Shown here in pieces: positions 1 through 43,837 of a stretch of 43,837 bases of DNA. The notes beneath the pieces were generated by a model. The model saw only the letters and a list, made by a program, of their open reading frames with translations. It did not search any database and was not told the origin of the DNA. Position 1 is the first letter of the stretch; the number at the start of each line of letters is the position of its first letter. The position numbers were made by a program, and so were the translations under genes. The DNA is from Nocardioidaceae bacterium (lineage in GTDB: Bacteria; Actinomycetota; Actinomycetes; Propionibacteriales; Nocardioidaceae): NCBI GenBank assembly GCA_025980475.1, contig JAICXL010000013.1, positions 1-43,837 on the forward strand, given 5' to 3'.

Positions 1-129
1 AGCGGAGACATGCAAGGCGCGCGGGATCTCGCCGACGTCCTCCCACTGCTGCAGGTGCGGCAGCACCTCCCGCTCGACGAAGCGCGTCGTGGTCGCGCGC
101 AGGGCGACCTGCTCGTCAGTCCAGGTCAC
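1..129 (-). CDS. acyl-CoA dehydrogenase, N-terminal fragment (runs off the window)
   Basis: The 43 visible codons begin at a GTG (127-129) and read VTWTDEQVALRATTTRFVER, then EVLPHLQQWEDVGEIPRALH. This is the typical first helix pair of acyl-CoA dehydrogenases, FAD flavoproteins that introduce the alpha-beta double bond into acyl-CoA. The GTG overlaps the TGA of the upstream AtuA-like gene in a GTGA, so the two are probably translationally coupled. It is the last visible gene of a five-gene minus-strand operon led by a TetR regulator. The catalytic region is outside the window, so substrate class cannot be read. The operon partners suggest a branched or terpenoid acyl-CoA. Confidence 0.8.
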   Translation of the reverse strand, partial: MTWTDEQVALRATTTRFVEREVLPHLQQWEDVGEIPRALHVSA

Positions 130-464
130 AACAGCTCCGAAGGGATCTCGACGTGTCGCGAGCGCAGCCACTCGCCCAGCGCCTTCGCCTGCGGGTCGAA
201 GCGCGTCGACCCCGCGACGCCCTCGCCGAGCAGGCCGTGCAGCACGACATTGACCCCACCGAGGTTCGGCAGCGCGAACACGTCCACCTCGAGCGACGCA
301 GCCTCGGGCACCAGGGAGCGCACGAAGGACGCAGTCACCAGCGACAGCAGCCATGCCACGCGCGACTCCCGATGCGGGCCCTGTGCCACCCAGAGCCCGA
401 CGTTGGCGTCCCCGCCCTTGTCACCGGACCGCGCGTGCACGAACGTCCCCAAGGGCGCCTTCAC
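126..464 (-). CDS. AtuA-like C-terminal (ferredoxin-fold) domain protein
   Basis: This 112-residue protein begins at GTG 462-464, overlapping the TGA of atuA (461-463) in a GTGA. It starts VKAPLGTFVHARSGDKGGDA and then NVGLW. That RSGDKG block is the hallmark of the C-terminal domain of AtuA and DUF1446 proteins. In proteobacterial AtuA the domain is fused behind the large domain; here it is a separate gene directly downstream, so the two products probably form one complex. The role of AtuA in acyclic terpene (citronellol/geraniol) catabolism is known genetically, but its reaction is not settled. There is no signal peptide or membrane segment. Confidence 0.85.
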   Translation of the reverse strand: MKAPLGTFVHARSGDKGGDANVGLWVAQGPHRESRVAWLLSLVTASFVRSLVPEAASLEVDVFALPNLGGVNVVLHGLLGEGVAGSTRFDPQAKALGEWLRSRHVEIPSELL

Positions 465-1747
465 GCGACCACCTCCCGTCGCCCGTCGTCGAACACCGCG
501 ACCTCCGCGACCTCGTCGCGCGCCACGTAGGCGGGGCGGTAGACGCCGTACGGCGACTCCTTCGCCGGCGGGGCCGTGAGCGCGAAGCCCGGGTACGACG
601 CCAGCGCGAGCTCGACACCGGCACTGCTGAAGGCGCGTCCGACCGCGTCGGCGGAGGGATCCTTGACCGTGCACCGCAGCAGGCAGGACGCCTCCTCCTC
701 CGAGGCGGCGTCGGCGATCGGCCGCCCCGACAGCGTCCACTCCACGACAGCCGGCCGTGGGTCCAGGCGCGACTCGAGCTGTGCCCGGACCCAGGAAGCC
801 TTCTCCTCGACGTCCAGCCCGGTCAGCACGAGCTCCAGCTGGTTGCGGAACCCGCCGAGCTCGTTGACGCAGACCTTCAGGTCGGCCGGGGGCGCAGCAC
901 CGCGCACGCCGGAGACGCCCACGCGATCGGGCGCGAGGTCCGACAGCTGGATCGAGGTCAGGTCGACGCTCACGTCCGGGTTGAGGTAGGTGGTCGACTG
1001 CACCTCGTACATCAGCTGCGCGGTCACCGTGTCCACCGAGACCAGGCCGCCCGTCCCGTCGTGCTTGGTCACCACCGACGACCCGTCCGCCGACATCTCC
1101 ACCAGCGGGAACCCGAGCGACCGGGCGTCGCGCTCCATCGACAGGAAGCCCGAGAAGTTGCCGCCGGTGGCCTGGGTGCCGCACTCGATCACGTGACCGG
1201 CCACGACCGCGCCGGCGAGCTCGTCGTACGACGATCGCCCCCACCCGAACCGCCACACGCACGGCCCGACGACCAGCGAGGCGTCGGTGACCCGGCCGGT
1301 GACGACGACGTCGGCACCACCGGACAGCGCCGCGGCGATGCCGAACCCGCCGAGGTAGGCGTTCGCGGTGAGCGCGTCACCGAGCCCGAGGGACGAGGCC
1401 CGCGGCATCAGGTCGTCGCCCTCGACGTGCGCGACGGATGCGGACAGCCCCAGCCCGGTGGCGACCTCGCGGATGCGGGAAGCGAGCCCGGCCGGGTTCA
1501 GCCCGCCGGCGTTGGCGACCAGCCGGACCCCCTTCTCCAGCGCCCTGCCCAGGCACTCCTCGGCCTGCCGCACGAACGTCTTCGCGTAGCCGAGCGACGG
1601 GTCGCGCATGCGGTCCCGGCCGAGGATCAGCATCGTCAGCTCGGCGAGGTAGTCGCCGGTCAGCACGTCGAGCGGGCCGTCCTCGAGCATCTCCCGCATC
1701 GCCGAGAGCCGGTCGCCGTAGAACCCGGAGCAGTTGCCGATCCTCAT
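461..1747 (-). CDS. AtuA family protein, main domain (DUF1446)
   Basis: This is a 428-residue cytosolic protein starting MRIGNCSGFYGDRLSAMREM. It carries the AtuA/DUF1446 blocks VLTGDYLAELTMLILGRDR, YAKTFVRQAEECL, ANAGGLNPAGLA and VVVTGRVTDASLVVGP. I chose ATG 1745-1747 because it overlaps the TGA of the preceding TIGR03084 gene in an ATGA; an upstream extension would lie inside that gene. The family is required for acyclic terpene utilisation in Pseudomonas and recurs in actinobacterial acyl-CoA catabolic clusters. The companion C-terminal domain is encoded separately just downstream. The context (TetR, TIGR03084, acyl-CoA dehydrogenase) supports a catabolic role, but the substrate is unknown. 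Confidence 0.88.
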   Translation of the reverse strand: MRIGNCSGFYGDRLSAMREMLEDGPLDVLTGDYLAELTMLILGRDRMRDPSLGYAKTFVRQAEECLGRALEKGVRLVANAGGLNPAGLASRIREVATGLGLSASVAHVEGDDLMPRASSLGLGDALTANAYLGGFGIAAALSGGADVVVTGRVTDASLVVGPCVWRFGWGRSSYDELAGAVVAGHVIECGTQATGGNFSGFLSMERDARSLGFPLVEMSADGSSVVTKHDGTGGLVSVDTVTAQLMYEVQSTTYLNPDVSVDLTSIQLSDLAPDRVGVSGVRGAAPPADLKVCVNELGGFRNQLELVLTGLDVEEKASWVRAQLESRLDPRPAVVEWTLSGRPIADAASEEEASCLLRCTVKDPSADAVGRAFSSAGVELALASYPGFALTAPPAKESPYGVYRPAYVARDEVAEVAVFDDGRREVVA

Positions 1748-2526
1748 GACGCCGACCGGCCGCTTCCCGGCGGCCCCGCGAACGCCTGCGCGATGTCCAG
1801 CCACGTGTCCGCGTCCCGGCCGGCGGCCGTCAGCCGGAGGTCGCTGCGGTGGCGCCGCTGGGTCACCAGAAGGCAGAAGTCGTACGCCGGACCCGTCACT
1901 GACTGCGGCGCATCATCAGGCCCCCACTGCCAGACCGCGCCGGACGGCGCCGTCAAGGAGACGTTGAACTCCGATGAGGGCGGGTCCAGCCCGTGAATCG
2001 CGAACGCGAAGTCGCGGGTGCGCACGCCGAGGTGGGCAACGTGCCGGATGCGGTCGTCGACGACCGCGTCGACACCGAGACCCTCGTGCACGTCGAGGGA
2101 GTGTGCCCAGGTCTCCATGAGTCGGGCGGTGGCCATCGACGTGGGGCTCATCGGCGGGCCGAACCAGGGCATCCGCTCCCCCGCCGGACAGTCGCGCAGG
2201 GCGGCGACCAGCGCCGTCCGTGCGGCGCGCCAGCGGCCGAGGACGACGGCACCGGCTTCGGCGGCTCCTGAGGCAGCCGCCCGGTCCACGAACCCCGGCG
2301 GGTCGTCGAGCGCGGCCAGCGCCACCTCGTCCCAGCGCGCCTTGTCGGTGGCGGCGAGCACGGCCACCTCGTCGGTCCAGGCCAGGTGCGCGACCTGGTG
2401 CTTGACGTCCCAGCCGGCGGCGGGGGTCGGCGTGCCCCACGACTCCTCAGACAGCCCGGCCACCAGCCCGGCGAGCCGGTCGCCCAGCACGGAGAGGTCG
2501 GCGAGCACGTCGTCCAGCGTCGTCAT
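1744..2526 (-). CDS. TIGR03084-family DinB-like metal-binding protein
   Basis: This is a 260-residue protein (MTTLDDVLADLSVLGDRLAG). It has the mycothiol-dependent maleylpyruvate isomerase/DinB-type N-terminal bundle: the blocks PTPAAGWDVKHQVAHLAWTD and MATARLMETWAHSLDVHEGL supply the histidines that usually bind a metal. The C-terminal half (FNVSLTAPSGAVWQWGPDDA) resembles a sterol-carrier-like domain. Its ATG overlaps the TGA of the TetR gene and its own TGA overlaps the ATG of atuA, placing it firmly in the operon. A mycothiol-linked or coenzyme-handling role is an inference from the fold. TIGR03084 proteins commonly sit beside AtuA in actinobacteria. Confidence 0.82.
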   Translation of the reverse strand: MTTLDDVLADLSVLGDRLAGLVAGLSEESWGTPTPAAGWDVKHQVAHLAWTDEVAVLAATDKARWDEVALAALDDPPGFVDRAAASGAAEAGAVVLGRWRAARTALVAALRDCPAGERMPWFGPPMSPTSMATARLMETWAHSLDVHEGLGVDAVVDDRIRHVAHLGVRTRDFAFAIHGLDPPSSEFNVSLTAPSGAVWQWGPDDAPQSVTGPAYDFCLLVTQRRHRSDLRLTAAGRDADTWLDIAQAFAGPPGSGRSAS

Positions 2527-3119
2527 CCGAGGCCCTCCTCGAGCACGACCGCCCAGCGGTCCAGGATCCGCCGGCGCCGTGCGGTGTCGTCGGAGATCGT
2601 GTTGGCCAGCCCCAGCCCGCGGACCAGGTCGAGGGTCGCCTGGACGAGCTCGCGGTTGCCGCGGCCCTTCTCGTCGACGTCGAGCAGCTCGACGGTGAGT
2701 CGGTGCGTCTCCCGGCCGACGTGCGCCTCGAGCGGCACCACCGCCTCGTGCAGCGCCGGGTCGGTGCGCGCGGCGACCCAGAGCTCGAGGGCCGCGGTGA
2801 ACACCTTGGAGGTGAAGTGGTCGGCGAGCATCTCCAGCACCGCGCGCGTCCGGCGGCCACCGGCGGGCAGTGAACGCGCCGCCGCCGCCAGCTCCGCCGC
2901 GCGTGCCTCGGTCAGGTGCTCGACAGCGGCGAAGACCAGGTCCTGCTTGGTCGGGAAGTGGTGCAGCTGGGCGCCGCGGCTCACCCCGGCGCGCCGGGAG
3001 ACCAGCGTGGTCGACGTGCCGCTCCAGCCGTGCTCGACCAGACAGTCCACCGTCGCCTCCAGCAGGCGCTGTCGCATGGCGCGGGTGCGCTCCTCCTGCG
3101 GCACGTGGGCAGTGGTCAC
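2523..3119 (-). CDS. TetR family transcriptional regulator, operon leader
   Basis: This 198-residue protein starts at GTG 3117-3119 (VTTAHVPQEERTRAMRQRLL). The N-terminal HTH is clear at residues 16-62, with TSTTLVSRRAGVSRGAQLHH followed by FPTKQDLVFAAVEHL. The C-terminal ligand-binding domain is ordinary. It is the first gene of the minus-strand operon, and its TGA overlaps the ATG of the TIGR03084 gene. A perfect dyad (3149-3160) lies 30 bases upstream of its start, so autorepression of the operon is likely. The inducer is probably an acyl-CoA made by the pathway, judged only from the neighbours. Confidence 0.9.
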   Translation of the reverse strand: MTTAHVPQEERTRAMRQRLLEATVDCLVEHGWSGTSTTLVSRRAGVSRGAQLHHFPTKQDLVFAAVEHLTEARAAELAAAARSLPAGGRRTRAVLEMLADHFTSKVFTAALELWVAARTDPALHEAVVPLEAHVGRETHRLTVELLDVDEKGRGNRELVQATLDLVRGLGLANTISDDTARRRRILDRWAVVLEEGLG

Positions 3120-3148
3120 GCCGCCATCCTGTCGTGCCGACAAACAAA

Positions 3149-3160
3149 CAGTCAAGACTG
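3149..3160. promoter_or_regulatory. candidate TetR operator and minus-strand -35
   Basis: CAGTC-AA-GACTG is a perfect dyad between the divergent tetR and phospholipase D-like genes. On the minus strand it contains TTGACT, a good -35 hexamer. CAGGAT sits 18 bases further on and could be a weak -10, which would give a nearly leaderless tetR transcript. An operator over the -35 fits autorepression. This is inference from position and symmetry. Confidence 0.4.
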
Positions 3161-3222
3161 ACTTTTCTTGCCAGGCATCCCTGAGCACCTGCCGGGTAGC
3201 GTGTCGGCGGAAGGGAGGGCCG

Positions 3223-4671
3223 ATGAGCCGCAACCCGCTGGACCTGGTCGACAGCGCGATCGGCGGGGGTGTCGAGCACCTCAACGAGTTCGTGCACCGG
3301 CGCCGGCTGCGCAAGCTCGGCCTCCTCGAGGCGATGGACCCGCCGGATGCAGGGGGCTGGGCACGGACGGCGGCCAACCCGCCCCGCCACGGCAACACGC
3401 TCGACGTCTTCATCGACGGGCAGGACGCCTTCTCCCGGATGGCGGAGGAGATGCGGAAGGCCACGTCGTACGTCCACATCGCAGGCTGGCACCTCGAGAC
3501 CGACTTCCGGCTGGCGCGGGACGAGGAGAGTACGACGCTGCTGCCCTTCCTCACCGAGCTCGCCGAGCGTGTCGAGGTGCGGGTGCTCCTGTGGGCCGGC
3601 CCCCCGCTGCCCGCCTTCCGGCCACGCCGGTCCGACATGCGAGCGGTGCGCGACCGGCTTACCCGCGGCACCCGGGTCAAGTGCGTGCTCGACTCGCGCG
3701 AGTACACCATGCACTGCCACCACGAGAAGGTCGTCGTCATCGACGGCCGGGTCGCGTTCGTCGGCGGCCTCGACCTCACCACGCTGCAGGGGGATCGCTA
3801 CGACCGCTCCGAGCACCCCCGCCGCGAGGGCATCGGCTGGCACGACGGCGCCACGATGCTGACCGGCCCGGTCGCCACCGACGTCGCCGGACACTTCCGC
3901 GCGCGTTGGCAGGAGATCGCCCACGAGCCGCTGCCGGAGCCGGAGGCGCAGCAGCCGACCGGGGGCCGGACCGTGCAGCTGGTGCGGACCGTTCCGAACA
4001 AGACCTATGACTTCCTGCCTCGGGGCGAGTTCTCGATCATGGAGAGCTACATCCGTGCGCTGCGCAGCGCCGAGCGGTTCATCTACCTGGAGAACCAGTT
4101 CCTCTGGTCCACGGAGATCGCCAACATCCTCGATGCCAAGCTGCACGACCCCCCGAGCGACGACTTCCGGGTCCTGCTGGTGCTCCCCGTGCGCCCCACC
4201 AGCGGCAAGGACACCACGCGCGGCCAGCTCGGCGGGATGATCCAGGCAGACTCCGGCGACCACCTGCTCGCGACCACGCTCCGTTCCGGAACCGGCCAGG
4301 ATTCGAAGGTGTGCTACGTGCACGCCAAGATCGGGATCGTCGACGACCGCTGGTTCACACTCGGGTCCGGGAACCTCAACGAGCACTCGCTCTTCAACGA
4401 CAGCGAGGTCAACGTCGTCTGCCACGACCCTGACCTCGCCCGGGAGACCCGGCTGCGGCTGTGGAGCGAGCACCTGAAGCAGCCCGTCCCGGAGATCGAC
4501 GGCGACCCCTGCCGGGTGATCGACGAGCAGTGGGTGCCGGTCGCGCGCGAGCAGCTGCGCCGGCACGAGCAGGGCGAGCCGGCGACGCACCGGCTCATCG
4601 CCCTTCCGGGGATCTCCCGGCGCTCCGGCCGGCTCACCGGTCCGATGCGGGGGTTGCTGGTCGACGGTTGA
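3223..4671 (+). CDS. phospholipase D-like protein with two HKD motifs
   Basis: This is a 482-residue protein. Both catalytic HxKx4D motifs are intact: H167-x-K169-x4-D174 within HHEKVVVIDGRVAFVGGLD, and H367-x-K369-x4-D374 within YVHAKIGIVDDRW, followed by GSGNLNEHSL. The two halves fold into one active site, as in phospholipase D and cardiolipin synthase. ATG 3223 follows a strong purine run (GGAAGGGAGGG), which decides the start. I see no signal peptide or membrane segment, so it is not a standard membrane-anchored cardiolipin synthase. It is more likely a cytosolic or peripheral phospholipase D acting on phospholipid head groups. It diverges from tetR and stands alone. Confidence 0.88.
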   Translation: MSRNPLDLVDSAIGGGVEHLNEFVHRRRLRKLGLLEAMDPPDAGGWARTAANPPRHGNTLDVFIDGQDAFSRMAEEMRKATSYVHIAGWHLETDFRLARDEESTTLLPFLTELAERVEVRVLLWAGPPLPAFRPRRSDMRAVRDRLTRGTRVKCVLDSREYTMHCHHEKVVVIDGRVAFVGGLDLTTLQGDRYDRSEHPRREGIGWHDGATMLTGPVATDVAGHFRARWQEIAHEPLPEPEAQQPTGGRTVQLVRTVPNKTYDFLPRGEFSIMESYIRALRSAERFIYLENQFLWSTEIANILDAKLHDPPSDDFRVLLVLPVRPTSGKDTTRGQLGGMIQADSGDHLLATTLRSGTGQDSKVCYVHAKIGIVDDRWFTLGSGNLNEHSLFNDSEVNVVCHDPDLARETRLRLWSEHLKQPVPEIDGDPCRVIDEQWVPVAREQLRRHEQGEPATHRLIALPGISRRSGRLTGPMRGLLVDG

Positions 4672-4699
4672 GGCGTCGTACGACGACCCGCGCGCCGGT

Positions 4700-5218
4700 C
4701 TACTCCCCCGTCTGTCCGTCGATCGACTCGCGGATCAGGTCCGCATGCCCGTTGTGCCGGGCGTACTCCTCGATCATGTGCGTCAGCACCCAGCGCACCG
4801 ACATCCGCTCGCGGCGAGCCGGGTGCACGCTGGCCAGGTCGTTCTCAGCGTCCATGACTTGCCGGGACCGCTCGACGCTCGCCTCCCAGACCGCGCGGAG
4901 CTCCTCCCCGGAGTCGTCCGCAGCCGTGTGCCACTCCCAGTCGCGGTCGGCCTCCCGGTCGACGCCGGCCCACTGCTCCGGTGTCGGCTGCTCGCCGACG
5001 ACCTCGGTGAACCACCCGTCCTCGACGAGGGCGAGGTGCTTCATCATCCCGCCGAGCGTCATCGGGCTCGGCGGCAGCGACACCCGTAGCTGCTCGTCGG
5101 TCAGGTTGCTGCACTTCCACGCGAACGTGGCGCGCTGGTAGTCGAGGAAGCCGAGCAGCGTGACGCGCTCGTCCCCCTCCAGCGGTGGCTCCTGCCGGCC
5201 GTGCCCATCGATTCCCAT
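4700..5218 (-). CDS. DinB family (DUF664) protein
   Basis: This is a 172-residue four-helix-bundle protein. The blocks LLGFLDYQRATFAWKCSNLT, MTLGGMMKHLALVEDGWF and VRWVLTHMIEEYARHNGHAD match the DUF664/DinB family, and the histidines of the last two blocks (HLALVE, HMIEEYARHNGH) are the usual metal ligands. Members are often mycothiol- or bacillithiol-dependent transferases, or have no known reaction. I chose ATG 5216-5218; an in-frame GTG slightly upstream is possible. The gene converges on the phospholipase gene with 28 bases between stops. Function remains unassigned. Confidence 0.82.
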   Translation of the reverse strand: MGIDGHGRQEPPLEGDERVTLLGFLDYQRATFAWKCSNLTDEQLRVSLPPSPMTLGGMMKHLALVEDGWFTEVVGEQPTPEQWAGVDREADRDWEWHTAADDSGEELRAVWEASVERSRQVMDAENDLASVHPARRERMSVRWVLTHMIEEYARHNGHADLIRESIDGQTGE

Positions 5219-5253
5219 CCCGGCAACGTTAGCCACGGGCCGGCGCGACGTCA

Positions 5254-5265
5254 CTCGATTTCGAG
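5254..5265. promoter_or_regulatory. palindrome in the divergent DinB / oxidoreductase intergenic region
   Basis: CTCGA-TT-TCGAG is a perfect 12-base dyad centred between the divergent starts at 5218 and 5345. It could be an operator serving both genes. No adjacent regulator gene supports this. Confidence 0.22.
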
Positions 5266-5344
5266 CTGCAGCCGGGGCGAGCTGCTGTGACACCGCGACC
5301 GGGGCCTGGGGGAATCGCGCAGCGCCCCGCGACGTTGGCCCGTC

Positions 5345-6034
5345 ATGACGACGATCGGTTTCATCGGCAGCGGCAACATCGGCGGCACCGTGGCCCGGCT
5401 CGCGGTCGAGTCCGGCCACGACGTGGTGCTCAGCAACTCGCGCGGGCCTGAGACGCTCGTGGACCTGGTCCAGCGGCTCGGGGACCACGCGCGCGCCGCG
5501 ACCGCCGACGAGGCGGCCGCGGAGGGAGACCTCGTCGTGGTCTCGGTGCCCCTCAAGGCCGTCGACGACCTGCCCGCGGAGTCGCTGGCGGGCAAGGTCG
5601 TGATGGACACGGTCAACTACTACCCGGAGCGCGACGGCCACGTCGCCGAGCTCGACGACGAGTCGACCACGACCAGTGAGCTGGTCGCGAGGCGCCTCAC
5701 CGGGGCCCGGGTGGTCAAGGTGTTCAGCAACATCGCTGCGCCGGCCCTCGACACGCTGGGTCGGCCGGCGGGGGCAGCAGACCGGACCGCGCTCCCGATC
5801 GCCGGCGACGACGACGAGGCGAAGCAGGTCGTGCTCGGGTTCCTGGACGAGATCGGGTACGACGGCCTCGACGTGGGTGTGCTCGCCGAGGGCTGGCGGT
5901 TCCAGCGCGACACCGCCGCCTACGCCACTCCCTACTTCGGCCCCGGAGGCCGCGAGGATCCCCGCCCGGTCTCCGCGGACGAGCTCCGGACCCGGCTCGG
6001 TGAGGCCGTCCGCTACCGGGACATGAGCGGCTGA
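5345..6034 (+). CDS. NADP oxidoreductase, coenzyme F420-dependent-like (Rossmann)
   Basis: This is a 229-residue cytosolic protein starting MTTIGFIGSGNIGGTVARLA. GSGNIGG at residues 8-14 is the dinucleotide-binding loop of the F420-dependent NADP reductase family. SNSRGPE (residues 31-37) is at the end of the second strand, where the family binds the NADP 2-phosphate. KVVMDTVNYYPERDG and KVFSNIAAPAL are also family blocks. True Fno enzymes transfer hydride between F420 and NADP, but many actinobacterial relatives have no proven F420 dependence, so the cofactor pair is inferred. It is a single gene followed 40 bases later by the inverted repeat array at 6075-6214. Confidence 0.8.
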   Translation: MTTIGFIGSGNIGGTVARLAVESGHDVVLSNSRGPETLVDLVQRLGDHARAATADEAAAEGDLVVVSVPLKAVDDLPAESLAGKVVMDTVNYYPERDGHVAELDDESTTTSELVARRLTGARVVKVFSNIAAPALDTLGRPAGAADRTALPIAGDDDEAKQVVLGFLDEIGYDGLDVGVLAEGWRFQRDTAAYATPYFGPGGREDPRPVSADELRTRLGEAVRYRDMSG

Positions 6035-6074
6035 GCTTCCTCCGCCCCGCCCTCAGTCCACCCGCGCCACCCGC

Positions 6075-6214
6075 GTCGAGTTGGGCCTCGTGGCCCGTCG
6101 AGTTGGGCCTCGTGGCCCGTCGAGTTGGGCCTCGTGGCCCCGGCCGGAGGGCCCGAAGCCAGAATTCAACCGGCCCAAAGGGGCAACTCAACGGGCCCGA
6201 AGCCGGAAGTCAAC
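6075..6214. repeat. inverted array: three 22-bp direct repeats facing three degenerate inverted copies
   Basis: Three perfect 22-base units lie head to tail at 6075-6096, 6097-6118 and 6119-6140 (each begins GTCGAGTTGGGCC and ends CGTGGCCC). After an 8-base spacer (6141-6148) come three degenerate units in inverted orientation with exactly the same 22-base period: 6149-6170, 6171-6192 and 6193-6214 (each ends TCAAC). They match the reverse complement of the first unit at about 14-15 of 22 positions. The whole could fold as a 66-bp imperfect hairpin. It lies between convergent genes and its last unit covers the stop codon of the gene at 6210, so a bidirectional terminator is the simplest role. 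Confidence 0.85.
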
Positions 6215-6986
6215 GGGACCAGGTCACCGTCACGGAGCGGCGCCACTGGGCCAGGAAGTCACCGGCGGACTCGGCGGACTCGTCGCAGACGATCTCGTTG
6301 CTGCGGTTCCACAGGCCCAGGTAGAGCTGCACCGCCGTGCCGGTCAGCACCGTGTCCGGGGACTCCGGACGCAACCGGGTGGCCACCACCGGGTCATCGC
6401 TGATCGCGAGCGACCAGGCGTCGCCGGTGTCGGTCGCCTCGACCGACACCGTCCGGGGGGTGGCGGACCGAAGCCGCGAGCTGCGCCGCGGCAGGAAGCC
6501 CGTGAGCAGCTCGTCGATGCCGTCGACCGCCAGCCGGGGCCGGATCCAGGTGTCGCTGGCAAGCGGCTGGCGCCCCAGCACCGCCGCGCGCGCGTCGACC
6601 GCGTGCATCGTCGTCTCGTGGCACTGCCGGCGTGCCCAGGCGACCTTCGGCGGCGGCGCGTCGCGCAGGAAGAAGCGGACGTCGAGGTCGTCGGGGGCGT
6701 CGACCAGCGCCTGGAGCAGGTCCTTGGCGCCGTCGTCGAGCCAGTCGAGCGGGTCATCGACGACCAGTCCCTCGCGCTCGACCGCCTCGACGTCCAGGTC
6801 GATGCCGCGCAGGACGGCCGCGGCCCACCGGTGCACCATCCCCTGGTGGGCAAGGAGGTGTCGCACGGTCCAACCCGGGCAGGTGGGCACCGCGGCGTCG
6901 AAGCCGGCCCGGTTGGCGTTGTCGCGCAGCACCGCCCACGCGTCGCCGATGCCCTCCCCGAGCTCGTCGAAGCCCAGCACCGTCAC
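6210..6986 (-). CDS. maleylpyruvate isomerase-like mycothiol-dependent family protein (TIGR03083)
   Basis: This 258-residue protein starts at GTG 6984-6986, overlapping the TGA of the flavin monooxygenase in a GTGA. The N-terminal DinB-like bundle has VPTCPGWTVRHLLAHQGMVH (residues about 33-52), and RRQCHETTMHAVDARAA is further on. Together these supply the three-histidine metal site of the family. Characterised members use mycothiol to isomerise maleylpyruvate; most are unassigned. Coupling to the monooxygenase suggests that the two act on the same compound. Its 3-prime end lies within the inverted repeat array at 6075-6214. Confidence 0.82.
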   Translation of the reverse strand: MTVLGFDELGEGIGDAWAVLRDNANRAGFDAAVPTCPGWTVRHLLAHQGMVHRWAAAVLRGIDLDVEAVEREGLVVDDPLDWLDDGAKDLLQALVDAPDDLDVRFFLRDAPPPKVAWARRQCHETTMHAVDARAAVLGRQPLASDTWIRPRLAVDGIDELLTGFLPRRSSRLRSATPRTVSVEATDTGDAWSLAISDDPVVATRLRPESPDTVLTGTAVQLYLGLWNRSNEIVCDESAESAGDFLAQWRRSVTVTWSR

Positions 6987-8314
6987 GACCGGCCTGCCGC
7001 GGCCCGCTTGCGCGCAGCCTTGCGCTCCTTGCGGAGCTCGACGAGGTAGGAGTGGAAGTCGACCTCGATCGTGTGTCGCTTGGAGGCGACGTAGCGCTTG
7101 CGCAGAGCGGCGTCGTAGGCATCGATCTGGCTCCGCATCTGGGCGTACGACGGCAGCGCCCCGACTCCGGTCACCAGGTCGGCCACCCACTCGGCCTGCG
7201 CCTCCGCCAGCGGCATGATCGCCCCGATCGGCTGGATCAGACCGAGGAAGAACAGGCCAGGGTGGTCCGGGTCGACGACCCGGCGGTAGAGGCCGACGCG
7301 GTTGTCCTCCGCGGCCACGACCGAGGAGTCGAGGAAGGGGAAGCTCACCCGGTAGCCGGTGCAGTAGACGACCACGTCGTACTCCCCCGCCGACCCGTCG
7401 GTGAAGAACACCTTCGAGCCCTCGAAGCGGTCGATGTTCGGCCGCACGGTGATGTCGCCGTGGCCGAGCCGGTTGAGCAGGTCCTGGCTGACGGTCGGGT
7501 GCGCCTCGAGCACGCGGTGGTCCGGCTCGGGCAGGCCGTACGACGACTGCCGTCCCTGCGTCAGCCGCAGCAGGGCGGCCATCCCGAGCTGCTGCATCCG
7601 GAAGGGTCCGCGCGCCAGCGGCGACTCGGTGAGGTGGTCGGTGGGGATGCCGAACATGTACTTCGGCACGATGTGGGCGCCGCGGCGCATCGCCAGGTCG
7701 GTGCTCCTCGCGACCCGGGAGGACTCGACGGCGATGTCGGTGGCGGAGTTGCCGATGCCGAGCACCAGCACCCGCTTGCCGACCAGCGCGTCCGGCGTGC
7801 GGTAGTGGTGCGCGTGCAGCTGCAGGCCCGGGTAGTCCTCCGACCCCGGGAAGGCCGGCTCGGGCCAGCGCGGGTTCCAGTGGTGCCCGTTGGCGACGAT
7901 GACATGGTCGTAGACCAGTGTCTCGGGCTCGCCGCCGTCGACCGGCCGCACGGTCACCGCCCACTGCGTGCCGCCCGGTGACACCTTCACCACCTCGGTG
8001 CGGAACCGGATCCGGTCCCGGAAGCCGAAGTGGTCGACGAAGTCGTCGAAGTACTGCGCGATCTGCCAGTGGCTCGGGTAGTCGGGCAGGTCGTCGGGCA
8101 TCGGCCACGCGGCGTACTCCATCTGCTGCCGCGAGGTGTTGATGTGCAGCGACTGGTAGGCCGACGACATGCCGTTGTCGTTGTCGTAGCGCCAGTTGCC
8201 GCCGATGTCGCTGCCGACCTCGAAGCAGTCGAAGTCGATGTCGCGGGCCTGCATCACCTGACAGGCGGTGATGCCGGACGAGCCGGCTCCGACGATGCAC
8301 ACCCGTGCTGTCAT
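6983..8314 (-). CDS. flavin-containing monooxygenase (FMO/BVMO-like)
   Basis: This is a 443-residue flavoprotein. It has an FAD loop GAGSSG at residues 9-14, then FEVGSDIGGNWRYDNDNGMS, an FMO-type NADPH loop GIGNSATDIAVESS, and VVYCTGYRVSFPFLD near the C terminus, all typical of class B flavin monooxygenases. Such enzymes use NADPH and oxygen to oxidise N, S or carbonyl carbon. The substrate cannot be read from sequence. The upstream segment (8315-8334) is only 20 bases, shared with the divergent YkvA gene, so the transcripts are probably nearly leaderless. The downstream mycothiol-family gene overlaps by four bases. Confidence 0.87.
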   Translation of the reverse strand: MTARVCIVGAGSSGITACQVMQARDIDFDCFEVGSDIGGNWRYDNDNGMSSAYQSLHINTSRQQMEYAAWPMPDDLPDYPSHWQIAQYFDDFVDHFGFRDRIRFRTEVVKVSPGGTQWAVTVRPVDGGEPETLVYDHVIVANGHHWNPRWPEPAFPGSEDYPGLQLHAHHYRTPDALVGKRVLVLGIGNSATDIAVESSRVARSTDLAMRRGAHIVPKYMFGIPTDHLTESPLARGPFRMQQLGMAALLRLTQGRQSSYGLPEPDHRVLEAHPTVSQDLLNRLGHGDITVRPNIDRFEGSKVFFTDGSAGEYDVVVYCTGYRVSFPFLDSSVVAAEDNRVGLYRRVVDPDHPGLFFLGLIQPIGAIMPLAEAQAEWVADLVTGVGALPSYAQMRSQIDAYDAALRKRYVASKRHTIEVDFHSYLVELRKERKAARKRAAAGRS

Positions 8315-8334
8315 GACCTGAGAACATAGCCCCC

Positions 8335-8730
8335 ATGTGGCGCGACGTGGCGATCGGTGTCGCGATCGGCCTGGTCACGTGCTGGCTGCTGCTGCTCGTC
8401 GGCCTGCTCCTCGTGCGACCCCGTGGCGGCCTGCTCAAGGAGGCGGTCCGGATCCTGCCCGACCTGCTCCGGCTGCTCACCCGGATGGCGCGCGACGACG
8501 CCCTGCCTCGGGGGGTGCGCTGGCGGCTCGCCCTCCTGCTGGCCTACCTGGCTTCGCCGATCGACCTGGTGCCGGACGTCGTCCCGGTCCTCGGCTACGC
8601 CGACGACGCGATCGTGGCTGCCTGGGTGCTGCGCTCGGTCGTCCGGGTCGTGGGGGTCGAGGAGGTGCGCTCCCGCTGGCCGGGGACCGACGACGGCTTC
8701 GCCGCCCTGCGCCGCCTCACCGGCATCTAG
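8335..8730 (+). CDS. YkvA/DUF1232 membrane protein
   Basis: This is a 131-residue protein. An N-terminal hydrophobic helix (residues 4-27, VAIGVAIGLVTCWLLLLVGL) is followed by an amphipathic region. The DUF1232 signature comes next, around residues 60-95: LLLAYLASPIDLVPDVVPVL followed by GYADDAIV. The family is widespread and its function is unknown; a membrane-associated scaffold or transport accessory role has been suggested only by context. Its TAG overlaps the TAG of the convergent aminotransferase gene in the palindrome CTAG (8727-8730). Confidence 0.85.
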   Translation: MWRDVAIGVAIGLVTCWLLLLVGLLLVRPRGGLLKEAVRILPDLLRLLTRMARDDALPRGVRWRLALLLAYLASPIDLVPDVVPVLGYADDAIVAAWVLRSVVRVVGVEEVRSRWPGTDDGFAALRRLTGI

Positions 8731-9857
8731 ACCGACACGGCCATCCGGCGGACGGCCTCCTCGACCACCGACGGCGACGTGCCGAGGTTGAAGCGCACCC
8801 ACCCGGTCGCCGAGCGGTCGTAGTTGACTCCGGGTGACAGCGCGACGCGGCCGCGCTCGAGGAACGCTGCGGCGGGGTCGTCGAGGCCGAGGGCGGTGCA
8901 GTCCAGCCAGGCGAGGTAGGTCGCGTCGGCCGGGGCGACCACCACCTCCGGCAGCCTCCTGCCGAGCAGGTCGGTGAGCAACGCGCGGTTGGCGAAGACC
9001 TCGTCGCGGAGCTGGTCCAGCCAGTCGTCGCCGGCGGAGTAGGCCGCCGTCTGCGCCAGCACGCCGAGGTGGCTGGCGCCATGGGTGACCACCTCGGGCA
9101 GCGTCCCGACGGCATCGCCGGCATCGGGCCCGGGCACGACCAGCGCGGCCTTGAGCCCGGCGAGGTTGAAGGCCTTCGACGCCGACACCACGGCGATCCC
9201 CGCGGCGGCCTCCGGCACCGAGAGGTACGGCGTGAACTCCACACCCGGCCGCACCAGGGGGGCGTGGATCTCGTCGGACACCACCAGCACGTCGTGCTGG
9301 GCCGCCAGCCGGGCGAGCATCGCGAGCTCCTCGGGCGCATGCACGGTGCCGGTCGGGTTCTGCGGGTTGCACAGCACGTACGCCGCTCCCGGCCCTGCCT
9401 CGGCGAACGCTGCCTCGAGCGCTCGGGGGTCGAGCCGGTGGTTGCTGTCCAGGGGGGCCACGACCAGGCGACGGTCGACGGCCTCGACGAAGCCGTAGAA
9501 CGAGTCGTAGCACGGCGGGCTGAGCACCACGCCCGTGTCGTGAGGAGTGAGGGCGTGCAGCAGCTCCTCCACCCCGATCATCACGTCGGCCACGGGCACC
9601 AGCGCGGCCGGGTCGACGGACCAGTCCCAGCGGCGCTTGGCGAAGCCCACGAAGGCCTCGGTGTAGGGCGCCGCCCACCGGTAGCCGGTGTCGCCCCGCT
9701 GCAGCGCCGTGGTGAGCGTGTCGACGACCACCGGGCACGGCCGGGCGTCCATCTCCGCCACCCAGACAGGCAGAACGTCGTCGGGGAAGGCCTGCCACTT
9801 CAGGCTCGTGCGGGTGCGGCGCAGCTCGTCCAGGGACTCGCCGAGGATCCGGGGCAT
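8727..9857 (-). CDS. PatB/MalY-type class I/II aminotransferase or C-S lyase
   Basis: This is a 376-residue PLP enzyme. VWVAEMDARPCPVV near the N terminus, GYRWAAPYTEAFVGFAKRRW, LCNPQNPTG (162-170), VVSDEIHAPLV and VVSASKAFNLAGLK are all PatB/MalY signatures. K228 is the PLP Schiff-base lysine. PatB/MalY proteins are cystathionine beta-lyases or aminotransferases, so the product is probably involved in methionine or cysteine C-S cleavage. ATG 9855-9857 gives the usual length. It overlaps the convergent YkvA gene by four bases. The adjacent kinase gene lies upstream in the same direction with 23 bases between, so cotranscription is possible. Confidence 0.86.
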   Translation of the reverse strand: MPRILGESLDELRRTRTSLKWQAFPDDVLPVWVAEMDARPCPVVVDTLTTALQRGDTGYRWAAPYTEAFVGFAKRRWDWSVDPAALVPVADVMIGVEELLHALTPHDTGVVLSPPCYDSFYGFVEAVDRRLVVAPLDSNHRLDPRALEAAFAEAGPGAAYVLCNPQNPTGTVHAPEELAMLARLAAQHDVLVVSDEIHAPLVRPGVEFTPYLSVPEAAAGIAVVSASKAFNLAGLKAALVVPGPDAGDAVGTLPEVVTHGASHLGVLAQTAAYSAGDDWLDQLRDEVFANRALLTDLLGRRLPEVVVAPADATYLAWLDCTALGLDDPAAAFLERGRVALSPGVNYDRSATGWVRFNLGTSPSVVEEAVRRMAVSV

Positions 9858-9880
9858 GCCCGTGACGTTACCCGGGGCGG

Positions 9881-11728
9881 CTACCCGGCCGCGCTGCCCG
9901 GGGCGGCCGTCGACCGGGGAAGGGTGACGGTGAAGGTGCTGCCGAGCCCGGGCTTGGACTCGACCGTGACCGTGCCACCCAGCTCCTCGGTGAGCCGGCG
10001 GACGATGGCCAGCCCCAGTCCCGTCCCCGGCTGTGCGCGCGCGGCGGCGTGGGTGCCGCGGACGAACTCGTCGAAGATCGCGTCCAGGTCCGCAGGATCG
10101 ATGCCGATGCCCTCGTCCACACAGGTGAAGCGCACGAGGTCGCCCATCGTCTCGGCCTCCAGGGTGACGGTGGACCCGGGGCCGGAGTACTTCACGGCGT
10201 TGCTGACCAGGTTCACCACGACGCGCACGAGGTCGGCGCGCTGGCCGACCACGTGCACGGGTGCCGGGGGCGGCTCGGCGACCAGCCGGACCCCCTTGTT
10301 GCCCGCCTGCACGCGCCACACGTCGACCGCTTCGCGGACCGCGCCCCAGAGGTCCACCGGCACGCGCGGCTGTGGCCGGTCGGGATCCTCGGTCTCCTGC
10401 AGCACCATCAGGTCGGCGACGAGGTCGTCGAGCCGGCGAGCGTTGCGCGCGATCGCCTCGACCGACCGCGCCGCCTGGTCGTCCGCGGCGAGGGTCGCGA
10501 GCTGGTCCTCCAGCAGCTCGGCGTTGCCGGCGATGGCGGCGATCGGCCCCTTGAACTCGTGGGAGACGGTCGCGAACATCACCCGCTTCTGCTCGTCGAC
10601 CTCGCGCAGGTGGGCGACGTAGTCCCGGCTCCGGGCCAGCAGCGCCCGGTTCAGCGCGACGGTGCCCAGGTCGCGGCTGCCCTCGCGGACCGCCTTGGTC
10701 TCAGCGGTGGTCCACGTCGACGCCTCACCGGAGCGCATCAGGACGACATAGCCGAGGAAGGCCTGGTCGGCTCCCACCGGGGCGAGCAGCACGCTGCGGA
10801 TGCCCCAGGCCAGCAGCGCCGAGGCCAGCTTCTTCACGTCGGCGCCGGGCACGAGGCCCGGGTCGGGCTTGTCCAGCGCGATCGCCACCACCTCGCGCCG
10901 CTCCCAGGCGTTCCGGGCGATGTGCTCGGCCGCCTCCCGCAGCGCGTCCGGCAGCGGGGGGGCGTCGGCACCATCGGAGGTCCACAGACCGACCGGCAGT
11001 CCGGCCTCGGACGCCACCAGGCGCAGCGCCACCCGGTCGACACCGACCTCCTCGCGCATCAGCCCGACCACCCTCGTCGCCAGCATGGTCAGGTCGCCGG
11101 CCCGGGAGGCCTCGATGGTGAGCAGGTGGCCGAGGCGGGCCAGCCGAGCCTGCTCCTCCAGGCGTTCGCGCTCGTGCTGCGCGCGGACGGCGAGCCCGGC
11201 CTGCACGGCCAGGATGTCCAGCCGCTGCATGCTGGCCGCGTCCGGCCGGACCCCACCCGGCGGCTCGTCCACGTGCAGGTAGCCGATCATCTCTCCTCTG
11301 GCGTCACGCAGCGGCGCGTGCAGGGCGTCGTAGGCATGCCAGGCGTCGGGCCCCTCGATCCCTGCCGGCCGGGGCAGCACGATCGGGCCGTCCGAGCCGC
11401 GGAAGTCGCGGTGGGACACGAAGCGGAAGAGGCCCCACCGCTCGTGCGGCTGCCCGGGCGGGTCGACGTCCCAGATCGGCACGGTGCTGCCGAGCAGCTC
11501 CTCGACGGCATCGGCGGGACCGGCGACGCTGACCACCTCGAGGAGCCTGTCTCCTCGGACGACCGATATCGCCGCGATGCCGAAGCCGGCGACCTCGACC
11601 ACGCCGGTCGTCACGGCGTCGAGAGTCTCCTGGAAGTTGCTGCTGAGGTGCACCCGGCTCATCAGGGCGTGCAACGCAGGGACCGGGACGGCGTCCTGCG
11701 CCCCGGCCATCTCCTCCGCTGTTGTCAC
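9881..11728 (-). CDS. soluble sensor histidine kinase with two GAF domains
   Basis: This is a 615-residue protein with no membrane segment. One GAF-like domain spans about residues 15-180 and a second about 195-370. They are followed by a HisKA domain with FATVSHEFKGPIAAIAGNAE around residue 390, then an HATPase domain: VVNLVSNAVKYSG (N box), DEGIGIDPADL (G1) and GTGLGLAIV (G2). The phospho-acceptor motif reads SHEFKGP rather than the usual SHELRTP. GTG 11726-11728 is preferred because GGGAG lies five bases upstream; ATG 11708-11710 is an alternative. No response regulator is adjacent. GAF sensing suggests a cytoplasmic signal such as redox state, gas or a small molecule. Confidence 0.87.
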   Translation of the reverse strand: MTTAEEMAGAQDAVPVPALHALMSRVHLSSNFQETLDAVTTGVVEVAGFGIAAISVVRGDRLLEVVSVAGPADAVEELLGSTVPIWDVDPPGQPHERWGLFRFVSHRDFRGSDGPIVLPRPAGIEGPDAWHAYDALHAPLRDARGEMIGYLHVDEPPGGVRPDAASMQRLDILAVQAGLAVRAQHERERLEEQARLARLGHLLTIEASRAGDLTMLATRVVGLMREEVGVDRVALRLVASEAGLPVGLWTSDGADAPPLPDALREAAEHIARNAWERREVVAIALDKPDPGLVPGADVKKLASALLAWGIRSVLLAPVGADQAFLGYVVLMRSGEASTWTTAETKAVREGSRDLGTVALNRALLARSRDYVAHLREVDEQKRVMFATVSHEFKGPIAAIAGNAELLEDQLATLAADDQAARSVEAIARNARRLDDLVADLMVLQETEDPDRPQPRVPVDLWGAVREAVDVWRVQAGNKGVRLVAEPPPAPVHVVGQRADLVRVVVNLVSNAVKYSGPGSTVTLEAETMGDLVRFTCVDEGIGIDPADLDAIFDEFVRGTHAAARAQPGTGLGLAIVRRLTEELGGTVTVESKPGLGSTFTVTLPRSTAAPGSAAG

Positions 11729-11887
11729 GGCACTCCCGCCCTCCGGCACCGACCCCAACCCCCCGGTCGGCCACGGCGCCCCGAGGCGGATCCTACGGAT
11801 GCGAGCGGACCGGGACCATAGTTGTTTCGGGTCATTTGGACAAGGGGGCAAAATCGGTCGCTGTCGCGCTGTGCGACGCTGGGGTCC

Positions 11888-12598
11888 ATGAGCGCTCGTC
11901 CCCGTGGCCGCCCCGGCTACGACCAGGCCACGGTCCTGCGCCGCGCCATCGAGCTGTTCAACAGGCAGGGGTACGACGGCACCAGCATGGGCGACCTTGC
12001 CCGCGAGCTCGGCCTGTCGAAGTCGGCGATCTACCACCACGTGCCGAGCAAGGAGCACCTCCTCGAGCAAGCGCTCGACGAGGCCCTGCGCGAGCTCAGC
12101 GCCGTCGTCGACAACGCGGTCGACCCGGGACTCGACACGGGACTCGACACCGGAATCGACACCGGACTCGACACCGGGCTCGACACGGGGCTCGACGGTG
12201 GGCTCGACGGTGGGTCGGCGCGCGACCGGCTGCGGACCGTGGTCCACCGCAGCGTCGAGGTGCTGGTGGCCCACCTGCCCGCGGTCACGCTGCTGCTCCG
12301 CGTCCGCGGCAACAGCGACCTCGAGCTCGCCGCGCTGCAACGACGCCGCGAGGTCGACGACAAGCTCGCCGCGCTGGTCCGGGCTGCGGTGGCCGAGGGA
12401 TCGCTCCGCGACGACGTACCTCCCGAGCTGGTGAGCCGGCTGCTCTTCGGCATGGTCAACTCGCTGGTGGAGTGGTTCCGCCCGGACGGGTCGGTCACCG
12501 GCGCGGCGCTCGCGGACGCGGTCACCACGATGGTCTTCGACGGGCTCGCCGCGCAGCGAAGTCCGGGCCCGGGATCAGGTCCCGGATCAGGTCCCTGA
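11888..12598 (+). CDS. TetR family regulator with an internal GLDT repeat; candidate paa regulator
   Basis: This is a 236-residue protein. The N-terminal HTH is GYDGTSMGDLARELGLSKSA then IYHHVPSKEHLLEQALDEAL, about residues 28-70. Residues 81-108 are seven 4-residue repeats, mostly GLDT, inserted just after the DNA-binding domain. The ligand domain resumes at RLRTVVHRSVEVLVAHLPAV. The HTH style and the position convergent with paaE match TetR-type PaaR regulators of actinobacterial phenylacetate clusters, but that assignment is an inference. The palindrome at 16476-16487 is the best candidate target. The C terminus is a Gly/Pro/Ser-rich tail (SPGPGSGPGSGP). The sensor kinase gene diverges upstream, 159 bases away. 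Confidence 0.85.
   Translation: MSARPRGRPGYDQATVLRRAIELFNRQGYDGTSMGDLARELGLSKSAIYHHVPSKEHLLEQALDEALRELSAVVDNAVDPGLDTGLDTGIDTGLDTGLDTGLDGGLDGGSARDRLRTVVHRSVEVLVAHLPAVTLLLRVRGNSDLELAALQRRREVDDKLAALVRAAVAEGSLRDDVPPELVSRLLFGMVNSLVEWFRPDGSVTGAALADAVTTMVFDGLAAQRSPGPGSGPGSGP
12128..12211 (+). repeat. seven 12-bp tandem repeats inside the tetR gene
   Basis: Seven 12-base units of the type GGACTCGACACG (with third-position variants) encode GLDT GLDT GIDT GLDT GLDT GLDG GLDG. All are in frame, so copy-number change would lengthen or shorten the linker without a frameshift. The variants at wobble positions show that the array is not brand new. Confidence 0.9.
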
Positions 12599-12600
12599 TC
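12585..12600. terminator. short hairpin between convergent tetR and paaE
   Basis: GATCAGG-TC-CCTGATC is a perfect 7-bp inverted repeat at the very end of the tetR gene, overlapping its TGA (12596-12598) and 11 bases from the paaE stop. It has a two-base loop and no T run, so folding may need opening of inner pairs. It is plausible as a bidirectional terminator in this 12-base gap. Confidence 0.35.
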
Positions 12601-12610
12601 AGCCCCCGGG

Positions 12611-13699
12611 TCAGGCGTCGTAGTCGACGGTGATCCGGTCGCTGACCGGGAAGGACTGGCAGGTGAGCACGAACCCGGCCTCGACCTCGGCGGGCTCCAG
12701 CGCATAGTTGCGGCGCATGTCGACCTCGCCGGCGCACACCTTGGCCCGGCAGGTCCCGCAGACGCCGCCCTTGCACGCGAACGGCAGGTCGGACCGGCCG
12801 GCCTGGGCCGCGTCGAGGATGGTCCGGTCGCGCGGCAGCGGCGTGGTGCTGCTGCGGCCGTCCAGGACGATGGTCACCTCACTGGTCTCGCCGGTGGTGA
12901 CCGGGTCCACGTGGTGCAGCTCCGGCGGCGGCTCGTCGACGTAGAACAGCTCGACGTGCACCTTGTCGGGCGGGACGCCCAGGTCGACCAGCACGTCGCG
13001 GGCGTCGGTCACCATGGCGAACGGCCCGCACAACCAGACGTGGTCGACGTCGGCGAGTGGCACCAGCAGCTGCAGCAGGATGCGCAGCCGCTCGCCCTCG
13101 AGCCGGCCGGAGAAGAGCTCGACGTCGCGCGGCTCGCGGGAGAGCACGTGGACGAGCTCGAACCGGGTGCCGTAGCGGTTCTTCAGGTCGGCGAGCTCCT
13201 CGAGGAACATCACCGATCCCGTCGTGCGGTTGCCGTAGAGCAGCGTCACCTGCGAGCGAGGGTCGGCCAGGACCGTGGCCGCGATCGAGAGCACCGGCGT
13301 GACGCCCGAGCCGGCGGCGATGCACAGGTGCCGCCCGGGCCGGGCCGGGTCCGCGCGGAAGCTGCCGGTCGGTGGCTGGACATCGACCTCCGTGCCGGGC
13401 TCCACCTCGTGGAGCAGCCAGTGGGAGAACAGGCCGTCGGGGACCTCGCGCACACCGATCCGCGGCGCCTCACCCACCGCTGCGCAGATCGAGTAGTTCC
13501 GCCGCTCCTCGCGGCCGTCGACGACGCGCCGCAGGGTCAGCGACTGCCCCGCGGCGAAGGCGAACTCCGCCGCGAGCTCCTCGGGCACCGCGAAGGTGAT
13601 CGCGGCGGAGTCGTCGGTCAGCCGCTCGACCTTCGCGACGCGCAGCGTGTGGAACGGCGCCTTCCGCCGGGTCGGCGCCTCCGGGTCGACGACGGTCAC
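12611..13699 (-). CDS. paaE: phenylacetyl-CoA 1,2-epoxidase reductase subunit PaaE
   Basis: This 362-residue protein starts at GTG 13697-13699. An FAD/NADPH reductase half (RRNYSICAAVGEAP, HLCIAAGSGVTPVLSIAATV, LLYGNRTTGSVMFLEEL, HVWLCGPFAMV) is followed by a plant-type 2Fe-2S ferredoxin domain with CKGGVCGTCRAKV and a later C in LTCQSF. PaaE passes electrons from NADPH to the di-iron PaaA. The order on the minus strand is paaA-B-C-D-E, the standard operon. It starts one base after the paaD stop, consistent with coupled translation. Confidence 0.95.
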   Translation of the reverse strand: MTVVDPEAPTRRKAPFHTLRVAKVERLTDDSAAITFAVPEELAAEFAFAAGQSLTLRRVVDGREERRNYSICAAVGEAPRIGVREVPDGLFSHWLLHEVEPGTEVDVQPPTGSFRADPARPGRHLCIAAGSGVTPVLSIAATVLADPRSQVTLLYGNRTTGSVMFLEELADLKNRYGTRFELVHVLSREPRDVELFSGRLEGERLRILLQLLVPLADVDHVWLCGPFAMVTDARDVLVDLGVPPDKVHVELFYVDEPPPELHHVDPVTTGETSEVTIVLDGRSSTTPLPRDRTILDAAQAGRSDLPFACKGGVCGTCRAKVCAGEVDMRRNYALEPAEVEAGFVLTCQSFPVSDRITVDYDA

Positions 13700-13700
13700 C

Positions 13701-14222
13701 TCAGATCTCCTTCACGTGCTCGAAGGGCTCCCCGCAGGATGCGCAGCGGTAGAGGGCCGTGCACGCGGTCGGGCCGAACTCCGACGTCAGCTCCGTCTCG
13801 CCGGACCGACAGCGCGGGCAGGTCACCGCACGGCGCGGGGGCAGGAGCGTGAGTGGCACCGGGCCTTCCCGTCGCGGCGCGGGGCCGGGCGCGGACAGCC
13901 CGTGGGCAGCCAGCTGGTGCCGGCCACGTTCGCTGATCCAGTCGCTGGACCACGGTGGCTGCAGGCGGACGCATACGTCGACATCGGCGAAACCGGCCTG
14001 CTGGAGGCCGTGCACGAGGTCGTCGCGCATCGTGGCCATGGCCGGGCAGCCCGAGTAGGTCGGGGTGATCCAGACCGTCACACGCTCGCTCCCGGTGGTC
14101 TCGACGTCCCGCAGCACGCCGAGGTCGGCGAGCGTGAGCATCGGCATCTCGGGGTCGGTGATCCGCCCGGCCACCTCCCGCGCCAGCTCCTCCGCCAGCT
14201 CCTCTGTGGCCATCGTGCGCAT
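13701..14222 (-). CDS. paaD: phenylacetate degradation protein PaaD (maturation factor with zinc ribbon)
   Basis: This is a 173-residue protein. The MIP18/DUF59 domain has DPEMPMLTLADLGVLRDVET and ITPTYSGCPAMATMRDDL. The C terminus has a zinc ribbon with two cysteine pairs, CPRC and CASC. PaaD is needed for assembly or maturation of the epoxidase and is thought to act in Fe-S or di-iron insertion. I chose ATG 14220-14222, which overlaps the paaC TGA as TGATG; two GTG codons immediately upstream are alternatives. Confidence 0.93.
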   Translation of the reverse strand: MRTMATEELAEELAREVAGRITDPEMPMLTLADLGVLRDVETTGSERVTVWITPTYSGCPAMATMRDDLVHGLQQAGFADVDVCVRLQPPWSSDWISERGRHQLAAHGLSAPGPAPRREGPVPLTLLPPRRAVTCPRCRSGETELTSEFGPTACTALYRCASCGEPFEHVKEI

Positions 14223-15166
14223 CACCACATCCCCATCGGGTGGGCGCGCGCGACCGCTTGCATCTCGGCGAGCAGGTGGCCGAACGCCTCGGTGTGCAGG
14301 CCGTCGCGCCCAGTGCGGTCGCGGACGCCGGACATCGCCGGCACCTGCGGGCGCTCGAGGCCGGCCGCCGCGAGCACCTGGTCGACCACCGCGTCCACGT
14401 CGGCGCGCACGGTGGCGGGATCGACACCGGCACCCGCCGCGGCCATTCGCGGCTCGACGCCATGGCTGCCGAAGAGCTCGTCCACCGCGGGCCACAACGA
14501 TGCCAGCGCGGTGCTGGTGCGGCGGCGGGACTCCTCGGTGCCCTGGGCCAGCGTGACCAGCCAGCGGGCGGCGTAGTCGCGGTGGTAGGTGACCTCGGTG
14601 ACCCCCTTGGCGGCGACAGCGGCGAGCACCTGGTCGCGGCTGGTGGCCAGCCGCTCGAGCAGCGCGAGTCGCCAGCAGGCGCAGAGGAAGAGTCGGGTGA
14701 CGGTTGCCGCGAAGTCCCCGGTGGGGGCCTCGACCAGCCGCACGTTCCGGAAGTGCGGCTCGTCGCGGAAGAAGGCCAGCGCGTCCTCGGGGGGCACCGG
14801 GGACCCGTCGGGCAGCGCCGGCACGACGGCCGGGTCGGCGGCCGCGGCGCGCGCGAGCAGCAGTCGGGCCTGCCCGAGGAGGTCCAGGGCGATGTTGGCC
14901 AGCGCGACGTCCTCCTCCAGGTCAGGGGCGTTGCTGCACCACTCCGTGAGCCGGTGGGACAGCACGAGCGCGTCGTCGCCGAGCATCAGGCAGTAGCCCG
15001 CGAGGTCACCGGGGTCCACCCCCTCGGGCACGGTGGTGTCCACGCCGGCGAGAGGGTCCTCGAACGAGGTGCCGAAGGCCCAGTGCCCGTCGGCCTCCCC
15101 AGCCAGCAGCCCGTCGTAGACCGACCCGGCCTCGTGGGCGGGGTTCGCGTCGTGGGTCTGGTTCAC
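14222..15166 (-). CDS. paaC: phenylacetyl-CoA epoxidase structural subunit PaaC
   Basis: This is a 314-residue protein. YCLMLGDDALVLSHRLTEWC, LANIALDLLGQARLLLARAA, FFRDEPHFRNVRLVEAPTGD and VTYHRDYAARWLVTLAQGTE are the PaaC blocks. PaaC is the ferritin-like, metal-free partner that forms the PaaAC heterodimer core. The start is GTG 15164-15166 with GGAAG upstream, 20 bases past the paaB stop. The Asn/His-rich first residues vary in the family and look ordinary. Confidence 0.94.
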   Translation of the reverse strand: MNQTHDANPAHEAGSVYDGLLAGEADGHWAFGTSFEDPLAGVDTTVPEGVDPGDLAGYCLMLGDDALVLSHRLTEWCSNAPDLEEDVALANIALDLLGQARLLLARAAAADPAVVPALPDGSPVPPEDALAFFRDEPHFRNVRLVEAPTGDFAATVTRLFLCACWRLALLERLATSRDQVLAAVAAKGVTEVTYHRDYAARWLVTLAQGTEESRRRTSTALASLWPAVDELFGSHGVEPRMAAAGAGVDPATVRADVDAVVDQVLAAAGLERPQVPAMSGVRDRTGRDGLHTEAFGHLLAEMQAVARAHPMGMW

Positions 15167-15186
15167 GAGTCACTTCCGGTGGGTGG

Positions 15187-15495
15187 TCACATGTGGGGAA
15201 CGTCGGCGGGGATGTCGTAAAAGGTCGGGTGCCGGTAGACCTTGTCGCCGCTGGGGGCGAAGAGCGGGTCCTTCTCGTCCGGGCTCGAGGCGGTGATGTC
15301 CGCCGAGCGGACCACCCAGATGCTGACGCCCTCGTTGCGCCGCGTGTAGACGTCGCGCGCGTGCCGCAGCGCCATCTGGTCGTCGGCGGCGTGGAGCGAG
15401 CCGACGTGCACGTGGTTGAGGCCGCGCTTGCCACGCACGAAGACCTCGTAGAGCGGCCACTGCGCTTGCGGGGGCTCGGCCCTGACCTCGCTCAC
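15187..15495 (-). CDS. paaB: phenylacetyl-CoA epoxidase subunit PaaB
   Basis: This is a 102-residue protein. [40 protein letters not shown] and [12 protein letters not shown] are the conserved PaaB core. GTG 15493-15495 overlaps the paaA TGA in a GTGA. PaaB bridges PaaAC dimers and is required for activity. The length is normal for the family. Confidence 0.95.
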
Positions 15496-16433
15496 GACGC
15501 GCTCCGCCGCGCGAACGCGGTCGCGGCCTCGCGCACCCACGCGCCGTCGTCCCAGGCCCGCTTGCGATGCGCGATCCGCTGGGCGTTGCAGGGACCGCCG
15601 CCCTTGACCACCGTCCAGAACTCGTCCCAGTCGATCGCACCGAAGTCGTGGGCCCCACGCTCCTCGTTCCACCGGAGCTCCGGGTCGGGCAGGGTGACGC
15701 CGAGCGCCTCGGCCTGCGGCACGCTCATGTCGACGAACCGCTGGCGCAACTCGTCGTTGGTGTGTCGCTTGATGCCCCACTCCATGGACTGGGCGGTGTT
15801 CGGGGAGTCGTCGTCGGGAGGGCCGAACATCATCAGCGCCGGCCACCAGAAGCGGTCGACCGACTCCTGCACCATCTCCCGCTGCTCGTCGGTGCCGCGC
15901 ATCATCGTCATCAGCAGCTCGTAGCCCTGCCGCTGGTGGAAGGACTCCTCCTTGCAGATCCGGATCATCGCCCGGCCGTAGGGGCCGTAGGAGGTGCGGC
16001 ACAACGGCACCTGGTTGCAGATCGCGGCGCCGTCGACCAGCCACCCGATCGTGCCGACGTCGGCCCACGACGGCGTCGGGTAGTTGAAGATGGAGGAGTA
16101 CTTCTGCGCCCCGGAGATCAGCATCTCGGTGAGCTGCTGCCGGGACACGCCGAGGGTCTCGCAAGCGGAGTAGAGGTAGAGCCCGTGCCCCGCCTCGTCC
16201 TGCACCTTCGCCAGCAGGATCGCCTTGCGGCGCAGCGACGGCGCGCGGGTCAGCCAGTTGCCCTCCGGCTGCATCCCGATGATCTCCGAGTGCGCGTGCT
16301 GGGCGATCTGCCGCACCAGCGTGCGGCGGTAGCCCTCGGGCATCCAGTCGCGCGGCTCGATCCGGTCGTGGTGGCCGATGGTCGTCTCGAACGACTCCAC
16401 GAGCTCGGGTGCCACGTCGTCGACGGTCGTCAT
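15492..16433 (-). CDS. paaA: phenylacetyl-CoA epoxidase catalytic subunit PaaA
   Basis: This is a 313-residue di-iron oxygenase subunit. The ligand region includes [36 protein letters not shown] and [16 protein letters not shown], which carry the Glu and His residues of the di-iron site. It epoxidises the ring of phenylacetyl-CoA, using O2 and electrons from PaaE. ATG 16431-16433 opens the operon. The palindromic operator at 16476-16487 lies about 45 bases upstream, consistent with TetR-type repression relieved by phenylacetyl-CoA. Downstream paa genes (paaG, H, K, Z) are not in this window. Confidence 0.95.
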
Positions 16434-16475
16434 CCTGCGCTCCCTCGGGCTCGGCGGACTCTCCCGCGATTTCCT

Positions 16476-16487
16476 GACCGATCGGTC
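16476..16487. promoter_or_regulatory. palindromic operator between paaA and the divergent ethD-like gene
   Basis: GACCGATCGGTC is a perfect 12-base palindrome, flanked symmetrically by CT and TG. On the minus strand, TAATAC is directly upstream and could be the paaA -10. A TetR repressor bound here would block both promoters. A second perfect palindrome, ACGCTAGCGT, lies at 16502-16511. Assignment to the TetR at 11888 is inference. Confidence 0.6.
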
Positions 16488-16567
16488 TGTATTAGTTTTG
16501 CACGCTAGCGTCGGCCGGGCAACGCGACCCGTCCGCACGACGAGCACCGGCAGCCCCGGGAGGACCC

Positions 16568-16870
16568 ATGCACCGCGTCACCATCTTGTACTCCACTCCG
16601 ACCGATCCCGAGACGTTCGAGCAGCGCTACCGCGACGAGCACGTCCCGCTGGCGAGCAGGCTCCCTGGGCTGAAGCGGTTCGCACTCTCCCACCCGCGCG
16701 CCATGCAGGGTGATCCGCCGTACCTCGTCGCGGAGCTGTGGTTCGACGACGCCGAGTCGATGAAGGCCGCGCTGAAGTCGCCCGAGATGGGCGAGACCGG
16801 CGCGCACGCCGCCGGACTCGGCGCCGACATGGTGGTCTTCAGCGGCCCCGTCGACGAGCTCGAGATCTGA
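16568..16870 (+). CDS. EthD family protein
   Basis: This is a 100-residue dimeric alpha-beta-barrel protein. [20 protein letters not shown] followed by [13 protein letters not shown] is the classic EthD opening, and [19 protein letters not shown] follows. EthD proteins accompany oxygenase or hydratase systems; a few are decarboxylases or cyclases, but most have no assigned reaction. ATG 16568 follows GGGAGGACCC. Divergence from paaA across a shared operator suggests co-regulation with phenylacetate breakdown. Confidence 0.88.
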
Positions 16871-16926
16871 GGAGTCACGCGCACGCGACCGCCGGCCCCG
16901 CCGTCGCCAGCTCCCTGCCAGCGACG

Positions 16927-17793
16927 TCAGCGGGCGATCGGCTCCTCGGGCACGGCCGTTGCACGCGGCCGCCGGAGCCCGGCGAAGACGTCGTCCTCCA
17001 TCGGGCCGCTCCGGTGGTGCCCCTGCTCGGCGAACCACTCCCGGCCGAAGACGGCCGCGAAGACCGGGAACGGCAGCCTCAGGAAGAGGTCGAGCACGCG
17101 CACCTGGCCATCGGCCCGGCGCTGGGAGGCGTGCGCCGCCATCGCCGCCCTCTTGGCCGCGACCTGGCCCGGGAACCGGACCCGGTGGGTGACGATCCGG
17201 CGCGGCGCGAACACCCGGTCGGTGCCCAGCGGCGCCGAGGTGCCCAGCCGGTGCCCGACGAGCCGCAAGGCCCGCAGCACGCCGCGGAAGAGGCCGGCGG
17301 GCACGGTCGCCTCGAGCACCACCGGAGTGCCCGCGAGCGCGGCGGCCCGACTGCCGACGCGGTGCACCTGGACGTGGTCGGGGTGGCCGTAGCCGCCGTT
17401 GGCGTCGTAGACGACGAGCACGTCCGCGGACTCCTCGCGCAGCAGCTCGGCGAGCCGGGCCGCCGCCTCCTCGCAGTCGACGTTGGCGAAGGCCGCCTCG
17501 TCGGCAGCCGCGGGACGCAGGCCGGAGTCGCCGTACCCCAGCCGCACCAGCCTGGCCACCCCGAGCGCGGCCGCGGCGGCCTCGAGCTCGGCGACGCGTA
17601 CGGCGGCCAGCTCCCGGCCGTGACCGTCCTGCAGCCCGGCGAGGCCACGCTCGCCGTCGGTCGCGGTCACCAGCACGACGTGGTGCCCCTCGGCCGCCGC
17701 GCGGGCCAGGGTGCCGCCGGTGAGCAGCGCCTCGTCGTCCGGGTGGGCGTGGAAGGCGACCAGGGTGTGCGGGCCGGTGTGAGCGGTGCTCAA
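16927..17793 (-). CDS. PIG-L family (MshB-like) zinc deacetylase
   Basis: This 288-residue protein probably starts at TTG 17791-17793, which overlaps the TGA of the glycosyltransferase (TTGA); no ATG or GTG lies before the core. AFHAHPDDEALLTGGTLARA has the HPDD zinc/catalytic motif at about residues 17-20, and GGYGHPDHVQVHRVG has the second histidine pair. PIG-L enzymes remove N-acetyl groups from GlcNAc conjugates such as GlcNAc-inositol or lincosamide and teicoplanin precursors. Being downstream of a GT4 enzyme and a UPF0104 membrane protein suggests a glycoconjugate, possibly a lipid-linked one, as substrate. Confidence 0.86.
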   Translation of the reverse strand: MSTAHTGPHTLVAFHAHPDDEALLTGGTLARAAAEGHHVVLVTATDGERGLAGLQDGHGRELAAVRVAELEAAAAALGVARLVRLGYGDSGLRPAAADEAAFANVDCEEAAARLAELLREESADVLVVYDANGGYGHPDHVQVHRVGSRAAALAGTPVVLEATVPAGLFRGVLRALRLVGHRLGTSAPLGTDRVFAPRRIVTHRVRFPGQVAAKRAAMAAHASQRRADGQVRVLDLFLRLPFPVFAAVFGREWFAEQGHHRSGPMEDDVFAGLRRPRATAVPEEPIAR

Positions 17794-18920
17794 CGCCTGC
17801 CCCGGGTCAGCAGCATGGGCCGCCGGCGGGCACCGGCTCGCGAGGCGGCCTGGTCGTAGACACGGTCGTGCTGGTCCAGGGCGTGCTCCCAGGTCAACGG
17901 CGACGGCGTCGTCCGGTTGTGCTCGGAGACCTCCCAGCGCAGGAGGGGGTCCTCGACGAGGAGCTGCAGCCGCTCGACGATCCCCGCGTCCGAGCCACAC
18001 AGCCATCCGTCCACGCCGTCGTGCACGAAGTCGGCCATGCCGCTGGCGGCGTGGCCGACCACCGGGAGCCCGACGCAGCGCGCCTCCAGGGCAGCGAGTC
18101 CGAACGACTCGAGCACCGCCGGAGCCACGTAGAGGTCGCCCTGCGCGAGCCGGCCGATCACCTCGTCGGGCTCGACCCGGCCGGTGACCTCGATGCGCTC
18201 GGCCAGGCCCGCTCGCTCGGCCTCCTGCTCGAGGCGCGGCCGCAACGGACCGTCGCCGATCACGGTCAGCTGCACCGGCACGTCGGTGGACCGGCACAGC
18301 TCGGCGAACATGCCGAGCAGCTGTCGTGGGCGCTTGCGGCGGGCGATCCGCATCGTGCTGACCAGCCTCACGGGGCGGTCGCCCACGGACACCGGCGTGA
18401 CCGGGCGCGCCGCCACGTCGACGGCGTTGGCGAGGATCCCGATCCCGGTTCGACGGGGCAGCCACCGGCCGAGCTGTCGAGCCGCCACCCGGCTGACCGC
18501 GGTCCAGGTGAGCGGGGCACCCCTCAGGCCGGCACCGTCGGCGTGGGCGATCGCCGGCAGCCCCATGCCCCGCCACAACGAGTGCACGGTGACCACCGTC
18601 GGCGTGCCGCGTCGGGCGATCCGGGCGGCGACCGGGGAGGTGAACGGGGCGACCAGGGAGATGTGGGCGTGCACCACGTCGAAGCCGGCGGTGTCCACGC
18701 GATGGCCCTCGGCGACCCCACCCCGCACGACCGGCACTACCCGGTGCACCTGCACGTCACCGGTGTCGTCGGCGTGCCGGCCGTCCGCGTCGGCCTGGGT
18801 CGAGGTGAGCACGGTGACCTCGTCGCCGCGGGCGGCCTGGCGCCGGGCGAGCGCGTGCACGTGGGCCTCGATGCCCCCGAGGACGGGCGGGTAGTGGTCG
18901 GTGACGTGCAGGATCCTCAC
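17790..18920 (-). CDS. GT4 family glycosyltransferase
   Basis: This 376-residue protein starts at GTG 18918-18920 (VRILHVTDHYPPVLGGIEAH), overlapping the TGA of the UPF0104 gene. It has a GT-B fold: the N-terminal Rossmann half with GGIEAH, and the C-terminal donor half with STMRIARRKRPRQLLGMFAE, VTGRVEPDEVIGRLAQGDLY and APAVLESFGLAALEARCVGL, including the ExFGxxxxEA nucleotide-sugar motif. It probably adds a hexose or GlcNAc to an acceptor. It pairs with a PIG-L deacetylase in the manner of MshA and MshB, but it is not clearly MshA. Confidence 0.88.
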   Translation of the reverse strand: MRILHVTDHYPPVLGGIEAHVHALARRQAARGDEVTVLTSTQADADGRHADDTGDVQVHRVVPVVRGGVAEGHRVDTAGFDVVHAHISLVAPFTSPVAARIARRGTPTVVTVHSLWRGMGLPAIAHADGAGLRGAPLTWTAVSRVAARQLGRWLPRRTGIGILANAVDVAARPVTPVSVGDRPVRLVSTMRIARRKRPRQLLGMFAELCRSTDVPVQLTVIGDGPLRPRLEQEAERAGLAERIEVTGRVEPDEVIGRLAQGDLYVAPAVLESFGLAALEARCVGLPVVGHAASGMADFVHDGVDGWLCGSDAGIVERLQLLVEDPLLRWEVSEHNRTTPSPLTWEHALDQHDRVYDQAASRAGARRRPMLLTRGRR

Positions 18921-19924
18921 GCGGTGGCCTCCGGGACACCCGCCGCACTGCGCAGCGACGCCCGGTGCGCCCACGCCCACCCGCCGAGGACCACGCCACC
19001 GAGCGGGATCTCCATCACCACGAGGAAGACCCGGTAGAGGAGCACGCCCGCCACCGCCTCGACAGGATCGAGCCCGGCGGCGACCAGCCAGCCGATCGTG
19101 CCGAGCTCCGCGATTCCGGTGCCTGCAGGCGTGAGCGGGATGATCGTGCCGAGCCGCTCGATGGCCGCCGCGGTGACCAGCACGGCGATCGACGGTGCCA
19201 GCCCCACGGACCGGAGGGCGAACCAGAGCAGCAGGACCTGGGCAGCGACGTAGGCGATGCTGGCCGGCAGCAACCGCGGCCAGCTCCCGGCCAGCAGGTC
19301 CCCGATCCGGGCGCCGGAGTCCTGGACGTAGCCGCGGACCAGGGACCGCCACCGTGACATGCCCGCGCGGGCACGCGCGGGCCGCCGCCAGAGGGCGTGC
19401 ACCGCCACCACCAGCAGGATCGCCGCGACGCAGCCCGCGGTGACCACCCACAGCAGGATCGGCACATGCAGCGACAGTGACACCAGCAGCGCGACCGCCG
19501 CGACCGGGAGGAGCAACTTGGCGAGCACGTCGAGGGCGTTGGTCAGCACGCAGAAGGCGACGAACGATCCGTTGGAGTGCCCCCAGGTGCGGACCATTCG
19601 CCAGTTGAGTGCGGTGGCGACGGCGCCGCCGAGCGGGAGGACGTTCGCCACCGCACTGCCGCTGAGGTTGAGCATCAGCGACCGACGCACCCCCAGGCCC
19701 GGCAGCGCCGCGGAGAGCACGAGGGAGTAGATGCCTAAGCCCCCGAGCCAGATCACCGCCAGGAGCACCAGGTGCAGCGCGGTCACGTTGCGGAGAACGC
19801 CGGCGACGTCGGCCCAGGTCGCTCCGGCGACACCGTGGGTGGCGACCCACAGGCCGCCACCGCCGACGGCAAGCACGAGGAGCAGCTTGCCGAGCACGGC
19901 CCAGCGACGGCGCACGTCGGTCAC
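18917..19924 (-). CDS. UPF0104 / lysylphosphatidylglycerol synthase-TM-like membrane protein
   Basis: This is a 335-residue integral membrane protein with about eight hydrophobic helices. NVTALHLVLLAVIWLGGLGI, NLSGSAVANVLPLGGAVATA and IIPLTPAGTGIAELGTIGWL are family hallmarks. The last helix pair is MEIPLGGVVLGGWAW. Members include MprF-type flippase domains and AglD-like proteins. It may translocate a lipid-linked sugar made by the downstream GT4 and PIG-L enzymes. The start at GTG 19922-19924 is preceded by GGGG. It is first in a three-gene coupled operon and diverges from the SpoIIE phosphatase gene. Confidence 0.85.
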   Translation of the reverse strand: MTDVRRRWAVLGKLLLVLAVGGGGLWVATHGVAGATWADVAGVLRNVTALHLVLLAVIWLGGLGIYSLVLSAALPGLGVRRSLMLNLSGSAVANVLPLGGAVATALNWRMVRTWGHSNGSFVAFCVLTNALDVLAKLLLPVAAVALLVSLSLHVPILLWVVTAGCVAAILLVVAVHALWRRPARARAGMSRWRSLVRGYVQDSGARIGDLLAGSWPRLLPASIAYVAAQVLLLWFALRSVGLAPSIAVLVTAAAIERLGTIIPLTPAGTGIAELGTIGWLVAAGLDPVEAVAGVLLYRVFLVVMEIPLGGVVLGGWAWAHRASLRSAAGVPEATA

Positions 19925-20016
19925 GCACCCCAGTCTCGTGCGAAGCCATGAAGGAAACGTGAACGACGCACCGTCACCTGCCCGGTGCGGCCCGGTGCCG
20001 CCCGTTCGGTGATAGC

Positions 20017-20040
20017 CCCTCCCGGCGGGCATCGGGAGGG
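20017..20040 (+). promoter_or_regulatory. inverted repeat upstream of the SpoIIE-type phosphatase gene
   Basis: CCCTCCCG, eight bases, then CGGGAGGG forms a perfect dyad ending 13 bases before the GTG start. It may be an operator or a leader hairpin; GATAGC flanks it on the left and ATAGCG follows it. No specific regulator is known from this context. Confidence 0.3.
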
Positions 20041-20053
20041 ATAGCGTGCGCGC

Positions 20054-21577
20054 GTGTCCTTGCGAAGGCGCGTCGCCGTGCTGATGTTGGCGCTTTGTGC
20101 GATCGTCGTCGCTCGAGCCGTGATCGTGACCGTCACGCTCAACCACCTCGACGACCACGCGAAGCTCGTGTCGGGCACCTGGCAACCCGCGTCCGCCGAC
20201 GCGCGGGCCGTGCTCACCGCACTGGTCGACGAGGAGACCGGGGAGCGGGGCTTCCTGATCACCGGCGACAAGTCCTTCCTGCACCCCTACCGGGAGGCCC
20301 GCGCGGCCCTCCCCGACACGCTCGACGAGCTGCGTCTCAGGCTGCACGGCCATCCCGGCCTGCTGCGCGAGCTCGACGCCGTCGAGTCCGCCGCCCGGCA
20401 CTGGCGCGAGGTCGGCCCCCGTCGGGAGCTGACGGCCCGCAGGGACGCCGGCACGCGGCAGGCCCAGCGGCTGGTGGCTCGCGGTGCCGGCAAGCGCGCC
20501 TTCCGCCAGGTGCGTGCCCGGGTGGACACCTTCCAGCAGGCGATCGACGCCCAGCTGGTCGACGCCCAGGAGCAGGCGGACACCGCCATCGCCACCCTGC
20601 GCACCACCTATGACTGGTCGGCCGGCTTCCTGGTTCTCGTCGTCGCCGGCACCGCTGTCGTGATGCGCCGGTGGCTGCTCGCCCCGGTCGAGGCGCTGCG
20701 GCGCAACCTGCGCGCCGTCGCCACCGGACAGCTGCACCTGCCGATCGAGGCCGTCGGCCCGGTCGAGGTCGCCGCGATCGGCGCCGACGCCGAGGCGATG
20801 CGCCGACGCATCATCGCCGAGGTCGACGCCGGCCGGGCCGCGACCCAGGCGCTGCTCCAGCGAGGGCCGGTGGTGGTGGGACTCCGCCGCCAGCTCGACT
20901 CCGGCCCGACCGACGGTCTCAGCGGCGTCGACGTCTACGGCCTGCTGCAGCCGGCGGAGGGCCTGCTGGCCGGGGACTGGTGGGACTCCGTGCGTCGGCC
21001 CGACGACAGCACGGCCCTCGTGGTCACCGACGTCGCCGGCCACGGCGCCGACGCCGGCCTGTCCGCAGCCCGCTTCAAGGAGCGGCTCACGATCCTGCTG
21101 CGCACCGAGCTCGACCTGCTCACCGCCTTCCAGGTCGCAGCGGCCGATCTCGACGACCGCCCCGAACGGTTGCTGACCTGCCTGGTCGTGCAGGTGCAAC
21201 CGGCCACCGGCCAGGTGACCTGGATCAACGCCGGTCACCCCAGCGGCCTGCTCTGCCGACGGGTCGGGGACAGCATCGACACCCGGGCGCTGACCACTAC
21301 CGGCCCGCTGATCGGCTTCCCCGCGGACCCCTGGACCGTGAGCGAGACGACGATGACCCCCGCGGACCTGCTGCTGGTCTTCAGCGACGGGGTCACCGAG
21401 GCGCGACGTGCCGACGAGGAGTTCGGCCGGGCCGGCGTCGTCCGCACCCTCACGCGACTGCCCGACCTGACCCCGGCCACGGCCGTCACCGAGATCGTGC
21501 ACGCCGTGCGGGCCTACGCCGACAACGCCCAGCGTGACGACATCACCTGCGCTGGGCTGCGGCTGGCCCCGGCCTGA
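20054..21577 (+). CDS. SpoIIE/PP2C-type phosphatase with CHASE3-like sensor and HAMP
   Basis: This 507-residue protein starts at GTG. A membrane helix (residues about 7-27) is followed by an extracytoplasmic four-helix CHASE3-like domain with LVDEETGERGFLITGDKSFL. A second helix (about 190-210) and a HAMP linker come next. The SpoIIE PP2C domain begins at LLQPAEGLLAGDWWDSV and contains VVTDVAGHGADAGLSAARFK, NAGHPSGLLC, LLVFSDGVTEAR and QRDDITC, with metal-binding Asp residues intact. It likely dephosphorylates a STAS anti-anti-sigma protein. The STAS gene at 21588 lies immediately downstream on the opposite strand and is an obvious candidate partner. Confidence 0.88.
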   Translation: MSLRRRVAVLMLALCAIVVARAVIVTVTLNHLDDHAKLVSGTWQPASADARAVLTALVDEETGERGFLITGDKSFLHPYREARAALPDTLDELRLRLHGHPGLLRELDAVESAARHWREVGPRRELTARRDAGTRQAQRLVARGAGKRAFRQVRARVDTFQQAIDAQLVDAQEQADTAIATLRTTYDWSAGFLVLVVAGTAVVMRRWLLAPVEALRRNLRAVATGQLHLPIEAVGPVEVAAIGADAEAMRRRIIAEVDAGRAATQALLQRGPVVVGLRRQLDSGPTDGLSGVDVYGLLQPAEGLLAGDWWDSVRRPDDSTALVVTDVAGHGADAGLSAARFKERLTILLRTELDLLTAFQVAAADLDDRPERLLTCLVVQVQPATGQVTWINAGHPSGLLCRRVGDSIDTRALTTTGPLIGFPADPWTVSETTMTPADLLLVFSDGVTEARRADEEFGRAGVVRTLTRLPDLTPATAVTEIVHAVRAYADNAQRDDITCAGLRLAPA

Positions 21578-21587
21578 TGCTTCTCTG

Positions 21588-21959
21588 CTAGGAACCGGCC
21601 CGCTCCTCGAGGATCGCCCGCCGGGCAGCGTCCATGGAGTCGTGGCAGACGATCACCTGGTCGAGCTGGGTCAGCTCGAGCACCCGCTGCACGCTGGCGC
21701 GGGCTCCGGCGAGGCAGAACTCCTGGCCCCGCATGACCGCCGTCTCGTGGGCGAAGACCAACGCACTCAGCGCCGTGGAGTCCATGAAGGTGACCTCGGT
21801 GAGGTCACAGCAGACCAGGCGCGGCCGGGGTTCCGCGGTGATCACCGCGGCCAGCTCCTCGCGCAGGGTCGGGGCGGAGGCGATGTCGAGCTCGCCTCGG
21901 GCTAGGGCGACCACGGCATCACCCAACGAGTAGGTGTCGATCACGGCGCTGGCCTCCAT
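21588..21959 (-). CDS. STAS domain anti-sigma factor antagonist
   Basis: This is a 123-residue single STAS domain. ARGELDIASAPTLREELAAV and CCDLTEVTFMDSTALSALVF are the SpoIIAA-type blocks. Ser61 in the DSTA motif is the expected phosphorylation site. ATG 21957-21959 follows AGGAGG with five-base spacing. Its stop lies 10 bases from the convergent phosphatase stop. It probably binds and sequesters an anti-sigma kinase when unphosphorylated; no such kinase is in the window. Confidence 0.88.
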   Translation of the reverse strand: MEASAVIDTYSLGDAVVALARGELDIASAPTLREELAAVITAEPRPRLVCCDLTEVTFMDSTALSALVFAHETAVMRGQEFCLAGARASVQRVLELTQLDQVIVCHDSMDAARRAILEERAGS

Positions 21960-22054
21960 CAAGGCCTCCTCGTGCTGGTCAGGGTGCGGGCCACTTCACG
22001 ACCTGCACAAAACTTCTACCATCCCTGCGCCCGGGCCACCAGTCCGCCCGCCGG

Positions 22055-23437
22055 TCAGCCGGGGATGGTCGGGAGCTTCCGCAGGGCGGCCGCGACCGCG
22101 TCGCTGATCTCGTGCTCCTCGTAGGAATGGTCGGTCATCGTCCCGGACAGGTAGGAGTCGTAGGCGGCCAGGTCGAGGTGGCCGTGGCCGCACAGCGCGG
22201 TCAGGATGACCTTCTCCTCGCCGGTCTCGGTGCACCGCTCGGCCTCGGCGATGGTCTCGGCCAGCGCGTGGGTGGGCTCGGGCGCCGGGACGATGCCCTC
22301 GGTCCGGGCGAAGAGGACGCCGGCCGCGAAGCACTCCTTCTGCTTCTTGGCGGTCGCCTCGATCAGACCCTCCTCGTAGACGTGGGACAGCAACGGGCTC
22401 ATCCCGTGGTAGCGCAACCCCCCTGCGTGGATCGGGTCGGGGATGAAGTCGTGGCCGAGCGTGTGCATCTTCATCAGCGGCGTCATCCCGGCGGTGTCGC
22501 CGAAGTCGTAGGCGAAGACGCCCTGGGTCAGCGACGGGCAGGACGCCGGCTCCACCGCCCGGATCACCGGGTGCATCCGCCCGGCCAGCTTCTCGCGCAG
22601 GAACGGGAAGGAGAGGCCACCGAAGTTGGAGCCACCGCCGGTGCACCCGATGATCACGTCGGGGGTCTCCCCGACCTTGGCGAACTGCAGCAGCGCCTCC
22701 TCACCGATGATGGTCTGGTGCATGAGCACGTGGTTGAGCACCGATCCGAGTGCGTAGTTGGTGGTCGGTGACTGCGCGGCCGTCTCCACCGCCTCGCTGA
22801 TCGCGATGCCGAGCGACCCCGGGGAGTCGGGGTGTTCCTCGAGCACCGCGCGGCCGGCGTCGGTCAGGTCCGAGGGCGAGGGATGGATCGTGGCGCCGAA
22901 CGTCTCGATCATGATCTTGCGGTAGGGCTTCCCGTCGTAGGAGGCCCGCACCTGCCAGACCTCGCACTCCAGCCCGTACTGCGCGCAGGCGAACGCCAGT
23001 GCCGTGCCCCACTGCCCCGCCCCGGTCTCGGTGGTGAGCTTCCTGATGCCGGCCTGGGCGTTGTAGAAGGCCTGCGGCACCGCGGTGTTCGGCTTGTGAC
23101 TTCCGGCCGGCGAGACGCCTTCGTACTTGTAGTAGATGCGCGCGGGGGTGTTCAGCGCGCGCTCGAGGCTGAGGGCGCGGTAGAGCGGCGAGGGCCGCCA
23201 GAGCCGGTAGACGTCGAGCACCTCGGCCGGGATGTCGACGTACTGCTCGGTGCTCACCTCCTGCTCGATGAGAGCCATCGGGAAGAGCCCTGCGAGGTCG
23301 TCGGGGCCCACCGGCTGGCCGGTGCCCGGGTGGAGGTACGGCGCCGGCGGGGTCGGGAGGTCGTGGATGACGTTGTACCAGCGGGTGGGCATCTCGCTCT
23401 CGTCGAGCAGGACCTTGCGCTGCCTCGGATCGGTCAT
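22055..23437 (-). CDS. TrpB-like pyridoxal-phosphate enzyme (TrpB2)
   Basis: This is a 460-residue protein, longer than TrpB1 (about 400), as is usual for TrpB2. The N-terminal extension [20 protein letters not shown], then [20 protein letters not shown], and [20 protein letters not shown] with PLP Lys115 identify the TrpB2 family; [10 protein letters not shown] is the phosphate loop. The enzyme can make tryptophan from indole and serine, often as a stand-alone salvage enzyme. No trpA, trpC or other trp gene is nearby. It lies downstream of pckG, separated by a strong terminator hairpin, so it has its own promoter. Confidence 0.92.
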
Positions 23438-23480
23438 CGTCGACCACTTCCTCTCCACGTCACCGGGTCCGGAGACCGAG

Positions 23481-23517
23481 ACGCCCGGATGCAGCCGAGT
23501 CTGCTGCATCCGGGCGT
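23481..23517 (-). terminator. 15-bp stem hairpin downstream of pckG
   Basis: ACGCCCGGATGCAGC and GCTGCATCCGGGCGT form a perfect 15-bp stem around a 7-base loop, 23 bases past the pckG stop and upstream of trpB2. There is no T run, which is usual for actinobacterial terminators. Its position between two same-strand genes fits an intrinsic terminator. Confidence 0.85.
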
Positions 23518-23540
23518 CGTGCGCGAGGGGTGGGCGGGAC

Positions 23541-25382
23541 CTACTCCGCCGCGTCGAGCGCGGCCGTCACCCGTCGGTGCGCCTCCCAGATCTCCTCGGG
23601 GAGGTCGTGGAACTTCTCCAGGTGCTCCTGGCGGTTGGCCATCTCCTGCTTCCATCGGGGCACGTCCAGGGTCAGGATCCGGTCGAGGTCGGCAGGTGCG
23701 ATGTCGACCGCCTCGACGTCGAGCTCCTCCCTGGTCGGGATGATCCCGACCGGGGTCTCCTCCCCCTTGACCTCGCCCTCCTTGAGCCGCATCAGCCACA
23801 GCAACGGCAGCAGGTTCTCGCGGTATCCGGGCCAGAGGTAGTGGCCGTCGTCGGGGTCCTTCTGGAACCAGTTGACGTGCGCGAAGATCGGTTGCTCCTT
23901 GGCGGCACCGACGATCTTCAGCCAGTGAGCGGCGTAGGCCCCCTCGGGGTAGGACATGAACGGCCGCATCGACATCGGGTCGTAGCGCAGCTGGCCCTCG
24001 ACACCCTCGGCAGCGAACGTCGCCTCGGCACCGAGGGTGAGGCCGTCGTACACGCCTTCGGCCAGGTCGCGGATCGCCCGGATCAGCGGCTCGCGGTCGC
24101 TCGTGCGGCCGCCGAAGATGATCCCGTCGATGGGCACGCCCTGCGGCCGGTTGAAGTCTTCGGCGATGTTGGGGACGTTGGTCAGGGTCGTGGTGAACCG
24201 GCTGTTGGGGTGGGCCCAGGGCTGGTCGGCATCCTCGGCCGACCTCTCCGAGATCAGGTTGCCCTTCCAGTCGCGCCAGCCGGCGACGTCCGCCGGCGGC
24301 TGCTTGGTCCTGCCCTCCCACCAGACCTCGTGGGTGTCCTCGTTGTAGGCCACGTTGGTGAAGATCGCGTGGGTGCCCTCATCGACGGAGTGCAGGGCGA
24401 TCGGGTTGGTCTTCTCGTTGGTGTCCTTGGCGACGCCGAACACCCCGTTCTCCGGGTTCATCCCGTAGAGCTTGCCGTCCTCGGGGTCCACCCACAGCCA
24501 GGCGATGTCGTCACCGTAGAACCACACCTTGTAGCGGTCGCCCAGCGAATCCGGCGGCAGCAGCATCGCGAGGTTGGTCTTGCCCGAGGCGCTGGGGAAG
24601 CCACCACAGATGTGGTAGGTCCTGCCGGTCTGCAGGTCGTCGATGCCGATCAGCATGAACTGCTCGGCCAGGAACTTCCCGGAGGCCCAGCCGTCGTAGG
24701 CCGCCTGGCGCAGGCCGTGCGCGATCTTGCCGAGCAGGGCGTTGCCGCCGTAGGAGGAGCCGAAGTGCAGGATCGTGCGCTCGTCGGCCACGGTGACGAA
24801 GTAGCGCTGGTCATCGGGCGTGCCCTGGCCAAGGTTCTCCAGATCGCCCGAGACGTGCACGGCGCGGACGAAGGTCTCCGGGTCGGCGAGGTTGTCGACG
24901 TGCTCGACGCCGACGCGGGCCATCCGGATCATGTGCAGCACCACGGTGCGGGTGTCGGTCAGCTCGACACCGGCGGCCCAGGGCTCCAGTGGGGAGCCCG
25001 GCGGTGCCATCAGGTAGGGGATGACGTACATCGTCTTGCCCGTCGAGGCGCCGCGCATCCGCTCCTCGAGCATCGGCTTCATCTCCGAGGCCGGGCGCCA
25101 GTTGTTGTAGACGCCCTTGTCCGCGGGGTTGTTGGTCGCCACGATGGTGCGCTCCTCGGAGCGCGCCGTGTCCTTGGCGTAGCTGCGCGAGAAGTAGAGG
25201 CCCTCGCCGGCGGGCTCGAGCTCGCCCGCGTCGAGGGCCCCCTGGACCAGTCGGGCGTCGTCGGCTGCGCTCACCACCTCGATGCGCGCGGCGCCGGTCA
25301 GGTCCGCGTAGTAGCGGACGTAATCGCGCACGTGCGGGTTCTTCAGGCCCGCCTCGTCCAGGGACTTTTCAACGTCTGACAT
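23541..25382 (-). CDS. pckG: phosphoenolpyruvate carboxykinase (GTP)
   Basis: This is a 613-residue enzyme of standard length that interconverts oxaloacetate plus GTP with PEP, CO2 and [56 protein letters not shown] (P-loop, about residues 260-279), [13 protein letters not shown] and [13 protein letters not shown] are all GTP-type family blocks. The family usually has a reactive cysteine in the P-loop (PSACGKTN); this gene has TCG, serine, there. ATG 25380-25382 is the start. The 221-base gap upstream to the LPXTG gene contains that gene's terminator. Confidence 0.95.
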
Positions 25383-25555
25383 TCGTCTTCGCGCCTCTCG
25401 GATCCGGCCGACCTTCCGGCCATACGGTGGGCCTGAGGCTACCGGAGAAGAAAACGCGTGCCTGCTCGGCCCCCTTGTGCTACAGGCGAGTACCCGACCA
25501 CATCGGCGGCCAATCGAACCACCGGCGTGGCTCGGGTCTCACCCCGCGGAGGAGA

Positions 25556-25587
25556 CGGACGGCACGGACCCAGGCCCGTGCCGTCCG
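25556..25587 (-). terminator. 12-bp stem hairpin downstream of the LPXTG gene
   Basis: CGGACGGCACGG, eight bases, then CCGTGCCGTCCG is a perfect stem that ends 16 bases past the LPXTG gene stop. It is GC-rich with no T run. A terminator isolating that gene from pckG is the simple reading. Confidence 0.8.
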
Positions 25588-25603
25588 CCGTCATCCGGAT
25601 GGA

Positions 25604-26656
25604 TCAACCTTGCACGCGCTTGCGCCGTCCGGTGATCCGGGTGAGCCCCATGCCACCACCGAGCAGCAGCAGAGCCGCGGCCAGCTCGGGCAGCAACCCG
25701 TCAGGCGCACCGGTGTTGGGCAGCGTCGCAGCACTCGGGGTCGCAGCGGTCGGGCTGCTCACGACAACGGCCGCGTGCGGACTCGACACGCTGCTCGAGG
25801 GCGGCGGGCCGCCGGCGTTGCCACCGGGGGTTCCCGGCGGGAGGACGTGGCCACAGTGGTGCCTCGGAGTGGGCACGCAGGCCGGCGGCGGTGAGACCGA
25901 GCCACACTCGTCCTGCGATGTGTTCGGGTTGTCCACACAGCGACCAGGCGGCGGGGGCGGCGAAGCGCACTCGTCGACAGGCGTGTTCGGGTTGTCCACA
26001 CAGCCACTCGGCGGCGGCGAGACCGTGCCGGTGGTGCAGCCGGTGTGCGCCGGGTTGCTGCGCCCGATGCCGTGGTTGGTGTCGCACTCGTAGCCCGCGT
26101 TGTGGTCCGAGCCGTTCGGGTACTGGCCCCTCGGGTTCTTGTTGTCGGCCTTGCCGACGCAGCCGGCGCACGGCTTGCCGGTCGCCTGGCCGTTGCCGTT
26201 GCCGTTCATCGACGGCGACCCGTCCCGCGTGGAGCAGTAGGGACCGCCCGGGCACTTGCCGTTGGCCCCACCGGAATTCTGGTCGGCGTTGCTCAACGGC
26301 TGGGGTGACGTGGCGTTGCCCGAGGTGCCGGCCGTGCCGGACGTGGAGTGGTCGGTGGCTGTGCCGTTCTGCGCCCCCGATTGGTCGGTGCCCGAGTGGT
26401 CGGTAGCGGCGCTGTCGTGACCGACCGCCTTGCCGCTCGGCTGCTGGGCCGGCGTGGACTGATCTGTGGACTGGCCGTGTGTCTGGCCGGATGCCTGGCC
26501 GTGTGTCTGGGCGGATGCCTGGCCGGATGCCTGGCCAGGCGCGTGACCGGACGATGCCACGGCCGGCGCGATGGCACCACCCAGCAGCAAGACCATCGCG
26601 GCACCCAGGACGACGCCCAGCACGCGAGCGTGGACGCCGTGGGAATGTCGAATCAT
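25604..26656 (-). CDS. LPXTG-anchored cell-surface protein
   Basis: This is a 350-residue exported protein. A signal peptide (hydrophobic core about residues 11-30, VLGVVLGAAMVLLLGGAIAP) ends at AVASSG. A low-complexity region rich in Gln, Ser, Gly and Thr follows, with repeats of the type GQASGQTHGQ (residues 41-62). A cysteine-containing middle has two related blocks, CVDNPNTPVDEC and CVDNPNTSQDEC, spaced by prolines. The C terminus is a sortase signal: LPNTG at about residue 312, a hydrophobic helix and a basic tail GRRKRVQG. ATG 26654-26656 follows GGGAGAG. No sortase gene is in the window. The function is unknown. Confidence 0.87.
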   Translation of the reverse strand: MIRHSHGVHARVLGVVLGAAMVLLLGGAIAPAVASSGHAPGQASGQASAQTHGQASGQTHGQSTDQSTPAQQPSGKAVGHDSAATDHSGTDQSGAQNGTATDHSTSGTAGTSGNATSPQPLSNADQNSGGANGKCPGGPYCSTRDGSPSMNGNGNGQATGKPCAGCVGKADNKNPRGQYPNGSDHNAGYECDTNHGIGRSNPAHTGCTTGTVSPPPSGCVDNPNTPVDECASPPPPPGRCVDNPNTSQDECGSVSPPPACVPTPRHHCGHVLPPGTPGGNAGGPPPSSSVSSPHAAVVVSSPTAATPSAATLPNTGAPDGLLPELAAALLLLGGGMGLTRITGRRKRVQG

Positions 26657-26772
26657 CGTGTGACTCTCCCTGCGAGGGCGGGTAGCCCCCTTCGAACCTC
26701 CCACAGCCCCGTCCCGCCGCATGCGGAGAGTGGCTGACACACCATCAACGGCGATGGCCCGAATGGGTTACT

Positions 26773-26800
26773 CCGGTCTAGCCCACATGGGCTAGACCGG
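26773..26800. promoter_or_regulatory. long perfect dyad upstream of the LPXTG gene
   Basis: CCGGTCTAGCCCA, then CA, then TGGGCTAGACCGG: 13-base arms with a two-base centre. Such a tight centre suits a protein-binding palindrome or cruciform better than an RNA hairpin. It lies about 117 bases upstream of the LPXTG start, so it may be an operator for that gene. The regulator is unknown. Confidence 0.5.
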
Positions 26801-26912
26801 CACACCTTCCGGCCGCCCGGGGTACGGACGCGCACGGAGGATCCGTCGAGCACTGCGCTCGACCATCATCCTGGTGCTCGGGGGGCGACTACTCCTCCCG
26901 GACGAGCACATG

Positions 26913-26956
26913 GGCTGCCCCCGGCTCCCGCCGCAAACACTGCCGGGGGCGGCCCA
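26913..26956 (-). terminator. GC-rich hairpin downstream of tRNA-Arg
   Basis: GGGCTGCCCCCGGC pairs with GCCGGGGGCGGCCC (14 positions, one mismatched or wobble pair) around a 16-base loop, 66 bases past the tRNA 3-prime end. It is a probable terminator for the tRNA transcript; there is no T run. Confidence 0.45.
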
Positions 26957-27022
26957 ATCCGGCGCGAAGCCCGGAGTGCCAGAGGGGCGGCTCGAGTTGC
27001 CCCTGCGCGCCATTTCGTCCTG

Positions 27023-27095
27023 CGCGCCTGGAGGGATTCGAACCCCCAACCTTCTGATCCGTAGTCAGATGCTCTATCCGTTGAGCTACAGGCGC
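27023..27095 (-). tRNA. tRNA-Arg (anticodon ACG)
   Basis: This is a 73-nt cloverleaf on the minus strand. The acceptor stem pairs GCGCCTG with CAGGCGC, the D-arm is TAGCTCAACGGATAGAGCA, the anticodon loop is CTACGGA with anticodon ACG, and the T-arm loop has GGTTCGAATCC. The discriminator is G and CCA is not fully encoded. ACG is normally edited to inosine-CG, decoding CGU, CGC and CGA. Confidence 0.95.
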
Positions 27096-27205
27096 CTGTC
27101 CCACCGGGACGGAGCACGCACAGTGTAGCGGGGCTACGACGCGGGCTGCCGGGCCGGTGTCAGTCGACCCGCTGGACCCCTGGATTGTCGTTCTGGGGCA
27201 TCATC

Positions 27206-28219
27206 GTGCGCGTGACCAGTGACTACGGGCCGGAGCAGCGGGAGCTGCTGCAGACCGTGGCCGCACGCACCTACCGCGACCTCGTCGACGCCGGGTCGCT
27301 GGCTTCCGACGACCCACGCTTCGCCGAGGACCACCCCGAGCGCGCCGCCGTGGAGCTGCTCGTCGACCTGGGCCTGCTGGCACTCGACCCGCTGCTGGAC
27401 GCCTACGTGCCAGTCGACCCGGCCACCGTCCAGTCGCGGGTGGTGGCCCCGATGGGACAGCAGGCGACCGACCTGCTGACCGAGTCGACGGCGTGGGCGA
27501 ACACCTTCGCCACGCTGGGGCAGGCCTACCGACACACGTCGCCGGGAGCCAGTCCGGTGCTCGAGCTGCGCGGCTACGCCAACATCAACCGGTTCATCCA
27601 GACCGCTGTCGGTGACGCCCAGAAGGAGCTGCTGACCGCCCAGCCGGCCGGAGCCCGGTCGGCGGCGACGCTCGACGTGGCCGTCGAGCGAGACATCCGC
27701 GCGCTCAGCCGCGGGGTCGCGATGCGCACGCTCTACCAGCACTCCGCCCGGCGCAGCACCGCCACCCGGGAGTACGTCCAGCGGGTCAGCGCCCACGGCG
27801 CGGAGGTGCGCACCCTCGACGAGTTCTTCAACCGGCTGATCGTGGTGGACCAGACGATGGCGATCGTGCCTGGGGCCGAGGGCACCCACGTCGCGGTCGC
27901 GATCCACGACCGCAGCCTGGTCGCCTACCTCGTCGACATCTTCGAGCGCTACTGGGAGCGCGCCCACGACTTCTCCGACCGCGACATCGACACCACCCGC
28001 GACATCGCCGACGACGTCCACAACATGACGGTCCGGATGCTGGTCGAGGGACACAGCGACAACGCCAGTGCCAAGCGGATGGGCGTCAGCGCGCGCACCT
28101 TCGCGGGCTACGTCGCCGCGCTGAAGGACGAGTACGGCGCGGAGACCCGCTTCCAGCTCGGCTATGCCATGGGCCAGCAGGCGGCGCGCGAGGGCCGCCG
28201 ACGCCGGGAGGCGGAATGA
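27206..28219 (+). CDS. LuxR-type HTH regulator with an N-terminal sensor domain
   Basis: This 337-residue protein probably starts at GTG 27206, with GGGG seven bases upstream; GTG 27212 is an alternative. The C-terminal LuxR/GerE HTH lies at about residues 270-330: MTVRMLVEGHSDNASAKRMG, then VSARTFAGYVAALKDEYGAE. The region before it (RDIRALSRGVAMRTLYQHSA, ...GAEVRTLDEFFNRLIVVDQT) resembles the phospholipase D-like, TrmB-type sensor fold found in many actinobacterial LuxR-family proteins, without catalytic HKD motifs. It ends at two tandem hairpins and faces a small exported peptide gene (28380-28517). A regulator that senses a ligand or peptide is plausible; the ligand is unknown. Confidence 0.82.
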   Translation: MRVTSDYGPEQRELLQTVAARTYRDLVDAGSLASDDPRFAEDHPERAAVELLVDLGLLALDPLLDAYVPVDPATVQSRVVAPMGQQATDLLTESTAWANTFATLGQAYRHTSPGASPVLELRGYANINRFIQTAVGDAQKELLTAQPAGARSAATLDVAVERDIRALSRGVAMRTLYQHSARRSTATREYVQRVSAHGAEVRTLDEFFNRLIVVDQTMAIVPGAEGTHVAVAIHDRSLVAYLVDIFERYWERAHDFSDRDIDTTRDIADDVHNMTVRMLVEGHSDNASAKRMGVSARTFAGYVAALKDEYGAETRFQLGYAMGQQAAREGRRRREAE

Positions 28220-28258
28220 GCTGAGCCAGCCGCACGATGGCCGTGCAGCTGGCTCAGC
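28220..28258 (+). terminator. long hairpin directly after the HTH regulator stop
   Basis: GCTGAGCCAGC pairs with GCTGGCTCAGC (11 bp). Inside, GCACG pairs with CGTGC around loop ATGGC, with one C-A mismatch between the two stems. It begins on the base after the TGA stop. It is a strong terminator candidate without a T run. Confidence 0.85.
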
Positions 28259-28272
28259 CCGCCCGAGATGGG

Positions 28273-28303
28273 TGAGGGCGACGAACCGAGTTCGTCGCCC
28301 TCA
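28273..28303. terminator. second, 14-bp stem hairpin between convergent regulator and peptide genes
   Basis: TGAGGGCGACGAAC, loop CGA, then GTTCGTCGCCCTCA: a perfect 14-bp stem followed by GTTTCGAG. An additional outer inverted repeat, TTTCGAGAC (28305-28313) and GTCTCGAAA (28362-28370), flanks the gap before the peptide gene stop. It can serve both convergent genes. Confidence 0.85.
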
Positions 28304-28379
28304 GTTTCGAGACGGCCGGGGGTTGGCGGAGGACGGGCGCCGGGGGGGTGGCGAGGTCCGCGTCTCGAAAGCTAAGTGG

Positions 28380-28517
28380 TCAGTCCCAGCCGGTGTCACC
28401 GTAGGAGGACGCGTGCAGCTGGGAGGCCGAAGCGGCACCGGCCGGGATGCCGCCCGCACCGACTGCGAAGCCGATGGCGAGAACAGCAGCCACCGCTGCC
28501 TTGGCGAATCTGCTCAT
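28380..28517 (-). CDS. small exported peptide precursor (45 residues), unrecognised
   Basis: The start MSRFAKAAVAAVLAIGFAVG is a complete signal peptide: a positive N-terminus, a hydrophobic core and an AxA site around residues 26-31 (AGAASA). Cleavage there leaves about 14-16 residues ending SQLHASSYGDTGWD. ATG 28515-28517 follows GAGGGG with seven-base spacing, a good ribosome site. It is convergent with the HTH regulator at 27206. I do not recognise the family. A secreted signal, a surface peptide or a non-functional short ORF are all possible. The clear ribosome site and textbook signal peptide argue for a real gene. Confidence 0.65.
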   Translation of the reverse strand: MSRFAKAAVAAVLAIGFAVGAGGIPAGAASASQLHASSYGDTGWD

Positions 28518-28679
28518 CTGCTTGCCCCTCCTCGATGATGTCCCGCTGTGTCTCAAGTGTCGCCTCTGCCCGGGTCTGCCCCAAGGGGGTGGCCGCCTCA
28601 ACAAATTGCATTGCATGTTTCTGCAAAAGCTGGGCGGGCGGCGAGGACGTCAGCGGAGGCCGAGGGACGACAGCCACCG

Positions 28680-28714
28680 GCGCCGGGCCCGACCCGTGGG
28701 GCCGGACCCGGCGC
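28680..28714. terminator. GC-rich hairpin downstream of tRNA-Ser(GCT)
   Basis: GCGCCGGG and CCCGGCGC pair around a further partly self-complementary 19-base interior. It lies 18 bases past the tRNA 3-prime end on the minus strand. The only T run (TTTT at 28715-28718) is on the plus-strand side, so orientation is ambiguous. Confidence 0.5.
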
Positions 28715-28732
28715 TTTTCCCGGACTTCCGTG

Positions 28733-28822
28733 CGGAGGTGGCGGGATTTGAACCCGCGAGAGGGGATTACCCTCAACCCGCTTAGCAGGCGGGCGCCATA
28801 AACCGGACTAGGCGACACCTCC
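28733..28822 (-). tRNA. tRNA-Ser (anticodon GCT)
   Basis: This is a 90-nt type II tRNA on the minus strand. The acceptor stem pairs GGAGGTG with CACCTCC, the anticodon stem pairs CCCGC with GCGGG around CTGCTAA, there is a long variable arm, and the T-arm is GCGGGTTCAAATCCCGC. The discriminator is G. It decodes AGC and AGU. Confidence 0.96.
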
Positions 28823-28897
28823 GGGGAGCGAGGACAGGGTACCCACCGCGCCGGGCGCGGCAGAAACCAGGCCGCCGGGCAACGGGGCGACCGCCGC

Positions 28898-29383
28898 TCA
28901 GCGCCGGCGTGGCTTGCGGCCGCCGGCGGCCGTGAGGCGGTCCTGGAGCTCCCGGACGAAGGCCTCCCGGTCACCCTCGATCAGGTCCACCGGCACGGTG
29001 GTCTGTCGTCCGTCGCGCAGGCGCAGCACGACGCAGCGAGCCTTCGCCCGCGTCTGGGTCTGCACGTCCTCCACGTCGGCCCACCGGGCAGACCGCACGC
29101 CAGCGCCGCGCACGAATCGGACCCGGTAGCCGGTCGCGTCGACACGGACCACGAACCATCGGCGGACCAGGACGAACCCGAGCGCGAAGATGGCGACCAC
29201 CACGAGCACCGCGACCCCGATGATCGTGTCGGGCGGCAGCCGGAGGACCGCCACCAGGAGACTCCCCACCGCCAGCAGCCCGCCAAGGCAGAGCAGCGCG
29301 GCGCCCATCAGCCGGGCGCGCAGCTGCGGCGCGAGGCCGAACTCGGTCGCGGGCCGCTCCTGGGAAGCATCGGCGGGGGTCAC
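28898..29383 (-). CDS. PH-like domain membrane protein
   Basis: This 161-residue protein starts at GTG 29381-29383. Two hydrophobic helices span about residues 28-47 (LMGAALLCLGGLLAVGSLLV region) and 53-73 (IIGVAVLVVVAIFALGFVLV). They are followed by a cytoplasmic PH-like (bPH2-type) domain: RRWFVVRVDATGYRVRFVRG, WADVEDVQTQTRAKARCVVL and LRDGRQTTVPVDLIEGDREA. The layout is common in actinobacteria and its function is unknown. It lies between tRNA-Ser(GCT) and a divergent unknown gene. Confidence 0.78.
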   Translation of the reverse strand: MTPADASQERPATEFGLAPQLRARLMGAALLCLGGLLAVGSLLVAVLRLPPDTIIGVAVLVVVAIFALGFVLVRRWFVVRVDATGYRVRFVRGAGVRSARWADVEDVQTQTRAKARCVVLRLRDGRQTTVPVDLIEGDREAFVRELQDRLTAAGGRKPRRR

Positions 29384-29446
29384 GGGCCGAATTGGAGCAG
29401 AGACCAGGCGGCCGGCGACCGCCGGGCCCGGCCTTGCCCAAACAGG

Positions 29447-29460
29447 GTGACGTGGGTCAC
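29447..29460. promoter_or_regulatory. CRP/GlxR-like palindrome
   Basis: GTGA-N6-TCAC within GGTGACGTGGGTCACA matches the form of the actinobacterial CRP-family (GlxR-type) site TGTGA-N6-TCACA with one outer mismatch. It is 51 bases upstream of the gene at 29511 and 64 bases upstream of the divergent gene starting at 29383. cAMP-responsive control is an inference. Confidence 0.45.
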
Positions 29461-29510
29461 ACTCGATCTCTTACCCTGCACGACTCCCTTTCTCGGCGGA
29501 GGTGGTGGCG

Positions 29511-29864
29511 GTGGCGACCCTGGACGCAGCGATCGACGGCCTGCGGCGCGCCCTGGCGGACCCGCGGGCGCCGCATTGGCGATGGCGGCTGCGCCGACAC
29601 CTGTCCCTCGTGCGCGAAGCCCTGGCCCAGGACCAGGCCGGCTCCTCCGACGGTTGGCTGGCCGCCCGCGCCGGGGTCAACGAGCGCGATCGGCATCACC
29701 TGCTCGCGCGGGTGGGGGCCCTCGGGCCCCGTGTCCTCGAGCGGATGGAGACCGACGTCGCCCTCGAGGTCCACCGGCTGCTGGGGGACCTCGAGCACTA
29801 CCAGCAACGCACGCACGACCTGGTCTACGACTCGGTGGCGCTCGAGCTCGGCGGCTCGGAGTAG
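29511..29864 (+). CDS. unrecognised 117-residue helical protein
   Basis: The protein starts at GTG 29511 (VATLDAAIDGLRRALADPRA), chosen because GGAGG lies eight bases upstream; GTG 29502 and 29505 overlap that site. The sequence is charged and mostly helical, with RWRLRRHLSLVREALAQDQA and ERMETDVALEVHRLLGDLEH. There is no signal peptide, membrane segment or known motif. It may be a small regulatory or scaffold protein. Its last 40 bases overlap the 3-prime end of the convergent STAS gene. A CRP-like site lies upstream. Confidence 0.65.
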   Translation: MATLDAAIDGLRRALADPRAPHWRWRLRRHLSLVREALAQDQAGSSDGWLAARAGVNERDRHHLLARVGALGPRVLERMETDVALEVHRLLGDLEHYQQRTHDLVYDSVALELGGSE

Positions 29865-30208
29865 ATCCTGCGGGCCAGCCGCTCGCGCCGCCTGGAGGGC
29901 ATCGAGACGAACCCGAGGCCGGTGACCCGGAGCACGGTCGCCGCCGCTGAGCCCTCCGAGGCGCGGAAGCGGATGTCGACGCCCTCCTGCAGGCACCGCT
30001 GCCGGGCCCGGGCCAGCTCCCCGACGCCGACGCTCGGCAGGAAGTCGACGTCGCAGAGGTCCACGGTCACCGCGCCCTCGACCGGGGAGGCGACCGCCTT
30101 CTCGAGACAAGCACGCAGCTCGGTCATGCACCGGTCGTCCACCGACCCGCCCAGGGTCAGGAGGCCGGCGGCCGGGTCGTAGCGCTGCGTGAAGGGACGA
30201 TCCTGCAT
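29825..30208 (-). CDS. STAS domain protein (second anti-sigma antagonist-like)
   Basis: This is a 127-residue STAS domain. GLLTLGGSVDDRCMTELRAC and AVTVDLCDVDFLPSVGVGEL are the family blocks. The motif reads LPSVG with Ser59 at the usual phosphorylation position, but the usual Asp before it is Pro. ATG 30206-30208 follows GAGGGG; GTG 30212-30214 is an alternative. The C-terminal tail (YSEPPSSSATES) is encoded by bases that overlap the convergent gene. It likely takes part in a partner-switch with an anti-sigma kinase elsewhere. Confidence 0.78.
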   Translation of the reverse strand: MQDRPFTQRYDPAAGLLTLGGSVDDRCMTELRACLEKAVASPVEGAVTVDLCDVDFLPSVGVGELARARQRCLQEGVDIRFRASEGSAAATVLRVTGLGFVSMPSRRRERLARRIYSEPPSSSATES

Positions 30209-30277
30209 GACCACCCCTCACCGTGCCCGCGGGCCGCCCCGGCGCCGCGAGCAGAAGGCTACTCCCGACGTGACCTG

Positions 30278-30367
30278 CAGAGGGGGCGGGATTCGAACCC
30301 GCGGCTGGCGTCTGAGGCCAGCGACCGCTTTCAAGGCGGTTCCGATAGGCCACTCCGGCACCCCTCC
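30278..30367 (-). tRNA. tRNA-Ser (anticodon TGA)
   Basis: This is a 90-nt type II tRNA on the minus strand. The acceptor stem pairs GGAGGGG with CCCCTCT (terminal G-U), the anticodon stem pairs ACCGC with GCGGT around CTTGAAA, the variable arm is GCTGGC...GCCAGC, and the T-arm is GCGGGTTCGAATCCCGC. The discriminator is G. It decodes UCA and, by wobble, UCG. Confidence 0.96.
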
Positions 30368-30417
30368 GAGCCCGGGCGAGCCCGGACAGGTCAGGAAGTC
30401 TAGGGGAGCGCGGCGGC

Positions 30418-30648
30418 TCAGTGGCTCAGCACGACCAGCACGTCGCCCTCCTGCACGACGTCACCGGGATCCACGTGCACCTCGACGACGGTGCCGGCGC
30501 GCTCGACCAGCACGGGGATCTCCATCTTCATCGACTCGAGCAGCACGACGGTGTCGCCGCTCTCGACGGCGTCGCCGGGAGCGACGTGGACCGACAGCAC
30601 GTTGCCCACCATGTCGGCGCTGAGCTGCGAGGTCGTCCTTCCCACCAT
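30418..30648 (-). CDS. biotin carboxyl carrier protein-like domain protein
   Basis: This is a 76-residue single biotinyl domain. GDTVVLLESMKMEIPVLVER contains the AMKM-type motif as SMKM, and Lys41 is the expected biotinylation site. Such small carriers serve acyl-CoA carboxylases in actinobacteria. ATG 30646-30648 gives the usual family length. A longer version from GTG 30745-30747 would overlap the nitrilase TGA in a GTGA and add 33 Arg/Pro-rich residues across a 14-base tandem repeat (30664-30691). No carboxylase gene is adjacent. Confidence 0.85.
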   Translation of the reverse strand: MVGRTTSQLSADMVGNVLSVHVAPGDAVESGDTVVLLESMKMEIPVLVERAGTVVEVHVDPGDVVQEGDVLVVLSH

Positions 30649-30743
30649 GGCCGCGACGCTACTCCCGCCGTCGGACCCCCGCCGTCGGACCCCCGCCGCC
30701 GGGGCACCCGCGGGCAGCCGCTCCGGTCGGGTCGCCGGGTGGG

Positions 30744-31559
30744 TCACAGGCGGCGGTTGGCCAGCGACGGGTTGCGGTCGCGCGCCCGGGCCAGCACAGC
30801 GCGCTCCAGGACGGCGCCGACCACCTCGGGCCCGTCACCGGCCTCGACCAGCGTCTCGCCGTCGGGACCCACGACCACCGAGTGGCCGGTGTAGCGGGGA
30901 GCCGGCTGTCCCACCGCGACCAGGTAGCAGGTGTTCTCGATCGCGCGGGCCGCCGCGAGCGTCAGCCAGTCTCGTGCCTTGCCCTCGCCGGCGACCCAGG
31001 CGGCCGGCACGACCAGCACCTCGGCGCCCAGGTCGACGAGCCGACGCGCCAGCTCCGGGAAGCGCAGGTCGTAACAGGTCATCAGGCCGACCCGGAAGCC
31101 GCCGAGGTCGACGGCCACGGGGGTCGGCTCGCCCGCCCTCAGTCGGTCGGACTCCCGATAGCCGAAGGAGTCGTAGAGGTGGATCTTGCGATAGCTGGTG
31201 ATCCCCTCGGGCGTGGCAAGCACCAGGGTGTTGAACGGACGGTCGTCGGGGCCGCCGTCCCGCTCGAACATGCCGGCCAGCAACGACGTACCCGTCTGTT
31301 GCGCGAGCTCGGCGAGGCGGGAAGCGAACGCGCCCTGCAGGGTCTCGGCGTACGGCGCCAGGTCGCCGGCGGGGTCACCGAAGTCGCGGGCGAACGCCTC
31401 GGGCAGCACGATCAGGTCGTTGTCGGGGGCGAGGGCCACCAGCTCATCGAGCGCGGCCAGGTTGTCGGCGGGCTCGAGCGACGCGGCGCGCTGCACCAGC
31501 GTCACGCGCAGCGAGGCGGCCGGCGCCGTGGTCGGGTCCGGCGCGGTCGGGTCAGGCAT
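30744..31559 (-). CDS. carbon-nitrogen hydrolase (nitrilase superfamily, Nit1/2-like)
   Basis: This is a 271-residue enzyme with the catalytic triad in place: Glu54 in LPEAFARDF, Lys125 in YRKIHLYD and Cys162 in MTCYDLRFPELAR. SFGYRESDRLRAGE after the lysine is typical of the Nit/deaminated-glutathione amidase branch. It probably hydrolyses an omega-amide such as a deaminated thiol or dicarboxylic amide; the substrate is not certain. ATG 31557-31559 opens the gene. The divergent MobA-like gene starts 37 bases away. Confidence 0.86.
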   Translation of the reverse strand: MPDPTAPDPTTAPAASLRVTLVQRAASLEPADNLAALDELVALAPDNDLIVLPEAFARDFGDPAGDLAPYAETLQGAFASRLAELAQQTGTSLLAGMFERDGGPDDRPFNTLVLATPEGITSYRKIHLYDSFGYRESDRLRAGEPTPVAVDLGGFRVGLMTCYDLRFPELARRLVDLGAEVLVVPAAWVAGEGKARDWLTLAAARAIENTCYLVAVGQPAPRYTGHSVVVGPDGETLVEAGDGPEVVGAVLERAVLARARDRNPSLANRRL

Positions 31560-31595
31560 GGGCCCAGCCTGCCAGCCCTCTGGGAGACTGCGACG

Positions 31596-32237
31596 GTGAC
31601 CTCCGTCCCGGGTCCCGTCGGTGGGATCGTGCTGACCGGGGGCACCGCCGTCCGGCTGGACGGGGCGGACAAGTCAGCCGTCGAGGTCGGCGGCCGCAGC
31701 CTCCTCGAGCGGGCGCTCGACGCCCTGGCGGGGATGGCCACGGTGGTGGTCGGGCCGGAGGTGCCCACGTCGCGGCCGGTCACCTTCCGGCGCGAGGAGC
31801 CCCCGGGCGGCGGCCCCGCTGCCGGCGTGCTGGCCGGTCTCACCGGTTTCGGGCCGCGGCCCGCACTGGTCGTCGTGCTGGCGGTCGACATGCCCCTGGT
31901 GACCGCCGGAACCGTCGGCCGGCTGCTGGCAGCGGTGAGGGACAGGCGCGCCTGTGACGGCGCGGTGCTCGTCGACTCCGCCGGCAGGCAGCAGCACCTG
32001 TGTGCGGTGTACGCCGTCAGCACGCTCGAGCGCCGGAGCGCCGCAGTGGACCGGCACGGCCTGGCGATGCGCCGCCTGGTCGACGGCCTGGACCTCGTGG
32101 CGGTGCCGGCGACCGGGCTCGAGGCGCAGGACGTCGACACGTGGGCCGACCTGGCCAGGCTCCGCCATGACGTCGGCCCGGATCAGGACCGCCGAGGCTT
32201 GCACGGGGGCCGTGCGGGGCCAAGACTGGATCCGTGA
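31596..32237 (+). CDS. MobA-like NTP transferase (molybdenum cofactor guanylyltransferase family)
   Basis: This 213-residue protein starts at GTG 31596. GIVLTGGTAVRLDGADKSAV contains the LxGGxxxRxxGxDK nucleotide-binding signature (residues 13-26). VVVLAVDMPLVTAGTVGRLL carries the acidic metal site. MobA attaches GMP to molybdopterin; related enzymes transfer CMP or other NMPs. The next gene (DUF6457) overlaps by GTGA and is typically linked to mobA in actinobacteria, which supports this reading. Confidence 0.85.
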   Translation: MTSVPGPVGGIVLTGGTAVRLDGADKSAVEVGGRSLLERALDALAGMATVVVGPEVPTSRPVTFRREEPPGGGPAAGVLAGLTGFGPRPALVVVLAVDMPLVTAGTVGRLLAAVRDRRACDGAVLVDSAGRQQHLCAVYAVSTLERRSAAVDRHGLAMRRLVDGLDLVAVPATGLEAQDVDTWADLARLRHDVGPDQDRRGLHGGRAGPRLDP

Positions 32238-32539
32238 ACATCCACGACTGGATTGACGAGCTGTGCGACGCCCTCGACATCGAGATCGACGTCGACGAGT
32301 CGCTGGTCCTGGACGTCGCCCGGGAGGCCGCGCACAACGTGGAGCGGCCAGCAGCGCCCGTCTCGACCTTCCTCCTCGGGTATGCCGCCGCGCAGTCGGA
32401 CGCGGACCCCGACGAGGTCGAGCGCCTCGCCGCGGCGGCGATGCTCCTGGCGCAGCGCTGGGAGAAGTCGGCCGACCAGCTGGCCCATGAGGACGACGAC
32501 CCGGAGGTCGAGGAGGAGCTGACCGAGGCCGGCACCTGA
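32234..32539 (+). CDS. DUF6457 protein, mobA-linked
   Basis: This 101-residue protein starts at GTG 32234, sharing the GTGA with the mobA-like stop. MNIHDWIDELCDALDIEIDV, ESLVLDVAREAAHNVERPAA and PVSTFLLGYAAAQ are the conserved DUF6457 blocks. The C terminus is very acidic (HEDDDPEVEEELTE). Members are often annotated as molybdopterin-guanine dinucleotide biosynthesis accessory proteins on context only. The exact role is unknown. Confidence 0.84.
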   Translation: MNIHDWIDELCDALDIEIDVDESLVLDVAREAAHNVERPAAPVSTFLLGYAAAQSDADPDEVERLAAAAMLLAQRWEKSADQLAHEDDDPEVEEELTEAGT

Positions 32540-32578
32540 GTCGAGGCCGGCGACCCGGGGGTTCGTAGGGTGGGCGAC

Positions 32579-33553
32579 ATGCGTGCCGTCGTCGCTCCTG
32601 ATCCCGGAGGGCCGGAGGCCCTCGTCGTCCGCGACCTTCCCGAGCCGACCCCCGGTCCGGGCGAGGTGCTGCTCGAGGTGGTCGCGAGCGCGGTCAACCG
32701 CGCCGACGTGATGCAACGAAAGGGCTTCTACCCGCCCCCGCCCGGCGCCTCCGACGTGCTCGGCCTGGAGTGCTCTGGCCGCGTGGCCGCGCTCGGCGAG
32801 GGCGTCACCGGCTTCGCGGTCGGCGACGACGTCTGCGCCCTGCTCGCCGGAGGTGGGTACGCCGAGCAGGTGGTCGTCCCGGCCGCGCAGGTGATGCCGG
32901 TGCCCGAGGGAATCGACCTGGCGGACGCCGCCAGCCTCCCGGAGGTCGCGTGCACGGTCTGGTCCAACGCCTTCATGGTCGCCGGCCTGCACGCGGACGA
33001 GCGGTTCCTCGTGCACGGGGGCTCGGGGGGCATCGGCACGTTCGCGATCCAGCTCGGCCACGCCCTGGGGGCGGAGGTGTTCGCGACCGCCGGTTCCGCG
33101 GAGAAGCTCGAGCTGTGCCGCGAGCTCGGCGCGGCCCGGGCGATCAACTACCGCGACGAGGACTTCGTGGCGGTGCTGAAGGAGGCCGGCGGGGCCGACG
33201 TGATCCTCGACAACATCGGCGCGAAGTACCTCCAGCGCAACGTCGACGCGCTGGCCACCGAGGGCCGCGTGGTGATCATCGGCATGCAGGGCGGGACCAG
33301 GGGTGAGCTCGACATCAGCGCCCTGCTGCGCAAGCGGGGCGCGGTGATCGCGACCTCGTTGCGGGCCCGGCCGGTCGAGGGCAAGGCGGCGATCTGTGCG
33401 GCGGTGGTCGAGCATGTCTGGCCGCTGGTGGCGGCCGGCCGGGTGCGCAGCGTCGTACGCCGTCGTTTCCCGCTCGAGGAGGTCGCCGACGCGCACCGGC
33501 TGATGGACTCGGGCGACAGCATCGGCAAGATCCTGCTCACCACCGGACGGTAG
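32579..33553 (+). CDS. NAD(P)H-quinone oxidoreductase (zinc-independent MDR family)
   Basis: This is a 324-residue protein. EVLLEVVASAVNRADVMQRK at the N terminus, GLECSGRVAALGEGV, and LVHGGSGGIGTFAIQLGHAL (NADPH loop) identify the QOR/PIG3 branch; the catalytic zinc cysteine of alcohol dehydrogenases is absent. It reduces quinones or enones, probably against electrophile stress. ATG 32579-32581 is preferred over GTG 32570. The proteasome activator gene follows 10 bases after the stop, so the two may be cotranscribed. Confidence 0.9.
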   Translation: MRAVVAPDPGGPEALVVRDLPEPTPGPGEVLLEVVASAVNRADVMQRKGFYPPPPGASDVLGLECSGRVAALGEGVTGFAVGDDVCALLAGGGYAEQVVVPAAQVMPVPEGIDLADAASLPEVACTVWSNAFMVAGLHADERFLVHGGSGGIGTFAIQLGHALGAEVFATAGSAEKLELCRELGAARAINYRDEDFVAVLKEAGGADVILDNIGAKYLQRNVDALATEGRVVIIGMQGGTRGELDISALLRKRGAVIATSLRARPVEGKAAICAAVVEHVWPLVAAGRVRSVVRRRFPLEEVADAHRLMDSGDSIGKILLTTGR

Positions 33554-33563
33554 GTTGGCACCC

Positions 33564-34136
33564 ATGACTTCGCAGCAGCCCGAGAACCCGGATGACGAGC
33601 CCCGCATCGTCGTCGTCGGCCCCGATGGCATGGCCACCCAGGCGATGGGCCAGGCGGAGGAGGGCGATGAGGCGGAGCGCAGCGTGACCGACCTGGTCGA
33701 GGAGCCCGCCAAGGTGATGCGGATCGGCAGCATGATCCGCCAGCTCCTCGACGAGGTGAAGTCCGCACCGCTCGACGAGCCGGGGCGGCAGCGGCTGGCC
33801 GGCATCCTGCACACCTCGATCAAGGAGCTCAAGGACGGCCTGGCGCCCGAGTTGGACGAGGAGCTCGACCGGCTGGTCACGCCGTTCGATGAGCAGACGC
33901 CCACGGAGTCCGAGCTGCGGATCGCGCAGGCCCAGCTGGTCGGCTGGCTCGAAGGGCTCTTCCACGGCATCCAGACCGCGATCTATGCCCAGCAGATGGC
34001 CGCCCGCGCCCAGCTCGAGCAGATGCGGCGGGCCCTGCCGCCCGGGGTGATGCCGGGCCAGCCCGGCCAGCCGGGTCAGCCGGGCGAGGACGGCGAGCAG
34101 GGGCTGGGCAACCCTCGCGGGGGCATGTACCTCTGA
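33564..34136 (+). CDS. bpa: bacterial proteasome activator Bpa (PafE, DUF2587)
   Basis: This is a 190-residue protein. The DUF2587 core has EEPAKVMRIGSMIRQLLDEV and AQAQLVGWLEGLFHGIQTAI. The tail after a Gly/Pro/Gln repeat (GQPGQPGQPGEDG) ends in GMYL, an HbYX-type C-terminal anchor like the GQYL of the mycobacterial protein. Bpa forms a ring that opens the 20S proteasome gate without ATP. ATG 33564 follows TAGGTTGG. Other proteasome genes are not in the window. Confidence 0.9.
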   Translation: MTSQQPENPDDEPRIVVVGPDGMATQAMGQAEEGDEAERSVTDLVEEPAKVMRIGSMIRQLLDEVKSAPLDEPGRQRLAGILHTSIKELKDGLAPELDEELDRLVTPFDEQTPTESELRIAQAQLVGWLEGLFHGIQTAIYAQQMAARAQLEQMRRALPPGVMPGQPGQPGQPGEDGEQGLGNPRGGMYL

Positions 34137-34143
34137 CCGGTCG

Positions 34144-34938
34144 CTAGAGGGCCAGGTCGAAGAGCTCCTCGAGCACGCGCGCGACCCCGTCGTCGTCGTT
34201 GCCCGGCGCGAGCCGACCGGCTGCGCTGCGGACGGTCGGGTGGGCGTCGGCCATCGCATAGGACGCGCCCGCCCAGAGCAGCATCGGAATGTCGTTGGGC
34301 ATGTCGCCGAAGGCCACCACGTCCTCGGCGGAGAGTCCGCGATCGGCACAGACCAGCTCGAGCGTGGACGCCTTGGTCACGCCCGCCGCGCTCATCTCCA
34401 GCAGTGCGGACCTCGAGGACCAGGTGATGGTGACCTGGTGCCCGATGGCCTCCTCGGCGCGGTCCCAGAACTCCTGCGCCGCCAGCTCCTCGTGGCGGGC
34501 GAGGAGCTTCACCGCCGGACCGTCGAAGATCTCCTCGAGAGTGCCCCGGCGGCTGGCCGCCGGCACGGGGTGGCGCTCCATGAACGCATCCTCGAGGGCG
34601 ATCCCGGCCAGTGTCTCGACGGCGAAGGTGGATCCGGGGACGGCCTCCAGCAGCAGCCGGCAGGCCTCCAGGCCGACGTCGGGGGCGATCGGCCGGACCA
34701 GCTGTGGCCCGGCCGCGGACACGTCCCAGACGACTGCGCCGTTGGAGACGATCGCCAACCCGTGGCCGCCGACGAGCTCGAAGACCTCCTCTGCCCAGCG
34801 CAGCGGGCGGCCGGTCACGAAGACGACCTCGACGCCCTGCTCCTGGACGGCCGCCAGGACCGCACGGGTGCGCCCGCTGATCGTGCCGTCCGAGCGCACC
34901 AGCGTGCCGTCGAGGTCGGTGGCGACCAGCCTGATCAC
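34144..34938 (-). CDS. Cof-type HAD family hydrolase
   Basis: This is a 264-residue protein. Motif I is DLDGTL at residues 8-13 (nucleophile Asp), TGRP is motif II, VTKASTLELV holds the motif III lysine, and GDMPNDIPML is motif IV. A Cof-type (IIB) cap domain lies between. Members dephosphorylate small sugar phosphates, nucleotides or cofactors. GTG 34936-34938 overlaps the TGA of the GNAT gene (GTGA). It is last in the serS operon and converges on bpa with seven bases between the stops. Confidence 0.88.
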   Translation of the reverse strand: MIRLVATDLDGTLVRSDGTISGRTRAVLAAVQEQGVEVVFVTGRPLRWAEEVFELVGGHGLAIVSNGAVVWDVSAAGPQLVRPIAPDVGLEACRLLLEAVPGSTFAVETLAGIALEDAFMERHPVPAASRRGTLEEIFDGPAVKLLARHEELAAQEFWDRAEEAIGHQVTITWSSRSALLEMSAAGVTKASTLELVCADRGLSAEDVVAFGDMPNDIPMLLWAGASYAMADAHPTVRSAAGRLAPGNDDDGVARVLEELFDLAL

Positions 34939-35444
34939 GTCTGCGGCGCAGGCACGGGCCGCGCCATCACCAGCTCGCCGTCGTCGGTGGACCCGCGCAG
35001 CTCGGTGAAGCCGCACTTGGCGAGCACCCGGATGCTCGACCTGTTCTCCGGGAGCACGCTGGCGCGGACCCGGACACCGAGCAGGTCGGTCTGCCCCAGC
35101 AGCGCCCTGAGCGCCTCGGTGGCGGCGCCGTGGCCGCGCGCGCTCTCGACCAGGCCGTAGCCGACCTCGGTCTCCGGCACACCGTCGGCCGCGGGCTTGG
35201 GCGGCCCGTAGAACCCGATCGAGCCGACGGCCAGCCCGTCGAAGGAGCGGGTGACGTGCCGCGGACCCCAGGACGGGTCGGAGGCCCCGGCGCGCACCAT
35301 CGAGACGGCGTCGAGGTCGTCGTCGCGGGGATAGGCCGGGTCCCAGCCCGGTCGCCGTCGCCCGGCGAGCATGTCGGCCGCCTCGTCGGCGGTGATCAGC
35401 TGCAGCCGCAACCGCGGCGAGGTGACGGCCGCGGGCAGGCTCAC
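34935..35444 (-). CDS. GNAT family N-acetyltransferase (RimJ-like)
   Basis: This is a 169-residue protein. VTSPRLRLQLITADEAADML at the start, then VGSIGFYGPPKPAADG and GYGLVESARGHGAATEALRA (acetyl-CoA loop) and ASVLPENRSSIRVLAKCGF, are the RimJ/GNAT blocks. It probably acetylates a protein N-terminus or a small amine; the substrate is unknown. GTG 35442-35444 overlaps the upstream HAD gene stop. It lies between two HAD phosphatase genes. Confidence 0.85.
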   Translation of the reverse strand: MSLPAAVTSPRLRLQLITADEAADMLAGRRRPGWDPAYPRDDDLDAVSMVRAGASDPSWGPRHVTRSFDGLAVGSIGFYGPPKPAADGVPETEVGYGLVESARGHGAATEALRALLGQTDLLGVRVRASVLPENRSSIRVLAKCGFTELRGSTDDGELVMARPVPAPQT

Positions 35445-36283
35445 CCGAACCACCTCCGCAGCTCCTCGGCGGCGCCGTCCTGGTCGACCGGGGCGGCCAC
35501 GTCGTCGGCGGCCTCCTTGACACTCTCGGGCGCCTGCCCCATCGCGACGCCACGGCCCGCCCAGCGCAGCAGCTCGATGTCGTTGCGCCCGTCGCCGATC
35601 GCGAGCACCCGGGCGGCGTCGACGCCGAGCTTGTCGCACACCAGCTGCAGGCCACTGGCCTTGGTGACGCCGTCGGGCGCGAGGTCCAGCCAGGCCGTCC
35701 AGCCGATGAAGTAGTTGGTGCCCTGCAGGCCCAGCTTCCTGGCCAGGTGCTGGAAGTCCTCCGAGGTGGAGTCGGGATCGCGGATGATCACCCGGCTGAC
35801 CGGGTCGGCGATCATGTGCTCGATGTCGGCGAGGATCATCTCGCCGTCGAGCTCACCGGGCGGGAACTCCCGGTTGACCCGGTAGCCGATGCCGTGCTCC
35901 TCCACCGCCACCGCGGCGCCGGGCACCTCCGCCAGGATGGCCCGGACCGCGTCGGAGGCGTCGAAGGTGACCTCGTGGACCACCTCGATCGGGGCGTGCC
36001 GGAAGACCACCGAACCGTTGGAGGCGACCACCCACAGCCGGTCACCGTCGCGCTCCGCCACGGCCTGGGTGAGCCGCAGCCGGTCCGCCAGCCCGGCCAT
36101 GCTCAGCGGCGCGCGCCCGGAGGCGAGCACGACGTGGACCCCGGCGCCCACCACGGCGTGCACGGCGTCGCGCACCGGCTCGGTGACCTGCTCGGCGCTG
36201 AAACCCAGGTCGTGGTCGGGCACCAGCAGGGTGCCGTCGATGTCGAGCGCGACGAGCTCGGGTCGCCAGCCGTTGCGGACCAC
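35441..36283 (-). CDS. Cof-type HAD family hydrolase (second copy)
   Basis: This is a 280-residue protein. LDIDGTLLVPDHDLGFSAEQ carries motif I, ASGRAP is motif II, DGVTKASGLQLVCDKLGVDA holds the motif III lysine and IGDGRNDIELLRWAGRGVAM is motif IV. It resembles the HAD protein at 34144, so the pair looks like an old duplication flanking the GNAT gene. GTG 36281-36283 abuts the serS TGA with no gap. The substrate is probably a sugar phosphate, unproven. Confidence 0.88.
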   Translation of the reverse strand: MVRNGWRPELVALDIDGTLLVPDHDLGFSAEQVTEPVRDAVHAVVGAGVHVVLASGRAPLSMAGLADRLRLTQAVAERDGDRLWVVASNGSVVFRHAPIEVVHEVTFDASDAVRAILAEVPGAAVAVEEHGIGYRVNREFPPGELDGEMILADIEHMIADPVSRVIIRDPDSTSEDFQHLARKLGLQGTNYFIGWTAWLDLAPDGVTKASGLQLVCDKLGVDAARVLAIGDGRNDIELLRWAGRGVAMGQAPESVKEAADDVAAPVDQDGAAEELRRWFG

Positions 36284-37561
36284 TCAGCGACCCACCGGTT
36301 CGAGGATCTCGCGGCCCTGCAGGTAGGGCTGCAGCGCCGCGGGCACCCGCACCGACCCGTCGACCTGCTGGTGGGTCTCCAGGATCGCGACGATCGTGCG
36401 GGTCATCGCGCACAGGGTCCCGTTGAGGGTCGCGACATGGTGCGTCCCCGAGGCGGTGCGGGCCCGGATGTCGAGCCGTCTGGCCTGGAAGTCGGTGCAG
36501 TTGGAGGTGCTGGTCAGCTCGCGGTAGCGGCCCTGCGTGGGGATCCACGCCTCGCAGTCGAACTTCCGCTGGGCGGAGAGCCCGAGGTCGCCGGCAGCCA
36601 CGTCGATGACGCGGTAGGCGAGCTCCAGCTTGTCGAGGAATGCCCGCTCCTGCTCGAGCAGGCGCTGGTGCTCGGCGTAGGACTGGTCCAGGGTGGTGAA
36701 GACGAACATCTCCACCTTGTCGAACCAGTGCACCCGGATGATGCCGCGGGTGTCCTTGCCGTGGGAGCCGGCCTCCCTGCGGAAGCACGGGCTGAATGCC
36801 GCGTAGCGCAACGGGAGTGACTCGGCACCGAGGATCTCGTCCGAGTGGTAGGCCGCCAGCGGCACCTCGCTGGTGCCGACCAGGTAGGTGTCCTGGCCCT
36901 CGATCCGGTAGACGTCGTCGGCGGCCTGGCCGAGGAAGCCGGTGCCCTCCATCGCGCGCGGCTTGACCAGCGCCGGCGGGATCACGGTGGTCATGCCGGC
37001 GGAGCGGGCCTGGTCCATCGCCATCGTGACCAGCGCGAGCTCGAGGTCGGCACCGGCACCGGTGAGGTAGTAGAACCGGGAGCCGCTGACCTTGGCCCCC
37101 CGCTCGACGTCGATCGCGCCGAGGATGCGGCCGAGCTCGACGTGGTCGCGCGGCTGGAACCCCTCGGCCGCGAAGTCACGCGGCGTGCCGACCTCCTCGA
37201 CCACGGTGTAGTCGTCCTCGCCACCCGCAGGCGCCTCGTCGGCGGCGGGGTTGGGGATGGCGAACATGGCGTCACGCCACTCCTGCTCAGCGCCGGCCTG
37301 GGTGGCCTCGGCCCCCTTGACGTCGGTGGCGAGCGACTTCGTCCTGGCGAGCAGCGCCTGCTTCTCCTCGCCCAGGGCCTGCGGGATCAGCTTGCCGAGG
37401 TTCTTCTGCTCGGCGCGCAGCCGCTCGAATTCCGTGATCGCGGCCCGCCGGGCCTCGTCGGCCGCGAGCGCGCGGTCGACCGCGTCCGTGGACAGGCCGC
37501 GCTTGGCCTGGGCGGCGCGCAGCCTCTCGGGGTGGTCGCGGAGCAGTCGTGGATCGATCAC
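36284..37561 (-). CDS. serS: seryl-tRNA synthetase
   Basis: This is a 425-residue class II synthetase of normal length. The N-terminal coiled-coil arm binds tRNA (residues about 30-100, [20 protein letters not shown]). Motif 2 is [20 protein letters not shown] then WFDKVEMF; motif 3 is [20 protein letters not shown] 37559-37561 starts the gene. It charges the two serine tRNAs seen at 28733 and 30278 among others. It heads a coupled operon with two HAD enzymes and a GNAT acetyltransferase. Confidence 0.96.
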
Positions 37562-37617
37562 AGGGCCGAGGATATCGGCCGGCGACGACCGGCCTCACCC
37601 GCCGGCGACCGCGCCGG

Positions 37618-38469
37618 TCACACCTGCTCGCGCAGGTCGTCGGGCAGGCCGCGACGGATGTCCCGGATGATTCGGGTGATCAGACGCGAGACCTGCATCT
37701 GGCTCACCCCGATGTCGTCGGCGATCTCCTGCTGGGTGCAACCGTCGAAGTAGCGCAGCCGCAGGATCCGCCGGTCGCGCTCGCTGAGCCGGCGAACGAC
37801 GGGGGCCAGCAGCACCCGGGCCTCGACGGCGTCGCGCTCCACGTCGTCACAGCCACCGTCGAGCAGGTCACCGAGCCCGGTGACGGAGTCCTCACCGACC
37901 GGGCGGTCCAGGGATGTGGGCTGGAAGCAGCCGTCGGCGCTCAACGCCTCCCGGACGACCTGGACGTCCTCCCCCACGACCTCGGCCAGCTCGGCCAGGG
38001 TCGGCGTCCGACCGAGGCGCTGGGTGAGTTCGGCACGCTCCACGATCGCCCGGGTCTGCACCTCCTGGATCCGCCGCGGCGGACGGACCGTCCAGCCGTG
38101 GTCGCGGAAGTGCTTCTTCAGCTCGCCCCGGATCGTCGGGACGGCGTAGGAGAGGAAGTCCGCCCGGGTGTCGGGGTCGTAGTTGCGGGCCGCGCGGGTG
38201 AGCGCGAGGTAGCCGACCTGCTCGAGGTCGTCGCGCGGGATCCCCTTGCCGGCATGACGCGCTGCCAGGGTGCGGGCCACGCACATGTTGAGCACCACCA
38301 CCCCCTCGAGCAGGCGCTCCCGCTCGTCGGGGTCGGTGGCGGCCCCGGCCCGGTCGAGCAACTCCTGGGTCTGCTCCTGGCGTTCGGCGGCAGACAGGGG
38401 ACCGAGGCCGGACGTTTCTGCGTCGAGGATCGAGAAGACGGCCTTCTCCCCGGGGTTCATCGCGTGCAC
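37618..38469 (-). CDS. SigB/SigF-type RNA polymerase sigma factor
   Basis: This is a 283-residue group 3 sigma factor. Region 2 has LVVLNMCVARTLAARHAGKG then IPRDDLEQVGYLALTRAARN (about residues 58-95). Region 3 has GRTPTLAELAEVVGED, and region 4 has LSERDRRILRLRYFDGCTQQ then EIADDIGVSQMQVSRLI. The layout fits stress/sporulation SigB/SigF factors controlled by partner switching. GTG 38467-38469 is chosen because GGAG lies five bases upstream; ATG 38458-38460 is an alternative. Two STAS proteins and a SpoIIE phosphatase in this window are possible regulators. Confidence 0.88.
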   Translation of the reverse strand: MHAMNPGEKAVFSILDAETSGLGPLSAAERQEQTQELLDRAGAATDPDERERLLEGVVVLNMCVARTLAARHAGKGIPRDDLEQVGYLALTRAARNYDPDTRADFLSYAVPTIRGELKKHFRDHGWTVRPPRRIQEVQTRAIVERAELTQRLGRTPTLAELAEVVGEDVQVVREALSADGCFQPTSLDRPVGEDSVTGLGDLLDGGCDDVERDAVEARVLLAPVVRRLSERDRRILRLRYFDGCTQQEIADDIGVSQMQVSRLITRIIRDIRRGLPDDLREQV

Positions 38470-38671
38470 AGTAACTCCAGAATGCTGGTGTTCTGCTTGC
38501 CGGCGGCTTCAGCAAGGTTTTCCCCGGCCCCGCACCTGGCCGATACCGGGAAGGCGTTGTCTTCCCTCGTCATGGTGGTATCCACCGCGACCCGAAAGCA
38601 TGCCGATACCCCGGTCGGACCGGACTGCATCCCGATGGCCCGGATCCCGCCCGGCCCGGCATACTGCCCGC

Positions 38672-40255
38672 GTGACCGAGGGAGCCTCCGACCGCCGGCG
38701 CCGCCTCGTCGGCAGCCTGGTCTGCTTCGCGCTGGTCGGGCTCCTCGCGGTGATGGTCCGGTCGGCGTGGTCGCCGCTGCTGTCGACGGACCACGACGTC
38801 GGCCGGTGGCCGCAACGGATCACCTACGACCACCATGCGGTGTTCGTCTGGTGGCTGTGGATCGGCCGCTTCTTCGGCACCCTCGCGATGAGTGCCTACA
38901 CCGTGCTCGCGGGAGCGGCGCTGTGGCTGAAGCACCGTCGCGCTGCTCTGTGGGTCGTCGGGGTGATGCTCGTGGCCGGGGCGGCGAACACACTGCTGAA
39001 GCTCCTCATCGCCCGGCACCGCCCGGTCTTCCGGCACCCGGTCGAGGTGCTGACCAGCTACTCCTTCCCCTCGGGGCACTCCTCCGGGATCGCCGCGGCC
39101 GCCGGAGTGACCGTCGTACTCGTGCTGATGCTGGTGCGTCGCCGCGGCGCGCGCCGCCTCGTCCTGGTCGTCGCCGTGGCGCTCGCGCTGCTGGTCGGCG
39201 CCGACCGGATCTTCCTCGGCGTGCACGACCTCTCCGACGTCCTCGGGGGCTACCTCCTCGGCATCGGCGTCGTGCTGCTCGGGCTGGCCGTCTACGACCC
39301 GCGTCCGCGGTCGATCGCGGCGGTGATGCAGCCGCTGCCGGAGGTGCTGCCCACGACCGAGAAGCGGCTGGCGGTCGTGCTCAACCCGGTGAAGGTCGAG
39401 GACACGGGCCAGTTCCGCACGATGGTCGAGTCGATGGCCCGGGAGTCCGGCTGGGAGGGCGTGGACTGGTGGGAGACGACGGTCGAGGACACCGGCTACC
39501 GGATGGCCCACGAGGCCGCGGTGTCCGGGGCGTCCTGTGTGCTGGCGGTCGGTGGTGACGGGACCGTCCGGGCGGTCTGCGAGGAGCTGGCCGGCACCGG
39601 CGTCCCGGTGGGGATCGTGCCTGCCGGTACCGGCAACCTGCTGGCCCGCAACCTGGCCGTCCCGCTCTATCTCCGGGCGGCGGTCGACGTGGCGATCAAC
39701 GGCCAGGACCAGGCGGTCGACATGGTGCGGGCCAGCGGCGACAACATGGCCGACGCGACGTTCCTGGTGATGGCCGGGATGGGCTTCGACGCCGCGATCA
39801 TGGAAGGCGTCAACGAGGACGTCAAGGCGCGGGTGGGCTGGCTCGCCTACGTCTGGTCAGCGCTCAAGTCGCTGATGTTCCCGGTGATCCGGGTGGAGGT
39901 CTCCGTCGACGGCGGCCCGTTCGTGCAGGCGCGGGCACGCACGATCGTGGTCGGCAACGTCGGCCACCTGCAGGCCGGCATGCCGCTGCTGCCCGACGCC
40001 GCCATCGACGACGGCACCCTCGACGTGGTGCTGCTCTATCCGCGACGCTTCCTGTCCTGGCTGCCGCTGGCGGTCCGGGTACTCTCGCGGAACCCGCGCA
40101 CCGACGAGCTGATCACCCGGATGACGGGGCGGTCGGTGGTCGTGCGCACCTCGGTGGAGGTTCCCCGCCAGCTCGACGGCGACCTGATCGCGCCCGGCAA
40201 GGAGCTGCGCTGCGAGTGCGTCCATGGCCGGCTGCTCGTGCGGGTGCCGCGCTGA
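38672..40255 (+). CDS. PAP2 phosphatase-diacylglycerol kinase fusion membrane protein
   Basis: This 527-residue protein starts at GTG 38672. The N-terminal half is a PAP2 lipid phosphatase with several membrane helices: LLKLLIARHRPVF, SFPSGHSSG (PSGHS at 133-137) and FLGVHDLSDVLGGYLLGIGV. The C-terminal half is a diacylglycerol/sphingoid kinase domain with GGDGT at residues 294-298, VGIVPAGTGNLLARNLAVPL and VMAGMGFDAAIM. One polypeptide thus carries both phosphatase and lipid kinase active sites, acting at the inner membrane on phosphatidate-type lipids. No strong ribosome site is visible, so the transcript may be leaderless. Confidence 0.9.
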   Translation: MTEGASDRRRRLVGSLVCFALVGLLAVMVRSAWSPLLSTDHDVGRWPQRITYDHHAVFVWWLWIGRFFGTLAMSAYTVLAGAALWLKHRRAALWVVGVMLVAGAANTLLKLLIARHRPVFRHPVEVLTSYSFPSGHSSGIAAAAGVTVVLVLMLVRRRGARRLVLVVAVALALLVGADRIFLGVHDLSDVLGGYLLGIGVVLLGLAVYDPRPRSIAAVMQPLPEVLPTTEKRLAVVLNPVKVEDTGQFRTMVESMARESGWEGVDWWETTVEDTGYRMAHEAAVSGASCVLAVGGDGTVRAVCEELAGTGVPVGIVPAGTGNLLARNLAVPLYLRAAVDVAINGQDQAVDMVRASGDNMADATFLVMAGMGFDAAIMEGVNEDVKARVGWLAYVWSALKSLMFPVIRVEVSVDGGPFVQARARTIVVGNVGHLQAGMPLLPDAAIDDGTLDVVLLYPRRFLSWLPLAVRVLSRNPRTDELITRMTGRSVVVRTSVEVPRQLDGDLIAPGKELRCECVHGRLLVRVPR

Positions 40256-40284
40256 CCTCTCGGGTGGGTCGGTGCGCGGACGGC

Positions 40285-40689
40285 TCATGCGCGCGCGTGG
40301 ACGATCGCGTCCTCCTCCTCGGGGGACAGCTGCTGGTCGGAGGACCAGGCCGCCACCGGTTTGGCATAGGTGCGGGCGTCGCTGCGGCCGTGGATGGAGG
40401 TGATCACCACGCCGTCGCCGTGGTCGTCGAGCAGCGCAATCGACCACGACAGGTGGCCGCCCATGTCGCCGAACGCGTCGTAGCGCACCACGGCCAGGTG
40501 GCGCAGCGCGTCGGCCGCCTCCAGCCGAAGCGCGGAGACCTCCTGACGCAATCCGTGGACGTCGGTCGGCAGGTCCTGCGCGGCCTGGCGACGGCGGTGG
40601 GTGACGGCGGTGGTACGGCGCAGGGCGCTGACTGCGACCGCCAGCGCCAGCACGGCGATGACCAGCCCGGCAAGTCCCAGCCACTCCAC
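40285..40689 (-). CDS. DUF4446 family protein
   Basis: This is a 134-residue protein from GTG 40687-40689. One N-terminal membrane helix (VEWLGLAGLVIAVLALAVAV) is followed by a coiled region (DVHGLRQEVSALRLEAADAL) and the DUF4446 core RHLAVVRYDAFGDMGGHLSW then SIALLDDHGDGVVITSIHGR. The family has no known function. It is divergent from pheA with 79 bases between the starts. Confidence 0.86.
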   Translation of the reverse strand: MEWLGLAGLVIAVLALAVAVSALRRTTAVTHRRRQAAQDLPTDVHGLRQEVSALRLEAADALRHLAVVRYDAFGDMGGHLSWSIALLDDHGDGVVITSIHGRSDARTYAKPVAAWSSDQQLSPEEEDAIVHARA

Positions 40690-40762
40690 GCCGCGAGGGT
40701 ACGAGAGCCCCGTCCCGCCGCAGCGGAGGCGCGCCAACCCGGCCGCGGGCACGTGGGAAACT

Positions 40763-40810
40763 GGCCCGGTGAATGGCCCGGTGAATGGCTCGGTGAATGG
40801 CACGGTGAGC
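40763..40810 (+). repeat. four 12-bp tandem repeats at the pheA start, each with an in-frame GTG
   Basis: Units 40763-40774, 40775-40786, 40787-40798 and 40799-40810 read GGCCCGGTGAAT twice, then GGCTCGGTGAAT and GGCACGGTGAGC. The 12-base period keeps frame and offers GTG at 40769, 40781, 40793 and 40805. A further partial copy (CCGGCGAATGGCT) follows. Confidence 0.9.
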
Positions 40811-41704
40811 CCGGCGAATGGCTCCGCGGACGGCTTCGCACCCGGACGGATCGCCTACCAGGGCGAGCCGGGTTCGAACTCCCACATGGTCTGCAAGCAG
40901 CACTACCCGGCCTGGGAGGCGGTGCCCTGCGCGTCGTTCGAGGACGTCTTCGCCACGGTGGAGGGCGGTGATGCGGAGCTGGCGATGATCCCCATCGACA
41001 ACTCCATCGCCGGCAGGGTCTCCGACATCCACCACTTCCTGCCCACGTCGCGGCTGCACATCGTCGCCGAGCACTTCCTCCGGATCCGCTTCCACCTGAT
41101 GGCCATGCCGGGAGCCTCGCTCCCCGGCATCCGCACGGTGCACAGTCACGTGCACGCGCTCGGGCAGTGCCGCAAGGTGATCCGGGAGCACGGACTGGTC
41201 CCGGTGATCTCTGGTGACACGGCCGGCGCGGCCCGCGAGGTCGCGGAGGCTGGTGACCCCACGATGAGCGCCCTCGCCCCTCCGCTGGCCGCCGAGATCT
41301 ACGGCCTGGAGGTCCTGGCCGAGGACGTCGAGGACGAGGACCACAACACCACCCGCTTCGTGGTGCTCTCCCCCGAGGCCGCCGACGTGCCCCGGGGCGA
41401 CGGTCCGGTCGTCACCAGCTTCGTCTTCGACGTGCGCAACCTGCCCGCCGCCCTCTACAAGGCGCTGGGTGGCTTCGCCACCAACGGCGTCAACATGACC
41501 AAGCTCGAGAGCTACATGGTCGGGGGTCGCTTCACCGCCACCCAGGTCCTGGCGGAGGTCGACGGCCACCCCGAGGACCCGCCCGTGCGGCGGGCGCTGG
41601 AGGAGCTGGCGTTCTTCACCCACGACATCAAGCTGCTCGGGGTCTACCCAGCGGACCCGTTCCGCGCCCGCGACGCTCCGCAGTCCGCGCCAGCGACGGA
41701 CTAG
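40769..41704 (+). CDS. pheA: prephenate dehydratase
   Basis: This protein of about 311 residues converts prephenate to phenylpyruvate in phenylalanine synthesis. RIAYQGEPGSNSHMVCKQHY opens the catalytic domain, with MIPIDNSIAGRV and NTTRFVVLSPEA as further catalytic blocks. The C-terminal ACT domain (ALYKALGGFATNGVNMTKLE) has SYMVGG where many PheA proteins have SRP. The start is uncertain among four GTG codons in the 12-base repeats; GTG 40769 has GGGAAA nine bases upstream. The N-terminal VNGPVNGSVNGTV run looks dispensable. Confidence 0.9.
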   Translation: MNGPVNGSVNGTVSPANGSADGFAPGRIAYQGEPGSNSHMVCKQHYPAWEAVPCASFEDVFATVEGGDAELAMIPIDNSIAGRVSDIHHFLPTSRLHIVAEHFLRIRFHLMAMPGASLPGIRTVHSHVHALGQCRKVIREHGLVPVISGDTAGAAREVAEAGDPTMSALAPPLAAEIYGLEVLAEDVEDEDHNTTRFVVLSPEAADVPRGDGPVVTSFVFDVRNLPAALYKALGGFATNGVNMTKLESYMVGGRFTATQVLAEVDGHPEDPPVRRALEELAFFTHDIKLLGVYPADPFRARDAPQSAPATD

Positions 41705-41787
41705 TCCGAACGGGCTACTCGGGCGGGAAGCGAAATCACCCGCACGGATGACGCGGCACAAGCGCACAAGCACCCACCATTGGTCAC

Positions 41788-42282
41788 ATGCGTGCTACCT
41801 ACCGATACCTTGCCTACGCCATTCCGGTGCTCGTGGCGGTCCAGGCGGCCGCCATCGCCTTCGCGTTCTTCGGCCTCAGCGCCTGGATCGAGGACGGCCA
41901 CAACCTGACCAAGGCGGCGATGGAGTCCGAGAGCACCAGCTTCACGGGCACCGCCGGGTTCATGATCCACGGAATGTTCGGTGAGATGTTGATCCCGCTC
42001 GTCGCGATCGTGCTGCTCGCCGTGTCGTTCGTCGCGAAGGTGCCCGGCGGCTCGAAGTGGGCAGCCTTCGTGCTGCTCGACATCGTCCTGCAGATCGCGC
42101 TGGCCTTCACCGCCTTCGGTGCGCCGGTCGTGGGAATCCTGCACGGCCTCAACGCGCTCTTCCTGGCCTGGCTGGGATGGACCGCCGCCCACCGCGTCGC
42201 CACGGCTGGTGACCTCGCCACCGAGTCCACCGGCGAGTCCACAGGCGAGCCCGCCATCGGGCCGACCGTCCAGACCACCTGA
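41788..42282 (+). CDS. DUF6220-like integral membrane protein
   Basis: This is a 164-residue protein with four hydrophobic helices: about 9-30 (AIPVLVAVQAAAIAFAFFGL), 57-80 (MLIPLVAIVLLAVSFVAKVP region), 90-110 (FVLLDIVLQIALAFTAFGAP) and 113-130. The tail is a hydrophilic repeat of ESTG/ESTGEP type, again with a 12-base period. The family is known only as DUF6220 and its function is unknown. ATG 41788-41790 opens it, 83 bases after pheA. Confidence 0.75.
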   Translation: MRATYRYLAYAIPVLVAVQAAAIAFAFFGLSAWIEDGHNLTKAAMESESTSFTGTAGFMIHGMFGEMLIPLVAIVLLAVSFVAKVPGGSKWAAFVLLDIVLQIALAFTAFGAPVVGILHGLNALFLAWLGWTAAHRVATAGDLATESTGESTGEPAIGPTVQTT

Positions 42283-42320
42283 GCCCCACGCACCTGGCAG
42301 AGGCCGGGGCGACCGGGCCC

Positions 42321-42356
42321 CTCCGGCTGGGCGGGCAAGCCGGCAACGAGCCGGAG
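42321..42356 (+). terminator. hairpin between the DUF6220 and TMEM165 genes
   Basis: CTCCGGCT, 20 bases, then AGCCGGAG is a perfect 8-bp inverted repeat, 38 bases after the DUF6220 stop and 24 before the next start. It may be a terminator or a leader hairpin. I see no match to a manganese riboswitch. Confidence 0.35.
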
Positions 42357-42380
42357 CGGGCCGCCCCTTAGGTTGGGCGG

Positions 42381-42983
42381 GTGGATCTCGCCGTCTTCGC
42401 CATCACGTTCGGGGCGATCTTCGTCGTGGAGCTGCCCGACAAGACGTTCATCGCCGCGCTGGTGATGTCCACCCGCTACAAGCCGCTCCTCGTGTGGATC
42501 GGCGTGGGTACGGCGTTCCTGATCCAGACCCTGATCGCGGTCACCATCGGCCAGGCCGTGACCTTCCTGCCCGACGACATCGTCAAGTCCGTGGCGGCGG
42601 CGATCTTCGTCATCGGCGCCGTCCTGCTCTTCCGCGAGGCACCGAAGGCCGACGCCGAGGAGGCCGAGACCGAGGGCGAGTACGCGGCCAAGACCAGCGA
42701 GGCCCGGACCGGGTTCAGGGCGGTGCTGACCGCGTTCCTCGTGCTCTTCGCCGCGGAGTGGGGGGACCTCTCCCAGCTGCTGACCATCAGCCTGGTCGGT
42801 CGCTACCACCAGCCGGTCTCGGTCTTCCTGGGCGCCTGGCTGGCACTGCTCGTCGTCTCCGGGCTCGCCTGTATCGCGGGTCGGGTGCTGCTGCGCTACA
42901 TCAAGCTGTCGGTGATCCACTACGTCGGCGCCGCGGTCTGCCTGGTGCTGGCCGCCGTCACGGTCTACGAACTGGTCGCCTGA
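42381..42983 (+). CDS. TMEM165/GDT1 family manganese or calcium transporter
   Basis: This 200-residue membrane protein starts at GTG 42381. The family's two signature repeats are present: ELPDKT (residues 18-23) and EWGDLSQ (about 132-138). About six helices in two inverted halves surround an acidic linker (EAPKADAEEAETEGEY). Members export Mn2+ (or exchange Ca2+/H+). The bacterial MneA/Mnx homologues detoxify manganese. It is a stand-alone gene. Confidence 0.9.
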   Translation: MDLAVFAITFGAIFVVELPDKTFIAALVMSTRYKPLLVWIGVGTAFLIQTLIAVTIGQAVTFLPDDIVKSVAAAIFVIGAVLLFREAPKADAEEAETEGEYAAKTSEARTGFRAVLTAFLVLFAAEWGDLSQLLTISLVGRYHQPVSVFLGAWLALLVVSGLACIAGRVLLRYIKLSVIHYVGAAVCLVLAAVTVYELVA

Positions 42984-43020
42984 CCCGGGCGACCGGCTGC
43001 CCGTCGCCTACCCTGCTGCC

Positions 43021-43837
43021 ATGACGGGCATCGGTCTGGGAGCAAGTAGCGAGGTCGGCCGGCTGCGCACGGTGATGCTGCACCGGCCGGGCCCGGAGCT
43101 CAAGCGGCTGACGCCGCGCAACAACGACAAGCTGCTCTTCGACGGCATCCCCTGGGTGGCGCGCGCGCAGGAGGAGCACGACGTCTTCGCGCAGGCGCTG
43201 CGCGATCGGGGGGTCGAGGTCCTCTACCTCACCGACCTGATCACCGAGACGCTGGCCGACGACGCCGCCCGGGCCCGCGCGATCGACAACGTGACCACCT
43301 CGCTGCACCTGGGTGACACGCTGCGCAACTACCTGCGCACCGCGCTGGCCGACCTCAGCCCCGAGGGGCTCACCGAGGTGCTCACCGCCGGTGTCCGCAA
43401 CGACGAGGTGCGTGGCGGCCACGGGCTGGTGACCAGCCTGCTGGCCAGCGACGACTTCCTCATCGACCCGCTGCCCAACCTGCTGTTCACCCGGGACTCC
43501 AGCGTCTGGATCCGCGACCACGTCGCAGTGACGTCGCTGGCGATGCCCGCGAGGGAGCGCGAGACGCAGCTGACCGACCTGGTCTACTCCCGGCATCCCC
43601 GCTTCGCCGGCACGCCCAAGCTCCACGGCTGGCAGAGCGAGCACGTGGAGGGCGGCGACGTACTGCTGCTCGGTCCGGGCGTGATCGCGGTGGGAGTCGG
43701 TGAGCGCACCACCCCAGCAGGTGTCGAGCGGCTCTCCCGGCAGGTCTTCGCGGACCGGCTCGCCCACACCGTGCTGGCCGTGCCCATCGCCCAGGAGCGG
43801 GCGACGATGCACCTGGACACCGTCTGCACGATGGTCG
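43021..43837 (+). CDS. arcA: arginine deiminase, N-terminal part (runs off the window)
   Basis: There are 272 visible codons from ATG 43021. SEVGRLRTVMLHRPGPELKR, then LTPRNNDKLLFDGIPWV and LLFTRDSSVWIRD, are the arginine deiminase family hallmarks. HVEGGDVLLLGPGVIAVGVG has the His of the catalytic site, and ERATMHLDTVCTMV is the region just before the window end. The catalytic Cys near the C terminus is outside the window. It converts arginine to citrulline and ammonia. No arcB or arcC gene is visible. Confidence 0.93.
   Translation, partial: MTGIGLGASSEVGRLRTVMLHRPGPELKRLTPRNNDKLLFDGIPWVARAQEEHDVFAQALRDRGVEVLYLTDLITETLADDAARARAIDNVTTSLHLGDTLRNYLRTALADLSPEGLTEVLTAGVRNDEVRGGHGLVTSLLASDDFLIDPLPNLLFTRDSSVWIRDHVAVTSLAMPARERETQLTDLVYSRHPRFAGTPKLHGWQSEHVEGGDVLLLGPGVIAVGVGERTTPAGVERLSRQVFADRLAHTVLAVPIAQERATMHLDTVCTMV

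Follow-up and report, generated by a model that had tools for sequence, protein, structure and literature searches.

The receptors of the RRNPP family are defined by a TPR domain that binds the peptide. In these systems, represented by Rap, Rgg, NprR, PlcR and PrgX as well as ComR, the gene of a small exported propeptide adjoins that of a cytoplasmic DNA-binding receptor (PMC10075063, PMC7564271), and intracellular peptide quorum sensing with an adjacent propeptide has been described for Firmicutes (PMC10075063). For the actinobacteria, a census published in 2012 considered that, the butyrolactone system of Streptomyces aside, communication had hardly been explored, and described LuxR solos that carry a C-terminal LuxR-like HTH in a phylum almost devoid of LuxI (PMC3466318); the word TrmB does not occur in this census. 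The actinobacterial thiovarsolin precursor VarA contains repeated cores and gives rise to thioamidated APR with YcaO/TfuA (PMC6511847), and in Streptomyces coelicolor a 655 Da peptide imported by BldK serves as an imported oligopeptide signal that has been suggested to vary between strains (PMC9640686).

Here, we describe a regulator gene and a short peptide gene that face each other in a stretch of 43,837 nucleotides of Nocardioidaceae DNA, referred to as the window. As in the RRNPP systems, the gene of a small propeptide, exported by the look of its sequence features, lies beside that of its presumed receptor; in contrast to them, the receptor is not a TPR protein but combines a winged HTH, a PLD-fold domain and a LuxR-like HTH, and the precursors of the family often contain many identical cores, each anchored by Asp and Trp. 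The pair is inferred to work like an RRNPP system, but its receptor fold sets it outside that family. With the archaeal regulators TrmB and TrmBL2 the regulator has a winged HTH, a coiled coil and a PLD-fold effector domain in common, whereas its additional C-terminal LuxR-like HTH sets it apart, as does its ligand, which appears from covariation to be a peptide, while the TrmB entry 2f5t is titled a sugar-binding domain. In the structural model, the regulator joins a TrmB-type sensor to a LuxR-like HTH. This C-terminal HTH, which Pfam GerE matches only in relatives, recalls that of the LuxR solos, but no AHL-binding domain was matched in the regulator by a Pfam scan at E up to 1, and the regulator has a peptide partner. 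No account of the pair was among the entries listed by a literature search that covered neither preprints nor most subscription papers, and a prior description is not excluded.

The regulator-peptide pair

The two genes are convergent and their stop codons are separated by 160 bp (Table 1). The regulator may start with the GTG at 27206, as given in an earlier note on this DNA, or with that at 27212, which was used for the analysis; its stop codon occupies 28217-28219. The same note had reported a short ORF with a strong ribosome-binding site and a signal sequence opposite an HTH gene, and this arrangement is confirmed: the precursor begins with an Ala-rich Sec-type signal sequence, export being judged from sequence features only, and ends in DTGWD (full ending SQLHASSYGDTGWD). 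The regulator shows no export signal. According to that note, many actinobacteria carry several paralogues of this HTH type; in the genome itself (93% complete), a single-sequence search at E up to 1 returned one regulator match, not several, and the peptide also gave a single match, at E up to 10.

One tRNA-Arg and two tRNA-Ser genes (27022-27095, 28732-28822 and 30277-30367) flank the pair. On the reverse strand at 25604-26740, a Ser/Gly/Pro-rich ORF of 378 aa, which matched no Pfam family, appears to be exported, carries an LPNTG-like motif near its C-terminus and looks like a wall-anchored protein.

Table 1. Features of the pair in the window, with positions counted from its first nucleotide; the 27-row alignment consists of chosen family peptides.
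Feature	Position	Strand	Residues	Basis or remark
Regulator gene	27212..28219	+		TrmB-like winged HTH, long helix, PLD-fold domain, LuxR-like HTH
TrmB-like winged HTH		+	regulator 7-67	AlphaFold model, structure matches
Long helix		+	regulator 70-109	AlphaFold model
PLD-fold domain, predicted sensor	27545..27976	+	regulator 112-255	AlphaFold, Foldseek, NucT alignment
Leu140 codon	27629..27631	+	regulator 140	covaries with core residue 2: Met where this is Ser, mostly Val/Leu/Ile where it is Thr
Asp161 codon	27692..27694	+	regulator 161	non-acidic with hydrophobic core residue 2 (Streptomyces-like genus)
LuxR/GerE-like C-terminal HTH	27983..28213	+	regulator 258-334	AlphaFold; GerE matches only in relatives
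Peptide precursor, 45 aa, exported-looking	28380..28517	-		MSRFAKAAVAAVLAIGFAVGAGGIPAGAASASQLHASSYGDTGWD
D-T-G-W core	28386..28397	-	peptide 41-44	D and W invariant in 27-row alignment
Ribosome-binding site of peptide gene	28525..28533	-		GAGGAGGGG; strong Shine-Dalgarno-type site
TGCA-box, candidate operator of peptide promoter	28607..28625	-		TGCAGAAACATGCAATGCA; exact pattern match, binding inferred

Predicted architecture of the regulator

The AlphaFold model of the regulator (mean pLDDT 87.2, pTM 0.56) places an alpha/beta PLD fold, the predicted sensor, between two HTH domains, and no TPR family was found in the protein by a Pfam scan at E up to 1. The best PDB matches listed by Foldseek were TrmBL2 (E 2e-15 over 265 columns), TrmB (2.7e-9) and the PLD nuclease Nuc (6.6e-8), and a profile match to TrmBL2 extends over residues 18-251 (E 3.7e-4). 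Comparison with the TrmBL2 structure yields TM-scores of 0.36-0.45 and an rmsd of 8.7, i.e. the domains match but their placing does not; because of this rmsd and the low pTM, the placing of the domains relative to each other is uncertain. A structure alignment with NucT covers 133 residues with a Z of 18.3 and an rmsd of 2.1; PDB families outside the matches listed in this comparison are not excluded.

The phospholipase D catalytic motif HxKxxxxD is absent from the regulator in the register that we ourselves read from FFNRLIVVD, where the His is replaced by Phe206, the Lys is replaced by Arg208 and Asp213 is kept (F206-x-R208-x4-D213). Phe206 and Asp213 are invariant in 55 aligned regulator sequences, and since it is the catalytic histidine that Phe206 replaces in all of them, the modelled PLD-fold domain is probably a sensor and not an enzyme. 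The C-terminal HTH had been assigned to the GerE type. Pfam GerE scores above the cut-off in one paralogue (7.4e-10) and below it in two Streptomyces-type relatives (E 0.004-0.005), and fails to match the window regulator at E up to 1.

Conservation in the Nocardioidaceae

Scanning named genome contigs with a regulator profile confirmed 144 places, the best 80 of which, all labelled Nocardioides, Marmoricola or Nocardioidaceae, were used. Candidate peptides had to be ORFs of 30-135 aa with a Shine-Dalgarno-like sequence, K/R in the first 10 residues, a hydrophobic stretch and D-x-[GSTNVQ]-W past residue 20. An ORF that passes this filter lies convergent to the regulator at a distance of up to 450 bp in 75 of the best 80 loci, none occurs in the remaining 376,871 bp of these loci farther from the regulator, and none is obtained when the motif is reversed under the same filter; a chance ORF is ruled out by these two controls. 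With a looser motif, the count rises to 77 of the best 80 of 144. The remaining three loci comprise L065 (peptide near 4146-4232) and L111, which retain DTSWG behind a signal sequence that looks broken or is short, and L043, in which no peptide was found and whose contig stops about 0.35 kb past the regulator. L057 is the sole locus of the best 80 with a DYQW peptide, and has a second TGCA-box (see below) about 643 bp past the regulator.

The core directly follows the signal sequence in many precursors and is C-terminal in others, including that of the window, and the putative peptides are conserved by their core, not by their length. In the own genus, the regulator is present in 22 of 24 genomes; in twelve listed genomes of genus g10 of the Nocardioidaceae, no regulator was found at E 1e-10. 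Other neighbouring genes are also conserved in 72 of the best 80 of 144 loci, and adjacency within this family is therefore not independent evidence for a functional pair.

The pair in a Streptomyces-like genus and in wider relatives

A class-wide search found relatives of the regulator in 159 of 394 genomes. In a Streptomyces-like genus (g31), which is taken to be Streptomyces, the peptide gene stands head to head with the regulator gene and encodes 1 to 10 copies of the core. A profile built from 18 of these peptides finds matches in 37 of 39 genomes when E up to 0.1 is allowed, with many weak matches inside long ORFs. The 30 best profile loci (L185-L214, E up to 1.6e-5), from which matches at E about 1e-5 (G220:C1:2007415 and G246:C18:37819) are left out, have the regulator head to head in 30 of 30 and [DN]-x-x-W in 30 of 30, but 17 of them had gone into the building of the profile. 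A larger draw gives profile matches (E up to 1e-5) in 218 of 295 genomes. In a further set, the regulator is found at 103 of the 104 loci that have a peptide ORF, resulting in 101 unique pairs, all of them head to head. All tetrapeptide copies of a precursor are the same in 15 of 15 multi-copy precursors from the Nocardioidaceae and 23 of 24 of the Streptomyces type (270 of 274 copy pairs), and in 88 of 92 of the further Streptomyces-type set; between precursors of one group, a mean of 1.30 of the 4 core residues differ.

Conservation beyond close relatives, which the earlier note had put forward as a test, is met by the occurrence of the peptide core in both the Nocardioidaceae and the Streptomyces-like genus. 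The outcome that would have spoken against a pair, namely HTH homologues that consistently lack the peptide gene, does not apply to the closest group; solo relatives are nevertheless common, as 33 of 70 loci of a wider class set have no nearby peptide under the ORF filter applied to the Nocardioidaceae, although L126, missed by that filter, does hold a core peptide. The plasmid regulators L182-L184 have no D-x-x-W peptide nearby. Among more distant homologues from other families, peptides with W-repeats lie beside 3 of 30, and the exported-looking ORFs in question contain GFDWG three times, SWDWPK twice and GNTWPGA four times (L289, L292, L296). A scan for repeated W-tetrapeptides found 21 small exported-looking ORFs at up to 700 bp from a regulator and none farther away; with other residues in place of W, the same scan returned four near for F, one near and three far for H, one near for C, and one far for M.

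Two features of the wider relatives deserve mention in their own right. At L145, L154, L156, L171 and L176, three or four regulator paralogues are arranged in tandem or convergently around one peptide gene. Furthermore, the Streptomyces-type peptide gene is followed by a conserved small ORF of about 104-118 aa (e.g. L139, L141, L166) that often overlaps the peptide stop by 4 bases. It resembles the start of Rieske oxygenase subunits. All 135 Streptomyces-type loci have a match to it, none of the 135 with CxH or CxxH iron-sulphur ligands, and the best 80 Nocardioidaceae loci gave no match.

A TGCA-box upstream of the peptide gene

In the Nocardioidaceae, TGCA-N6-TGCA-N-TGCA is found upstream of the peptide start in 64 of 77 peptide loci. 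In the best 80 loci it is never seen in the 250 bp that precede the regulator and has a single occurrence at any other place; the backward-read control yields no match in these loci with the strict pattern and one with a looser pattern. Streptomyces-type loci contain GGAACATGATGCA exactly in 24 of 28 cases, starting 82-102 bp before the peptide start, and of 101 new loci, each about 3.2 kb long, 95 contain CA[AG]GAACATGATGC somewhere along their length. The box is thus common to both groups despite the opposite gene order. Genome-wide, CARGAACATGATGCA occurs in 28 of 39 Streptomyces-type genomes and has no backward matches. These 39 genomes hold 26 CAGG sites, all at the pair by comparison of places, and seven CAAG sites, two at the pair and five elsewhere; the four of the five that were inspected, all but G419:C1:6105394, sit inside long ORFs. 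In the own genus the box is present in 18 of 24 genomes with 21 sites, 17 at the pair and four away from it, again without backward matches, and in the window genome 28607-28625 is the only exact match.

A regulon could not be read from the box, as few sites lie away from the pair at the stringency used, and off-pair sites were not counted as such. An extra TGCA-box at L274:1501-1519, about 120 bp upstream of an exported-looking protein of 460 aa with a putative Ig-like domain, is a possible second target in one species. No promoter has been mapped, and it is inferred that the regulator binds the TGCA-box and activates.

Covariation of the core with the regulator

Among 160 regulator columns that vary in both groups, residue 140 is the most informative on core residue 2 in each group, and residue 161 ranks third and second, respectively. 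Both residues lie inside the PLD-fold domain, and of the single domains it is this one that the distance between motifs tracks best (Spearman 0.313 and 0.410); the comparison excluded pairs that lack [DN]xxW or whose regulator match covers fewer than 280 residues. In the first Streptomyces-type set, Ser as core residue 2 is found with Met140-Asp161 (16/16), and Thr with Val140-Asp161 (5/5), while residue 161 is non-acidic wherever core residue 2 is Pro, Leu, Ile or Val (8/8). The residue rule derives from 29 pairs; the associations were recorded before new loci were fetched, and the exact scoring function was coded afterwards.

Applied to 101 further pairs, the rule assigned the residue class correctly in all 101 (Ser 45, Thr 24, hydrophobic, Pro or Phe 32). 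This further set started from 105 loci (25 new, 60 in listing order and 20 hand-picked lower down), not from all 218 matching genomes, and four were dropped: L326, where the match did not lie in an ORF, L386, whose flank had no regulator, and two duplicates. The ORF at the profile match was adopted after a looser picker had given 9 mismatches in 101, each a wrong ORF; the ORF picker was blind to the regulator residues. Because the further genomes are related to those of the first set and stem mostly from the best-scoring matches, independent changes were counted. The Streptomyces-like genus has undergone 21 class changes on a tree built without the PLD domain and 17 on a tree built without the two columns, and 20 of 20 sister contrasts agree with the code. 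All 16 independent Ser/Thr contrasts show a difference at residue 140, each time with Met on the Ser side and Val on the Thr side, while the next column differs in 13 of 16 and without direction. Similarly, 922 of 922 Ser/Thr pairs at 75-95% identity differ at residue 140, compared with none of 1143 same-class Ser or Thr pairs at 75-90% identity, although neither set consists of mutually independent pairs.

In the Nocardioidaceae the code points the same way but is looser: Met140 is present in 6 of 9 pairs with Ser and in none of the 68 with Thr. Here, Ile or Leu is paired with Glu161 (4/4) instead of a non-acidic residue, and 10 of the 68 Thr pairs have Glu161 too; the sister contrasts agree in four of six cases for Ser/Thr and in four of five for others. 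For this family alone, residue 160 ranks first of 249 columns and residue 140 second at an entropy of at least 0.2, and residue 140 ranks first of 237 at an entropy of at least 0.3. The top rank of residue 160, which adjoins 161, arises because Arg160 is kept in 77 of 77 Ser/Thr pairs and replaced in four of five others. A larger residue 140 opposite a smaller core residue, and the loss of an acid opposite a residue without hydroxyl, make physical sense, but there is no structure of a complex.

Proposed mechanism and alternative explanations

The peptide-sensing pair proposed in the earlier note has gained support beyond adjacency, from receptor-peptide covariation and from the common upstream box. 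At the level of sequence alone, the data support a regulator that recognises the core directly through its PLD-fold domain and controls the peptide gene. Action of the peptide from outside the cell is unproven, and no importer, protease or exporter is linked to the pair. We consider it likely that the two genes encode an autoregulated peptide pheromone and its intracellular receptor, with export, import, processing and the sign of regulation inferred. The precursor would leave the cell via the Sec route and, by analogy with intracellular peptide sensing, proteases would release the D-x-x-W unit, which would re-enter the cytoplasm through an oligopeptide importer encoded elsewhere; import, which is likewise inferred, would make it an imported oligopeptide signal like the BldK-imported 655 Da peptide. 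The core would then bind the PLD-fold domain, where residues 140 and 161 would recognise core residue 2, as suggested by covariation and not by a measured complex. The occupied regulator may act at the TGCA-box, which is conserved but to which binding is inferred, and would most simply be an activator, again by analogy, setting up positive feedback. Precursors with multiple copies would increase the amount of a single identical signal, and specificity would switch in receptor and signal together.

The main rival explanation is an internal feedback loop or secretion monitor, in which the regulator would bind unexported precursor and tune expression to export capacity without any signal between cells. 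Without an export signal, the regulator would meet the precursor before export and no importer would be needed, and the confinement of the box mostly or only to the peptide gene is in keeping with such a loop. However, by an argument that is itself inference, a monitor needs no repeated switching of specificity, yet 16 independent Ser/Thr contrasts and 17-21 class changes on the trees are seen in the Streptomyces-like genus, and cores are multiplied as identical copies. Since repeated matched switching is expected of a private signal, the monitor is harder to sustain, and we regard it as unlikely.

More doubtful still is a peptide with an antimicrobial or structural role, which may be a RiPP with repeated cores and which the regulator would sense as in autoinduced bacteriocins. 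The repeated cores resemble those of VarA, and one Streptomyces-type precursor weakly matches the thiovarsolin model NF033878 (E 1.3e-4), but its 22.1 bits fall below the cut-off of 35, and the window peptide has no match to this model at E up to 1. The small ORF that accompanies every Streptomyces-type peptide could be counted in favour of a RiPP, but its lack of CxH/CxxH ligands and the lack of a match to it in the best 80 Nocardioidaceae loci count against it, and no tailoring enzyme, including YcaO/TfuA, was found among the window genes scanned, a result that does not extend to the Streptomyces-type flanks. Moreover, the precursors look exported, whereas the phrase 'signal peptide' is absent from the thiovarsolin paper (PMC6511847). 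Ordinary synteny, i.e. unrelated conserved genes that are neighbours by chance, would account for the other neighbours shared within the Nocardioidaceae and remains a caveat there, but it can hardly be maintained overall and is rejected by the reversed arrangement of the same pair with the same kind of box in the Streptomyces-like genus and by the covariation of core residue 2 with residues 140 and 161, including the further-pair test.

Outlook

Beyond the proposed pheromone and receptor of the window, it seems on balance probable that the pair belongs to an undescribed and widespread family of actinobacterial pheromones, in which strain-specific D-x-x-W tetrapeptide cores, present as identical repeats in an exported precursor, are read within the cell by a histidine-less PLD-fold sensor fused to a LuxR-like HTH through a one-residue code (Ser with Met140, Thr with Val140, hydrophobic residues with loss of Asp161) that has switched repeatedly. 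If this is true, the GFDWG, SWDWPK and GNTWPGA repeats beside distant homologues would be further dialects, and peptide signalling would have gained a new receptor fold. There would also be concrete candidates for imported peptide signals in Streptomyces; we know of no sequence for the BldK-imported 655 Da peptide, and a bolder extension, which is speculation without data, would count such peptides among the oligopeptide signals, as yet unidentified, that BldK-type permeases bring into the cell. A genus of antibiotic producers would possess a peptide language whose code, down to the level of single residues, could be tested by two point changes, and regulation in that genus would become accessible to direct experiment.
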